From NCBI RefSeq assembly GCF_019320115.1, contig NC_089595.1:107772158-107836157 (forward strand): a DNA stretch of 64,000 nucleotides, read 5' to 3'. Origin of the DNA: Miscanthus floridulus (lineage: Eukaryota > Streptophyta > Magnoliopsida > Poales > Poaceae). Under the pieces are notes generated by a model. The model was not told where the DNA came from and ran no database searches. It saw only the letters and a list, made by a program, of their open reading frames with translations. Shown in pieces: positions 1 to 64,000 of this stretch. Numbering within the stretch: position 1 is the first letter of the stretch; every line of letters starts with the position of its first letter. Both the position numbers and the translations under genes were made by a program.

Positions 1-419
1 TTTTTTTAGAAAGAAGGTTCCCTGCTTTTGTATTTCAAAAAGCAAACAGCAGTTCAAGTTCAGCGTTTTCAGGCGCGCCCGCCTCACAGAAAGCCTTATG
101 GCACATTAACAGAAACTTCGCTCAAACTCTCAGCATTACATTCAACGATACTCTCATTTCGCCGCTCCAAAACCACTGCCCGTCAAGCTATAATCACCCA
201 CTACTAGTTTTCATAACTTGCTTGTGTTCCTACTTGCTATATAGTTTCAATTATGCTTTGCCTGAAGAAAAAAAAACAAAGTACTTTTGCAAAATTGTTA
301 AACTCCATTGTATTAGGACCATGGTTTTTTTCTCAAATAGGCAAGAGATCTGTGTAGTGTATCATTGCATTAAGAAGAAGAACACGAGTTTACAACAGCA
401 CCAAAACACACAAACATGA

Positions 420-713
420 TCAAGATAGACCAGCCAATCTATGAGCCAGGACCTCCAAATGAATAAAACCTCTATCACCATCTAGACACCAGAGATGGAC
501 TTCCTTGGCGATTTTTCTAAGAACTAGCTGTATACTAGTGTTGGCTCCATTGAACACCGTGTTATTTCGATGTTTCCACAGAGACCAAGCGACCAAAATA
601 ATCAGAGAGTTAAGGCCTCGCTTGAGAGCTCTGGGGATCAAGTCATTTACCCTCAACCACCACTCATTGAACATCATTGTATTGATCATGGTATTAAGGT
701 GCATAATCCTCAT
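420..713 (-). mobile_element. LINE reverse-transcriptase ORF fragment (3' end)
   Basis: The minus strand reads openly through a stretch with an EWW motif, then NSLIILVAWSLWKHRNNTVF. This is typical of the region downstream of the reverse transcriptase and zf-RVT domain in plant L1-type LINEs. Only the last ~97 codons remain, so it is a dead 5'-truncated copy, as is common for LINEs. The window begins with a run of T at 1-7, which could be the element's poly(A) tail on the minus strand, but 1-419 has no other recognisable content. It lies directly upstream of an exon of the IRX10-like gene, presumably in an intron. Family assignment is by motif recognition. Confidence 0.6.
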
Positions 714-743
714 GCTTTCAATGCGGATGTGATTAAATTTCAG

Positions 744-2162
744 GAAGTGCTGGTGATGTGCTTGAAGATGATCCTGTTGGAAGGCTCAAGGTATATGTCT
801 ATGAGTTGCCTCCCAAGTACAACAAGAATATACTGGCAAAAGATTCGCGATGCCTCAGCCACATGTTTGCTACAGAGATATTCATGCATCGCTTCCTGTT
901 GACAAGCGCGGTCCGGACTCTAAATCCGGACGAAGCTGATTGGTTCTATACTCCAGTATACACAACGTGCGACCTTACACCATGGGGTCATCCCTTGACT
1001 ACGAAGTCTCCACGAATGATGAGAAGCGCGATTCAGTATATTTCCAAGCGTTGGCCCTACTGGAACAGGACGGAGGGAGCAGACCATTTCTTTGTCACAC
1101 CACATGACTTTGGAGCATGCTTCTATTTCCAGGTGAGTCACAGAGCCATAAACCATGAATGAATCCTACATATGAGTACCAATGCAACTAGGAATGCAAA
1201 GTGATAAAATCGAATTCCAGCCTAGCCGTTTCCCCATATATACACAGCATCTGTTCTAGCACCATCCACCTACCGTGCACTCAAAATTCCTACTGTCCTA
1301 CTGTTCAGGAAGAGACGGCCATCCAGCGAGGTGTCCTTCCGGTGCTGCGCCGTGCTACGCTGGTCCAGACTTTTGGGCAGAAGCATCATGCCTGCCTCAA
1401 GGAAGGCTCCATCACCATCCCGCCGTATGCTCCTCCTCATAAGATGAGAACTCACATTGTTCCGCCAGAGACCCCTCGGTCGATCTTTGTCTACTTCCGT
1501 GGTCTGTTCTATGACACTGCAAATGATCCTGAGGGTGGTTACTATGCAAGGTACGCACCTAAACTGTGTACCTGACAAGGAGTCTTATTAGTGAATCATC
1601 ATTGATTCGAAAGTCTGACGCACCTCCTACCGTGTGTATGCAATGCAGGGGCACCCGTGCGTCAGTATGGGAGAACTTCAAGAACAACGCTCTGTTCGAC
1701 ATCTCGACAGAGCACCCACCAACCTACTACGAGGACATGCAGCGCGCCATCTTCTGCCTGTGCCCACTGGGGTGGGCGCCATGGAGCCCCCGTCTGGTGG
1801 AGGCCGTGGTGTTCGGCTGCATCCCCGTGATCATCGCCGACGACATCGTGCTCCCGTTCGCGGACGCGATCCCGTGGGAGGAGATCGGCGTGTTCGTGGC
1901 AGAGGACGACATCCTGAAGCTGGACACCATCCTGACGTCCATACCCATGGAGGAGATCCTCCGCAAGCAGAGGCTGCTGGCGAACCCGTCGATGAAGCAG
2001 GCGATGCTGTTCCCGCAGCCCGCGGAGCCGAGGGACGCGTTCCACCAGGTGCTCAACGGGCTGGCGCGGAAGCTGCCCCACGGCAAGGGCGTGTTCCTCA
2101 AGCCCGGGCAGAGGGTGCTCAACTGGACGGAGGGGACCCGGGATGACCTCAAGCCGTGGTAG
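744..2162 (+). CDS. IRX10L: IRX10-like GT47 exostosin-family glycosyltransferase (xylan backbone), 3' exons
   Basis: Three exons join in frame: 744-1132 (acceptor cag at 741-743, donor gtgagt), 1309-1550 (donor gtacgc) and 1649-2162 with stop TAG. The product starts near SAGDVLEDDPVGRLKVYVYELP and contains the exostosin/GT47 core, with HDFGACFYFQ, LVQTFGQK, FVYFRGLFYD, CLCPLGWAPWSPRLVEAV and PVIIADDIVLPF. These are hallmarks of the IRX10/IRX10L (GUT) clade, Golgi type II membrane proteins that elongate the beta-1,4-xylan backbone of secondary walls. The C-terminus (DDLKPW) is complete. The short signal-anchor exon 1 of the family is not visible. It lies left of the window or has been lost, and a LINE remnant abuts exon 2. 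There are no stops in the joined exons, so the visible part looks functional. Which paralogue it is remains unsettled. Confidence 0.9.
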
Positions 2163-3033
2163 GTGTATTGTATAGTATAGTGGCGACTGGTGAGGCACCG
2201 TCACCATTCGCCGTGGCTGGTGCTCTTTTGTAAACGACAACAACCAGATGAGAGGCTGATCGATGATGGTGATGCTGATGAGTGAACCACACAACCATTG
2301 ATGATTAAAAATGTAAAGCTCTTCTCTTGCTCCAACCTTTCTTCGTTTTGAGGCAACGTGCCTGTCTGTCTTGCCTGTATATATATGCTAGTATAAGTAC
2401 ATGGCAATTCAGGGTGGCCTGGGCAAGACAAAAGTTGAGGTGCCAAGACAGCAATTCATTGGATACGAAACACAGCCTGTTCTCATCCGTTTTTTCAGTT
2501 CATATTTTAAATGCAGACAAGTACATCTTTTTGGACAGAAACGCTTCTTTTTGGGTTCCAACTTTGCTTAGTTTATTTTTTCTAACAAAAAACCTCTTTT
2601 GGGGTTCCAGCTTTGCTTACTTTATTTTTTCTAACAAAAAACCTTGCAATAAGTTTCAAAGTATGGATCGCAAACAGTTGCCCACACGAGAAACTTCGCA
2701 GCTCTGCCTGAGCCCTGAGCCTAGGGACCAAAGTTTTTAACTCTTTAGAATTGGAAAGGGGGCCGCAGGAAGGCGCACCCCCTCTTATTCTCTTAAAACA
2801 AATTGTGGGTAAAAAAAATTCCTACCAAACTATGGGAGAAAAATTCAGATGGGGACAGTCCTAGTGGGGCATCTTCAGGCACTATGACACGACTTCTTTA
2901 TTAGGCACCATAACGGATCAAAAGATACATGTAGAGTCGCGTTATAGGGCCCAAAGATACACCATGGAACTGTACATTTCGCATGTGCAATGCGTAGGCC
3001 ACGGGACTTCCGCTTGGCATGCCTCATGTAATT
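2163..3033. other. 3' flank of the IRX10-like gene, no gene seen
   Basis: Probable 3' UTR to about 2450, followed by AT-rich spacer. A phrase around 2545-2640 is repeated about 57 bp apart (ttttgggttccaactttgcttagtt, then ttttggggttccagctttgcttactt), a short tandem duplication. No coding capacity recognised. Confidence 0.5.
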
Positions 3034-3041
3034 GTTGACGT

Positions 3042-3833
3042 TAGGGCTGGATATCAAGCCAGCTCAGCTCGGTTCGGTCCAGCTCAAGCTGGTTTGTTAG
3101 GTTAGCTCGGCTCGTCAATATTATGAGCTAGAGCTCGGCTCGGCTCGTTATCGGGCTCGGCTGGTTCGTTTAGCTCGCGAGCTACTAAAAAAATAGAACA
3201 TACATGTTTATAATGTTTATGCTACATTAATTTCAGAACGTGACGTCCATCATTATACAACCATACATGATTAATACATATCAGGTTCATCAAAAGTATC
3301 AACCATGCAACATAGCTGGTCCATCCATAATCATGCAGTTCCAGCATACTAACTAGTTGCTTCACAGCCTGTTTGTTTGGTCGTAAACGATCGTAAATTT
3401 CCAGCCAGAATAGTATTTTTCTCTCACACCAAACCAGCCAGCAGTAATAATCTACGATCGTATATGATCGTTTCAGCCCCAGCCGAACAAGCTGTCAATG
3501 TCAGCATCATCATCATCTCCTTGAAAAACAATCCATAAAATCAACATTTAAGTACCACAATAATTATAAAATTAAAATTTATATGAAACAACTGAAAATA
3601 AGGATTACATACCAATAGACTAGGTGTACACTTCTAGGTTAGCATCATCATCTTCTGAATTAATGGTCGTGGTCTTATAAGCCTCAGCTCGTGAGCAGCT
3701 TGTGAGCTGTCTCGTTAAAATAGCTAGCTAGACTTCCAGCTCAACTCGTGAAAAAATTAAAATAAACCGAGTCGAGCCGAGCCGACCACGAATCCAGCGA
3801 GTTAGCTGGCCGTGAGTATTTTATCCAGACCCA
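3042..3833. mobile_element. Non-autonomous hAT-like element
   Basis: The ends are inverted: TAGGGCTGGAT on the left, and TGGGTCTGGAT as reverse complement of the right. Both subterminal regions carry clustered GAGCTCGGCTCG-type motifs in opposite orientation. Flanking 8-mers GTTGACGT (3034-3041) and GTTGATAT (3834-3841) look like an 8-bp target duplication that differs only where a CpG became TpA. An 8-bp TSD and TAGGG ends fit the hAT superfamily. No transposase is encoded. A second element is nested inside at about 3364-3495. Confidence 0.6.
3364..3495. mobile_element. MITE nested in the hAT-like element
   Basis: An approximately 130-bp AT-rich segment begins cagcctgtttgtttgg and ends as its imperfect inverse ccagccgaacaagctg. 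Internal inverted gatcgtaaa / gatcgtttc motifs flank ttctctcacaccaaaccagcc. The structure matches a very common grass MITE family. No clear target duplication was found. Confidence 0.45.
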
Positions 3834-4000
3834 GTTGATATTCACGGTGCAGGGGTGCACATTTTATAGCGGGAGCTCGCGCGCGCATCCAGCTTTGCCT
3901 GCCGTAGTGGTGCTAAACGAAAGACGTGTTCAGCTACGCTCTGCAGCTCCAGCTGAGTTCACGATTTCTCATGGCGCTATTGAGACATGGAGATGTATCG

Positions 4001-4130
4001 AGCTGTTCGCTCTTACAAGCCGTACTATTTTAGTCATGAATAATATTTTTTTTCTCACAACAAATCAACCAATAATATTTTTGGTCATGGCTTATCACTC
4101 GGTCATGGCTTATCACTCAAGTGAACAGGA
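4001..4130. mobile_element. Small MITE with an internal 18-bp duplication
   Basis: The terminal motifs agctgttcgct and gtgaacagga are imperfect inverses, and the core ttttctcacaacaaatcaacc is shared with the MITE at 18867-18964. The phrase ggtcatggcttatcactc occurs twice in direct tandem (4083-4100 and 4101-4118). Confidence 0.45.
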
Positions 4131-4483
4131 CATATATGAGCCTTTTAAGATCGGGCCGAAAGGAATCAGTCAGACTGCAGGCTGCAAGGATCTGTTAGGC
4201 TCTCTAGCTTTCCTTCTCCTTACCTTCCTAAAACATGGGCTCCGTTAGAAGCTTTGTTTTTACTTTCTAATTCTGCAGCTGCACGCTCTCGTGGTATGGG
4301 TAAAAGAATTCCATCCAAGAAAAAGATAAAAAGATTACATATGCTGCTACTGTACTTTCAGAATGTGCAAGAGGATGGCTTAAACCACAACCTGAACCTA
4401 AAGCGAAGAAGTCCAAAATTATTGTTTCTTATATATACCGTACAAACACCTGCAAACCTCATGTGCACATGTTTTATAAAGTA

Positions 4484-4732
4484 CTCCCTCCGTTCAGGAA
4501 AATACACAACTATAAGTTGCGTGCCAGATAAAGTTATTCACGTTTGACTAAGTTTTTAGTGGATAATATTCATATTTATGACTCTAAATTAATTTATTAT
4601 GAAAAATATATTTCATACTCGATCTAATGATATTTATTGATGTCATAAATATTTATAGTTTTTATCTATAATTGGTCAAACATGATATACTAAAACATGG
4701 TACTGTGCTCATGTTTTCTTGGACGGAGGGAG
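4484..4732. mobile_element. Stowaway-type MITE (Tc1/mariner)
   Basis: Perfect terminal inverted repeats CTCCCTCCGT and ACGGAGGGAG are flanked on both sides by the dinucleotide TA, the diagnostic Stowaway target duplication. The interior is AT-rich with no coding capacity, and the 249-bp length is typical. Confidence 0.85.
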
Positions 4733-4734
4733 TA

Positions 4735-5138
4735 CAAACACAAGTTGTCGGCCGTCCAAACAGCGTGCGACCCAAAAGGAAGCAGAGACCGTCGCGGAGC
4801 CGACGATCACCCCAGCCACGAGGACGCCGTAGTACACGAGACGGATGTCTTGCTGTGATGGGAGAAGATGGAACTCAGGTGCGCTGATTATTAGGTATGG
4901 CGGAATTGTGACCAGGTGGGGGGGGCTCGAGCCCCTCCTACCTCGGATGCACCTCAGAAGCCTTCCCTTCAGCCCTGTCAGGAACTATCATCAATTGGGC
5001 TGGGTTATGTCATTATAATTAGATTGGATTATACTTTTCACGCCTCTCAACATTAAAGTCCAAAAAGTACTCTTGCAGTGGTGTTAAAATGATCCATTCG
5101 TTTTTGCCTATTTTCCAGGTTTTTCTCAGCCCATAAAA
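4735..5138. other. Intergenic region, no gene seen
   Basis: A GC-rich patch at 4745-4880 has no recognisable product. A G-run followed by ctcgagcccctcct at 4919-4940 resembles a phrase near 6965-6985. The last part may be the promoter of the DUF26 pseudogene, although I could not identify a TATA box with confidence. Confidence 0.35.
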
Positions 5139-5698
5139 ATGGCAAGTTTGTTGAGTGTTGCCATGATTCTGATTCTAGTGAGTTTGAGCACTACGACATC
5201 CTGGGCTTCCTACTGCCCAGGTGGCTACTTTACACCAGGTAGTTCATATAGCAGTAGCCTGAAGGCGGTGGCAACAATCCTGCCCAGAAGAGTGGGATCT
5301 TCCCCACTCTTGTTTTTGAGTGAGTCTATTACTTCACGTGGGGGCGGGGAGGTCTACGCATTCGCACAATGCTGGCGAGGCTCATCTTCTCCACTCTTGT
5401 TTGCGAGTGAGGCTATTACTTCACGCGAGGGTGGGGAGGTTACGCATTCGCACAATGATGGCGAGGCTCTCAGAGCTCAATATGCGAGAGATGTGTTGCT
5501 GCGGCTTTTGGAGATGCAAGCGTTGTTTGTCAGTCCAGGGAGGGCGCGTTTATATTCCGTGATAAGTGCACTGTAGGCTATTATATGAAGAAGATAGAGA
5601 TGTTCCCTTATGACCCTTCAATCGGTATAGTTGCAAGGAGATTTGAGAGCACTCAGATAGTAATTCAAAGCAACACATTTGAGGATGCAGTGCATTGA
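5139..5698 (+). pseudogene. Broken DUF26 (Gnk2-like) secreted protein gene
   Basis: ATG at 5139 opens a hydrophobic signal peptide (MASLLSVAMILILVSLSTT) followed by ASYCPGGYFTP, the classic start of a DUF26 domain as in cysteine-rich receptor-like kinases and secreted repeat proteins. Further on are VYAFAQC, then in a shifted frame the CX8CX2C continuation (ICERC), AAFGDASVVCQ, FRDKCTVGYYMKKIEMF and a stop at 5696-5698. An 87-bp tandem duplication (5297-5469) with a 1-bp deletion in its second copy throws the frame, so the first reading frame ends early at 5576. Without the duplication the cysteine spacing is canonical. No second DUF26 domain or kinase is visible, so only one domain is left, truncated or originally short. 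Confidence 0.7.
5297..5469 (+). repeat. 87-bp tandem duplication inside the DUF26 pseudogene
   Basis: The segment starting atcttccccactcttg at 5297 recurs at 5384 with several substitutions and one missing base (aggtctacg versus aggttacg). The second copy is therefore 86 nt and causes the frameshift. Confidence 0.85.
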
Positions 5699-5705
5699 TT
5701 GATAT

Positions 5706-6936
5706 TGTCGGGTTCATAAACCCAGGGTCCCTCAGGGACAGGCTTCCACGCCAAGGCTCGGCTCAAGAATCTAAACACGACAGGCCGGAAGGGCGGCCCA
5801 GTCACCGACCGGAAGGTCTGGGCCAAGAGGAGCGGCGCCCGCTCCTCGACCACTTCGGCCCACCTCTCCGATCGGAGCGCTCGCTTCGGTCTCCAGCCGC
5901 CTCCGGACGCCCTCTCCGATCGGAAGGCCTGGCCCAAAACGCTACTTCCGACTCTGACCCCGCGTCCCTCCGACCGGGGGCTCGTAGGAACCCTGCTCAC
6001 CGCTCTTCTCCGACTGGTGTGACCAGAGCCGACTGGGGCTTTCCGACCGGGGACGCCAGCTCGGAAAGGACCAGGGGACGAACGGAGAACGCAAGCCAGG
6101 GCGCACAAGTCAAACCACGACCATACCCTGTACGCCTGCAGGAACAGTACTCTGCAACCGTCCTAGCACAAACAGTATTGTAGGCGCCGACATTTCCCTC
6201 TACAGTATTGTAGGCGCCGACAAAACCCATACGGTAAGGCCCCCACGTGCCTCTGGGCATCGATAGTGTTGTGGGTGCCGGGATTTACCGTACCGGGTGA
6301 ACGTGGTGAGACTCCTCACATGCCTCTAGGCATCAAACAATATTTGTGGGTACCGACATCTACTACTCCTGAAGAAAGATCCGCAACCTCCCACATGCAT
6401 CTGACATACTACAGTGACGTCAACAGTGTTGTGGGCGCCTACCATTATCTTGTCCCCGCCGGCGTGGGCAGCAAGGCTCAGTAACATACGCACCCTTTCT
6501 CTCTCACTTATAAAGCCGTCTCCTTCATCTATAAAAGGGGACGCGCTCCCTTCAACAAAGGGGGATTGATCCAGTTGATCAGAGTTCCTTTAGATTCATC
6601 ATATCGATAGCTCAAAAGCACAGAACCACCAGGTTCGGACCTCAGGCACACGCTTGAACACTTAGCTCATAGCGGAGTTCCTGTCGCTCTCGGTCCTTCC
6701 GACCGGAGCTGACCGGACCTCTTGTACACCCCATCTTTCTCCTTCTCGTTTGTAACCCCACTGCAAACTTCGAGCAGCTGGGCTCAGAAATAAAGTCACT
6801 GACCGACCCAAACTGGACGTAGGGCACGTTGCCTGAACCAGTATAAATCCTGTGTCATTGAGTGCTAGGCCACCTCCGATCACAACGTACGGCAAAACCA
6901 CAAATATTCACTAGTTGGTCACTTTCTGTACAGACA
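5706..6936 (+). mobile_element. Solo LTR, probably gypsy type
   Basis: The segment begins TGTCGGGTT and ends CTGTACAGACA (TG...CA with TGTC/GACA). It carries a promoter-like ctataaaagggga near 6529 and an AATAAA at about 6788, the order expected in the U3-R of an LTR. The left half has many CCGACCGG motifs, and 6160-6440 carries five degenerate copies of a phrase like acagtattgtaggcgccgac. I found no matching 5-bp target duplication (gatat versus tatac), so the ends may be eroded. No internal domain is attached. Confidence 0.55.
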
Positions 6937-7501
6937 TATACACAATGGCGGATTTGTCATCGGTGCGGGAGGGGGGCACAAGCCCCTTGTCCGGTGCGGC
7001 AGAGGCGGCGACGCAGACCGGCAAGCGGTGTTAGTAGTAGACTGGTGCAGGAGAGGTGGCGACGCATGGACCTCCTATAAAATAGCTGATTTGTCTATGT
7101 TGAGGGTGTTCTCAGCGTGTGTCTCAAAAATACTAAAACAACAACTGTACATTAAGCACATGAGTCAATAAGGGGATCAAAGGTTCTATTGTAAATTAAC
7201 CAAATTTAGTAATTGCAATGGATCACAGTTCAAGGTACAACCAATTATATACCTAGCATGACTAGTTTTTTTTCTTTGTTATAAGCTAGTTTATATTCAT
7301 CTACTTCTATCGTAGCATATGAAGATGCATTTGGAAGTGTCCTTAAAATTATCAACCAAAGCTCGTAACCAGAAATAAAAATGAGAAGTGAGAGAAGAAC
7401 ATAAAGGTCTAAGATTATTTCTGGAACGCCTAGCAAGAAATGTAGAACGAAAGAAAAAGTCAACGAAGAGCACTACTGTGACTAATGCCAAGCTAAGGGC
7501 A
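6937..7501. other. Intergenic, no gene seen
   Basis: A short GC-rich patch at 6950-7060 with a run of CGG/GGC is followed by AT-rich sequence. No recognisable coding region or TE terminus. Confidence 0.35.
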
Positions 7502-8404
7502 GGGCTTGTTTGATAACATGTAGTTATTAGTTTGGGCCAAAAATTAATCAAAATAGTTTTGGTTTGATAGCTAGTTGGTTAGAGCATCTCCAACAGTACC
7601 CAATAATCCTTCCAAATCCATGTTTTTTGGGAAAAATGAAAAAAAAACTATCTTTAACAACTCCCAAACTCACATCCCAATCTTTTGGCACTTGTGAAAA
7701 AAAACCCTTGGCGCGTAAAGATCTGCGGAGTCGAGGTTGCGCGTATCCTCCTTTCCCCGTGTGGTATCCTCCTTGGCGCGGCATGAAGCCCCAACAGCAA
7801 GTGTGGCAAGCGGACGCACGTGGTAGAGCGCAGCGCCGAGGACGCCGGAGAGCGCGCCCTCCGCTACCACGCCGCCGCCGCCGCCGCAGCCACCCTGGAG
7901 CACACGGCTGAGCCACCGCGGGCCTTCTCTCACGGGTAAGCGTGGTCCTTGGCATGCCACCGCGCCACCCCACGCTGCTGGCCTGGCCCTTCCGGCCGGG
8001 ATCGGTCACTCGCTCTCGTCCGCGTGTGCTCTATTGCGAGCCTAAGAAGAAGAAGGGAGTGGGAAACGGAAAGGAGGAAAGACATGGTGAGAAAAGTGCA
8101 AGAGAGAAAGATCTGTTAGGAGGGCTTAAACAAGTATAGAAACAAATTTAGGGTTCATGATGCAAAAGTGCCGCAGTATTACAAACTCTTGGAGATGACC
8201 TTCATTATTCCTCTAATACTTTTTCGGAAGTTGCAAAACTCTATGTTTTTGGGATCAAGATATAGGGTACTCTTGGAGATGCTCGTTGAAGGCTTAGGTA
8301 AAAAATTAGCCTAGCTATTAACTATCCTATTTGGAAGCAATAGAGCTAATTTAAGCTAAAATTAGATAGCTAACCATGAGCCCATAATATCAAAACATGC
8401 CCCC
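7502..8404. mobile_element. MITE-like outer element interrupted by another transposon
   Basis: Left gggcttgtttgataaca and right tatcaaaacatgcccc are imperfect inverses. Subterminal agctagttggtt / ttagctaaaattagatagctaacc are also inverse-like. The outer sequence is split by the element at 7582-8284. Target duplications are unclear. Confidence 0.35.
7582..8284. mobile_element. Class II element with GC-rich cargo
   Basis: The 20-bp termini GAGCATCTCCAACAGTACCC and its inverse differ at one base. The AT-rich ends surround a strongly GC-rich block (about 7715-8040) with gene-like composition, including proline/arginine-rich open frames on both strands, although I recognise no domain. AT-rich TIRs around a GC-rich core resemble transposons that have captured a gene fragment (Pack-type). 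I could not find a convincing target duplication, so the superfamily is open. Confidence 0.5.
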
Positions 8405-8515
8405 TAAATACAGGAAGCATAAGCAAACAAAAGTTAACCTATCTCGGCTATCAAACGGGGGGCTCAACTAATCATCGAAGCGGTCAATCCCACAACCCCC
8501 ACGGATTTTTCCTTT

Positions 8516-9004
8516 TTAGAAAAAAATTATTTTCACAACTTTTTTTGTGAAAGTTGCAAAGTTAAGATATAACTTATGTGCATAACTTTTTATGTGACAA
8601 CTTATCACCAAAACTTCTCATCATGATTTTTACTTTTTAAAAAATATATATTTCTATAACTTTATATTTTTAGATAGTTACAAAGTTGTACTCGTAACTT
8701 TTTACGTGGCAACTAATCACTACAACCTCTCATCAAATTTTGTTGACTTTTCTTTTATTTGAAAAAACATTGTTTGCATAACTTTTTAATTTTGGAAAGT
8801 TATAAAGTTATACTCACCACTTTTATGCATAACTTCTTAGGGAACAACTTATCACTACAACTTCTCATCATAACTTTTTTACTTTTTTAGGGGAGAGATA
8901 TTTATGTAACTTTCTTTTTTTTGAAAAGTTACAAAGTTATACTCATAACTTATATGAATAATATTTTACTTGACAACTTGTCACCACAACTTCTTAGTTT
9001 AAGA
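8516..9004. repeat. Four degenerate tandem copies of a ~125-bp AT-rich unit
   Basis: Copies start near 8516, 8648, 8771 and 8898. Each contains the phrases cataacttt, aaagttacaaagttatactc, gtgacaacttatcac and aacttctcatca in the same order. No coding capacity. The 9005-9200 stretch after it is simple A-rich sequence. Confidence 0.65.
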
Positions 9005-9208
9005 ATAAGAAAAACAATTAGATTAATGTGAAAAATGAAAAGGCACAAAAAAAAAAGGAAAATAAGAAAAGGAAAACAAGAAATGAGAAAAAGAAAAGAA
9101 ATAATATGATGAAACGAGAAAATAAGTTAGAAAACCGCTCGTGAATAAAACGTCGGTAAATTAGATTTGCAATAGAAAATAGACAGGTCGTTGAGAGGAT
9201 GTCATATA

Positions 9209-9748
9209 TGTTGGAAATAATAGCAATTTAGTGGCGCATAAATTAATTCCGATATTGAGAAAAAGAAAAACGACATGTATCATAGGTGTGCGGTTTAACA
9301 CTAGCATTACGATTCGAAGCAAACTCAAACTCTAGTGCTAATAACAGAAGAAACACAAGAATGAACAACAGAGAAAGTGTAGGCATTCTTACAGTGAGGT
9401 TTTCGGCGCTAGAGAGATCGCAAAAGTAGACGAAGCATACCGTCAATGGAGATTCTTGAACACTGGCGTAGAGGGAAGAAGACATTCAGCGAGCAGTCAC
9501 GACGACGTTTCAAAAAAACCTGATACAGCCCCTACCTCCTGCAGGGACACACGAGGACGTAGGCTTCAAAGACCCGCTCTCTCGGCGCCGATGACACGTC
9601 GGCGACGGGATGGGGAAGACGGCGGCAGTGCAGTACATTGGTAAGAGGAGAAGATGAATTGTCTCTACTGAGGACGATGTCTCATCCCAATATATACACG
9701 CGTCGTAGCTATTTATTTATAATTTGGGCCAGCCCAAATCTTCTAACA
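9209..9748 (-). mobile_element. Solo LTR, copia-like
   Basis: The ends are TGTTGGAA and TTCTAACA, a TG...CA pair with inverted TGTT/AACA. Flanking 5-mers are atata (9204-9208) and agata (9749-9753), matching at four of five positions. In the reverse orientation the LTR starts tgttagaagatttgggc and has a ttataaataaat promoter-like box, so I place it on the minus strand. There is no internal sequence. Confidence 0.5.
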
Positions 9749-9753
9749 AGATA

Positions 9754-10190
9754 TACTCCATCCACTTGCTTAGTAGGGCTCACCACGTGATTAGTGCCAC
9801 TTAACGTCTCCGTTCGTTTGGAAACGAGCATATGACCGTCAAACAGGATTTGGGGATGAAAATTACACTGCATTTTAAATTTATAATGAAATTAAAGAAA
9901 GCCTCTGCAAGCAGTAGATGGCCTGCTTGAAAAAAAAAATTATGCTATGCCCAATGTACCCAGAATACAAATTGCTCTTAGATGTATATCTTCTTAGGAT
10001 AAAGCTACGAAATTTGCTTTTCCATTTTTATCTCCCTATGGGAAGCAATGTTAAAATTCAACTCAAACAGTGCAAAACGTTTGCTTTTGGTCCTCGCAAC
10101 TTCGCAACGGATGGTGGCATTGGGGGCGAATCGTGGGGGGCGTCCGGTTGAAAAGCGCAAGCACTGCCATGGCTGTGCTGACAAAAATCG
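9754..10190. other. Intergenic, no gene seen
   Basis: Contains a purely AT-rich part and a GC-richer part from about 10080. No recognisable gene or transposon terminus. Confidence 0.3.
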
Positions 10191-11329
10191 CACGGGTAGA
10201 GCGGTTCCGGTTCCAGTTCCAGACCTGGTTTTAAAAGATTCCAACACGGCACGCGCGGTCCTTGGCTGCCAAGGTAGGCGTCCATCCAATCCATATGCAT
10301 CTAGGAGTACACGAATGCAGGGACAAGGAAGTGGGCACATCGACACACGCCGGCAGATCCGCCCGCCGTCCATGGTCCGCGACCGCCTGCCCCGCCGGAA
10401 CGCCCTTGCTGCACGTTGCTTGCTGGCGCTGGGTGCTACCCGTGCTAAACTGCTAACCATGCCCACCCAGGTCGCTCCCAGTCAGGCTGAGCGGCTCTGA
10501 CCCTTGGTGGCCTTGTATGCTCCTAGCTTGATGCACAATTACACATAGGACAAAGGCACAGAGAGGCCAGAGCCATAAACTACTGCGTTTTGTTTGATGA
10601 ATGGCAATGTCTAGTTTATAATAATTACATTTCAATTTGCAACATTTGATAGTTGACAGAGGCTTCTCTTTCCTTTATGGACTCTGGACACGGTCAGCCC
10701 TTTCCTTCTGGACCAGAAACGGGCACGAAATTTCAAGAGCTGATAGCCAGGGTTGGGTCGGACACATGAAAAACAGTCCATGCATCGGCGTGGGGCTCAT
10801 CACTCATCAGCACACTGGTTCCGGTTCCGAATCCGGTTCCAGTTCCAGATCCACGTCGGTCGTCGGCTTTTCATCTTGCAGTTGCAGTACCACGGACTCC
10901 TTGGTGGTTGTTGAAATGGACCTGTCGTCGCACCTGAGTTCCATCGCACGACGGCGGACAAATATAGCCTGTTTTCTTTCTATTATCCGCACCTGACGTT
11001 AACCTTTCATGCTGGCTGGGCGCTGGGAAGCCAAAAGACAACAGACACAGCACAGTGACTCAGTGACAGCGGTTCCAGTTCCGGTTCCGGTTCCGTTCCT
11101 GTTATGTCCGGTTCCACGGTTGGCTTTGAAGATTCGGACGCGCGCGCACTTTGGCGGTGCAACTAGTTTCCAAGTAGGAGTAGCTACGTAGGCAAGCCCT
11201 GATCAATCTTTGCAATTCCTCCAAGCTAGCCATTTTTCTACTCCTACCTGACGTTCCTTTTCCTTCTTTGGAATTCTCTGTCTGACATACTACCGGTTCC
11301 GGTACCAGTTCCTGGGTCACGCACGCGTC

Positions 11330-11338
11330 TATTTATAT
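11330..11338 (+). promoter_or_regulatory. Putative TATA box of gene 1
   Basis: Tatttatat lies about 150 bp upstream of the ATG, in the conserved promoter block. The equivalent in copy 2 is the weaker ctatttaac at 14532-14540. Confidence 0.45.
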
Positions 11339-11483
11339 CCCACGGCGATTCGGCGAATGCAGCAGGGCCTCACTAAATCTTCAACCTCTTGCCATTTCCC
11401 ACGCTCAAGCCAATCGCCATTGCCGCGGCACACTGCTACTACTACTGCTAGCGACTAGCGAGGACACAAGAGACCGATCATCA

Positions 11484-11849
11484 ATGGACCCCGAAGCCGC
11501 GCTCCCGAGCGTCGTGGACTCTGCCTCCGGCGCGCTCCACAGCAGGGCGATGGTGCCGTCGGCGATGCTCACGGCCGGCGTATTCCAAGCTGTGGCGGCG
11601 CTCGCGCTCCTCTTCTCCAAGACTCCCGAAGGTATCTTCTCTCACCACGGCAAGGCGGCCGTTTTCGTGTACTACATCGTCCTCGTTGCCGGGGCGATCA
11701 TCGGCTCCACGACGGCATCTGCTTCTTACTGGGTTGCACGCCGCCTGGACTGCCGGCATGCCATTGGCATGGCGCTGCTCCGTGCTTCGACACTCACGCT
11801 GATCCCTGTGTTCGGGACACTCGCCGGCTTCGTCATGCTCAGAAAGTAG
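11484..11849 (+). CDS. Small three-helix membrane protein, unknown function (copy 1)
   Basis: 121 codons with no intron evident. The ATG is followed by GAC (tcaatggacc, good plant context). The protein has a short acidic/amphipathic start (MDPEAALPSVVDSA), then three hydrophobic segments at about residues 24-44, 58-80 and 94-118, joined by TPEGIFSHHG and WVARRLDCRH loops. It ends in MLRK. I recognise no named domain. The tandem paralogue at 14676 preserves all features at roughly 80% identity by eye, and the two reading frames have stayed open, so both are likely real genes. Location is presumably an endomembrane or plasma membrane. There is no clear cleavable signal peptide. Confidence 0.75.
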   Translation: MDPEAALPSVVDSASGALHSRAMVPSAMLTAGVFQAVAALALLFSKTPEGIFSHHGKAAVFVYYIVLVAGAIIGSTTASASYWVARRLDCRHAIGMALLRASTLTLIPVFGTLAGFVMLRK

Positions 11850-12479
11850 TCTCAGACGCCACCTGTGTATGTATTTGTTGCCAGTGTTGGGATCGCTGAT
11901 ACTTGTATGATTGTTGTACCGAAATTTATTAGTTGTGTTTGTATGAAACATGCACGGGGTTTACACAGGTGCTTGCCCATTATTTTTTGGAGTGTCATAT
12001 GTATGTATGCCAGAGATTTTTTTTTTGAACTGAATGTACGCAAGAAATTGATTTGGGTAATTTTGTTTTTTGTTTTTTCCTGAGGAAAGATCGATTTCAG
12101 TTTTACTGTACTGTGAATCTGTGATGATTAATCAAGGTAACAAGGTTTTAGAGAAGTCATTTGGTGTATCGTCGCTCGTGTTTAGCTTGCTGTTTGCAGC
12201 TGAATCGTTATTAGCCGGAACCAGAGCAACGAGGCTATTGTGACGAAGGCAACTGGAGGTGCTCCGGTTCTAGCTCCGGTTCCGGTAACTGGACCTGAGG
12301 CTGAGGTCCATCCGACAACGACGGACAAATAGAAAGTGCCCTCTGAAAGTGCAAGCACATGCTCGATCGGGCTCGTGCTGGCTGGCCTTGCCTGTTAAAT
12401 TTGCTGTTTGCGTCTGAAAACATCGTTAGCCGGAACAGAGCAACAAGTTTATTATTGCGATAACGATACAATTAAGACC

Positions 12480-13270
12480 TGTGGATGGACGGACGCCTCC
12501 CTCCGCTCACTTCCGCACACGCCGCTCACCCAGCGACCCTATCCACTCGTCCCGTCCGCACGCTCAGATGCTCGCTGCGCCGTTTCCTCCCTGCGTAGCC
12601 GTGCCCATCCGCCCACCCCACCTCGCCTCGCCGCCGCCGGTCTCCCGCAGCATCGCGCGCCCATCCCATGATGCCTCCTCTACGCTGCCTCCCCCGCGCC
12701 GCATTCCCCGCCGGGCCCAGCCTGCCTCGCCCGCCTCCACCGCGCTGCCTCCTCGCCGCGGCCGGCATGTTCGCCACGACCGCCTCCACCGAGCCGGTGA
12801 GCCTCCACGACGGATGCTCTAGCAAACAGGCTAGGGGGACGAGATTCGTGTGACGCCGCACCTGCCGGCGAGTTGCCCACGCTGCTACCGCACGCGAGGT
12901 CCATGGGACCGCGCCGGCGTGCCTCCATTCGTCCAAGCAAGGCCCATATTGCAAGAGTATGTTTCAATGTTTCCTCTGTATGTTGCAAGTGTCTCATCTT
13001 GATGTTGCAAAGTTGGTCCGAATGTTGCACATGTTACGGTGGCTATACACGTATGTTTCAAGTGTATGTTCCAAATGTTTCATCTCGTTTTCCAGACGGA
13101 TGTTGCATATGTTTTCACACATATGAAAGTGTTTTCAGGTGTTTTTTTCAAGTGTTTCATACGTATGTTTTGAGTGTTTCAGCTGTTTCGTCACGTATGT
13201 TGCAAGTGTTTCATCTGGATGTTTTAAAAGTAGATCTGGTATTGCAGCTAGTGTGTTCAGATGCATGTTT
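12480..13270. repeat. GC-rich block followed by atgttgcaagtg-type degenerate short repeats
   Basis: 12480-12940 is GC-rich with proline/arginine-rich open frames and no recognised domain. From 12955 to about 13270 the phrase atgttgcaagtgtttcat(ctgg) recurs in many degenerate forms every ~20-35 bp. This combination is familiar as an interspersed grass repeat, probably a non-autonomous transposon, but I cannot name it or see its ends. Confidence 0.5.
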
Positions 13271-13439
13271 CATGTGTTTTATCTATCTTTAAACATATGT
13301 TACATGTATTGCATCTCTGTGTTCGTTTTTCTCCTGTTATCTTCGCCTCGGTGTCTCCTGCGGTCCTCCTCCTTTCTGCACCTGGGCATCCGCCGAGGAC
13401 AAACAAAAGCAGGCCAAGCCGTGGTGGCTGGACATATGA

Positions 13440-15515
13440 ATCCATTGGTCGACCATGGACAATAGTTTTCTATCAGCACCTGAGGTCAACCTTTGGCTTT
13501 GCCTCTGGGCAGCAAAAGACAGCAGACGCAGCACTAGGACACCGGTTCCGGTTCCGGTTCCACACGTGTTACTTGGCGGTCAGTCAAAATCAGCTACGTG
13601 GGCAACCATCAAGCTAGCTAGTCTTTTCCCTCTGTCTGACATTTTAAAAAAAATCTATGTGGCATACTAGTAAGAGACTGAACTGTACCAGAGAGATGGG
13701 TCTCCCGGGCTGCACTCCTAGCGTACGGCAGAGCTCAGGACTGTGACACCCGGTTCCGGTTCCGGTTCCAAGTCCCGCTCCAGTTCCTCCGTCAGACCGT
13801 CACGCGTTCATTTGTGTTCCTCCGTCAGACCGTCACTGTCAGAGCTCACGAGCACAATCAGAAGCAGACCGAGCCGTGTGGTGGCCGGGCAGTGCGCACG
13901 GTCAGCCGGCCCTTTCCTTCTGGCCTCTGCACCAGAAACGAGCAAGAGCTGACAACCGGACTTGGGTGGGTCACATGGACGAATCATCCATCGCCGTGGA
14001 GCTCATCACTCATCAGCACACTGGTTCCGGTTCCGGTTCCGGTTCCGGTTCCGGATCCACGTCGGCTTGCACCTTTGCAGTACCATGGACTCCATCTCCA
14101 TGCCCATGGAGGATTGGTGGTTGTTGAAATGGACCTATCACTATCAGCGCACCTGAGTTCCATCGCACGACGGCGGACAAATATAGCACCTGACGTCAAC
14201 CCTTTCTGCTGGTTGGTCTGTGCCTAAAGACACAGCACTGTCCGGTTCCACGGTTGGGCTTTTAAAGATTCGATCGAACACGGTCAAAGTGGCTTAGGCA
14301 AGGCAGCCCCTGATCAATCTTGTGCCTCTCGCGTTCCACCAAGCTAAGCCATTTTTGTATCTGACGACGTCCTTTTGCTTTCTTTGGAATTTTCTATCAG
14401 ACAGCATACTACTAGTACGTTGAGCTCCGGACAGCGACACCGGTTCCGGTTCCGGTTCCAGTTCAAGTTCCAGTTCCTCCCGGTTCCGGTTCCAGTTCCT
14501 CGGTCACGCGTCGTCAAAGTAGCATCGGCATCTATTTAACTCCCACGGCGAATGCAGCAGGGCCTCGCTCAATCTTCAACCTCTTGCCATTCCCAAGCTC
14601 AAGCTCAAGCGCCATTGCTGCTGCCAGCACACACTACTGCTTCTAGCTACTAGCCAGGACATAGAGAATTGATCCATGGACCCCGAAGCCGCGCTCACGA
14701 GGGTCGTGGACTCCGCCTCCGCCGCCCTCCGCAGCAGGACGATGGTGCCGTCGGCGATGCTCACCGTCGGCGTCTTCCAAGCGGTGGCGGCCCTCGCGCT
14801 CTTCTTCTACAGGACTACTCCCGAAGGCATCTTCTCCCACCACGGCAACGCGGTCGTCTTCGTTTATTACGGCGTCCTTGTGGCCGGTCTGATCGTGGGC
14901 TCTGCGACGGCCTCTGCTTCTTTCTGGGTCGCGCGCCGCCTCGAGAACCGGCATGGCATTGGCATGGCTCTCCTCTGCGCTTCCACGCTCACCCTCATCC
15001 CTGTGTTTGGGATACTCATCGGCTTCGTCATGCTCAAAAAGTAGTCTCAGACACCTTGTATGTATGTTGGGATTCAACATTTTTCCGTTGGCATACTTGT
15101 ATGTTGTATGATGGTACCTGAAGGAATTTATTAGTTGTGTTCGTATGAAACATGCATGAGGTTTGCAGGTGTTTTTGCCCATTTTGGAGTGTCATATATG
15201 TGTATGTACGTAAGAGATTGGTTTGAGTTATTTTTTCTGATTTTTTGTTCGAGGAAAGATTAATTTGGGTTACCGTGCTGTGATCATTATTCATGGTAAC
15301 AAGATTCTGGTTGTGAAGTGGTGGATCTTCTTGTGTTTGCATGTCTCTAGACTAGGCACAAATGCTGCACTGTGTTATACAGCAGTACGTTGCTCGTGTT
15401 TAACTTATGTTTCCGTCTGAATGGTCATTAGCAGGAACAGAGCAGCACGGTTGTTATTGTGATGAAGGCAACTGGACATGCTCCAGTTCCGGTTCTGGTT
15501 CTGGTTCTGGTTCCA
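13440..15515 (+). repeat. Duplicated gene block, copy 2
   Basis: Counterpart of 10632-12470. It contains extra GGTTCC clusters and a small direct repeat, ttcctccgtcagaccgtcac, at about 13785 and 13819. Confidence 0.7.
14676..15044 (+). CDS. Small three-helix membrane protein, unknown function (copy 2)
   Basis: 122 codons starting in the context tccatggacc. It is the tandem paralogue of the gene at 11484-11849, with one extra residue (Thr in RTTPEGIF) and about two dozen substitutions. Most substitutions lie within hydrophobic segments and are conservative (A/V, L/F, I/V). The same three predicted membrane helices and the SHHG, RRLENRH and TLTLIPVFG motifs are kept. The C-terminus is MLKK. 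The promoter and 5' UTR are duplicated along with the gene (aatgcagcagggcctc, atcttcaacctcttgccat). The function is unknown. Continued openness of both copies argues against pseudogenes. Confidence 0.75.
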   Translation: MDPEAALTRVVDSASAALRSRTMVPSAMLTVGVFQAVAALALFFYRTTPEGIFSHHGNAVVFVYYGVLVAGLIVGSATASASFWVARRLENRHGIGMALLCASTLTLIPVFGILIGFVMLKK

Positions 15516-16032
15516 CGGTTCATTTTAAAAGAAGATTCTGATCAAGGTTATTGCGCGTTTATCCTTTGATTGATGAGTAGTCCGGACAGGGAAAGCTTGA
15601 CGGAAAATTTTGAGGATCGTGTACGGGCGCCCAAGTTCTCAGAAACAAGAAACAGAACTTCGTTTACGGGCGTCCCGTCTACGGGCGTGTTCCAATCTTT
15701 AAAAAAAGCACCGGAACCAGAACTGGAGCTGGAGCTGGAACTGCAACCGGAACCGGTGAATCACCCCGTTCGCTCAATCGTTTGTGTGACTTATAAGTCG
15801 ACTGATGTTGTTTTGTTATGAGAAAAAAACACTATATCATAACTGATAAGCATGACAGATACGATCAAGCGAACATGATATTGTCAGCATCAAAGGTTGA
15901 CTGTGCCCAAACACAACCGACTTGTTTGCATAAATAATGCGCAGAAAAGCAGTGCTAGCTCTCTGTAATGTAAACCAAAAAGAAATGGTACTACTACTAC
16001 TGGTAAGTTACGGACTTACGGTTAGTGAAGTG
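15045..16032. other. 3' flank and intergenic, no gene seen
   Basis: The duplicated 3' UTR to about 15510 is followed by a patch with ggaaccagaactggagctggagctgg (15713-15760), the reverse-complement form of the GGTTCC motif. Nothing else is recognisable. Confidence 0.4.
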
Positions 16033-16041
16033 AGATACGGC

Positions 16042-16808
16042 GGCAGAATAACTATTTTCCATCGACTATTATTTAAGGCTCAGTTTCGTCCCTGAATTTT
16101 TAAAACGATCGTTTTAATCTTTAAACTCTATTTTTAGGCTCAATTTCATCCTAGAATTATGAAGATGATTGATATAGTCCTTAAACTTTGCATTTTGGGC
16201 TCAATTTCATTTATAAACTACCAAAATATTTTCTGTTCTTTAAACCTTTATTTTTAACTCAACTTTGTCTACATTCTATGTGGAACGCTGCACTGTTGCA
16301 CATGGTTAGCTCCAACACCACCAATGATTGGAGATAGAAAAATAATATTCATCCAAAAACTATTTCGTGGCCATTAATAATTCCAAGCTATTATTTTTAA
16401 TGTTACCTTATAATGGTACCATTTACATATATCCGACTAAATGATATTTGTAGGAGCAATTATAGTTGCATCGAACACTATTTATTCTTTAAGAATACAT
16501 GGATATATTGAAACAATAGCAGATCTATAATTTTGATAATTTATGGATGAAATTGTGTCTAAAATATAAAGTTTTCTTTTTGAATAGGCAAAATTGAGTT
16601 GAAAATAAGAGTTAAATGTACTTTGATAATTTATGGATAAAATTGAGTCTAAAATGCAAAATTTGAGGACTAAAACGATCATCTTCGTAGTTGTAGGATG
16701 AAATTGAGTCTAAAACTAAAGTTTGAGGACCTAAATGGCCGTTTTGAAAGTTGATGAATGAAATTGAGCCTCGAGTAATAGTTGAGGGACTAAAATAGCT
16801 ATTGTGCC
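16042..16808. mobile_element. Non-autonomous MULE with long terminal inverted repeats
   Basis: The ends GGCAGAATAACTATTTT and (right, inverted) GGCACAATAGCTATTTT begin inverted repeats that can be followed imperfectly for about 200 bp (aggctcaatttcatcc, ttaaactttgcatttt and so on). The element is flanked by 9-mers AGATACGGC (16033-16041) and AGATATGGC (16809-16817), a 9-bp target duplication with a single CpG transition. A 9-bp TSD plus long TIRs is the signature of Mutator-like elements. No transposase. Confidence 0.8.
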
Positions 16809-16984
16809 AGATATGGCAAATTAACCTTGATCAATCAAAGGATAACAGAGGAGCTCCTCCTGGCGTCCAAGTTCAGTTCTCATTTTGGAAGCGATGATGT
16901 TATTCCCATGATCCAAAAATGATACGCTCAACAGAAGAACGTGTATGTGTACTTATCTGAAAACTCACATAGGAGGAGCAAATG

Positions 16985-17855
16985 TAAGCTAGTGTTTGGT
17001 CGGTGGGATGAGATGAGATAGGATGGAACGGATCCAGTTTTAGAGATGTTTGATTGGGAGTCACTAGGAAGTGAGATATCCCACCTAGGAAATATCCATG
17101 GAATATTCTCTCGAACCAGGGGTGATGCGTGTCCCAACAAAAACGACGGGCAGAGTCAACCCACTTCAACGCCATCTCACAATCTCACCCAAGCCGTCTC
17201 CGCAATTCCTCTCTCTCTCCCCCGACGACCTTCTTCTTCCTCTCCTCTGGCAGCGTTCTTCCTTCTCCCCCGGTGGCCGGCGAGCTCATGCTTCATCCTC
17301 CCCCAGCGAGATCTGGTTCCGCACGCAGTTGAGCGACGCCTCAAGCACGACGCACACGGACACGGAGACCGGAGCTCCACGGCGGCTGGAAGCTCGACAA
17401 CGGCCGGCGCGCCGCCACCCTCCGCGGCGAGGAAGTGGAAGAAGAGCGACTCCGGGCAGGAGGCGTGCTGTGCCTGCTGGACGAGGATCCGGTGATGGGC
17501 CACGCCGGCGGAGGCGGGGAGCCGTTGGTGGGCCAGGGGTGCTGGATGACGATGAGAGTAAGGAAGAAGATAGATATGAGAGGCTGTCCAGTGGGCCCAC
17601 ATCTGACAGTGCCTAATTGTGTCAATGGTCTTTGCAAACGTCGAACGAAAGGGGCCAGAGGATTTTTATATAAAAAGAGATTAACATGTGGGTCCCACTA
17701 AAATAGTAGCTAACGGCATCAAATCCGCCATCCATCCCATTCATATTTATCCTTTCAACCAAACACAAAATGGGTCGTTCACGTCCCTTATCTACCAAAC
17801 ACAAAATGGAGCAGTTCCGTCCCCATCCCGTCCCATAAATCATAGACGGACAGAG
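16985..17855. mobile_element. Possible MITE-like element with a GC-rich core
   Basis: Left gctagtgtttggtcgg and right-side accaaacacaaaatgg are inverse-like. The interior 17140-17560 is GC-rich with open frames on both strands but no recognised domain, suggesting captured genic DNA. Ends and target duplication are not certain. Confidence 0.3.
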
Positions 17856-18285
17856 CCGTCTCTAGGGGGAGGGCTAGAGGTTCGACCGTCCGGGGCCCAA
17901 GCTGTTAGGGGGCCTATGAGTATACATGTATGTACTAGATATATATAGCCATTATAATAAGCTTTTGAAGATCCATATATTTAGCACAATAGCCCATGAG
18001 AGTTTTGAGGGCAACGTCTTTTCCTATTTCCGATTTATATTGTTCTTATAGATTTTGCATCATGAAATTTAAAAGATTTTACATCAAGAAATGCTCGAAG
18101 ATGGTTTTTTATAAAGTACTAAAGCATTATTGTTTTATTCAAGGCAATCATAATAGTTATTTTATTGTTCTTATAGTTCATTGGTTGTACTATCATTTTT
18201 TAACTAAACACATAATGAAAGTTTTTCATACTATATACCTTACGATCATGCTTGCCCAAGGACCTTTAAAATTATAGAGACGGCC
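17852..18285. mobile_element. Small insertion with gccgtctct / agagacggc ends
   Basis: gagccgtctctag at the left and tagagacggc at the right form inverted ends. The surrounding sequence catagacgg / tatagacggg is repeated at both flanks, which suggests an insertion. The interior is AT-rich and non-coding. Confidence 0.3.
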
Positions 18286-19544
18286 TTATAGACGGGACCA
18301 TTCCACTTCACCTTGACTCTCAACTAAATGCTACCTAAAGACTAAGTGACCAAATATAGGGCACATTCAGAGCGACTACTTTAGTGGAGGGTGTAAACTT
18401 TCTAAAGTAGTACTACCATGAACACTATGTGTACTAGACAAGTTCTCCATTCTTTGCAAAATGCGGCCTCTTCAATTTTTTCTCAATTTAATTTTTTTAT
18501 AACTTTAACTGAGTTTATACAAAAATATATTAACCTATACAATATGAAATATCAAGAAATATTTCATAATAAGATTAATTTGTTGCTACTGATAATGTTG
18601 GTGCAACTTTCTATAAAATTGATCAAGGTTAGAGTAATTTGACTTAGCAGAAAAACTAACAAAAAATTTGACATTGAGGGAGTACTTAGTCGAGTCAAAA
18701 TTCTGTCACTTTAATTGAGTTTACAAAACAAATATACTAGCATCTATAATACCAATTGCTTCATGGTGGACTTAAATTAAACTTATTTGATGCTGTAAAT
18801 GTTTACAATTTTCTTGTAGCTTAGAGAGAGCGAGTATAAACTACTGTGCATATGTGTGTTGTTCAGCACAACTTCTACTTCAGCAGTACTTTTCAGCTAC
18901 GAACAGTATTTTCCTCTCACAACAAATCAGCCTAAGCCAAATTTCAGCGAATCGAACAGGGCCTTAGACATTACAATGGGTTTGCTTCGGTGTTGTTCGT
19001 GCTATGAGCCTGGACTTGCACAGTTACACAGTTTATATAAAATCTGTTTGTTTTTCTTTCAATATTTCGTAATTTATAAATACAATGCAAAATACTGAGC
19101 GAGCAATTTAGTTTCGGTCTTTTGGCTCATTTACGATGTAGACCGAACTAATAGTTTTAAGACATGTTGTGACAACAAATCTTGGCATCAATTTCTTTGG
19201 TCAAAAGCATGTTTTGACAATAAAATATCACGAGGTAAACATAAATATATCAAACACTAACACTGATATAGTTGTTGCCACTTAATAGCATATAAACATT
19301 CAGTCGTTGAAAGTTCAAATATATAACACGTAATCATCAAGCAAATAATAACAGCTATTTCAGTTAACTGCGGGTTAATAACCGAAGCCTAAGACTGAAA
19401 TATCCAAAACAAATTCGGTTAGCTGCATGACTGAATTTATGAACGAAGTATTCGGTTTCGATCATGTCAGTTTTAATTTCAAATAATTAATTTTGGCTTG
19501 GTCTTTCGATTTCGGGTAATTCCCTGAGCACAAGCAAGCCGCGG
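18286..19544. mobile_element. AT-rich intergenic with degenerate MITEs
   Basis: 18660-18840 resembles a decayed Stowaway (gagggagtact near the left end, polypurine at the right). 18867-18964 is a MITE of the family at 4001-4130, with ttgttcagc on the left, cgaacaggg on the right and ctcacaacaaatcagcc in the core. No gene is recognised in the rest. Confidence 0.35.
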
Positions 19545-19916
19545 TGACTGGGCACGGGCAGCCCTTCCACGCTACTAGACCAGAACCGGCATGAAATTTC
19601 AAGAGCTGGCAACATGGGTCACATATTCACATCGATGGGTGGAGTGTGGAGCTCATCACTCATCACCGAATAGTGACAACGGTTCCGGTTCCAGTTCCAG
19701 TTCCAGCTCGGTTTGTTGAAATTGAAATGAACCGATTGATCCGTCAGACAAAAGTGCAAGCACATGCACGATCGAGATGTGGTGACCGGCCATGCTTTGC
19801 GACAAGTGACGACGAGCCCGAAACATAAAAAAGACAAAAGCTGACTGCGAAGAGCTCAGCACAAGGACACCGGTTCCAGTTTCTGGTTCCGGTTCCGGTT
19901 CCAGTTGCCGGTTCTT
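19545..19916 (+). repeat. Third, gene-less copy of the membrane-protein upstream block
   Basis: tgaaatttcaagagctgg, gtggagctcatcactcatcac and the GGTTCC run at 19679 match the upstream regions at 10691-10848 and 13897-14064. The phrase aaagtgcaagcacatgc (19750) matches one at 12346. A second GGTTCC run is at 19870. No membrane-protein ORF follows. Confidence 0.6.
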
Positions 19917-20154
19917 TTTTTTTGTGTGTGTGTGAATAGGATCCAGTGGCCGGTTCAGCAGATCGAGGAAGCTGAAGATGAAAGGGAGCTGATATCTCCC
20001 AGCAACGACTGTCAATTCTTGCTTGGACATCTTGATTCTTGACCAATAAAGTTTTGGCATGACGAGCGTACCTTTGTCTAAAGGAAAGGCCATGATAATA
20101 GTAGTCTGTTTAAACACCGTTAAGACAATTTAAACGGCTGTTAAGCCCGCTTAA

Positions 20155-20470
20155 TTGTTTTGCATCTTTAGAACTGCCTGGCCCCGCCGCGCTCCTGCTA
20201 TCGCGTCACCACCACCGCCACTAGCCTTAGGCTCGGAAGATGGCTCTTCGGTTTTCGCACGCGTCAGCCCAACCAGATCGGTGCTCCGGACTTCGATCGG
20301 TGAGTCAGGTTTCGCGTCGCCTGCTCGATTCTGGTGCGAACGATGTCATGTGGTGGGTGCTGGTTCTGTGCAGCTGGTGCAGTTGCGGAGGTGGATTAAG
20401 CGCCGGGGAAGGGCGTGCTGCAAAATCCCCTCCTATTTGTGAAAGTACATTGAGATATCAGGGATTGATT
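20155..20470 (+). other. Possible first exon of a host gene (fragment)
   Basis: A GC-rich, CpG-bearing patch has an ATG at 20240 (MALRFSHASAQPDRCS...) and a consensus donor tcg|gtgagt at 20299/20300, followed by AT-rich, intron-like DNA. This looks like a plant 5' UTR/exon 1, but no domain is recognised and the downstream part is disrupted by retrotransposons. Treat as tentative. Confidence 0.25.
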
Positions 20471-21153
20471 CAGGACTTTTGACGGTGTTTTCTGTCCAAC
20501 TACTCGCAGTTCTATCATTTGAATAGTGATTGGTTAAAGAAATTTCATGTTAGGATATATACTGATTTGGCTCTAGGCCATGTTTGGGTCTGTAATTGGC
20601 AGAGTCGCCTCTTCCTGGTAGCGAGCATGAGCTTGCGCAACTGATCTGCTCTCACATTGCCAATCAGCTATAATGTTTCTGCTATCAGCTCGTATACAAC
20701 TGATCTGCTCTCACTTAGCTAATCATCAGTATTAGGATGCTCATTTGTTTTATGGACCCGAATTCCATAGGCTACAAGGGTTGTCAATCTGAACCTAGTC
20801 TAGCTCCGGCACTGTCCTAGCTTTGTTTGCTAAAAAGAAAACTATTTACCTGGCATTACCGCTATTATCAAGGTTAACGTAATAGTTGATCATGTACCAC
20901 ACATGCCTACATTTCTTTAAACAGAACCATAAATGTTCTTTTACTTCGATTTTGTTTCCAAGATGATAATAAAACAGGGGACACCCTTTTCAACAGTGCT
21001 TTGCCCTAATCATAATGAATCTTAGGGATATAATTATTCTGCAAGGCAAAAGTTCATATTTTTGATGGACCAAGCAAATGACCCCATGGAGTGATGGAGG
21101 TATGATTCCTTTTTCTAACATTTTCTCCTTGCCTGGTCTGCTTTTACCTATTC
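20471..21153. other. Host DNA left of the retrotransposon nest
   Basis: Intron-like AT-rich sequence. It ends at tcttt (21154-21158), the target site of the Reina-like element, and resumes at 29822 on the other side. Confidence 0.4.
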
Positions 21154-21158
21154 TCTTT

Positions 21159-21547
21159 TGTCAAGGGCGCTGGTGCCCAAGACAGCAGGTCCCAAACTCC
21201 GGAGTTCGTAGGTAGATTGGGCACTGGCGCTGGGATTCTTCCCTAGACGCCCTATGGTGAAGGGGGTGAGATTAAGAGCAGAAAAGGTCGATTAGGAGAT
21301 AACTTGTTTCTTGATTGATTCATCATAAGCTGATTACCGAATATATAGAGCAGCCCCAGCTCCTGGGCGCCTAGCTCTGGTCTCTTCGTTTCTCTCCCCA
21401 TTAAACATTCTCTCATTACTCTAATCCCTTCCCCATAAACCTTAATTGCTGCTGACTACAACTGGTACCTCCTTGGATACTGCTCTATCCCTTCTGGCCA
21501 CATCTCAAGCCCTGGGACGCCTTTCATAATGGCGCCCCCACATCACA
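21159..21547 (-). repeat. 3' LTR of the Reina-like element
   Basis: Plus-strand ends are TGTCAAGG and CATCACA. The sequence matches the right-hand LTR with scattered substitutions (for example gcccaagacagcaggtcc versus gcccaagacaacaggtcc). Confidence 0.8.
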
Positions 21548-21555
21548 TCTCTCCC

Positions 21556-22582
21556 TCGCTCGACGAACAGCTCGTCCTCGAGTTAGAAGCTTGGATAGCG
21601 GTCGATGAAGCTTTCGAGGTCTTCCCAGGTGGCCGATGCTGTGGGCTCGCCTTGCCAATGTACCAGCACCTGCCGCACGCCCCTGGCCAAACGAGTGCGT
21701 GTGGCGCGCTCTAGAATCAGCTACGTCGCACCGTGGTGGGTGGGGGGCAGCGCTGGCGGTGTTGCTGGTGGCGTCCCCATAAACTTCTTCAGCAGGCCGA
21801 CGTGGAACACATCGTGCAGCCGGGCACGAGGTGGAAGCTCGAGGTGGTAGGCGACGTCGTTGATGATGGCTGTGACGCGGTATGGCCCTAGAAGCGGTGG
21901 TGGAGGCGCAGCCAGACCCAGTCCCCCACAGTGTAGCGGACGTCACGGTGGTGCTTGTCGTAGAAGCGCTTGTAGACCGTCTGAGCTTGCTCTAGGCGAG
22001 CGCATGCGTCCGTGAGGAGCTCATCACTTTCAACCATGCTTTTGGCCACTACAGCCACCCGTGTCTCGCCTAGCTCATAGGAGCGGATGGAGGGGGGCTC
22101 ACAGCCATAGACCACCCGGAATGGCGTGTCCTTGAGCGCAAACTGGAACGCCGTGTTGTAGATGTATTCAGCCCAGGGCAGCTAGCGCAGCCAGCACAAC
22201 CATTGGCGAGGGCGATCCCCACTGAGGCAGCGGAGGTACATGACGATGACTTTGTTGGCGCCTCCGTCTGGCCATCAGACTGGGGATGAAAAGCTGTCGT
22301 CATGTGCAGCTTAGTTCCAGTGAGCCGCATCAACTCCTTCCAGAAGATGGAAGTGAACACCAACACCGGATCTCTGTCCGAGACAATGGACTGAGGGACC
22401 CCATGGAGGCGGACGATGTCAGTGAAGAAGACCTGTGCCACTGATTCCGCCGAGTAGGGGTGAGCCAGCGGAATGAAGTGACAGTACTTACTGAAACGAT
22501 CAACGACCGTGAGGATGACTGATTTGCCGCCAACGCGGGGCAGCGCTTCGATGAAGTCCATTCCGATGTCGCCCCAGACCAT
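21556..22582 (-). pseudogene. Reina-like integrase core and C-terminal chromodomain-like end
   Basis: The minus strand reads VWGDIGMDFIEALP, VVDRFSKYCHFIPL, HGVPQSIVSDRDPVF-like and FHPQSDGQTE, the DDE integrase core. Later frames give [11 protein letters not shown] and a chromodomain-like LVHWQGEP and ATWEDLESF, an in-frame stop, then LEDELFVE. At least two frameshifts and one stop interrupt it. The solo LTR at 22590 cuts it from its zinc-binding N-terminus (about 25000-25230). Confidence 0.75.
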
Positions 22583-23436
22583 GGTCAGGTGAAAGGTCCT
22601 TGTTGGTTTTGGTAATTGAGTGACAACCTAGGTGGACTAATTGTGTTTATGTGAGATACACAGGTGATTAGTCCACAGGTACATGTGTATGAGCAACATA
22701 TGCCATGGAAGTGAAAATGGCTTGGAGATGTTGCAAAGCTCACACATGTGATGATGAAGGAGCTTATTGCACATGAGACATGACATTGAGTCATGTGATC
22801 AAGGTGGAGAAGATCAAGACATGACTTGGCTTGATGGACCGGTTGCAAGCGTGAAGGGCAAGTCGAAGGCTTTGGAGTGATGGACCGCGTGGCGGTGAAG
22901 CTTGAGCAAGACTTGGCGCCGATGGACGATGGCAACGGTGAAGAGCAAGTAGAGTCAAGATCGATGAACCAATATGATCATGTGATGATATGAAGTGGAT
23001 CATATCATTGTTGATCGTGTTGGTGCATGTGTTGCATCGACATTGAAGGAGATGGAATGGAATGCGCAAGGCAAAGGTATAACCTAGGGTATTTCATTTC
23101 ACCGGTCATAGGTGTGTAGAGAAGTTTATGACCGGGTTTAGGATAGATGGCCGTACTATCAAGAGGGGCAAACTTGTTTGCATATCGGTCATCTAGTGCC
23201 ACTCGAGTGATCTAACTTTGCATTGTCGCTAGGATCGAGTGGCGTGGCAAGTTGAGTGGCTAACATCCTTTGGGAAATGATTGTGAAATGCTAACACACA
23301 TACACATGATGGTGTACACTTGGTGGTGTTGGCACATTTACAAAGGAGGTGGCGCTTTCGGGAAAATAGAATGTCTATTTTCTATTGCGCCGGATGCAAA
23401 TTCTTGTGGTTAGCACACTTGAGCAAGGGTGAAGAG

Positions 23437-23870
23437 AATGGAGGAGATGCCAGCGTCGGTCAAGTGACCGAACGCTGGATCCAAAAGCACCGGACGCTGC
23501 CTGCCTGCGTCCGGTCACGCTGACGTGGAGTGACGCTGGCGTCGGTCAACTGACCGGACGCTGGGTCTGAAAGCACCGGACGCTGGCGGGCTGCGTCCGG
23601 TCAGGCTGACGTACGGTGACGCAGTAGCTGGAGTGTGACCGGACGCTGGCTGCGTCCGATCAAGTGTGACTGGACGCGTCCGGTCGAGGTCGGTACCTTA
23701 CTGGAAACGACCGGACGCTGGGGGTTCAGCGTCCGGTCAGTTGAATCTGCTACGTCCGGTCAGGTCAAGTGACCGTTGGAGTCGGGACACGTGGCCGTCT
23801 GCGGGCGACTGGACGCTGAGGTCCAGCGTCCGGTCAACACGACCGGAGCGTCCGGTCGGCCCGACCGTTG
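23437..23870. repeat. Array of CCGGACGC / GCGTCCGG motifs in the solo LTR
   Basis: At least a dozen occurrences of gaccggacgctg or its inverse cagcgtccggtc, in both orientations at irregular spacing, immediately upstream of the TATA box. Opposed copies could pair into hairpins. Confidence 0.75.
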
Positions 23871-23908
23871 CCCAGTGAAGGGGTAACGGCTAGTTTAGCC
23901 CTTGGGGC

Positions 23909-23916
23909 TATAAATA
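23909..23916 (+). promoter_or_regulatory. TATA box of the solo LTR
   Basis: gctataaatagaag follows the GC-rich motif array, the expected U3 position. Confidence 0.6.
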
Positions 23917-25002
23917 GAAGTGGCCTTCGGCCATGGCTGGTGCTGAGCACCTCAAGGGACTTAGTGTCCATGTTTGTGAGTGCTTGGGAGCCCTCCATCA
24001 CACATATACTTGATAGTGATCATCCGATTGTGTGAGTGAGCGATTCTAGTGCGATTGCATCGTGAGGTTGCATCGAGTGGCACTAGGTGATCGAGTTGCA
24101 AGCCAGTGGTGCTTGTTACTCTTGGAGGTTGCCACCTCCTAGACGGCTTGGTGGTGGTCTCCGTCGAAGCGCGCAAGAAGCTTGTGCGGCGCTCCGGAGA
24201 AGTGCTTGTGAGGGGCACTTGTGCTCGCCCCGCGGGAGTCGCGAAGAGCAACATTAGTAAAGCGTGTCATTGAGCTACCCTCACTCAAGGGGTAGGTTCT
24301 TGCGGCGCCCGACGTGCAGGCTTGGCGGGTGATGCCAATTAGCCGCCGAACCACCAAGTGAGCGGTCGACACAACGGGGACTAGCGTGTTGGCAAACACG
24401 TGAACCTCGGGAGAAAAATCATCGTGTCAACCTTGTTCTTCCCGTTGGTTTGCATCTCCGTTACACAAGCTTGCGTTTACTTTCATATACATTAAGCTTG
24501 TGTTGTTGCTTTTGTAATTAGTTAGCTTGTGTAGCTTGCTAGTTACCTTCATGCTTGTGTAGCATAGAAGTAGCTCCCTTGCGTGGCTAATTTGGTTTAT
24601 GTAACCTTGTTAGTCACATTACTTAGTTTGTGTAGCTAAGTAATTGCGCTCTCTAATTTGGCATTGGTTGCCTTGTTATTGAGCATTGCTAGTGAGCTTA
24701 GTTGGCTTTGTGCTTTTGCTTACTAGCATGTGTAGGAGCTCCCCTGTAGCTTAAAGTACTAGTGGCATAGGTTTGTGTGACCTTGCTTCTAGAATTGGTT
24801 AGGAGAGCTATAGCTAGCCCGGCACCTTTGTTGCTTGATTAGTATCTTTGCAAGGTGCTAGTGAACATAGATAGAGGGGTGTAGTCTTGGCTAGACCGAT
24901 AGTTTTAATTCCGCACTTGTTTCGGTTAGCCAACGTGATTAAGTTTTAAAAAGGGACTATTCACCCCCCCTCTAGTCGCCATCTCGACCCTTCATCAGGA
25001 CA

Positions 25003-26940
25003 GGCAGCGGAAGAAGTAGGCCCGCTAGATGTAGGTGTTCAGACTTGTTGTGTTGGCAGGTCGCGCAAGCCTTGATGTAGTCCTGAACCACCTTGTGAAG
25101 GTTGGGGTTTCAGAAATTGCGATGCAGCCGGTGAAGGGTGCGCTGGACGCCATCATGGCCTTCGTCGTGCACTGCAGCGAGGAGTTCCTAGAGGAGAGGG
25201 GCGCCAGGCGGGATGTAGAGGCGCCCCTAGAACGCCACCAGTCCATCAGCGAGGGACCAAGGAGCCACACGCTGATTGGAGACGATTTCATCCCTGATTG
25301 CAACCAGCGTGGGGTCCTGGTCAGTGGCTTTGCGGAGGCGGTCGATGAAGTCAAACCGAGGTCTGAAGATGACGAGGACCGCTATTTCCTCGGTGTCGTG
25401 GTGGGACAGCGCATCTGCCACCGTGTTGGTGCTGCCTGCTTGTACTCAACCGAGAAATCGAAGCCCAACAGCTTGCGCACCCAATGGTGTTGGGGAATGG
25501 TAGCCAAGCGCTGATCCAATAGGAATTTAAGACTATAGTGGTCAGTCCTTACCAGAAAATGTCGCCCCCATAAGTGTGGCTGCCAATGTCGGATGGCGAG
25601 GACAAGGCCGATGAGTTCCCATTCATATGCCACCAATGACTGATGGCGTGGTGCCACTGGGCGGCTGAAGAAAGCCACCGGGTGTTGGCCTTGGAGAAGG
25701 ACGACGCCAAACCCATAGGTGGAGGCATCGCACTCCACGACGAAGGGTTGCTCGAAGTCGGGGAGGGCCAACACGGGCGCTGTGGTGACTGCCTTCTTGA
25801 GAGAGGAGAACGCCCGGCTAGCTGCCTCTGTCCAGGTGAACCCCTCTTTTTTGAGCAGGGCTATCAGTGGTGTTGCTATAGTGCCAAACTCTTTGATGAA
25901 CTTGCGGTAATAGCTTGCCATGCCTAGGAAACCGCGGACTGCGTGCGCTGATCGTGGGGTAGGCCAGTCTGCTACCGCCTAGACCTTGTCAGGGTCCATG
26001 GCCACCCCAACAGCGGAGATGATATGCCCCAGGTAGGAGATGGAGTCAACGTCGAAAGCGCACTTGGAGCGCTTGACGAAGGGGCGATGTTGGTGAAGCA
26101 TGGAGAGGACAGCGCGGACGTGGCGCAGGTGCTCCGCAAGCGAGCCACTGTAGTTCAGAATATCATCGAAGAAGACGAGGACGAAGCGGCACAAGAAGGG
26201 GCGCAACACATTGTTCATCAGCGCCTGAAATGTGGCCGGGGCATTGCACAACCCAAATGGCATCATGAGGAACTCATAGAGGCCATCGTGAGTCTGGAAC
26301 ACCGTCTTCTCCACATCAGTGGGGTTCATGCGGACTTGATGGTAGCCGGAACGTAGGTCGAGCTTGGTGAAGTAGCGAGCACCATGCAACTCATCCAAGA
26401 CTGTCCACCTTCTTGACCAGCAACATAGGGGACGAGAACGCCGAGTTGCTGCGCTAGATCAGCCCCTATGCCAGCATGGTGGAGCACTGACGCTCTAGTT
26501 CATCCTTGTGGGAGGCGAGGTAGCGGCAGGGGTGGACAGCCACCAATGAGGACCCTAAGACAAGGTTGATGCAGTGGTCCCGGGATCGTGGTGGCAGCAT
26601 GCCGGTGGGTTCGACGAAGACAGAGCTGAACTCATCCAGCAAGGTCGGAAGAAGGTCGGCGTTGCTGCATGCCCGTAGAGAGAGGCTGACTGGCCCGGCG
26701 ATGCCCTGCCAGCAGACACGATGATCCCAGTGCCAGAACAACATGGTGAGCGCTCTAAAATCCCAAAGGATTGGCCCGAGGGTGGCCAACCAGTGGGTGC
26801 CGAGGATGACGTCATAGCCAGCTAGCGGCAGGGTGAAGAAGTCAGTGGAGAAGGTCTCGCTATCGATGGAGAAGGACGCTGTGCGGTACATGCCGAGGCA
26901 TGACATGCACTCCCCATTGGCCATCGTCACCTTCATGTTG
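25003..26940 (-). pseudogene. Reina-like protease, reverse transcriptase, RNase H and integrase zinc finger
   Basis: In minus orientation, from 26940 down: a protease-flank region (GYDVILGTHWL), RT with [27 protein letters not shown] and the catalytic FFDDIL, RNase H with VVECDASTYGFG and HWQPHLWGRHF, then the integrase zinc finger with CATCQ. Stops at several points and a frame change near 26400 make it non-functional. The breaks lie outside the catalytic motifs. Confidence 0.8.
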
Positions 26941-28144
26941 CCACGAGAGAGGAGCTAAAGCGAAGTGTGTGCTACGGCTTCTTCGGAGACAAAATTGTGT
27001 GTCGAGCCAGAGTTGATGAGCGCGAGGAGGGAGGCACCGCCCAGCTAGATACGCACTTGCATTGTTTCACTGGTGCGGACGCCAGCGATGGCGTGCAACG
27101 AGATGTGCGGATTGACCATCTCAGCTGCAACCACGTCCTTATTGGCCTAGACATCTTCAACTTCATCTTCTTCAGCTAGGTCAAGGAGAAAAATGCGCTG
27201 GCAGACCTAGTTGTGACCCCGACCAAATTTTTCATTGTAGTTGAAGTAGAGACCAATGCAATGGCGTTCCTCCATCTCGGTCCGCGAAAGACGCTTTACC
27301 TAGCGGCCTTCGATGGAGACCATGGAGGATCTAGTTCTGGTCGGGGGAGCAGGGAGCGCCAGCTGAGGGGGCGGCCCTATGAGGAGGCCACGTGCCGGTG
27401 CCCATGGTGGAGCAAGCAGTGATGCGGCCACCCCAACGTATTGCTCGTGTTGCTCTAGTTTGCGGGCGAGGCTCATGGCGACGATGAGGGATTGTGGATT
27501 GTGGATCTCGACATCGAGGCTGAGTGGTGGCTGGAGTCCCACCGTGAAGGCCTCGATGCGCTGAGCCTCCGTCAGGGTGCCAACGTGGGGTAGCAAAACC
27601 TTGAACCGGTCCTAATACCCGAAGACCGAGCTGGGTTCGCTTGTAGGCCATCAGTTCACCCAGCGGATTGGACCAGATCGGTGGCCCGAAACAAAGGTTC
27701 AGCAATTCAGAGAAACACCGCATAGGATGGAGTGCCCTCATCTTGCTACACCTAGAGGTACCACATCGGGGCACCAGGCTCTAGGTTGTATGATGCCATC
27801 CACACTTGTTCCTCCATCGCAATGCGCTGCTGATGAAAATATGACTCACAATGGTTTAGGCAGGCCAGCGGATCAAACTTCGCATCAAATTTGGGGAAGT
27901 CGGGCTTCTAGAACCGAGGCGGTCGATCACCCATTTGGTTGCTAGAACCTTGGGAGCCTGAGAAGGATGCTGCTAGTTGGTCTTGTTGTAGGGCTGCCAC
28001 CTGCCTTTGGAGGGTGTTGATGGAGGCATTCATGGAGGTGGTCAAGTCCTGGATCAACTTGGCTAGATCAACTGTTGATGGTTCAGCCATGGTTGAGGAT
28101 ATGGAGGCGTCTGAGTTGGATGGTGAGGCTAGGGTGGGAGGCAT
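26941..28144 (-). pseudogene. Reina-like gag (and protease start)
   Basis: ATG at 28144 (minus) begins MPPTLASPSNSDAS, followed by a coiled-coil-like LIQDLTTSMNASINTLQRQVAALQQ. Past a stop come KFDPLACLNHCESYF, IEAFTVGLQPPL and a degenerate zinc-knuckle region, then SGSTHNFVS (protease DSG changed to NSG). Multiple in-frame stops. Confidence 0.7.
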
Positions 28145-28212
28145 GGTGGTGGCTGGAGGGGGTGGTGGTGGCTTAGCAGCGGATGCAGAACGCCTGGAAG
28201 CCGATACCAAGT

Positions 28213-28523
28213 TGTCAGCAGCGTTGGTGCCCAAGACAACAGGTCCCCAACTCCGGAGTTCATAGGTAGATTGGGGACTGGTGCTGGGATTCTTCCTTGA
28301 ACGCCCTATGGTGAAAGGGGGTGAGATTAAGAGCAGCAAAGGTAGACTAGGAGATAACTCATTTCTTGATTGATTCATCATAAGCTGATTATAGAATATA
28401 TAGAGCAGCCCCAACTCCTGGGTGCCCTGCTTTGGTCTCTTCGTTTCTCTCCCCATTAAACATTATCTCATTACTCTAATCCCTTCCCCATAAACCTTAA
28501 TTGCTACCGACTACAACTGGTAC
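28213..28523 (-). repeat. 5' LTR of the Reina-like element (first part, split by a Tat LTR)
   Basis: Starts TGTCAGCAGCG and runs to ctggtac, where a Tat-type solo LTR was inserted. The remaining ~80 bp of this LTR are at 29738-29816 and end CATCACA. Confidence 0.8.
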
Positions 28524-29732
28524 TATCGGTGTTTTGAGTTACCACCGATGAGTAAATTTCTAGTATTGCGTGTTTGGCTCGGATGGTGTGCTTAGAGGAC
28601 ACGAGGTTTATACTGGTTCGGACTAAAAGTCCCTACGTCTAGTTCATCACCACCACTTGTGTTACTAGCACTAAAAGTTTGTAGTAGGGGTTACAAACAA
28701 GTGTGAGAGGGAAAGGATCCCAAGTCTCTGATGGAAGAAGTAAACGGGTGCTGAGAGCTCGATCGCTGCTCAGCCGTGTGTTCGTGTGTGTTTATCCCGT
28801 GGTTCAGTATTGTGCGGATCTGGATTGGATCAAATCTTCGATGGGTCGATTGATTGGTCCTGAATTGGATCCCTTTTATGGGACACCCTATTTTTCCTTT
28901 TATAGGCCAAGGGAAAGCGCGGGTTACAGCGAAGGAAAAAAGAAGAACGAGAGAGAGAAGAAGGCCTTCAGGATCATCGGGTCCTTCTTCTCCTTCATGC
29001 AGGTCCCACATGATCCTGTAGATGTCAACAAGGATAGCTCCATGTCGTGACCCTGTCCATTACTAGTGCCATGCATAGGGGTCATCTGCCGGTCATGGCA
29101 TTCCATCCCATCCCGGCAGACGTCGTGGTGAACTGATGCGACTATCATTGTTCGTATGAGGGTTATGCAGAACAACACCGACATGCCTGACGCTGTTCTT
29201 GATGTGAACCCTCAGGTATGGCCCATCATGGCCATGGGTTACATCGAGTCATGCCAGTCTCTTTCATGGTGTCAGAGTTTTGACCTAGACCCATACGCTT
29301 GGACCTAGAGTCGTTGGCAGAGGTATGGGTCCCCATCGGGCGAGACAAAGCATGAACCTAAGGGGTCAAGCGATGCGGAGCCCATGACCTTGGGGTCAGG
29401 CGAGGTGGAGCCCGCCCCCAGAGGTCGGGCGAGGCGAAGCCCATGGCTCGGGGTCGGGCGAGTCGGAGCCCGCACCCAAGGGGTCGGGTGAGGAGGAGCC
29501 CACGGCCTCGGGGTTGGGCGAGGCGGAGCTCGTGGCCTCAGGGTAGGGCGAGGCAGAGCCCACCCCTAGAGGTCGGGCGAGATGGAGATCGCAGCCTCGA
29601 GGTTAGACAAGGCAGAGCCCACGCACCTAGGGGTCGGTTGGGGCTGTAGTCGCTCTCTTGACTGCTCTGATGAATCAATGTTGATGACCATTAGCTCCTC
29701 CTCTTTGGATATCCTAGTATTGATCCCCGATA
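28524..29732 (-). mobile_element. Tat-type gypsy solo LTR inserted into the Reina LTR
   Basis: The plus strand runs from TATCGGTGTTTTGAG to GATCCCCGATA. It is homologous to the LTRs at 41329 and 43545, which begin TGTCAGTG/TGTCGGTG and (43545 copy) end CCCCGACA, so the terminal TG/CA have become TA/TA. It is flanked by GGTAC on both sides (28519-28523 and 29733-29737), a perfect 5-bp target duplication. The right half has many degenerate copies of a gtcgggcgaggcggagccc phrase every ~25-35 bp. Confidence 0.8.
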
Positions 29733-29821
29733 GGTACCTCTTTGGATGCCGCTCTGGCCCTTCTGGCCACATCTCAAGCCCTAGGACGCCTTTCATAATG
29801 GCGCCCCCACATCACATCTTT

Positions 29822-30467
29822 CCTATTTCATTGACCTCAGTCGTTAAGAAGGGGTTTTGGCTATCATCGCACAGTGTATGTAGTAGAGTGCTTTATGTCA
29901 ATGCTTGCATGATCTTCTCCCACATAAAATTGGCTTAGAATAATTGTGCCATCTCCATGGTGGATCTAGAAAATCATAACTAAACATGTTACAGAAATTC
30001 ACTTGATTGACTCCTATTGCCTGTAGTTCCTACTGTTTCAATTTAGGAGTATTTTCTTCTATTCCTTAAACTTGCTTTGTTATTACTACGTTTTCACACC
30101 CCAAAAGATTTTACTAGAAAAACCACCGTCTTGTACAAATATATTTGGAACTAAATGCCATTATTTTTTTCAAAATACTAAATGTGGTCCTAAATGCCTT
30201 TGTTTAATTGGAAACCTATCATGTTCACCAACTAAGGTTACTCTTTGTGTTGATAGCGCACCCACATTGCTTTACATGGTGTATCTTATTTTGGCATTCA
30301 ACACAATATATGTCTCCTCTTCCCCTTTGTGCTACCGCTGCAAGCTTCTTCTTCTTCTTCTTTTGTTTCTTGATTGATGTGTATAGTCACATGTGTATTC
30401 TATATTGCAATAATTTCCCATTGTTGCTATTTGGGATGCTTGGGCATGTTATACCAGTTCAATAAAA
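29822..30467. other. Host or unknown segment, duplicated at 44806-45210
   Basis: Unique-looking AT-rich DNA between the Reina element and a Tat LTR remnant. It contains a (ctt)n run at about 30346-30362 and no recognised gene. The copy in the other unit lacks the 226 bp between two ttcac sequences (29998 and 30224). Confidence 0.5.
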
Positions 30468-30901
30468 AACCCAAGGGGTCAAACGAGGTGGAGCCTGCCC
30501 CTAGAGGTCGGGCGAGGCGAAGCCGTGGCTCGGGGTCGGGCGAGGCGGAGCTCGTGGGCTCGGGGTCAGACAAGGTGGAGCCCGCCCCTAGAGGTCAGGC
30601 GAGGCAAAGCCAGCGGCTCGAGGTTGGGCGAGGTGGAGCCCACACCCAAGGGGTCAGGCGAGGTGGAGCCCGCGGCCTCTGAGTCGAGCGAGGCGGAGCC
30701 CACCCCCAGAGGTCGGGCGAAACGGAGATCGTGGCCTCGAGGTCGGGCGAGGTGGAGCCCGCCCCCAGTGGTCGAGCGAGGCAGAGCCCATGCACCTAGG
30801 GGTTAGTTGGAGCTGTAGTTGTGCTCTTGACTGCTCGGATGAATCAATGTTGCTGACCATTAGCTCCTCCTCTTCGGGTACCCTAGTATTGGTCCCCAAC
30901 A
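30468..30901 (-). repeat. Truncated Tat 3' LTR
   Basis: From acccaaggggtc to tggtccccaaca, matching the last ~435 bp (plus-strand sense) of the 1.2-kb Tat LTR. Directly beyond it, gtagcccccgagcctac (30902-30918) is the polypurine tract on the minus strand, marking this as the 3' LTR of the element to the right. Confidence 0.7.
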
Positions 30902-31832
30902 GTAGCCCCCGAGCCTACGGAGGAGTAGAATTGGTGTGTCCTGGGGATGGCAATTCCCTTTGGTAATGATCAGAACCCTCGGGGGTATAGCCGTGAGATT
31001 TGGTGGGTCAGAAAAGGTCTTTCCTGATTCTGACCCCTATGGGGGTCTATCGTTCTATGACCGTGCATTCGGTCACCTTACGAGTCCAACTTTCCTCGAG
31101 CCCCGCCCGTAGTAGGTGTCCGATCAAGGGTTGACTCATCTTTGTGATCGTCTTCCCCCAAGCATTTTTCCTATAAAAACAGAGGGGCTGAGCCGTGCCA
31201 TGATTTTCCTTTATGGATGAATCATGGCCCTCGGTGAGCTATTAACGGGCTAGTCTGAGTGGGGCGCCGGCATCCCATTCAAGGCGGTCTGGCTTGGGTC
31301 AGCTGGTGACTGACTCTAGATTCTCAGCGGTCAATCCATATAGTTCTTGGGTTCGTTCGACCGGTCCCGAGGGCTCTCTGCCTTTCTTTGAGTTAAATCA
31401 TGGATCGTATCCGACCGAGACTCAAACATGGGCCAGGATGCCCACGACGCTCGTGCGCCCAGGTACTAGCTGCTAGCAGGCCCATTCCTTTCCACCCCTC
31501 ACTCTAAAGGTGCCCAGAGCGGTTGTCGAACCCGTCGGTGCACCAACCTTCGAACTCCTGGGCCTAGATGGGCTGTAGGAGCATCTTTAGCTCAATATCC
31601 CTCCTACCTATGATGGGTCATGGCCTGTTTGGGGAGGCGAAACGTTTAGCATGTTTTTTGAGGGACGGCCATAGGTTGCGTGTGCATGCCCTGCGACGAG
31701 ACGTGGTGACAGGTCATGGTAGGCGCGGAGATCTAGGCGGGCGGTTGGTTTTCTCATGCCCATCGCCCCTATAAAAGCAAAGGGTAGCCCTCCGTGTTTC
31801 ATACGCACGCATGCATCCTTACCTCCGCAGCC

Positions 31833-34800
31833 ATGCCACCATCGCCAATGCTTAAGTATCCTGCCTCTGCATCTCTACCGCCGTTGAGCTCGCATCCATA
31901 TGCCCCCACCTCCAATAGATCCATGGTGTCGTTCCGACATCACCTTCCAGCGCAAGGAGGGCCTCATCCATCGTGGTCTTCTCCGCGCTTAGACCTTGGC
32001 CGAGGAGTGGCTACTGCTCGGCGATGAGGATTTGCCATCACCGCCCAATGGCTACGTGGTGTCATTCGCCCACTTCCACAAGCGTGGGCTCACAACCTCC
32101 ACCCACAAATTCCACCTAGGGCTGCTGCACTTCTACAAGATTGAGCTACAGCATCTCAATCCCAACGGGATCTAGCACATGGTGGCGTTCGTCGTGCTAT
32201 GCGAAGGATTCCTGAGGATCAGCCCCCACTTCAACTTGTGGAGGTATTTCTTCGCCGTCAGCCTCTAGAAGAAGAGGGAGAAGTGCGGCAGGCAGGAGCT
32301 ACACATGTCGATGGGGTGCGTCGGCATACAACTTCTGAACAATCGGGTCACACGAGTACCCATCCATGTGGCTCTCGATGTCCAACAAGAGGTGGCACTC
32401 GCAGTGGTTCTACCTCAAGAATGACGCCGTTGCCCCTCTGTCGGAGTTCACCGGGTGCCTGATCGAAGAGGCCTCGGAGCAGTGGGGGAAGTGGGGCATC
32501 CCGGTGAAGGACAAGAAGAAGATCCGAGACCACATCGCCGCCATCCACATCTTGAAGGAGAACAGCCTGACAAGGTCAGGCATCATTGAGGCTTACCACA
32601 CGAGGAGGGTGGCGCCGTTGATGACGCGCGCACTCCCTCTATATGTGTTGGCGCCTGAGGCGTCGTTCAACGGAACGGCACTCGCCGAGGGAACGCTCCC
32701 CAACTTTGAGATCACACAATGCATCAAGGAGGTGATAGAGCCTTTGTGGGATAATGCGGGTACCGCCCTCGACTTTGTCTACTTGGTGCCAGGGCATCCT
32801 CTAATGCTGCCGGAGCCAGGCTACGTTGTCTTCGTAAGTTTCCCTTTCTCTTGCCTTCTCTTTAATTGATTTCCTAACCCTGTGAGACTAACTTTGAGAG
32901 GGGCGGGACCAGCCAAGGGACCTCATCCTCATGGATCACCCAGCGCCACTACCGAGGGATTCAGCCATGAGGGTGGTGAATCGTGCCAAGGGTGAGCGAC
33001 TAAGGAAGGCAAAGGAGGACAAGAAGAGGAAGAAGCAGCAGAAGCTATAGGTGCGGGAATGAGGGGAGGACACCAACGACGATGATGACGATGACGATGG
33101 TGACAACGATGAGGTGATGGAGGAAGAAGAAACGATATCCGACGATATCGAGTGGGACAACCTAGAGAGTGAGGATGCACTGACAGGCGTCGGTTCGTCC
33201 TTTCAGGCGCTGGGACCTTTCCCATTCCATGGAGGGGAGGTCACGTCTGGGGAGCCGGTGGAGGTGGGCCGTACCGTTGGCCTGCCCTAGGAGCCAACAG
33301 AGGCGGGCGGCTCTTCCTTCGCACCCAAGGTTCTAGCGGAGGCGAGCGGCTCCACCATCGTGCCCCAAGCGCCAAGGGGAGTGGGGCGTTCCACCAATGT
33401 GCCCAAGGAGCTGCCAGGGGCGAGCCCCACTACCCAGGAGTAGGGGGCGGGCTCAAAACGGCCTCATTTCAATGAGGCAGAGCAAGGGTCGGGGGGTTCA
33501 TCCCTCAAACACATCTACCACCCGACGGTGCTAAGGTGAGTTATCAATTCCTCTATTTTTTCCTGTTTTAGTCAGATTTCATCATGACTTATGTTTTTCA
33601 TCCCTTACAGCGTCGACAGGCATCAGAATCCTTTGGTGCTGGCGCCGAAGAAGAGCATCGCCCTCCAATCGAGGCATCGGCCGTTGGTTGTTGTCACACC
33701 CATTTTGGGTGGGAGCGGCACCAGTGTGACCGCATCGCTGGCTGGTCAGGCACCGCCCATGGTGGTGCCTGTGCCCTCAGCGGGATGGGCAGACATGGGC
33801 ATTCAAGGGGTGCCTTTGGAGGTCGTGGAGCAGTCGGTGACGGCTGCGATACCGCTGCTAACGGTGGGGCGAATGGGGCTACCGATCGCACTCATGGCAC
33901 CGACCATGGTGTGTGCAATGCAGCTGGTCGTGACCCCACCAACACAGGTGGAGGTGGTGGCAGCTGTGATAGATGGGTCACAGCCGAGTGCAACTGCAGT
34001 GTCACCTGAGGCATTAGCGCGACCCTTGCCATCGGTGGCCCAAGCGATGGCGCCTGGCACGGGCCAAATGGAGTGGGACGTGGCCGAGGAGTCCTCGGGA
34101 GTCATGGTGCTGGGAGAAAGGTTATCATCCGCACCGCTGACCCCTTCCATCGCCGAAGGGGGCGTCCCGGTGGAGACATCACAGCGAGGGGGGTCAGGGG
34201 CGCTTAGGGCTGGTGTGGAGCCATCCCTAACCCTGACATCGGTGGGCAGTGGCTCACCCATGCGGGGCAAGCCCCTGCTCCAGTGGGCAGATCCACAGGA
34301 TCTGGCGTCGACGCTTTTTACCCTTGACAACGCCACAGAGAGGATGGAGCTGGAGAGCCTCGACGTAGGGATCGCGTCCGTGCTCGAGGCCCTAGACCAT
34401 GCCATGGGCGCATTACACGACGTCGTTGTTCCCTCTGGTAGGGTATTACTTGGTCCTGCTTCTTGCCCTTTTCTTCCTCTATATACTTTTTGTATCCTGA
34501 CGATTGTCTCCCTACAGTCCCTTATAGCTCGCAGCCAGGGAAAATCTCGGTTCCTTCGTCAACAGAAGGAAACCTTGGACCGCCTCATTGAGGAGGCATG
34601 GCTACGTAGGGAGGTGATAGCTCAGCTCATTACCACCCAACATAGGGTGGTCAAGCTGACTCCCCTCGCCAAGGAAGTGGCTAGTCTTCGGTCACGGGTG
34701 GCCGAGGCCTGTTGGGATGTTGACGAGGCCGAGAAAGCATTCGAGGCCCTGTTGGTGAGGTGACGGAAGGATGACGAAGAAGCCACCAGGGTCAGGAAGG

Positions 34801-35000
34801 AGCGGGATGAGTTGCTCTAGAAGGACATCAAAACTCGGTAGTGGATCCTTGACCTTCTAGGTGAGGTTGAGAAAGAAAGGGATCTAAAGCTGAGGGCTAA
34901 GGTAAAGCTCGTGGCCCTAGAGAAAAGGGCGAGCTTGGATGCCTGGCGGTCACTCGACTACACAAGGAGCGGGATGAGCTAATCCAAACCATGGAGAGGC
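31833..35000 (+). pseudogene. Antisense extra ORF of a Tat/Retand-like element (Transposase_28 / putative gypsy-type domain)
   Basis: The plus strand, opposite to the element's gag, encodes a decayed protein: MPPSPMLKYPASAS start, then HFHKRGLTT, KFHLGLLHFYKIELQHLNP and FLRISPHFNLWRYFF. This is the plant Transposase_28 (PF04195) region, known from extra ORFs of Tat-lineage retrotransposons. After likely introns (donors at 32834, 33535 and about 34437) come an acidic EDTND/DDDDGDND/EEEET stretch, a long open frame (33591-34763) and a heptad-rich C-terminus. Several stops and frameshifts interrupt it. The name Transposase_28 does not imply DNA transposition. A second copy is at 61923-63256. Confidence 0.65.
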
Positions 35001-36117
35001 TCTGCTCAGAATGTGGCGTGGCTCACGAGGAGCACAACCCTCAGTGGGCTTCTAACCCCCTTGTGGTCGGCGGTGGCCATGAGCGAGCCCTCGCACTGCT
35101 GCTTGTTCTTCTTCTTGTTGGGACAGTTGGAGGCGCCTTTGTCGGCGTCCTCGTCCCGTTTCGCCTTGCCTTTGAGGCGGTTGAAAATCACCCTGACCGC
35201 CTCCTCACCCAAGGCATGGCTAGTGGCGATGTCAAGGAGCTCCTTGGTGGTTCATGGGCCCTTACGTCCTAGCTTGTTAACCCAAGACTCGCAGGTGGTC
35301 CCAGACAGGAAAGCTATTATGACGTCGGCGTTGGCGACGTTGGGCAGCTCATTGTACTACCAGGAGAAGCACCAGATGTACCACAAAGAGTTTCCCTAGA
35401 CTTTTGTCAATAGTTTTTGAGATCCTAGGGGTTTCCAAGACACTCATATGTGCCCTGGAAGTTTCCCACAAAGATCTCTTTTAGGTCCATCCAACTTTGG
35501 ATTCGGTTGGGCGGAAGGTGTTCCAACCATGTTTGCACCGAATTGGCCAAGAACAATGGAAGGTTGCGGATAATGAAATCATCATTATCTACCCCACTGG
35601 CTTGGCAAGTAAGCCGATAATCCTCGAGCCATAGTCCGGGGTTCGTTTCCCTAGAGTATTTTAGGATGTTGGTCGGCGGTCGGTACCGCGGTGGAAAGAC
35701 GGCATTGAGGATGTGTTAGCCAAAGGCCTGAGGTCCCGGCAAGTCAGGGCTTGGGCTTCGGTCCTCGCCACTGTTGTAGCATCCACGACGAGACTAGTAG
35801 CCATGGCTTGCCCCCTCCTTCGCATGCACGTAGGTACATCTACGTGCATTGAGGGTGTCGCACGCGCCACGATGAAGGTTGAGACGTTCATGCACCAGGA
35901 CCACGGTGCACGACCTGCTGCCTTGCTATGCCTGGTGGTCTGACACGTCCCTATCAGGCCGCTCTGAGGGTGCGCGTTGGCTGGTGTCTGTGGCAGAACT
36001 GCCCAACATAACACACTTATGGAGGCACTTGTCTTCCACTGACACCTAGCACCCTGAGAGCGAGCTATATCGGGCGGGTTCCATCGAGCACACCCCAAGG
36101 GAGAGCCCGAATGATCC
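35000..36117 (-). pseudogene. Tat-type gag remnant
   Basis: The minus strand shows ETNPGLWLEDYRL, FIIRNLPLFLANS-like, TWLEHLPP and DLKEIFVGNFQGTY, the Retrotrans_gag domain of Tat elements. It is followed by HALGEEAVRVIFN and the basic tail NCPNKKKNKQ...GSL. Stops and frame changes interrupt it. It ends tail-to-tail with the antisense ORF near 35000. No protease, RT or integrase lies between, so pol is absent. Confidence 0.65.
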
Positions 36118-36122
36118 ACATT

Positions 36123-39100
36123 TTCCCCTAAGGATCCAATAATGAGAACGAGTTACAATACTTAGTCCATTTCATACATCCAAAGTTCTTAGAAATGTAT
36201 TATTACATTACCAAATTCAGAGTGTAGAATATTAAACAGCGGAATGAAAATAAACATCTATCGATAATAAACAAGGATCCGTCTGTGTCCACCAGAAGAA
36301 TCCCTCACACAACGGCTACTTGTCAAGCTGCACCAGCAATAGGGGTAAATAAACCCTAAGTACACAATGTACTCACAAGACTTATCCGACTAGTGGGAAT
36401 AATTTCCTGACTCCAAGGGATATGATAAGCTCTATGGTTTGCTGGGTTCCTTTTTACAGAAAGCAATACTAATAGTGAATCCTTATGTATATTAATTATT
36501 AGTATTCATGATTAGTTCATTATCTAACCATTCTATGTACGCACCTGTTCTACTTTCAAGCAAGAGTTGAGCAAACAGTTTCATTTCACCACCTTTCCTC
36601 TTTTAGTTCTTACTACGGTGCTAGAGTGTAGACAAGCCATACCGGATCACCCGGTGATTTGCAAATCAATGTGCCCAGTTGGGTACCCCGAAACACATGC
36701 CCCACTTGTACCCTAGGCACAAGCAGGACCAACCCACCACTCTTTTGTCAAGGGGTCTAGGTCCCTATCCAAATTTGGACTCTAAGCCCCCGCTCCTGAG
36801 TCCCGGACTCAGTGCAGTGCTTAGACCTCCACCATCCCCGTCTCCAATTAGTCGGTCCAGAAAGAGCTGGAACCCCCGACAAGGGAGCAACAAGCCTTCC
36901 CTGAGCCCATACACAAGTACGTGCTCAGGATAATAAGTCTGTGACTTGCCTAGAGTCCATTGCAACTGCTGGTCCTTAACTGACACAGACATGGAAAAAG
37001 TGTAACCAAGCCATGCCCTGTTGGCCGCAGGACACAACCTCTTACACCCACCAATACCCAAACCATATCCCTGCCTGGTCTCCATTTTCCTTTCCACCAT
37101 TTTATCGTGAGTGATCATAATAATCACCTATTGTGGGTAACGGTAGGTTACTCACGCTACTGACATCCTAAGCATAGCAGCTACTCGACCTATACTAGTG
37201 GGACTCGTAGGTAAGTATATTTATGCATGTAGTTTCCCTAAAATGCCTGTAACATATTTGCACATCATATATATATTCGATGATCATTCAAAAATAGGGG
37301 TTATGCACCGGGGCTTGCCTTGGGTAGGCAGTGTCAACAAAGTTAGCAACTGATGGCTCCAGGGCACCCTCCTATACGAGAATCTCCTCCTCGTACTCTT
37401 CAATGATCTCCTCGTACTCCTGTTCGCCCGCAGGCACGAACTCTACCAACTCATTATCTACATGCATGAAATGATGATGCAGCACTTAGTAATACGGCAA
37501 CAACAACTCTTAAAATAAACTACATCTGCTAAGCTACTAAACTAGCTCTATCGACTAAGATGCTATGTTACCTATCATTTCCACTAAACATGTATGAAAC
37601 ATTTCATGTATTAACTTAGCAACTAAAGGAATCCCTATTCTTAACATCGATTTACTATATACATATGATAAAACAAGGAATACTAGCCACCCTATTTATC
37701 AACTTCTTCTAAGGCTCCAAAAATTATAGTGAGCACATAATAATACAATGAACCTACTATAAAAATTTCATGGCTAAAGTTCTCACCAATTTGCCACAAA
37801 AATTCCTACGATATTAAGCTAAATAATATTAAGCTTTCCTAAATGAATTAATGAATCTATTATTATCATAGATAACTGTAAACTAACTTTACCAACAGAT
37901 AGATAACATTTTTAGGAACTCAACAAAATTTATTTCACAATTTTTGACTACATCTGTGAATTGATATTAATTTCCAAAGTTCACTTAGAATGTAAATTAT
38001 AAAGCTGATTCTATCCTTTATAAAATGGAAAATGAATTCCAACTCACGTGGTCCACGAGCGAGCGGCTCGGCCCACTCCCGCGCAACGCGCGCGCACACG
38101 CGACCCACCGGCACGGCCCACGCGGGCGCGGCCTAGCTATGCGGCAACGGCCCATGACGAGGAGGCCCGAGCGCTATGGCTATTTTGTGAAAACATCCTT
38201 GACCTACCGGTGAATCACCCCGAGACCCATGACACTATTCCTACAGTCAGCTATTTTATAGATAAGCCCTTGGAACAAACTATCTTTACCACAGCCGGGT
38301 CCTCGGGCACCCGCGCGTGCACTGGCACGGCAATGCTGGCATAGGGCGGTGACGTCAGCCATCTTCGCCCCTCCCCGCCCCCGCTAGCGAGCCAATGCTC
38401 ACCTTGATGCGAACACAAGGCGATGGGCGGTGAAGTGGTGAACAGAGACATGGTCCCAAGCTCCCTCCATGGCGGTGGGCCTCCTGCAGCGGTGGCGACC
38501 ACGTTCCCATGAGCTCAGGCACAACCGAGACTAAAGGACTAGAGTACGGGCATCAGTAACTCACCCAGAACCTACCAAACATGATGGCTTGACCAGGGAC
38601 GGGCCGAGTGAGTTCAGCCATGCGCGCACGGCAAACACGGCGACGACCGCGATGGCGCGACCACGTCAGCGGCGCTGGCCAGGTAGTAGTAGTGCAAATT
38701 GGGGTGCGCATGGGGTGGAGGACAGCGAGGCAAGGCTGGGGGTGCAACTAATTGGGCTCGGGAGGACCAGGCAGGTAATGCCCATAGCGACGACGTCTAG
38801 GCCTTTAATGGTGCAACGACGGGCGCTGGCTCCAAATTGGAGCCTGCCAAGGTATGATGCGGCACGGTGCTGGGCCGGTTGGCTAGCTAGATAGAAGACA
38901 GAGCCAGACACACGTTGAATTGAAAGGACACGACCTCACCATGATGGATTGAAGGCGTGGCCTGGGCGGCCCGGCAACAGAGGAGGGAGGGGAAAAGAAG
39001 GGAATGGGGTCCGGCTGCTGGCCCAAGCCTTGGCGGGATGTGATGACCTCACCTGAGCAATCATTGCAAGCTAGCATAGCCAGGAGAGGGGGCACACCCG

Positions 39101-40232
39101 CGTGCAGGTAGTGGCAGCGCAGTCACGCAGTCGTGGCACCATTAATGGCGAACGACAAGCGGTGGCCTCAGCACGACCATGTGCACAAAATCGAGATGGC
39201 AACGACACAGAGCGCAGGGGAACACGAATGTGACAGCATGGCACAGTAGTGATGGGACGGCAGTGGCTCAGCAACACAGGCGGACACGATGCAATGCTAT
39301 GGCACGGCGATGGCTCGGCGATGCAGGTGGCTAGGCAACAGTGGACCAGCCAGACATTGGACCCACCGAGCGCGACGGTGCACGACACGGGCGCGTACGT
39401 GCTCTACTCATGCAACATGACTTGGTGCAGCAGCGGCAATGTAGAGCCTACACGATGGTGCCAGGCAGAGCAGAGCCAGCATGAAGGGATGTGGGCAGCC
39501 ACAAGAGCGCTAGCAGCATTGCCAGCAGCAGCGCACAACGTAGCAGAGGAGCAGCTGCGTGCCCGGGCAGCCAGCCACCGGGACTAGCCGGGCCTGGCTA
39601 GACACATGCGCGCATGCGGCCGGCGCGCCGATGATGGCACAGGAGCATGGTGACCGCATCAACGCGAGGAACTCGACCCAAAACGTGCTATGCATGCCTT
39701 TTAAAGCGTCCCAAAAATCCCAATCGATGATTCAAATGCCAAACAAACTTTTTTACACTCAAGAGGGCATATTAGGCTATCAAAACCAGCCATGAAACCA
39801 TACCACTAATTAATCCAATTCTCCCACAAAAATTTCCAAACCTGGCCTTGTCAAACCACTTTTCAAACTTACGAAATCGACTAAGTCTCGACCGGATTCG
39901 TGTCGAATTCAATTTCCAAGCTATTCGGTATGCTAGCTTGTGAATTCCTTTTGCGACCTCAAGTATTTCATCGTCACCAATATGGTTTGTACTTCCAACT
40001 TTGCTAAAATTCTGTATATACATTCTATAACATTTTCATTCAATAAAAATTCATGAACATCCGTACTTGAAAATTGTATAGGTCACAAACGACCTTTCGT
40101 TAAGCATTCCTCTTGGTCGTTTTAAGTTACATAGATTGATTTACACCCTATATTACCTACATTTACACATAAATATGATGCTATGCAGTGTTTTAGCAAA
40201 AGATTGTACAGTGTAACACTGAGGGTGTTACA
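36123..40232 (-). mobile_element. 4.1-kb Tekay-type solo LTR inserted in the Tat leader
   Basis: On the minus strand it begins TGTAACACCCTCAGTGTTACA, like the LTRs at 45432 and 63257. It contains the gtgagtac...tactTAGGGTTTATTTACCCC region and the caaggcaagccccgg motif typical of these LTRs. It is flanked by ACATT (36118-36122 and 40233-40237). The 3' end (minus ..ccttaggggaa) lacks the usual CA, so that boundary may be mutated. No internal genes. The small minus ORF at 37372-37467 is described with the LTR ORFs of the young element. Confidence 0.7.
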
Positions 40233-40567
40233 ACATTGAGCTTGCATCATCGGGACAACGAGCTCTTGGCCTACTACGCCGCCGCACGCTCAAGTAGCTT
40301 GCGAATCTCTCGATGGGCCCGATGATCCTTGAGCATTGTGGGCCCTGGAAGCCCCCCGAGCAAGGCCGCTATTGCAGCGATGTTCTGGCTTGCTCGGATG
40401 AAGTGTGGGAGGGCTTCATCGTCCTCGATGATCCTTCGGTTCACATCATGAGCCACGACGTGTGCACGCCTATGGTCTCCGTGGTGCTCGATCTCTTGCT
40501 TGTGCTCCACGCATTCCTGCTCGAGCTGGAGTCATGCTTCCTCGAACTCTTGGTGCCAGGCCTTTAG

Positions 40568-41302
40568 CTACTCTACCCGTAGGCGAGGTGGGGCCCCTTC
40601 ATCCCTCTTGACCTCGTCATCAAAGTCATTCGTTGGGGTAGCTTCTCCCACATGGATGCTTTCGACGTGTCCCTCGGGGGTACCTACCATGAAACATTCA
40701 TGAGAAGGGTGATGGTTTCCCCTACCGGAGTCAGAGCCAGAGGACGACCCTGATTCTCCCGCAAGGAGGTCATGGAAAGATTTCACGATATATTCGGTCA
40801 TCCCCACGAACTCGTCGTTCGTGGGGGTTGGAGGCGTGCATTGCTCCACAAGGTGTCCAACGGTCTCTGCGGTGTTGTGGAGACAGGACGGGAGCACTAT
40901 CGAGACGCTCCAGATGAGGTATTCCAGGGAGAGCGGCTCTCCCCCGGCCAGCTGCGTTATGACGTTGGCGAAGGAGAAGGTGAGGCAGCCTAGGTGCTCC
41001 CAGGACGGTCGGGGTCCCAAGAAGGCACTGAGCTGGCGCTCTAGCCACCCGTAATCAAAGTCGAGGAGCTGGTCACTACCCAAGGCATGGGCTTCTAGTG
41101 TGTGTAGCTGTAGCTCCTCGAGCACCTCAACGATCGCATCGAGGCTGGTGGGGTGGAGAGGTTGGATGGCGATGGGAGCCTGCATCAACTCTCCCTCCAT
41201 CGTGATGATGAAGTCTAGGTTCTCGAAGCACACGTGCGCGCCCGGGACCCAGCTGACACCATGACTAGCCATCCAAGGCATGGTGTGGACGTCGAGATGC
41301 AC
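40568..41302 (-). CDS. Tat element leader ORF (gag N-terminal), remnant
   Basis: 244 open codons directly downstream of the PBS on the minus strand: MHLDVHTMPWMASHGVSWVPGAHVCFENLDF, then EELQLHTLEAHALGS, LGCLTFSFANVI and an acidic/serine tail. This is the leader part of Tat/RIRE2-like gag reading frames. The frame runs into stops around 40290-40560, before the Tekay solo LTR separates it from the rest of gag at 36117. It is unlikely to be expressed as a functional protein, and a copy lies at 42452-43520. Confidence 0.55.
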   Translation of the reverse strand: MHLDVHTMPWMASHGVSWVPGAHVCFENLDFIITMEGELMQAPIAIQPLHPTSLDAIVEVLEELQLHTLEAHALGSDQLLDFDYGWLERQLSAFLGPRPSWEHLGCLTFSFANVITQLAGGEPLSLEYLIWSVSIVLPSCLHNTAETVGHLVEQCTPPTPTNDEFVGMTEYIVKSFHDLLAGESGSSSGSDSGRGNHHPSHECFMVGTPEGHVESIHVGEATPTNDFDDEVKRDEGAPPRLRVE

Positions 41303-41305
41303 AAG

Positions 41306-41328
41306 AGGCCCCTACTTGGCGCGCCAAC
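41306..41328 (-). other. Tat primer-binding region
   Basis: Minus-strand GTTGGCGCGCCAAGTAGGGG directly follows the LTR end, the characteristic sequence after 5' LTRs in this lineage. The equivalent at 43525-43544 reads GTTGGCCCACCAGGTAGGGG. Confidence 0.6.
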
Positions 41329-42342
41329 TGTCAGTGTTTCAAGTTACCACCGATGAGTAAATTTCTAGTATTGCACGTCTGGCTCGGATGGTGTGCTTAG
41401 AGGACACAAGGTTTATACTGGTTCGGGCTAAAAGTCCCTACGTCTAGTTCGTCGCTGCTGCTCGTCTTACTAGCAATGAAAGTTTGTAGTAGGGGTTACA
41501 AACAGGTGAGAGGGGGAAAGGATCCCAAGTCTCTGATGGAATAAGTAAACGGGTGCTGAGAGCTCGATCACTGCTCAGTCGTGTGTTCGTGTGTGTTTAT
41601 CTCGTGGTTTGGTCTTGTGTGGATCTGGATTGGATCAGATCTTCGATGGGTTGATCGATCGGTCCTAAATTAGATCCCTTTCATGGGAGGCCTTGCTTTC
41701 CCTTTTATAGGCTAAGGGAAAGCGTGGGTTACAGCAGAGGAACAAAAAAGAACGAGAGAGAGAAGAAGGCCTTCAAGATGGCTGGGTCCTTCTTCTCCTT
41801 TATGTGGGTCTCGCCGATCCTATAGATGTCAATAGGGATAGCTCCATGTCATGACCCTATCCGTTACTGGTGCCATGCGTAGGCATCGTCTGCCGGTCAT
41901 GGCGTTCCATCCCGTCCCGACGGATATCGTGGTGAACTGATGTGCCTATCATCATTCATAGGAGGGTTAGGTAGAACAGCATCGGTACGCCTGATGCTAT
42001 TCTTGATGTGAACCCTCAGGTATGGCCCATCATGGCCACGGGTTACATCAAGGCATGCCAGTCTCTTTCATGGTGTTAGAGTTTTGACCTAGGCCCATAC
42101 GCTTGGACCTGGAGTCGTTGGCGGTGGTATGGGTCCCCGTCGAGCGAGACAGAGCATGAACCCAAGGGGTCTAGCGAGGCAGAGCCCACCCCTAGATGTC
42201 GAGCAAGGCGAAGCCCATGGCTTGGGGTCAGGTGAGGAGGAGCTCGTGGCCTCAGGGTTGGGCGAGGCAAGCCCACGGCCTCAGGGTAGGGCAAGGCGGA
42301 GCCCACTCCCAGAGGTCTGGCGAGACGGAGATCGCGACCTCA
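41329..42342 (-). repeat. Tat LTR, unit 1 (truncated)
   Basis: Begins TGTCAGTGTTTC next to the PBS and is collinear with 43545-44543. It is cut by the tandem-duplication junction at 42342. Confidence 0.8.
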
Positions 42343-44545
42343 TTACATAGATTGATTTACACCCTATATTACCTACATTTACACATAAATATGATGCTAT
42401 GTAGTGTTTTAGCAAAAAATTGTATAGTGTAACATCGAGGGTGTTATAGCGTCGAGCTCGCATCATCTGGACTGCGAGCTCTCAGCCTACTACGCTACCG
42501 CATGCTCGAGTAGCGTGTGAATCTCGCGATGGGCCCGATGATCCTCAGGCATTGTGGGCCCTGGAAGCCCCCTAAGCAAGGCCATTGTCGCACTGATGTT
42601 CTGGCTTACCCAGATGAAGTGTGGGAGGGCTTCATCGTCCTTGATGATCCTTCGGTTCACGTCATGAGCCATGACGCGTGCACGCCTACGGTCTCCGTGG
42701 TGCTCGATCTCTTGCTTGTGCTCCATGCATTCCTACTCGAGCTGGAGTCATGCTTCCTCGAACTCTTGGTGCCAGGCCTTCAGCTGCTCTACCCATAGGT
42801 GAGGTGGGGCCCCTTCATCCCTCTCGACCTCGTCATCAAAGTCATTCGTTGGGGTAGCCTCTACCATGTGGATGCTTTTGGCGTGTCCCTCGGGGGTACC
42901 TACCATGAAACATTCATGAGAAGGGTGATGGTTCCCCTGCTGGAGTCAGAGTCAGAGGGTGACCCTGATTCTCCCGCGAGGAGGTCATGGAAAGATTCCA
43001 CAACATATTCGGTCATCCCCACGAACTCATCGTTCGTGGGGGATGGAGGCGTGCATTGCTCCACAAGGTGGCCAACAGTCTCTATGGCGTTGCGGAGACC
43101 AAATGGGAGCGTTGTCGAGGCACTCTGGATGAGGTATTCCAGGGAGAGCGGCTCTCCCCTGGCCAGCTGCATTATGACATTGGCAAAGGAGAAGGTGAGG
43201 CAGCCTAGGTGCTCCTAGGATGGTCGGGGTCCTAGGAAGGCACCGAGCTGGCATTCTAGCCACCCGTAATCAAAGCTGAGGAGCTGGTCGCTACCTAAGG
43301 CATGGGCTTCCAGTGCGTGCTTCCACAACTCCTTGAGCGCCTCAGCGACCGCGTCGAGGCTGGCAGAGTGGAGAGGTTGGATTGGCGATGGGAGCCTACA
43401 TCAACTCTCCCTCCGTCGTGACAATGAAGACCAGGTTCCCAAAGCGCATGTGCAGGCCCGAGACCCAGCTGATGCCATGACTAGCCATCCAAGGCATGGT
43501 GTGGATGTCGATACATGCAAGAGGCCCCTACCTGGTGGGCCAACTGTCGGTGTTTCGAGTTACCACCGATGAGTAAATTTCTAGTATTGCGCGTCTGGCT
43601 CGAATGGTGTGCTTAGAGGACACAAGGTTTATACTGGTTCGGGCTAAAAGTCCCTACGTCCAGTTCATCACTGCTGCTCATCTTACTAGCAATGAAAGTT
43701 TGTAGTAGGTGTTACAAATAGGCGAGAGAGGGAAAGGATCCCAAGTCTCTGATGGAAGAAGTAAACGGGTGCTGAGAGCTCGATCGCTGCTCAGTCGTGT
43801 GTTCGTGTGTGTTTATCTCATAGTTCGGTCTTGTCCAGGTCTAGATTGGATTAGATCTTCGATGTGTTGATAAATCGGCCCTAAATTGGATCCCTTTCAT
43901 GGAATGCCCTACTTTCCCTTTTATAGGCCAAGCAAAAGCGTGGGTTACAGCGGAGGAAAAAAGAAGAACGAGAGATAGAAGAAGGCCTTCAGGATCGCTG
44001 GGTTCTTCTTCTCCTTCATGCGGGTCCCGCCGATCCTGTAGATGTTAACATGGATAGCTCCATGTCATGACCCTATCCGTTACTAGTGCCATGCGTAGGC
44101 ATCGTCTGCCGGTCATGGCAACCGACGGACGTCGTGGTGAACTGATGCGCCTGTCATCATTCGTACGAGGGTTAGGCAGAATAGCACCGGCACGCCTGAT
44201 GCTGTTCTTGATGTGAACCCTCAGGTATGGCCCGTCATGGCCATAGGTTACATCAAGGCATGCCAGTCTCTTCCATGGTGTCAGAGTTGAGACCTAGGCC
44301 CATATGCTTAGACCTGGAGTCGTTGGCGGCGGTATGGGTCCCCATCGGGTGAGACGGAGCACGAACCCAAGGGGTCGAGCGAGGTGGAGCCCACCCCCAG
44401 AGGTCGAGCGAGGCGAAGCCCATGGCTCAGGGTCGGGCGAGGAGGAGCCTGCGGCCTCAGGTTGGGCGACGTGAGCCCATGGACTTGGGGTAGGGTGGGG
44501 CGGAGCCCACTCCTAGAGGTCTGGTGAGATAGAGATTGTGGTCTC
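42343..44545. repeat. 2.2-kb tandem duplication, unit 2
   Basis: Second copy of 40127-42342 with many scattered substitutions. It starts with the final ~110 bp of the Tekay LTR and ends inside the Tat LTR that continues to 44705. Confidence 0.85.
42452..43520 (-). pseudogene. Tat leader ORF, unit 2 (broken)
   Basis: Collinear with 40238-41302 but split by stops and frameshifts. Recognisable pieces include EPLSLEYLIQSAS and NDEFVGMTEYVVESFHDLLAG. Confidence 0.6.
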
Positions 44546-44705
44546 GAGGTCAGGCGAGGCGGAGCCCACATACAGAGGTTGGGTGAGGTGGAGCCTGCGC
44601 ACTTGGGGGTCGGTTGGAGCTGTAGTGGCGCTCTTGACTGCTCAGATGAATCAATGTTGATGACCATTAGCTCCTCTTCGGGTACCCTAGTATTGGTCCC
44701 CGACA
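43545..44705 (-). repeat. Complete Tat LTR at a recombination junction
   Basis: TGTCGGTG...CCCCGACA, 1161 bp. On its left is a PBS and leader, as for a 5' LTR. On its right is ggtacctctttgg, the Reina LTR sequence that flanks the solo LTR at 28524-29732. It therefore joins two different contexts. Confidence 0.75.
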
Positions 44706-45210
44706 GGTACCTCTTTGGTTGCCGCTCTGGCCCTTCTGGCCACATCTCGAGCCCTGGGACGCCTTTCATAATGGCACCCCCACATAACACCTTTCCCATT
44801 TCATTGACCACAGTCATTAAGAAGGGGTTTTGGCTATCATCGCACAGTGTATGTAGTGGAGTGCTTTATGTCAATGCTTGCATGATCTTCTCCCACATAA
44901 AATTGGCTTAGAATAATTGTGCCATCTCCATGGTGGATCTAGAAAATCATAACTAAACATGTTAGAGAAATTCACCAACTAAGGTTACTCTTTGTGTTCA
45001 TAGCGCACCCACATTCCTTTACATGGTGGATCTTATTTTGGCATTCAACACAATATATGTCTCCTCTTCCCCTTTGTGCTACCGTTGCAAACTTCTTCTG
45101 CTTCTTTTGTTTCTTGATTGATGTGTATAGTCACATGTGTATTCTATATTGCAATAATTTCCCATTGTTGCTATTTGGGATGCTTGGGCATGTTATACCA
45201 GTTCAATAAA
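44706..45210. repeat. Duplicate of Reina LTR end plus host segment
   Basis: 44706-44800 matches 29733-29816 (Reina LTR end), including a trace of the TCTTT site, and 44806-45210 matches 29822-30467 apart from a 226-bp deletion. Identity by eye is high (few differences in the first 180 bp of the host part). Confidence 0.8.
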
Positions 45211-45431
45211 GAACCCAAGGGGTCAAGCGAGACAGAGCCCGTCCCCAGAGGTCGGGCGAGGTGAAGCCGTGGCTCAGTGTCGGGCAAGGCAGAGCCCGTG
45301 GCATCGGGGTCTGACAAGGTGGAGCCCGCCCCTAGAGATCCGGCAAGGCGAAGCCCGTGGCTCGGGGTTGGATGAGGCAAAGCCCGTCCCCAGAGGTCGG
45401 GCGAAACAGAGATCATGACCACGAGGTCGGG
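45211..45431 (-). repeat. Tat LTR remnant, left piece
   Basis: gaacccaaggggtcaagcg... up to gaggtcggg, matching 30468 onward. It is interrupted by the young Tekay element and resumes at 60766. Confidence 0.75.
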
Positions 45432-48400
45432 TGTAACACCTCGGGTGTTAGCCTTGCATAACTTGACTTGCATAACATGAGCATGAGCATCAAGCATTCA
45501 TAAATCATCGTTTACAATTGAAACATCTGATCGAAACATATGAAACATTGCTTGTTATTTCATGTTCCCTGTAACATATGCATATGATCATGTGCAAATA
45601 AAGGCTAGTGTGTAATGTTGGTCACTATAACACCTTAGCTACACTTAGGTTAACAAAAGGAACCTTGTTCATGAAGACCACATTTCTTGATCAAGCATTT
45701 TAAGTGTTATTTCATGTGTTGACCTAAATGGCTATATGTGTGACTATTTCATGAAATGCTTGAATGACCTTGCAAATTGTTTTAACATGCTTAGAGTATC
45801 ATCATGAACAACTTTGGTATTTAGGGCTAGGGCTAAATTGGTCATTTAGCCATAGTTTGAATGTGTATCTTGATTTCAAAGTGACATGTTTGACTAAAGT
45901 TGAACTAGGTGTTAGAGGCCTTGCATGGAGGAGTTCACTAAAGCAAAGTTGTAGTGTTTGACATAAGGAACAACTTTCATTTTTATGTCATGGACTGATT
46001 TTGCTTCTAACAGGCTTGAATGGGTCCCACAAAAACCAGCAAAATCCAGTTTTCAACACTTAACAAATTTTCTAAGTGTATGCTCGACTGACAGCCTGAC
46101 GAGCCGACTTTGGATCGATTTTACTCGGTGTACGATGAGAATTGGGACGAGATCTTTGAACAACAGTTGTAGCTGGTACCTTGGGCTACAAAACTCATGT
46201 TGGGCATTTGCACGAAGGAGCCAAGGATCAGCGGATATATCGACTTGGAAACTCGTCGTCAGGCACTGCACCGGTTCACTGACGAAACTGAATCGGCTGT
46301 TCAGCTGTCTTCGGTGGCCGACCGTTGCCAGGACAGAGCCGCCGCGTGGAGCCAGCGGCTGGCCGCGCGTCGCCGGCGTCCTGCCCCGCGCGGCAGAGCC
46401 AGGCCCAGGCCGTCTTTATCAATCGCAGCGCTCGCCCGCTCCTACCCAGAGCCCCATTTTCATTTTCGCGGCCTCCTTCGCTCACCCGCAGCCGCCACCG
46501 TAGCTCAGGAGCGCCGCCGACGCCATTACCGGCGCCAGCTCGCCCTCGTCACCCCGCTGCCACCGCTGAAGCCGCGTAGTGCCCCCTCAGTCCCACTGCG
46601 CCTGCATTGCCAGCCGAAGTAGCACGGTAAGCTTCCGTGCCGCGTACGGTCCTTGCCGGAGCTCCGCCGCCGCAACCGTCGTCGTAGCCGCGCCGACTCC
46701 GACCTCCATTCGCTGAGCTAGTTGGTAAAATGGTTTCGCCATAGCTCGTTTATACTTGGCCGAACCTCCTTTCGAGCCTTCACGGCCAACTCCGGCGCCT
46801 TGCCGTCGTTCCGCCCGCCTTGCCGTCATAGCCGCCCGCCATGGTCGCCGGTGAGGAGCTTCGGTGCTCCTTCTAGCCGTGCGAAGGCCACCATCGGGTG
46901 CGGGTGGATGAGTAGACCACGTAGGCGTAGTCTCTACCGCCGGCGAGTTCACCGGCGACGAGCTAGGGCCGTGCCGCGTCGAACGCCGCCGTCTCCCCTG
47001 TTTTTCAGTCGATGACATGTGGGTCCGGCTGACCGGTGGGCCCCTGTTGCCAGTGACTAGTATTAGAAGGCTAGTTCATTCTTTTCAGATTTAAACCCGA
47101 ATTTCAAGTGTTTTGTTATTTTTGTATCTGCAGATTGGTAGCTCCAAAAATGTTGAAATAAATATGGTTGTGTTCCTTAGGAAGTGTAGTATTTAGGAAA
47201 AATATGTTCTTGGCTTCAACAGTAGAAATTTCTGGAGATTTAAATAGGGTTTTCAAATGTGCTTTTGAATGCATTTCAATTTGTTTATTTTATATCTAGA
47301 GTTCCTGTGCTCCAAAAATTATGAAATTTTTGTGGTAGGCTATTCTTGTTATACATGAGCTTGGATAAAAATTTGAGAACCAGTGCATGTGTAGATCTAT
47401 AGTTATAGATTTTTCTTTTATAAATAGTTAATCCTTGCATGAATTTTTATAAATTAATTATGAGTCCAAAATTCATGAAATTTATTGGAGATGATACTAG
47501 TACCATATGGATGCTAGGAAAAATAAGAAATCTGTTGCTTGACACTTTTCAATAGGATTTTCCATTTATGCTATTTCAAGCCTTGCTTCCTTATCATTTT
47601 TGTATAGGATGTTTTACTTAGTAAAATGACCTGAAAATTTTATAGTGGTCATTTGATAGCATTATTAAGGCTCTGTAAATTTCTGAGAATTTATTAAGCA
47701 CATCTGATATATATTTATTATTTAACCTAGATATCTAAATAAAATAATAAAGGCAATTTAATAAATAGTTTGGGCTTTGCCATTTTATTATCCTAACTAT
47801 GTTTGGTGTGCTTAAACTGTTGGTAGGTTCTAGGTTGTCAATTTGTGAATAATTACATGAAGTAGAGGTGTTATTACTTTATATTGCATGTTAAGTCATT
47901 TCCGGGCTGATTCTAGAAAATGATGAGTTGCATGTTGAAACTGATGTAGACTGTAAAAATGGTTAATAACAAAGTTGTAGAAAATTTGATAAGCTTTCCA
48001 GAAAGTCCAGGATCACTAGATTTGGAATTGTAGAACTCCAGTTATGAGTGAAACAAGTAGATACTGTTTATGGCATAGTCGATGCATTGTAGGAGTAGTT
48101 AGGTAGTAAGCGAGAAGAGATATGCACCTACTCAAACAACGTGATGCACTTGTTAACATATATGCATTCGTAATACTTATATCATACTCATGCATCTAGG
48201 ATCGGAGGAAGAAATCACGTTGCTGGAATTCGAAGAAGCAGAGGAAGGGAACCCGCAGGAGGATCCGCAAGCCGCAGCTCCCGAAGGCGTGGAGCAGAAC
48301 CCTGAAGAGCTTCCGGAGTGCCCTGACCACCGTCCTACCTCTTTTCTGCGAGGCAAGCCCCGGAGCATTATAAGTCTCCCAGTAATTTACAAATGTTTAC

Positions 48401-49850
48401 TTACGTATTTATGATTGACGCATTAGGTTATAAGAGTTGAATGAAACCACTTGATGCATGTACATTCCTTGTCCAGATATTACACCTTTAACCGGTATAG
48501 GTCCAGGATCGAATATATATATGCTTAGCCATGCTTAGACCGGTAGAAGTCGGGTGATGTCCTGTCACCTGCGAGATATAGGTGGATACCGGAGCACGGT
48601 TGGCTATATCTGCTATCGTGGAACAGAACCATGAGGTAAAAGTAAATTGAGACCGGACGGGAGGTCAATAGGGAAGCAACAAGGCATGGAGGTCTTGGGT
48701 GTGGACTTATCCCCGTCTATGTCGATTAAGGACCGTACCGTTGTTGGCGCTTCTGACAAGATTGAACGCATGCCTCTCACTTAGCTGGCCGGATAACTCG
48801 TTCCGACCGCGAAGCCGAGTAATTCAACTCAGGCCGGGAATCGTTCTGTTGTGCGCTCCTTCCGGGGAACGATCAGACTGAGCCCAAGGGCAGGTTTGGC
48901 CTGAGCATCCTGGCATCTGGTGTTCCAGATTGTGCGGCGCGGTACGAACCCGCGAAATGTGTACCTGAGTTGTACCAAAGGTGACCTAAGACTATCGTGG
49001 CTGGTAGATCTGGGTTTGTGTTAGGAATAAATTCCCAGCTGGTTGAAATCGATTCGAATCGCCGTCTCTCCCGGATAGTGAGAAACTTGGCTAGTCCCAA
49101 CATCGTAGTAACTGTGTTATGAAACATGATGGTTCGGATGAATATGGAACTACAATACCTGCTATGGTTACTATTGTATGATTCTAAATGATATACCACA
49201 TGTTTGGCACAGGGTAGTTGCTAATCTAGAAATGGATAGTTATAATTAACTTGATAAAGGAATCATAATCGTACAACGGTAATTGCCTTTTTCGCAAAAT
49301 GTTGTCAAGTTACGTCCACTTATACAGCCTTGCATAATCCTTGGAGTCAATTTATTTCTGGTTCATGACGGGTAAGTCTAGCTGAGTACCTTCTCGTACT
49401 CAGGGTTTATTTTCCCATTGTTGCAGATGGCACTGTGTATCATGGTTATTGCAAGAGTTGCTTCTATCCCGCTGTGGATGAGGAGTAAGCCTTGGGCAGG
49501 CTTCCTTAGTAATTCCTATCCTTGCTTTTGTGGATCGTGATCTGGCATGGCACTGTATCAAACTACGTTGGAAACTTATCTTCGAACTTATTTGCTTCCG
49601 CTTTAATTATCAAACTTGGTTTGTAATAACTTTCTATTCGTACTCTGATGATGAAAAGTATCTGTGAACTTATGTAATATGTGGCATGTATGTTGAATCC
49701 TGTACGATCTTGGTTGTTGTAAATCGTTTATCGAGACCCGTTGTGGTACTCGACGGACTACCGGGTTTATATGGGTTCAAGTACGACAGTGCAACCGCTT
49801 GCGGATTGCCATTATACTTGTATTCTTATAAATTGGTCGGTTCTGCGACA
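45432..49850 (+). repeat. 5' LTR of the Tekay-type element
   Basis: TGTAACACCTCGGGTGTTA to GGTTCTGCGACA. The GC-rich part at 46310-47020 gives long open frames on both strands, which are LTR sequence rather than genes. I noted a single difference from the 3' LTR (A at 48667, where the 3' LTR has G in a CpG at 59582). A gtaagt donor (49371) and tgttgcag acceptor (about 49427) lie near the end. Confidence 0.95.
48190..48414 (+). CDS. Small acidic ORF inside the LTR (also at 59105-59329)
   Basis: 74 codons: MHLGSEEEITLLEFEEAEEG, then a glutamate/proline-rich stretch and LRGKPRS. The diverged solo LTR on the minus strand carries a comparable acidic frame (37372-37467, MHVDNELVEFVPAGEQEYEE), followed by the same caaggcaagccccgg phrase. 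Either it is a small conserved peptide or exon, or the DNA itself is conserved for another reason. No family known to me, and expression is unproven. Confidence 0.35.
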   Translation: MHLGSEEEITLLEFEEAEEGNPQEDPQAAAPEGVEQNPEELPECPDHRPTSFLRGKPRSIISLPVIYKCLLTYL

Positions 49851-49852
49851 GC

Positions 49853-49867
49853 TGGCATCAGAGCAAG
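49853..49867 (+). other. Primer-binding site (initiator tRNA-Met type)
   Basis: TGGCATCAGAGCAAG two bases after the LTR end resembles the usual plant PBS TGGTATCAGAGC with one mismatch. Confidence 0.75.
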
Positions 49868-50125
49868 ATTCAACGTTAATTGTCACAAGTGTATTTAAAA
49901 CAAAAGTTTTTGTTTCCGAAAACCCTTCTCTAGCAACTAATAGTCAAATAATAGGTATTTGAAATCTAAAGTGCGCCATTGATCACTTTCCTTATGCCCA
50001 AATTAAGGACTATTAGGTGGCTATTTAAGTACTAACATGGGGGTTTTTACTTCGTCGTCCATACGGCGTGCTATAGTATGGATGCCATTCACTTGAGTGG
50101 TAATGTATGGATCAAATGCCTCTAC

Positions 50126-50137
50126 GCCAAGGTAAGA
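50126..50137 (+). promoter_or_regulatory. Strong 5' splice site in the element leader
   Basis: gccaag|gtaaga (cut after 50131) matches the plant donor consensus closely. The first candidate acceptor is ggtacag at 50615, immediately before the extra ORF's ATG, and a second is cttcgcag at 51890, immediately before the gag-pol ATG. Confidence 0.5.
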
Positions 50138-50615
50138 TGAGTGTATGACCGCAAGATGTGAGCGTGCGGTCGGGAAGAGTTAGCTTTGGTACGGCTATGT
50201 ATGCATGCTTGCATGTGTATATGGTACGTATTTAATTGTGGGTTTAAATTCTTAACGGGTAGATTGATATGGAAGTATATGTATGGGTATACATATATGG
50301 AAGTATTTACAATTACATTCTGCATATTCATTATGGGTTTAGGGCTGAAATGAAGTTTTATGCAGGTACACTAACAACGAAACGTGTAGCTCGACTAGTT
50401 ACGATATATATGAGAGAACGTATGTGTGCCACCGTGTCTACCGTTAGAAACAAATTTTTCCTAAGTTTGTGAGGACGTACGGCACGAACATGCATCATGT
50501 TAAAATACCATTCACATAATTACATTGTTCCTCCCCTTATAAAGATTCTTACTCGGTTATGTAACTCTTATCCATTATGGCATTGTCTCACCAATGGTAC
50601 ATGTTAATGGTACAG

Positions 50616-51539
50616 ATGGCACGCACCAAGCAGACTGCTCGCAAGTCCACCGGAGGCAGAGCTCCTAGCCGTCAGCTTGCTCCACGTACCCGTCAACGTC
50701 ACACGTTCCTTGGAGAGTTTGGGATGCCTACACTCTTGTGGAGAGTGCTCAGCTATGTAGGTTATCCTGATGGAATGGAACCCCGCTACTTCTGGGCGAA
50801 TGAGCGGTTGGGAGAAGGTCTCTTAGTTACTGTGGAGGCCGTTGTTCGTCCCCGAGGTGACGATTCTGAGTGGACAGGCTGGTGTTATGAGTCGACTGGC
50901 AGGACTGCTGAAGAAGCAGCTGGCAGGGCAGCCTTTGGAATCTTGAGGGATATCATGGATCGTTTTCCTCAGGCGCTGGCAGCCGCTTTGGTTGGAGTCT
51001 TTCCCAGAGGTAACCCATCCACTGACTCATGGCAGCAGGCAAGAGGAAGATCTTTGGAAATTGGTGCAGCAGAAGGGCAGAACAGTGATAACCCTGCAAT
51101 GAGCGCCATGTTCGCAGTGATGAGAGTGTTAGATGGAGTTGAGGGTAGCCTCAGACGTGTGTCTAGTGCTCTTGGTCATGCCCGTGAAGACCGACGTCAG
51201 CTTCAGAGAGAGCACGACATCGAGGTTGAGAGGCTCACTGAAGAGATGACTCGGTTAACTCACCAGCGAAATGCAGCCTGGGCCAGGGAAGATGTCCTGA
51301 GAGCTCGACAGTTTGAGCTGGGACAGCAGCTGGCCAATGCTGAAGAGTACAACGATAATCTGCATGAAGAGGTTCATCTACTGCACAATCAGCTCCACCC
51401 TTATGTACCACCTGGAGCCGCAGAAATGGATCTAGAGGGGTACGAAGAAGAAGAAGAAGTGGCACCTGAAGAAGAAGCAGAACCTGATGAAGGAAATGAT
51501 TCTGCGTCTGACCTCGATAGTGATCATGATGAGGATTAG
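50616..51539 (+). CDS. Extra ORF with histone H3 tail mimic, coiled coil and acidic tail
   Basis: 307 residues. I chose the ATG at 50616, not the in-frame ATG at 50577, because it follows a splice-acceptor-like acag and gives the N-terminus MARTKQTARKSTGG. After Met removal, residues 1-13 equal histone H3, and 18 of the first 21 positions match. K4 and K9 remain, whereas K14, K18, K23 and K27 are arginine. No histone fold follows. Residues ~30-125 form a globular region with WTGWCYESTGRTAEEAAGRAAFGIL, resembling the end of a double-stranded-RNA-binding fold (weak inference). A coiled coil spans ~172-262, and residues 269-307 are mostly Glu/Asp. It lies between the PBS and gag-pol, in sense, fully open. 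Its role could be chromatin or histone-modifier interaction. This is not a histone gene, although the tail was probably captured from one. Confidence 0.85.
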   Translation: MARTKQTARKSTGGRAPSRQLAPRTRQRHTFLGEFGMPTLLWRVLSYVGYPDGMEPRYFWANERLGEGLLVTVEAVVRPRGDDSEWTGWCYESTGRTAEEAAGRAAFGILRDIMDRFPQALAAALVGVFPRGNPSTDSWQQARGRSLEIGAAEGQNSDNPAMSAMFAVMRVLDGVEGSLRRVSSALGHAREDRRQLQREHDIEVERLTEEMTRLTHQRNAAWAREDVLRARQFELGQQLANAEEYNDNLHEEVHLLHNQLHPYVPPGAAEMDLEGYEEEEEVAPEEEAEPDEGNDSASDLDSDHDED

Positions 51540-51890
51540 ATCGCTTAGCATTTAGGGGAAAGACTAATGTATCACCTCTATTTATGTAATGGACATGTAG
51601 TTTGAAGTTGGCATTAGTAACCAGACTATCATGTAATGTTAACCGCACGTTTGGATGAACGTCAATGCAATTCCTGTACCTTGTCAGTAATTACGCTTTA
51701 AATTGCATGCGTTATGAGCACGATAAGTGGTCAAATTGGCGATGTCATGTTGCGAGAATGAATTATTATGCCTCTGTTTTTATTGTGCTTTTGAGAATTT
51801 TCTCCAGTAATTTCAGTTTGGCATGATTATCTAATTCATCTGCAATCTCTTGGCATCAACCAATAATCGCTTATTGTTGCAACTTCGCAG
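51540..51890 (+). other. Spacer between extra ORF and gag-pol, probable intron end
   Basis: Non-coding, T-rich toward the end, finishing gttgcaacttcgcag directly before the gag-pol ATG, consistent with a 3' splice site. Confidence 0.5.
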
Positions 51891-54800
51891 ATGACGCGCA
51901 CCCGTGCTGGAGCTGGTGGCAGCCAGGATGGCAACCAGGATGACTTGCCACCCCCACCGCCACCGTCTGCTCAGGAGTTCTTTGCCCAGTTCCTGGGTAG
52001 CCAGAGGACGATGGAAGAAGCCTTGCGCCTTATCGCGCAAAACACTGCTCGTGGCCACCCACAGCAACCAGGGGCCGAGCCAAATCAGCACAGTTCATTC
52101 AAGGAGTTTCTGGACACAAAGCCTCCGATTTTCAAGGTGGCTGAGGAACCACTGCAGGCCGATGAGTGGCTGAATACAATCGAGCAGAAGTTTCGTCTGC
52201 TAAGGGTCACAGAGCACCTAAAAGCAGAATATGCTTCTCATCAATTGCAAGGACCAGCAGGAATCTGGTGGACGCACTTTCTGTCGTCTCTGCCTGCTAA
52301 TGCGAGAGTGACCTGGGATCAATTCAAGTTGGCTTTTAGGGGACACCATATTCCCCCGGGCCTGATGCGCATGAAAGCAGCAGAATTTATGAGGCTCACT
52401 CAGGGAACCAAGTCACTCACAGAATATATGCACGCATTCAACAACTTGTCAAGATATGCTCCCAGTTTCGTGGATACAGAAGAGAAAAAGATTGAGAGTT
52501 TCAAGCGAGGGTTGGGTACCAAATTAATGAAGACTATGGCAAACTCCCGATGTGCCACGTACAATGAATTCATTAGTGATGCCTTGACCCAAGAAAATCA
52601 CAACAACATGCATGCAGTTGCTAAAGGTCGCAAGAGGGCCTATGAGGCCGGTGCATCCGGATCTTTCCAGTCGAAAGCGCCTATCACAGCTAGGCCACAA
52701 TTCCGTCCACCTGCACCCAAGTTCAGGCCTCCACCACCGAAAGCTCAGAATAACAGGCCACAGAAACCATTTCGTAAGGCGTTTACTATTGCCTTACCAA
52801 AAGGAAATGGCAATCAGGACAGCTCCGCCGGATTCAAAAGTAATCAACCTTGTTTCAACTGCAACCAACTGGGTCATTGGTCCAAGGAGTGCCCCCACCC
52901 CAGGAGGAATGGCAACCCAAACCAGAACAATCAGAGGCAGGTGAATGCCAGGGCACGTCAGGGACAAGTGCACTATACCGCTGTGGAGGAAGTGCCCGCC
53001 GGAGAAGTTGTCACGGCTGGTATGTTTCTTGTCAACAAGCAACCCGCTGTTGTTTTATTTGATTCCGGAGCTTCTCATTCATTCATGAGTCAAGCATTTG
53101 CATCTAGACATGATCAAGAAATAATAGAAGTAAGTAAAGGGGGTTTTAACATAAGTTCAGCAGGGGGTACTGTTACTACCAAAAAGATAGTCAAAAATGT
53201 ACTCATTTTGATACAAGGGAGGGAGTACACAACAGATTTGATAATATTGCCGGGATTGTCGATAAGTGTAATCTTAGGCATGAATTGGATGAAGGATCAT
53301 GGTGTTCTTATCGACACTAGCACCCGTACTATCATGTTGAGAGAACCCATGGGAGGGAATGCTTTTCTAGTTCCACTCTCCCGCGAATTCGAACCCCAAC
53401 ATTTAGCCTGTGCTATCCAAGCCACCACCATATGTGATATTCCAGTGGTTTGTGAGTTTCCGGATGTATTTCCAGAGGAATTACCAGGTCTACCCCCGGA
53501 TAGGGACGTGGAATTTAAGATTGAATTAGTGCCAGGTACCGCACCCATATCCAGAAGGCCATATAGAATGCCACCCAATGAGTTAGCAGAACTTAAGGTT
53601 CAATTGCAAGATCTATTGGACAAAGGTCTTATCCAACCTAGCTCATCTCCGTGGGGATGTCCAGCACTGTTTGTGAAAAAGAAGGATAAGTCACTGAGGA
53701 TGTGTGTAGATTACAGACCGCTCAATGCTGTGACCATCAAGAACAAATATCCGTTACCCCGCATCGACATCTTGTTCGATCAGCTAGCAAAGGCAAAAGT
53801 ATTCTCCAAAATTGACTTAAGATCAGGTTACCATCAGATAAAGATCAGACCGGAGGATATACCCAAAACTGCTTTCTCTACTAGGTACGGCTTATACGAG
53901 TATTTGGTTATGTCTTTCGGACTAACAAATGCTCCAGCCTACTTTATGTACCTAATGAACTCGGTATTCATGCCCGAACTGGATAAGTTCGTGGTCGTGT
54001 TTATCGATGACATATTGATTTATTCAGAAAATGAGTCCGATCATGAAGAGCATCTGAGGATTGTCCTATCCAGACTGAGGGAGCATAAGCTATATGCCAA
54101 GTTTAGCAAATGTGAATTTTGGATGAGCAAAGTGCCTTTCTTAGGTCACATTTTATCCAGGGATGGAATCTCAGTAGACCCATCAAAAGTACAAGAGGTC
54201 ATGGATTGGAAAGCCCCAACGTCGGTGCATGAAGTTCGGAGTTTTCTAGGGTTAGCAGGATACTATCGTCGGTTTATTCCAGATTTCTCAAAAATAGCTA
54301 AGCCTATGACCAGACTACTTCAGAAAGATGAGAAATACAAGTGGACACCAGAATGTGAAACAGCTTTTCACACCCTCAGAACTTTGTTGACTACCGCACC
54401 AGTGCTAGCACAACCAGACATTGAGAAGCCTTTTGATGTATTTTGTGATGCATCAGGAATAGGTTTGGGATGTGTACTTATGCAAGAAGGTAGAGTAATT
54501 GCATATGCCTCTCGGCAACTGAGAAAACATGAAGTCAACTATCCTACACATGATTTGAAACTTGCCGCCGTTGTCCATGCACTAAAGATATGGAGACATT
54601 ACTTGTTGGGCAATGTATGTCATATCTTTACTGACCACAAAAGCCTCAAGTATATCTTTACCCAGCCAGAACTAAACATGAGGCAACGAAGATGGTTGGA
54701 ATTGATTAAGGACTATAATTTGGAAGTGCATTACCATCCGGGTAAAGCTAATGTAGTAGCCGATGCACTTAGTCGGAAGTCCCATTGCAACACAGTGGAA

Positions 54801-56303
54801 GCGCTATTGGAAGATGGATTCAACTTGCTACATCCTGCTGTATTACACAATATCACAATCAGTTGTTCGCTTGAAGGCAAAATCATAGAGCTACAACAGA
54901 CTGATGTAGGAATAAGTCACATAAAGAGAAAAATGCAAGAGCAAGAAACAAAACATTTTAGATTGGACGAAAGAGGTGTATTATGGTTTGAGGACCGACT
55001 AGTGGTGCCGAAAGACCGTGAGCTAAGGAATCAGATTTTAGAAGAAGCTCACTCGTCCAAATTGTCTATCCACCCGGGTAGTAGTAAAATGTATCAAGAT
55101 TTGAAAACCCGTTTTTGGTGGACTAAGATGAAGAAAGAGATCGCAGCCTATGTTGCTAGGTGTGATAACTGCAGCAGAGTGAAAGCCGTCCATATGAAAA
55201 CCGCTGGATTACTTCAGCCACTGCCTATTCCAGGATGGAAATGGGAAGAGATCAGTATGGACTTTATTACAGGCCTTCCAACAACACCACAAGGTCACGA
55301 TTCAATCTGGGTCATTGTTGATCGTCTCACCAAGTCAGCACACTTCATACCAGTGAACACGCGGTATATAGTTGGGAAATACGCGGAAATATATGTTGCC
55401 CAGATTGTGAGATTGCATGGAGTACCTAGGACCATAATCTCAGATAGAGGACCACAGTTCATAGCTCGTTTCTGGGAGCACTTACACCAAGCTTTGGGAA
55501 CCAAGCTAATCAGAAGTTCAGCTTATCATCCGCAAACTTCAGGACAGACAGAGAGAGTAAACCAAATCCTAGAAGATTTACTTAGAGCTTGTGTAATATC
55601 TTCAAAAGGTTCATGGGAGAAATGGTTACCTTTAGCTGAATTCTCCTATAACAACAGTTATCAAGCGAGTATCAAAATGGCTCCATTTGAAGCCTTGTAT
55701 GGCAGAAAGTGCAGAACTCCATTGAATTGGATTGAGCCCGGTGAAAGGAGATATTTCGGTATTGATTTTGTCAATGAAGCCGAAGAACAAATACGTATCA
55801 TCCAACAACACATGAAGGCAGCTCAATCAAGACAGAAGAGTTATGCCGATCGAAGAAGAAGACCACTAACTTTTGAAGTAGGTGACTATGTGTACTTGAG
55901 AGTATCACCCATGAAAGGTGTGAAGAGATTTGGGATGAAAAAGAAGCTTTCACCAAGATATGTAGGGCCATACAAAATCTTGGAACGAAAAGGAAACGTT
56001 GCGTATAAACTACAACTACCACCAGAGATGAGTGCAATCTTTGATGTGTTCCATGTTTCGCAGCTAAAGAAATGTCTTCGAGTACCGGAAGAAGCTATTG
56101 CACCCACCAACGTGCAGCTTCAATCGGATTTGACCTATGAAGAAAAGCCAATTCGAGTATTGGAAGTGATGGAGAGAGTAACAAGGAGTAAGATCATTAA
56201 GTTCTATAAGGTGGGGTGGAACAATCATAGTGAACAAGATGCTACATGGGAAAGAGAAGATTATCTGCAAGAAGTTTATCCCGCCTTTTTTCAAGAATGG
56301 TAG
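51891..56303 (+). CDS. gag-pol: Gag-Pol polyprotein (Tekay-type Ty3/gypsy chromovirus)
   Basis: 1470 codons without interruption. Order: a proline-rich start, Retrotrans_gag at about residues 100-230 ([24 protein letters not shown]), CCHC zinc knuckle [14 protein letters not shown] at 321-334, aspartic protease FDSGASHSF with the catalytic Asp at 391, RT with [14 protein letters not shown] and FIDDIL (Asp706/707), RNase H with FCDASG (Asp853), integrase zinc finger HP..CDNC, DDE core Asp1124, Asp1185, Glu1221 (35 residues between the last two), then a GPY-like [12 protein letters not shown] segment and a C-terminal chromodomain around 1410-1465 ([25 protein letters not shown]). All catalytic residues are present. 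gag and pol share one frame, so proteolysis should separate the products. Confidence 0.95.
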
Positions 56304-56333
56304 GTCTTGCAAATCTCGGGACGAGATTTTTAT

Positions 56334-56346
56334 AAGGGGGAGGGGC
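56334..56346 (+). other. Polypurine tract
   Basis: aagggggaggggc directly precedes the 3' LTR and would prime plus-strand DNA synthesis. Confidence 0.85.
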
Positions 56347-59300
56347 TGTAACACCTCGGGTGTTAGCCTTGCATAACTTGACTTGCATAACATGAGCATG
56401 AGCATCAAGCATTCATAAATCATCGTTTACAATTGAAACATCTGATCGAAACATATGAAACATTGCTTGTTATTTCATGTTCCCTGTAACATATGCATAT
56501 GATCATGTGCAAATAAAGGCTAGTGTGTAATGTTGGTCACTATAACACCTTAGCTACACTTAGGTTAACAAAAGGAACCTTGTTCATGAAGACCACATTT
56601 CTTGATCAAGCATTTTAAGTGTTATTTCATGTGTTGACCTAAATGGCTATATGTGTGACTATTTCATGAAATGCTTGAATGACCTTGCAAATTGTTTTAA
56701 CATGCTTAGAGTATCATCATGAACAACTTTGGTATTTAGGGCTAGGGCTAAATTGGTCATTTAGCCATAGTTTGAATGTGTATCTTGATTTCAAAGTGAC
56801 ATGTTTGACTAAAGTTGAACTAGGTGTTAGAGGCCTTGCATGGAGGAGTTCACTAAAGCAAAGTTGTAGTGTTTGACATAAGGAACAACTTTCATTTTTA
56901 TGTCATGGACTGATTTTGCTTCTAACAGGCTTGAATGGGTCCCACAAAAACCAGCAAAATCCAGTTTTCAACACTTAACAAATTTTCTAAGTGTATGCTC
57001 GACTGACAGCCTGACGAGCCGACTTTGGATCGATTTTACTCGGTGTACGATGAGAATTGGGACGAGATCTTTGAACAACAGTTGTAGCTGGTACCTTGGG
57101 CTACAAAACTCATGTTGGGCATTTGCACGAAGGAGCCAAGGATCAGCGGATATATCGACTTGGAAACTCGTCGTCAGGCACTGCACCGGTTCACTGACGA
57201 AACTGAATCGGCTGTTCAGCTGTCTTCGGTGGCCGACCGTTGCCAGGACAGAGCCGCCGCGTGGAGCCAGCGGCTGGCCGCGCGTCGCCGGCGTCCTGCC
57301 CCGCGCGGCAGAGCCAGGCCCAGGCCGTCTTTATCAATCGCAGCGCTCGCCCGCTCCTACCCAGAGCCCCATTTTCATTTTCGCGGCCTCCTTCGCTCAC
57401 CCGCAGCCGCCACCGTAGCTCAGGAGCGCCGCCGACGCCATTACCGGCGCCAGCTCGCCCTCGTCACCCCGCTGCCACCGCTGAAGCCGCGTAGTGCCCC
57501 CTCAGTCCCACTGCGCCTGCATTGCCAGCCGAAGTAGCACGGTAAGCTTCCGTGCCGCGTACGGTCCTTGCCGGAGCTCCGCCGCCGCAACCGTCGTCGT
57601 AGCCGCGCCGACTCCGACCTCCATTCGCTGAGCTAGTTGGTAAAATGGTTTCGCCATAGCTCGTTTATACTTGGCCGAACCTCCTTTCGAGCCTTCACGG
57701 CCAACTCCGGCGCCTTGCCGTCGTTCCGCCCGCCTTGCCGTCATAGCCGCCCGCCATGGTCGCCGGTGAGGAGCTTCGGTGCTCCTTCTAGCCGTGCGAA
57801 GGCCACCATCGGGTGCGGGTGGATGAGTAGACCACGTAGGCGTAGTCTCTACCGCCGGCGAGTTCACCGGCGACGAGCTAGGGCCGTGCCGCGTCGAACG
57901 CCGCCGTCTCCCCTGTTTTTCAGTCGATGACATGTGGGTCCGGCTGACCGGTGGGCCCCTGTTGCCAGTGACTAGTATTAGAAGGCTAGTTCATTCTTTT
58001 CAGATTTAAACCCGAATTTCAAGTGTTTTGTTATTTTTGTATCTGCAGATTGGTAGCTCCAAAAATGTTGAAATAAATATGGTTGTGTTCCTTAGGAAGT
58101 GTAGTATTTAGGAAAAATATGTTCTTGGCTTCAACAGTAGAAATTTCTGGAGATTTAAATAGGGTTTTCAAATGTGCTTTTGAATGCATTTCAATTTGTT
58201 TATTTTATATCTAGAGTTCCTGTGCTCCAAAAATTATGAAATTTTTGTGGTAGGCTATTCTTGTTATACATGAGCTTGGATAAAAATTTGAGAACCAGTG
58301 CATGTGTAGATCTATAGTTATAGATTTTTCTTTTATAAATAGTTAATCCTTGCATGAATTTTTATAAATTAATTATGAGTCCAAAATTCATGAAATTTAT
58401 TGGAGATGATACTAGTACCATATGGATGCTAGGAAAAATAAGAAATCTGTTGCTTGACACTTTTCAATAGGATTTTCCATTTATGCTATTTCAAGCCTTG
58501 CTTCCTTATCATTTTTGTATAGGATGTTTTACTTAGTAAAATGACCTGAAAATTTTATAGTGGTCATTTGATAGCATTATTAAGGCTCTGTAAATTTCTG
58601 AGAATTTATTAAGCACATCTGATATATATTTATTATTTAACCTAGATATCTAAATAAAATAATAAAGGCAATTTAATAAATAGTTTGGGCTTTGCCATTT
58701 TATTATCCTAACTATGTTTGGTGTGCTTAAACTGTTGGTAGGTTCTAGGTTGTCAATTTGTGAATAATTACATGAAGTAGAGGTGTTATTACTTTATATT
58801 GCATGTTAAGTCATTTCCGGGCTGATTCTAGAAAATGATGAGTTGCATGTTGAAACTGATGTAGACTGTAAAAATGGTTAATAACAAAGTTGTAGAAAAT
58901 TTGATAAGCTTTCCAGAAAGTCCAGGATCACTAGATTTGGAATTGTAGAACTCCAGTTATGAGTGAAACAAGTAGATACTGTTTATGGCATAGTCGATGC
59001 ATTGTAGGAGTAGTTAGGTAGTAAGCGAGAAGAGATATGCACCTACTCAAACAACGTGATGCACTTGTTAACATATATGCATTCGTAATACTTATATCAT
59101 ACTCATGCATCTAGGATCGGAGGAAGAAATCACGTTGCTGGAATTCGAAGAAGCAGAGGAAGGGAACCCGCAGGAGGATCCGCAAGCCGCAGCTCCCGAA
59201 GGCGTGGAGCAGAACCCTGAAGAGCTTCCGGAGTGCCCTGACCACCGTCCTACCTCTTTTCTGCGAGGCAAGCCCCGGAGCATTATAAGTCTCCCAGTAA

Positions 59301-60765
59301 TTTACAAATGTTTACTTACGTATTTATGATTGACGCATTAGGTTATAAGAGTTGAATGAAACCACTTGATGCATGTACATTCCTTGTCCAGATATTACAC
59401 CTTTAACCGGTATAGGTCCAGGATCGAATATATATATGCTTAGCCATGCTTAGACCGGTAGAAGTCGGGTGATGTCCTGTCACCTGCGAGATATAGGTGG
59501 ATACCGGAGCACGGTTGGCTATATCTGCTATCGTGGAACAGAACCATGAGGTAAAAGTAAATTGAGACCGGACGGGAGGTCGATAGGGAAGCAACAAGGC
59601 ATGGAGGTCTTGGGTGTGGACTTATCCCCGTCTATGTCGATTAAGGACCGTACCGTTGTTGGCGCTTCTGACAAGATTGAACGCATGCCTCTCACTTAGC
59701 TGGCCGGATAACTCGTTCCGACCGCGAAGCCGAGTAATTCAACTCAGGCCGGGAATCGTTCTGTTGTGCGCTCCTTCCGGGGAACGATCAGACTGAGCCC
59801 AAGGGCAGGTTTGGCCTGAGCATCCTGGCATCTGGTGTTCCAGATTGTGCGGCGCGGTACGAACCCGCGAAATGTGTACCTGAGTTGTACCAAAGGTGAC
59901 CTAAGACTATCGTGGCTGGTAGATCTGGGTTTGTGTTAGGAATAAATTCCCAGCTGGTTGAAATCGATTCGAATCGCCGTCTCTCCCGGATAGTGAGAAA
60001 CTTGGCTAGTCCCAACATCGTAGTAACTGTGTTATGAAACATGATGGTTCGGATGAATATGGAACTACAATACCTGCTATGGTTACTATTGTATGATTCT
60101 AAATGATATACCACATGTTTGGCACAGGGTAGTTGCTAATCTAGAAATGGATAGTTATAATTAACTTGATAAAGGAATCATAATCGTACAACGGTAATTG
60201 CCTTTTTCGCAAAATGTTGTCAAGTTACGTCCACTTATACAGCCTTGCATAATCCTTGGAGTCAATTTATTTCTGGTTCATGACGGGTAAGTCTAGCTGA
60301 GTACCTTCTCGTACTCAGGGTTTATTTTCCCATTGTTGCAGATGGCACTGTGTATCATGGTTATTGCAAGAGTTGCTTCTATCCCGCTGTGGATGAGGAG
60401 TAAGCCTTGGGCAGGCTTCCTTAGTAATTCCTATCCTTGCTTTTGTGGATCGTGATCTGGCATGGCACTGTATCAAACTACGTTGGAAACTTATCTTCGA
60501 ACTTATTTGCTTCCGCTTTAATTATCAAACTTGGTTTGTAATAACTTTCTATTCGTACTCTGATGATGAAAAGTATCTGTGAACTTATGTAATATGTGGC
60601 ATGTATGTTGAATCCTGTACGATCTTGGTTGTTGTAAATCGTTTATCGAGACCCGTTGTGGTACTCGACGGACTACCGGGTTTATATGGGTTCAAGTACG
60701 ACAGTGCAACCGCTTGCGGATTGCCATTATACTTGTATTCTTATAAATTGGTCGGTTCTGCGACA
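56347..60765 (+). repeat. 3' LTR of the Tekay-type element
   Basis: Same length as the 5' LTR and offset by exactly 10,915 bp throughout. The only difference I noted is G at 59582. Confidence 0.95.
59105..59329 (+). CDS. Small acidic ORF, 3' LTR copy
   Basis: Identical to the ORF at 48190-48414, being in the duplicate LTR. It is not an independent gene. Confidence 0.3.
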   Translation: MHLGSEEEITLLEFEEAEEGNPQEDPQAAAPEGVEQNPEELPECPDHRPTSFLRGKPRSIISLPVIYKCLLTYL

Positions 60766-60923
60766 TCGGGCGAGGCAGAGCCCACCCCCAGAGGTCGGGC
60801 GAGGCAGAGCCCATGCACCTGGGGTTGGTTGGAGCTATAGTTATGCTCTTGACTACACGGATGAATCAAAGTTGCTGACCATTAGCTCCTCCTCTTTAGG
60901 TACCCTAGTATTAGTCCCTGACA
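60766..60923 (-). repeat. Tat LTR remnant, right piece, with polypurine tract
   Basis: Continues the remnant at 45211-45431 after the Tekay insertion and ends ctgaca. gtagcccccgaccctac (60924-60940) is the minus-strand PPT of the next Tat internal region. Confidence 0.7.
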
Positions 60924-61922
60924 GTAGCCCCCGACCCTACGGTGGAGTAGAATACTCCTTCAGAGGCTTTTCTGAATGAGAGGACTATGAGGGCCTTGGC
61001 CTTCTTTTGTCGCCCACGGCATGTCCTAGGGATGATGATTCCCTTTCGTCATGATCAGACCCCTCGGGGGTATTGCCGTGAGATTTAGTGGTTCAGAAAA
61101 GGTCTTTCCTGATTCCGACCCCTACGGGGGTCTGTCGTTCTATGACCGCGCGTTCGATCACCTTGCGAGTCCAACTTTCCTCGAGCCTCGCCAGTAGTAG
61201 GGATCCGGTTGAGGGTTGGCTCATCTTTGTGATCGTCTTCCCACAAGCATTTTTTCCAATAAAAATGGAGGGGCTGAGCCGTGCCATGATTTTCCTCTAT
61301 GGATGAATCATGGTGCTCGATGAGCTATTAATGGGCTAGTCCGAGTGGGGCCCCCGGCATCCTGTTCATGGGGATCTGGCTTGGGTCATCTGGTGACCGA
61401 CTCCAGATTCACAATGGTCAATCCATATAGTTCTTGGGTCCGTTCGACCGGTGCCGAGGGCTCTCTGCCTTTCTTTGAGGAAAAACCATGGATTGTATCT
61501 GGCCGAGACTTGAACATGGGCTAGGATGCCCATGGTGCTCGTGTGCCTGGGTACTAGCTGCTAGCGGGCCCATCCCTTTCCACCCCTCACTCTAAAGGTG
61601 CCCGGAGCGGTTGTCGAACCTATCGATGGGCCAACCTTCGAACTCCTAGGCCTAGACGAGCTGTAGGAGCATCTTTAGCTCCACATCCCTCCTACCTATG
61701 ACGGGTCATGGCGCGTTAGGGGAGGCAAAATGTCCAGCACATTTTCCGAGGGGACGGCCATAGGTTGCATGCGCATGCCCCACGATGAGACGTGGTGATA
61801 GGTCATGGTAGGCGCGGAGATCTAGGTAGGTGGTTGGTTTTCTCACGCCCATCGCCCCTATGAAACCAAAGGGTTAGCCCTTCATGTTTTATAAAAACGC
61901 ATGCATCCTTACCTCCGCAGCC

Positions 61923-63256
61923 ACGCCACCATCGTCGATGCTTAAGTTTCCTGCCTCTGCATCTCCACCGCCGTTGAGCTCGCATCCATCCGCCCCACCT
62001 CCAATAGATCCATGGTGTTGTTCCAACATCACCTTCTAGCTCATGGAGGGCCTCATCCATCACGGCCTTCTCTACGCGCATACCTTAGCCGAGGAGTGGC
62101 TGCTGCCCAGCGACAAGGATTTGCCATCACCGCTCGATGGCTACGTGGTGTTGTTCGCCCACTTCCACAAGCGTGGGCTCGCTACCCCCGCCCACAAATT
62201 CCTCTAGGGGCTACTGCACTTCTACAAGATTGAGCTGCAGCATCTCAATCCCAACAGGATCCAGCACATGGCGGCATTCATCACGCTATGCGAAGGATTC
62301 CTAGGGATCAGCCCCCACTTCGACTTGTGGAGGTATTTCTTCGTTGTCAGCCTCCAGAAGAAGAGGGAGAAGGGTGGCAGGCAGGAGCTGCACATGCCGA
62401 TGGGGTGGGCCAGCATCCAACTTCAGAACAATCAGGTCGCACGAGTACCCATCCATGTGGCTCTCGAAGTCCAATAAGGGGTGGCACTCACAGTGGTTCT
62501 ACCTCAAGAATGATGCCATTGCCCCTCTGCCGAAGTTCACCGGGCGCCTGATCAAAGAGGCCCCGGAGCAGCGGAGGAAGTGGGGCATCCCGGAGAAGGA
62601 CAAGAAGAAGATCTGAGACCACATCGCCGCCATCTACATCATAAAGGAGAATGGCCTGAAAGGGTCAGGCGTCATCGAGCCTTACCACATGAGGAGGGTG
62701 GCGCAGTTGATGACGCGCACACTTCCTCTATATGTGATGGCGCCTGAGGCGTCGTTCAACGGAATGGCGCTCGCCGAGGGAACGCTCCCCAACTCTGAGA
62801 TCACACAACGCATCAAGGAGGCGATGGAGCCTTTGTGGGATGATGCGGGTGCCGCCCTCGACTTTGTCTACCTGGTGCTAGGGCATCCTCCAATGCGACC
62901 GGAGCTAGGCTACGTTGTCTCCGAAATTTTCCCTTTCTCTTGCCTTCTCTTCAATTGATTTCCTGACCCCATGAGACTAACTTTGAGAGGGGCGGGACCA
63001 GCCGAGGGACCTCATCCTCATGGATCACCCAGTGCTACTGCCGAGAGATTCGGCCATGAGGGTGGTGAATCGTGCCGAGGGCGAGTGGCTAAGGAAGGCA
63101 AAGGAGGACAAGAAGAGGAAGAAGCAACGAAAGCTATAGGCGCATGAATGAGGGGAGGACACTAAAGACGATGATGACGATGGTGACAACGACGAGGTGA
63201 AGGAGGAAGAAGAAATGGTAGCCGACGATATCGAGTGGGACAACCAGGAGAGTGAG
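61923..63256 (+). pseudogene. Second copy of the Tat antisense extra ORF, disrupted
   Basis: Collinear with 31833-33180. The start codon has become ACG at 61923, the first intron donor gtaagt is lost (about 62918), and stops are scattered. The Transposase_28-like piece (FLGISPHFDLWRYFF) is recognisable at 62297-62341. It ends where an LTR begins at 63257. Confidence 0.65.
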
Positions 63257-64000
63257 TGTAACACCCTAGGTGTTTGGCTCCCACAAAATTGCATTTCATT
63301 TCATAAACATGTGCATCATCTACCTCATCATGTCATTGTTACTGAAACATGTATATGCAACATTCTCAATTATGTTTGTTTCATACTTGATTGATTGTGA
63401 ATGGTAGTTAGTGCAACATGTGAATGCAACATGAGTTTCTCATACCTTGAAACATGGCAACATGGTAGTAATATGACAAGTTTAAAATTTCAACAAAGTC
63501 ATGAAACATGTGAAACATGGAATTGCAACATTAGGGTAAGTTGAGTGTTTTGTTGTTTCATCACATGTGATACTTAGAAGTTAGTGTAGCACTTGTGTAG
63601 AGTGGTTAATTATGGTCTAATACACCTTAACTACACTTAGGGTAATTGATGGGACATTGTTCATGTGGACCAAAATGACTAAATTGCCCTCTAGGTGGAG
63701 GTTTGACTTTAGGATGACCTCTAGAGTGACTCTATTTGACTGATTAAATAGTCCAACCTAGAGACCTTGCATGGATGTGCACCCTTTACCAAAGTTGTAG
63801 CCAATTTATCAAGGAACAAAAGTCTCAATATGACCATCTCATGAAAATGGCTAGAACATGTTCCAAAAAGGCCCACAAGTCATTATTGAAGGTTGATTCA
63901 ACACTGAAATTTTTTTCTAAGTCCTAAATGCAGTTTCAGTTTGATTGAGCCAACTTTGGCTTGATACAACTCATGATCCTGGGAGAATTAGCTGTTGATT
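63257..64000 (+). mobile_element. Left part of another Tekay-like LTR
   Basis: TGTAACACCCTAGGTGTTTGG begins here, and the following ~740 bp follow the layout of the LTR at 45432 (cataaacatgtgcatc, acaccttaactacacttaggg, cttgcatgga, aaagttgtag). It is diverged in sequence and runs off the window. It interrupts the antisense ORF. Confidence 0.8.

Follow-up and report, generated by a model that had tools for sequence, protein, structure and literature searches.

The window, i.e. the whole stretch of 64,000 nucleotides of Miscanthus floridulus DNA that was analysed, carries an intact, chromovirus-like Ty3/gypsy element (45432..60765), which, like all features described below, lies on the forward strand. 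The element is flanked on both sides by the 5-bp target site duplication TCGGG (45427-45431 and 60766-60770). The 5′ LTR (45432..49850) measures 4,419 bp and differs from the 3′ LTR (56347..60765) at one of 4,419 sites (position 48667 of the 5′ LTR). At the grass substitution rate of 1.3e-8 per site and year, this divergence gives an age of ~9,000 years; the element with ORF0 is very young; the preliminary description had called it young. By direct reading, a primer-binding-site-like motif, TGGCATCAGAGC, lies just 3′ of the 5′ LTR (49853..49864) and, in our view, resembles an initiator-tRNA site, and a polypurine tract, AAGGGGGAGGGGC, lies ahead of the 3′ LTR (56334..56346). The gag-pol frame (51891..56303) comprises gag, a zinc knuckle, protease, RT, RNase H and integrase. 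The integrase end (56172..56300) is chromodomain-like, with a weak Pfam Chromo match below the cut-off (E 0.0012, 19.1 bits versus 25.1). We read this chromodomain as a member of group II, and in plants the chromodomains of that group lack aromatic-cage residues (PMC3350952, PMC6317226). Elsewhere in the window, an open frame of 390 residues (33591-34763) matched nothing in Pfam at E up to 0.01.

The longest ATG-free stretch of the LTR and leader (46198..46729; 533 nt from ATG to ATG, G+C 0.66) is perhaps the start of the transcript leader. Across copies, the longest ATG-free stretch of this LTR piece spanned 277–659 nt in all 21 sequences, with a G+C of at least 0.54 in 20 of them. The LTR middle (46000-47100) was far more diverged among copies than ORF0 (94–98% in those copies); of 20 copies (L049-L068), 17 had matches within 45786-46695, at 72–88% identity, and three had none. 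In our reading, the pattern reflects a promoter or leader module that turns over quickly.

Between the 5′ LTR and gag, in an element whose LTRs exceed 3 kb, lies a separate open reading frame of 307 residues, ORF0 (50616..51539). It starts with MARTKQTARKSTGGRAPSRQLAPR and its frame is intact, and the preliminary account of an intact 307-residue ORF with an H3-like start proved correct letter for letter. Codons 1-24 (50616..50687) form the H3-like tail, i.e. Met followed by H3 residues 1-23, in which the lysine matching H3 K9 is ORF residue 10 (codon 50643..50645). The tail is followed by a middle region (residues 37-130, 50724..51005), a coiled-coil-like region (residues 186-262, 51171..51401), recognised from weak, sub-threshold coiled-coil matches and alignments, and an acidic C-terminus (residues 263-307, 51402..51536), in which 21 of 45 residues are Asp or Glu. 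When the first 40 residues were compared with the PDB, histone H3 came out on top (best E 4.1e-7, residues 1-24 aligned), so the likeness of the tail to H3 is not due to chance. The histone fold itself was not matched, as Pfam, at E up to 1, gave no histone hit for the protein, and the six frames of the window held no further tail motif of the ORF0 type. A profile search of ORF0 relatives against the PDB returned eight weak matches (E 0.036–0.69), mostly to coiled-coil proteins. Among viral contigs, no relative of the ORF0-type proteins P0012 or P0001 was confirmed.

Tail-bearing proteins occurred in two architectures. One consists of tail, middle region, coiled coil and acidic end; the other has the tail, coil and acidic end only, the middle region being absent in several families. 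ORFs matching the middle region of a further, tail-bearing ORF0-type protein, P0061, had no tail and started with MAEE... or MADE....

Copies and origin of the H3-like tail

The genome searched comprised 2.68 Gb in 2,420 contigs. The family of the window's ORF0 (family 1) has at least 129 copies there, this being the number scored of 13,894 first-look candidates. All 129 matched over 306-307 residues at 94–100% identity, and 111 had no in-frame stop. We sampled 48 of them, namely the eight best (including the window copy) and 40 chosen along the list. The whole tail, Met and H3 1-23, was unchanged in 44 of the 48; the remaining four carried R2C (one copy), R8H (one) or R23H (two). A second family in the same genome was found with protein P0022, which shares 58% identity with ORF0 where the two align. 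It has at least 150 copies at 94–96% identity (150 scored of 9,014 candidates, 20 of which were sampled), and its ORF0 begins with MARTKQTARKSTGGRAPRRPLALR. Of a third family, which has tail and coil but no middle region, there are at least decayed copies. In the genome search with P0061 (125 scored of 10,261 candidates), the tail end alone was matched at four places (L113-L116), and all four read MAHTK[C/R]TARKSTGGR[A/V]PRH, with K4 and K9 kept and in-frame stops downstream. Two copies stood out by their surroundings. In L031, the leader is unrelated and the family sequence begins only ~12 bases ahead of the ORF0 ATG, which looks like a recombination close to the acceptor described below. In L036 (G000:C8:4801074-4802000), the ORF0 copy lies inside an open frame of 917 residues and is perhaps fused in frame with its surroundings.

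A search with PF00125 for the histone genes of the host gave 150 scored matches of 237, and short stretches of four genes were read, three with split exons and one intronless. Split exons are a trait of H3.3-type genes, and the three split genes are named H3.3-type on this basis. In all three, codon 24 (H3 K23) is AAG and is followed by GT and then by in-frame stops, which suggests that their first coding exon consists of codons 1-24. The likeness between ORF0 and H3 ends at H3 residue 23, i.e. at the same exon end. The same limit appears in the column entropy of the superfamily, which is 0.00–0.76 bits at H3 positions 16-23 (16, 20 and 21 being anchored) and 2.05–2.44 bits at positions 24-31.

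The codons point in the same direction. ORF0 uses the same codon as the split gene L112 at 12 of 18 shared residues (null mean 5.2, P 0.0001), as each of the other two split genes at 10 of 18 (P 0.0016 and 0.0014) and as the intronless gene at 7 of 18 (null mean 3.4, P 0.011). For family 2, the matches amount to 5-6 of 18 with the split genes and 6 of 18 with the intronless gene. On the 5′ side of the ATG, no similarity between ORF0 and the host genes was visible by eye, so that the 5′ exon limit is unmatched. Capture of a cellular exon, like the exon match itself, is read from the sequences and is well supported. The simplest history would be a single old capture of an H3.3-type first coding exon, followed by long selection at the protein level.

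Conservation of the tail and selection on it

Three protein searches gave 54, 8 and 421 matches, of which the best 120 of the 421 were listed. The survey set contained 172 database proteins among the matches listed and the window's own protein, 173 in all; the database matches presumably represent plant DNA in metagenomes. The tails were anchored on T6, A7, R8, S10, T11, G12 and the P16/L20/A21 block, and residue 9 was not used. This gave an anchored tail for 142 of the 173; the remaining 31 records lack the beginning of the protein and are uninformative on the tail. Within the matches listed, residue 9 was Lys in all 142 anchored tails. In the same 142 tails, position 4 was Lys in 68, Arg in 72 and His in two; position 18 was His in 134, Arg in seven, Cys in one and never Lys; and position 23 was Arg in 132, His in four, Cys in four and Lys in two. 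Well kept were also S10 (140 of the 142 listed), R8 (136) and T6 (133), all of them anchor residues. P16 and L20 were used in the anchor as well, so their constancy is no evidence. Residue 1 was Ala in 82 and Pro in 55 of these tails, and Q5 varied freely. The commonest strings between G12 and P16 among the 142 listed were PIGV (52), GRA (40) and GRV (15), and PKGV, in nine of the tails listed, retains a lysine near position 14. A large subfamily begins with MPPRTRKTARKS, having an extra residue and Pro in place of A1. K9 is the only invariant lysine of the tail among the anchored tails listed.

An approximate tree was built for the 112 longer proteins, which form 18 groups at 60% identity. 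On this tree, K9 changed 0 times, S10 twice, K4 five times, R8 six times, R2 13 times and Q5 15 times. The tails are non-independent, with 61 of the 112 proteins in one group, and the search favours shared short words; the counts should therefore not be taken as independent events.

Selection was examined within and between the families. Among variants shared by at least two copies of family 1, ORF residues 2-22 showed 0 nonsynonymous and seven synonymous changes, and the whole ORF showed 45 and 116 (ratio 0.12). R23H, found in two of the 48 copies, falls just outside this segment. Within family 1, the contrast between the tail and the rest of the protein (0:7 versus 45:109) was not significant (P 0.19), the tail being too short. 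Between families 1 and 2, compared with one copy each, residues 2-22 differed at 11 of 18 synonymous and 3 of 45 nonsynonymous sites, as against 36% of the nonsynonymous sites in the rest of the protein (Fisher P 1.3e-5 for the tail contrast). Silent divergence was alike in the tail and the rest (0.61 and 0.74, P 0.27). H3 residues 1-16 are identical in the two families, and eight of these codons are silently different. By these comparisons, constraint within the protein is strongest in the tail, which is under purifying selection.

In the preliminary description, the tail was presented as a possible methylatable, hardly acetylatable H3 mimic, in which K4 and K9 are unchanged and the acetylatable lysines are replaced by Arg. 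The tail does recur in related elements, in two families, traces of a third and the 142 of 173 proteins anchored among the matches listed. The tail is not confined to this one copy, which the 129 and 150 scored copies of the two families exclude, and the purifying selection looked for there is borne out by the comparison between families. The change of acetylatable lysines to Arg holds for the sequence as written, but K27 lies outside the H3 homology; as nothing beyond residue 23 is homologous, reading an Arg there as a changed K27 is an accident of numbering. K9 is kept while other lysines vary, as proposed, but K4 does not share this constancy. The idea of the mimic thus survives as far as K9 and the loss of most lysines are concerned, without its K4 part. 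A role directed at K4, or at a free A1-R2-T3-K4, is unsupported and was downgraded, because Arg stands at K4 in half of the anchored tails and a large subfamily starts with MPPRTRKTARKS. The ORF0 tail would accordingly be described as a putative K9-centred mimic and not as a mimic of K4 and K9.

Translation start

In unspliced RNA, the leader (49851-50615) contains 31 ATGs. An in-frame ATG stands at codon -3 and/or -5 in all 48 family 1 copies, and another at codon -13 in 28 of the 48. With these upstream in-frame ATGs, the tail would be buried in the product of the unspliced RNA, with residues before A1. Directly before the ORF0 ATG lies the splice-acceptor-like sequence GTRCAG (50610..50615), whose CAG is invariant in the 48 copies. 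AG directly precedes the ATG of the tail in 48/48 copies of family 1, 20/20 of family 2 and 4/4 of the third family, whose decayed copies all have the context CTACAG/ATG. The gag ATG is likewise directly preceded by an acceptor-like sequence, TCGCAG (51885..51890), with AG in 44 of 47 copies and gaps or N in the other three. CAG before both the ORF0 and gag ATGs suggests alternative 3′ splice sites and two messages.

A candidate intron spans 50132..50615, from the donor CCAAG/GTAAGA to the acceptor GTACAG/ATG. By our simple consensus score, this donor reaches 22 of 23, the best value of the LTR and leader. We also considered a fixed splice donor in the LTR. The donor-like motif CACG/GTAAGC occurs at 46627, within the ATG-free LTR stretch; the window copy and only 4 of 20 others have a motif scoring at least 20 there. 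This part of the LTR is too diverged, and the LTR donor was dropped; given the scarce motif and the diverged LTR, we claim the acceptor alone.

Of 20 loci read for tail-less relatives, 13 (L089, L091, L093-L096, L102-L108) have their ATG directly after a pyrimidine-rich run, which ends in CAG in ten and in TAG, an in-frame stop, in three. Six of these 13 are near-identical, and the other seven loci did not show such a start. In 33 database tails that could be extended, the residue before Met was Gln in 24, Asp in seven, Arg in one and Ser in one. Asp in 7 of 33 means that AG/ATG is not general and that the PRTRK-type subfamily differs. We infer that AG/ATG is a conserved splice acceptor, and that a spliced start would expose the tail.

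Possible roles of the tail and related systems

We propose, with a probability of about 0.4, that ORF0 supplies an H3K9-site mimic that derives from a captured exon, is kept by selection, and may be methylated and dock to readers on silent chromatin. After splicing of the ORF0 mRNA, translation would start at MARTK. The exposed TARKS site could be methylated by host H3K9 methyltransferases, of which SUVH4/5/6 represent the type, and the methylated site could be read by host H3K9me readers of the CMT3, LHP1 or ADCP1 type. The coiled coil would make the protein multivalent, and the rest of ORF0 may carry the element RNA or another component of the element. Complexes of the element would then dock to silent chromatin, a safe place for new copies. 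With a probably multivalent protein, a selected TARKS that would be exposed and acetylatable lysines that are mostly gone, the docking reading uses most of the evidence. It is preferred over titration because nucleosomal H3 should vastly outnumber any plausible dose of ORF0. In wider terms, and just as tentatively, an H3.3 exon may have been domesticated by a retrotransposon superfamily as a methylatable H3K9 tail that steers the element to silencing or shields it from silencing. The element's own chromodomain was considered as a reader of the tail and set aside, with the domain below the Pfam cut-off and group II, to which we assign it, lacking aromatic-cage residues.

Much of the same evidence, namely the invariant K9 with the acetylatable lysines lost, the purifying selection and the many copies (129 and 150 scored), would also suit an anti-silencing decoy, in which the K9 mimic occupies H3K9 methyltransferases or readers near the nascent chromatin of the element and weakens H3K9me2 and CHG methylation. 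A parallel in outcome, not in sequence, is offered by Vandal DNA transposons, whose extra ORFs protect from silencing (PMC11728184). Titration against an excess of H3 would need a strong local concentration or a higher affinity, and we regard the decoy as unlikely. We give similarly little weight to the tail as an import or chaperone handle, where the basic H3.3 tail would act as an NLS or engage histone importins or chaperones and methylation of K9 would be irrelevant. The tail does stay strongly basic, K18 and K23 having become His or Arg, and nuclear localisation is predicted for the extra ORFs of grass Tekay elements (PMC11728184). Such a handle, however, should allow Lys to Arg at position 9 as it does at position 4, and this was found in none of the 142 tails among the matches listed; nuclear import alone would leave the absence of Arg at K9 in this set unaccounted for. 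Less probable still is an RNA-binding accessory, either a silencing suppressor or an RNA chaperone, that would act through its middle region, with the tail only as an aid to localisation. Tail-less relatives in the genome have ORFs similar to the middle region, and a DRBM-like fold was reported for maize and sorghum Tekay extra ORFs, with a TM-score of 0.35–0.37 (PMC11728184). Against this, Pfam gave no dsRBD in ten ORF0-type proteins, eight of them with the middle region (E up to 1 for P0001 and up to 10 for nine relatives), and several tail-bearing families have no middle region, so that the tail occurs without it.

Two further explanations dispense with a role for the tail or with its continuous descent, and we consider both very improbable. 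A passive relic, i.e. an exon caught by chance and drifting with the element, would fit the well-supported capture of a cellular exon but not a tail that is the slowest part of the protein, with silent sites diverged at 11 of 18 and H3 residues 1-16 identical. Repeated recapture from, or gene conversion by, the H3.3 genes of the host could maintain the likeness, and the codons of family 1 do resemble those of the H3.3-type genes (12 and 10 of 18). Family 2, however, shares only 5-6 of 18 codons with the H3.3-type genes, and the families share derived, non-H3 residues: His or Arg at 18, mostly P22 and R23, and R14 or a changed stretch. The shared residues at 18, 22 and 23 argue against repeated recapture.

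The H3 similarity as such is probably not new. Steinbauerova et al. (Genetica 139:1543) reportedly noted in 2011 that some extra ORFs of grass chromoviruses are partly similar to a histone H3 gene, and are said to have treated this similarity as a transduced piece of a gene. Those ORFs very probably belong to the same superfamily and show the same H3 similarity as ORF0; the exon-exact limits, the sole K9, selection on the tail and a role as a mimic reportedly do not figure there. This already tempers the view in the preliminary description that no protein of this kind had been described. That view is also corrected by the ORF0 of Retrosat2, RIRE3 and RIRE8, described together with that of ZMsat2 and Sorsat2 (Gao et al. 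2012, PMC3485330). The ORF0 described there resembles ours: it is an additional reading frame ahead of gag-pol in grass elements whose LTRs reach ~3 kb or more, it evolves fast, and it has no established function. It differs in that enzyme functions were inferred from homology models. The words "histone", "chromodomain" and "ARTK" have 0 occurrences in the main text of PMC3485330. The 5′ aORF of Tekay elements in maize, sorghum and rice shares the position and a long helix near the C-terminus with ORF0; it is predicted to be nuclear, a DRBM-like fold is suggested for it, and the role proposed, unlike ours, lies in RNA silencing (PMC11728184). "Histone" has 0 occurrences in the main text of PMC11728184 and in the review PMC7264820, and extra ORFs are treated as highly heterogeneous in PMC6317226. 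The titles and abstract openings searched, a set with most subscription papers outside it, revealed no H3 mimic in a plant retrotransposon. The exon-exact origin, the invariant K9 with other lysines lost, the selection test and the AG/ATG start were absent from the literature searched.

Examples of histone mimicry come from a few host enzymes and from animal viruses. The NS1 tail of H3N2 influenza virus imitates the N-terminal region of H3 with a short C-terminal motif centred on K4. ORF0 differs from NS1 in that its site is K9, not K4, and in its captured exon, which NS1 is not known to have. Closer in this respect are G9a/GLP, which also carry a short H3-like site outside histones that is methylated by an H3K9 methyltransferase and bound by HP1; according to PMC9768651, they are self-methylating host enzymes, whereas ORF0 has an N-terminal, exon-derived tail in a mobile element, with putative methylation. 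Mimicry by ORF0 would involve a precise H3.3 exon, placed N-terminally and kept through long divergence in an abundant transposon.

H3K9 is the site of the transposon-silencing mark in plants. If the ORF0 site is methylated and read, this would explain what ORF0 does, which published work leaves open. The proposal, if true, would provide a testable link between retrotransposons, H3K9 readers and the landing sites of new copies, and it would mean that a self-encoded histone-tail mimic has been amplified to hundreds of copies in one genome. Even otherwise, the superfamily can serve as a natural experiment for asking which parts of the H3 tail are important to H3K9 factors.
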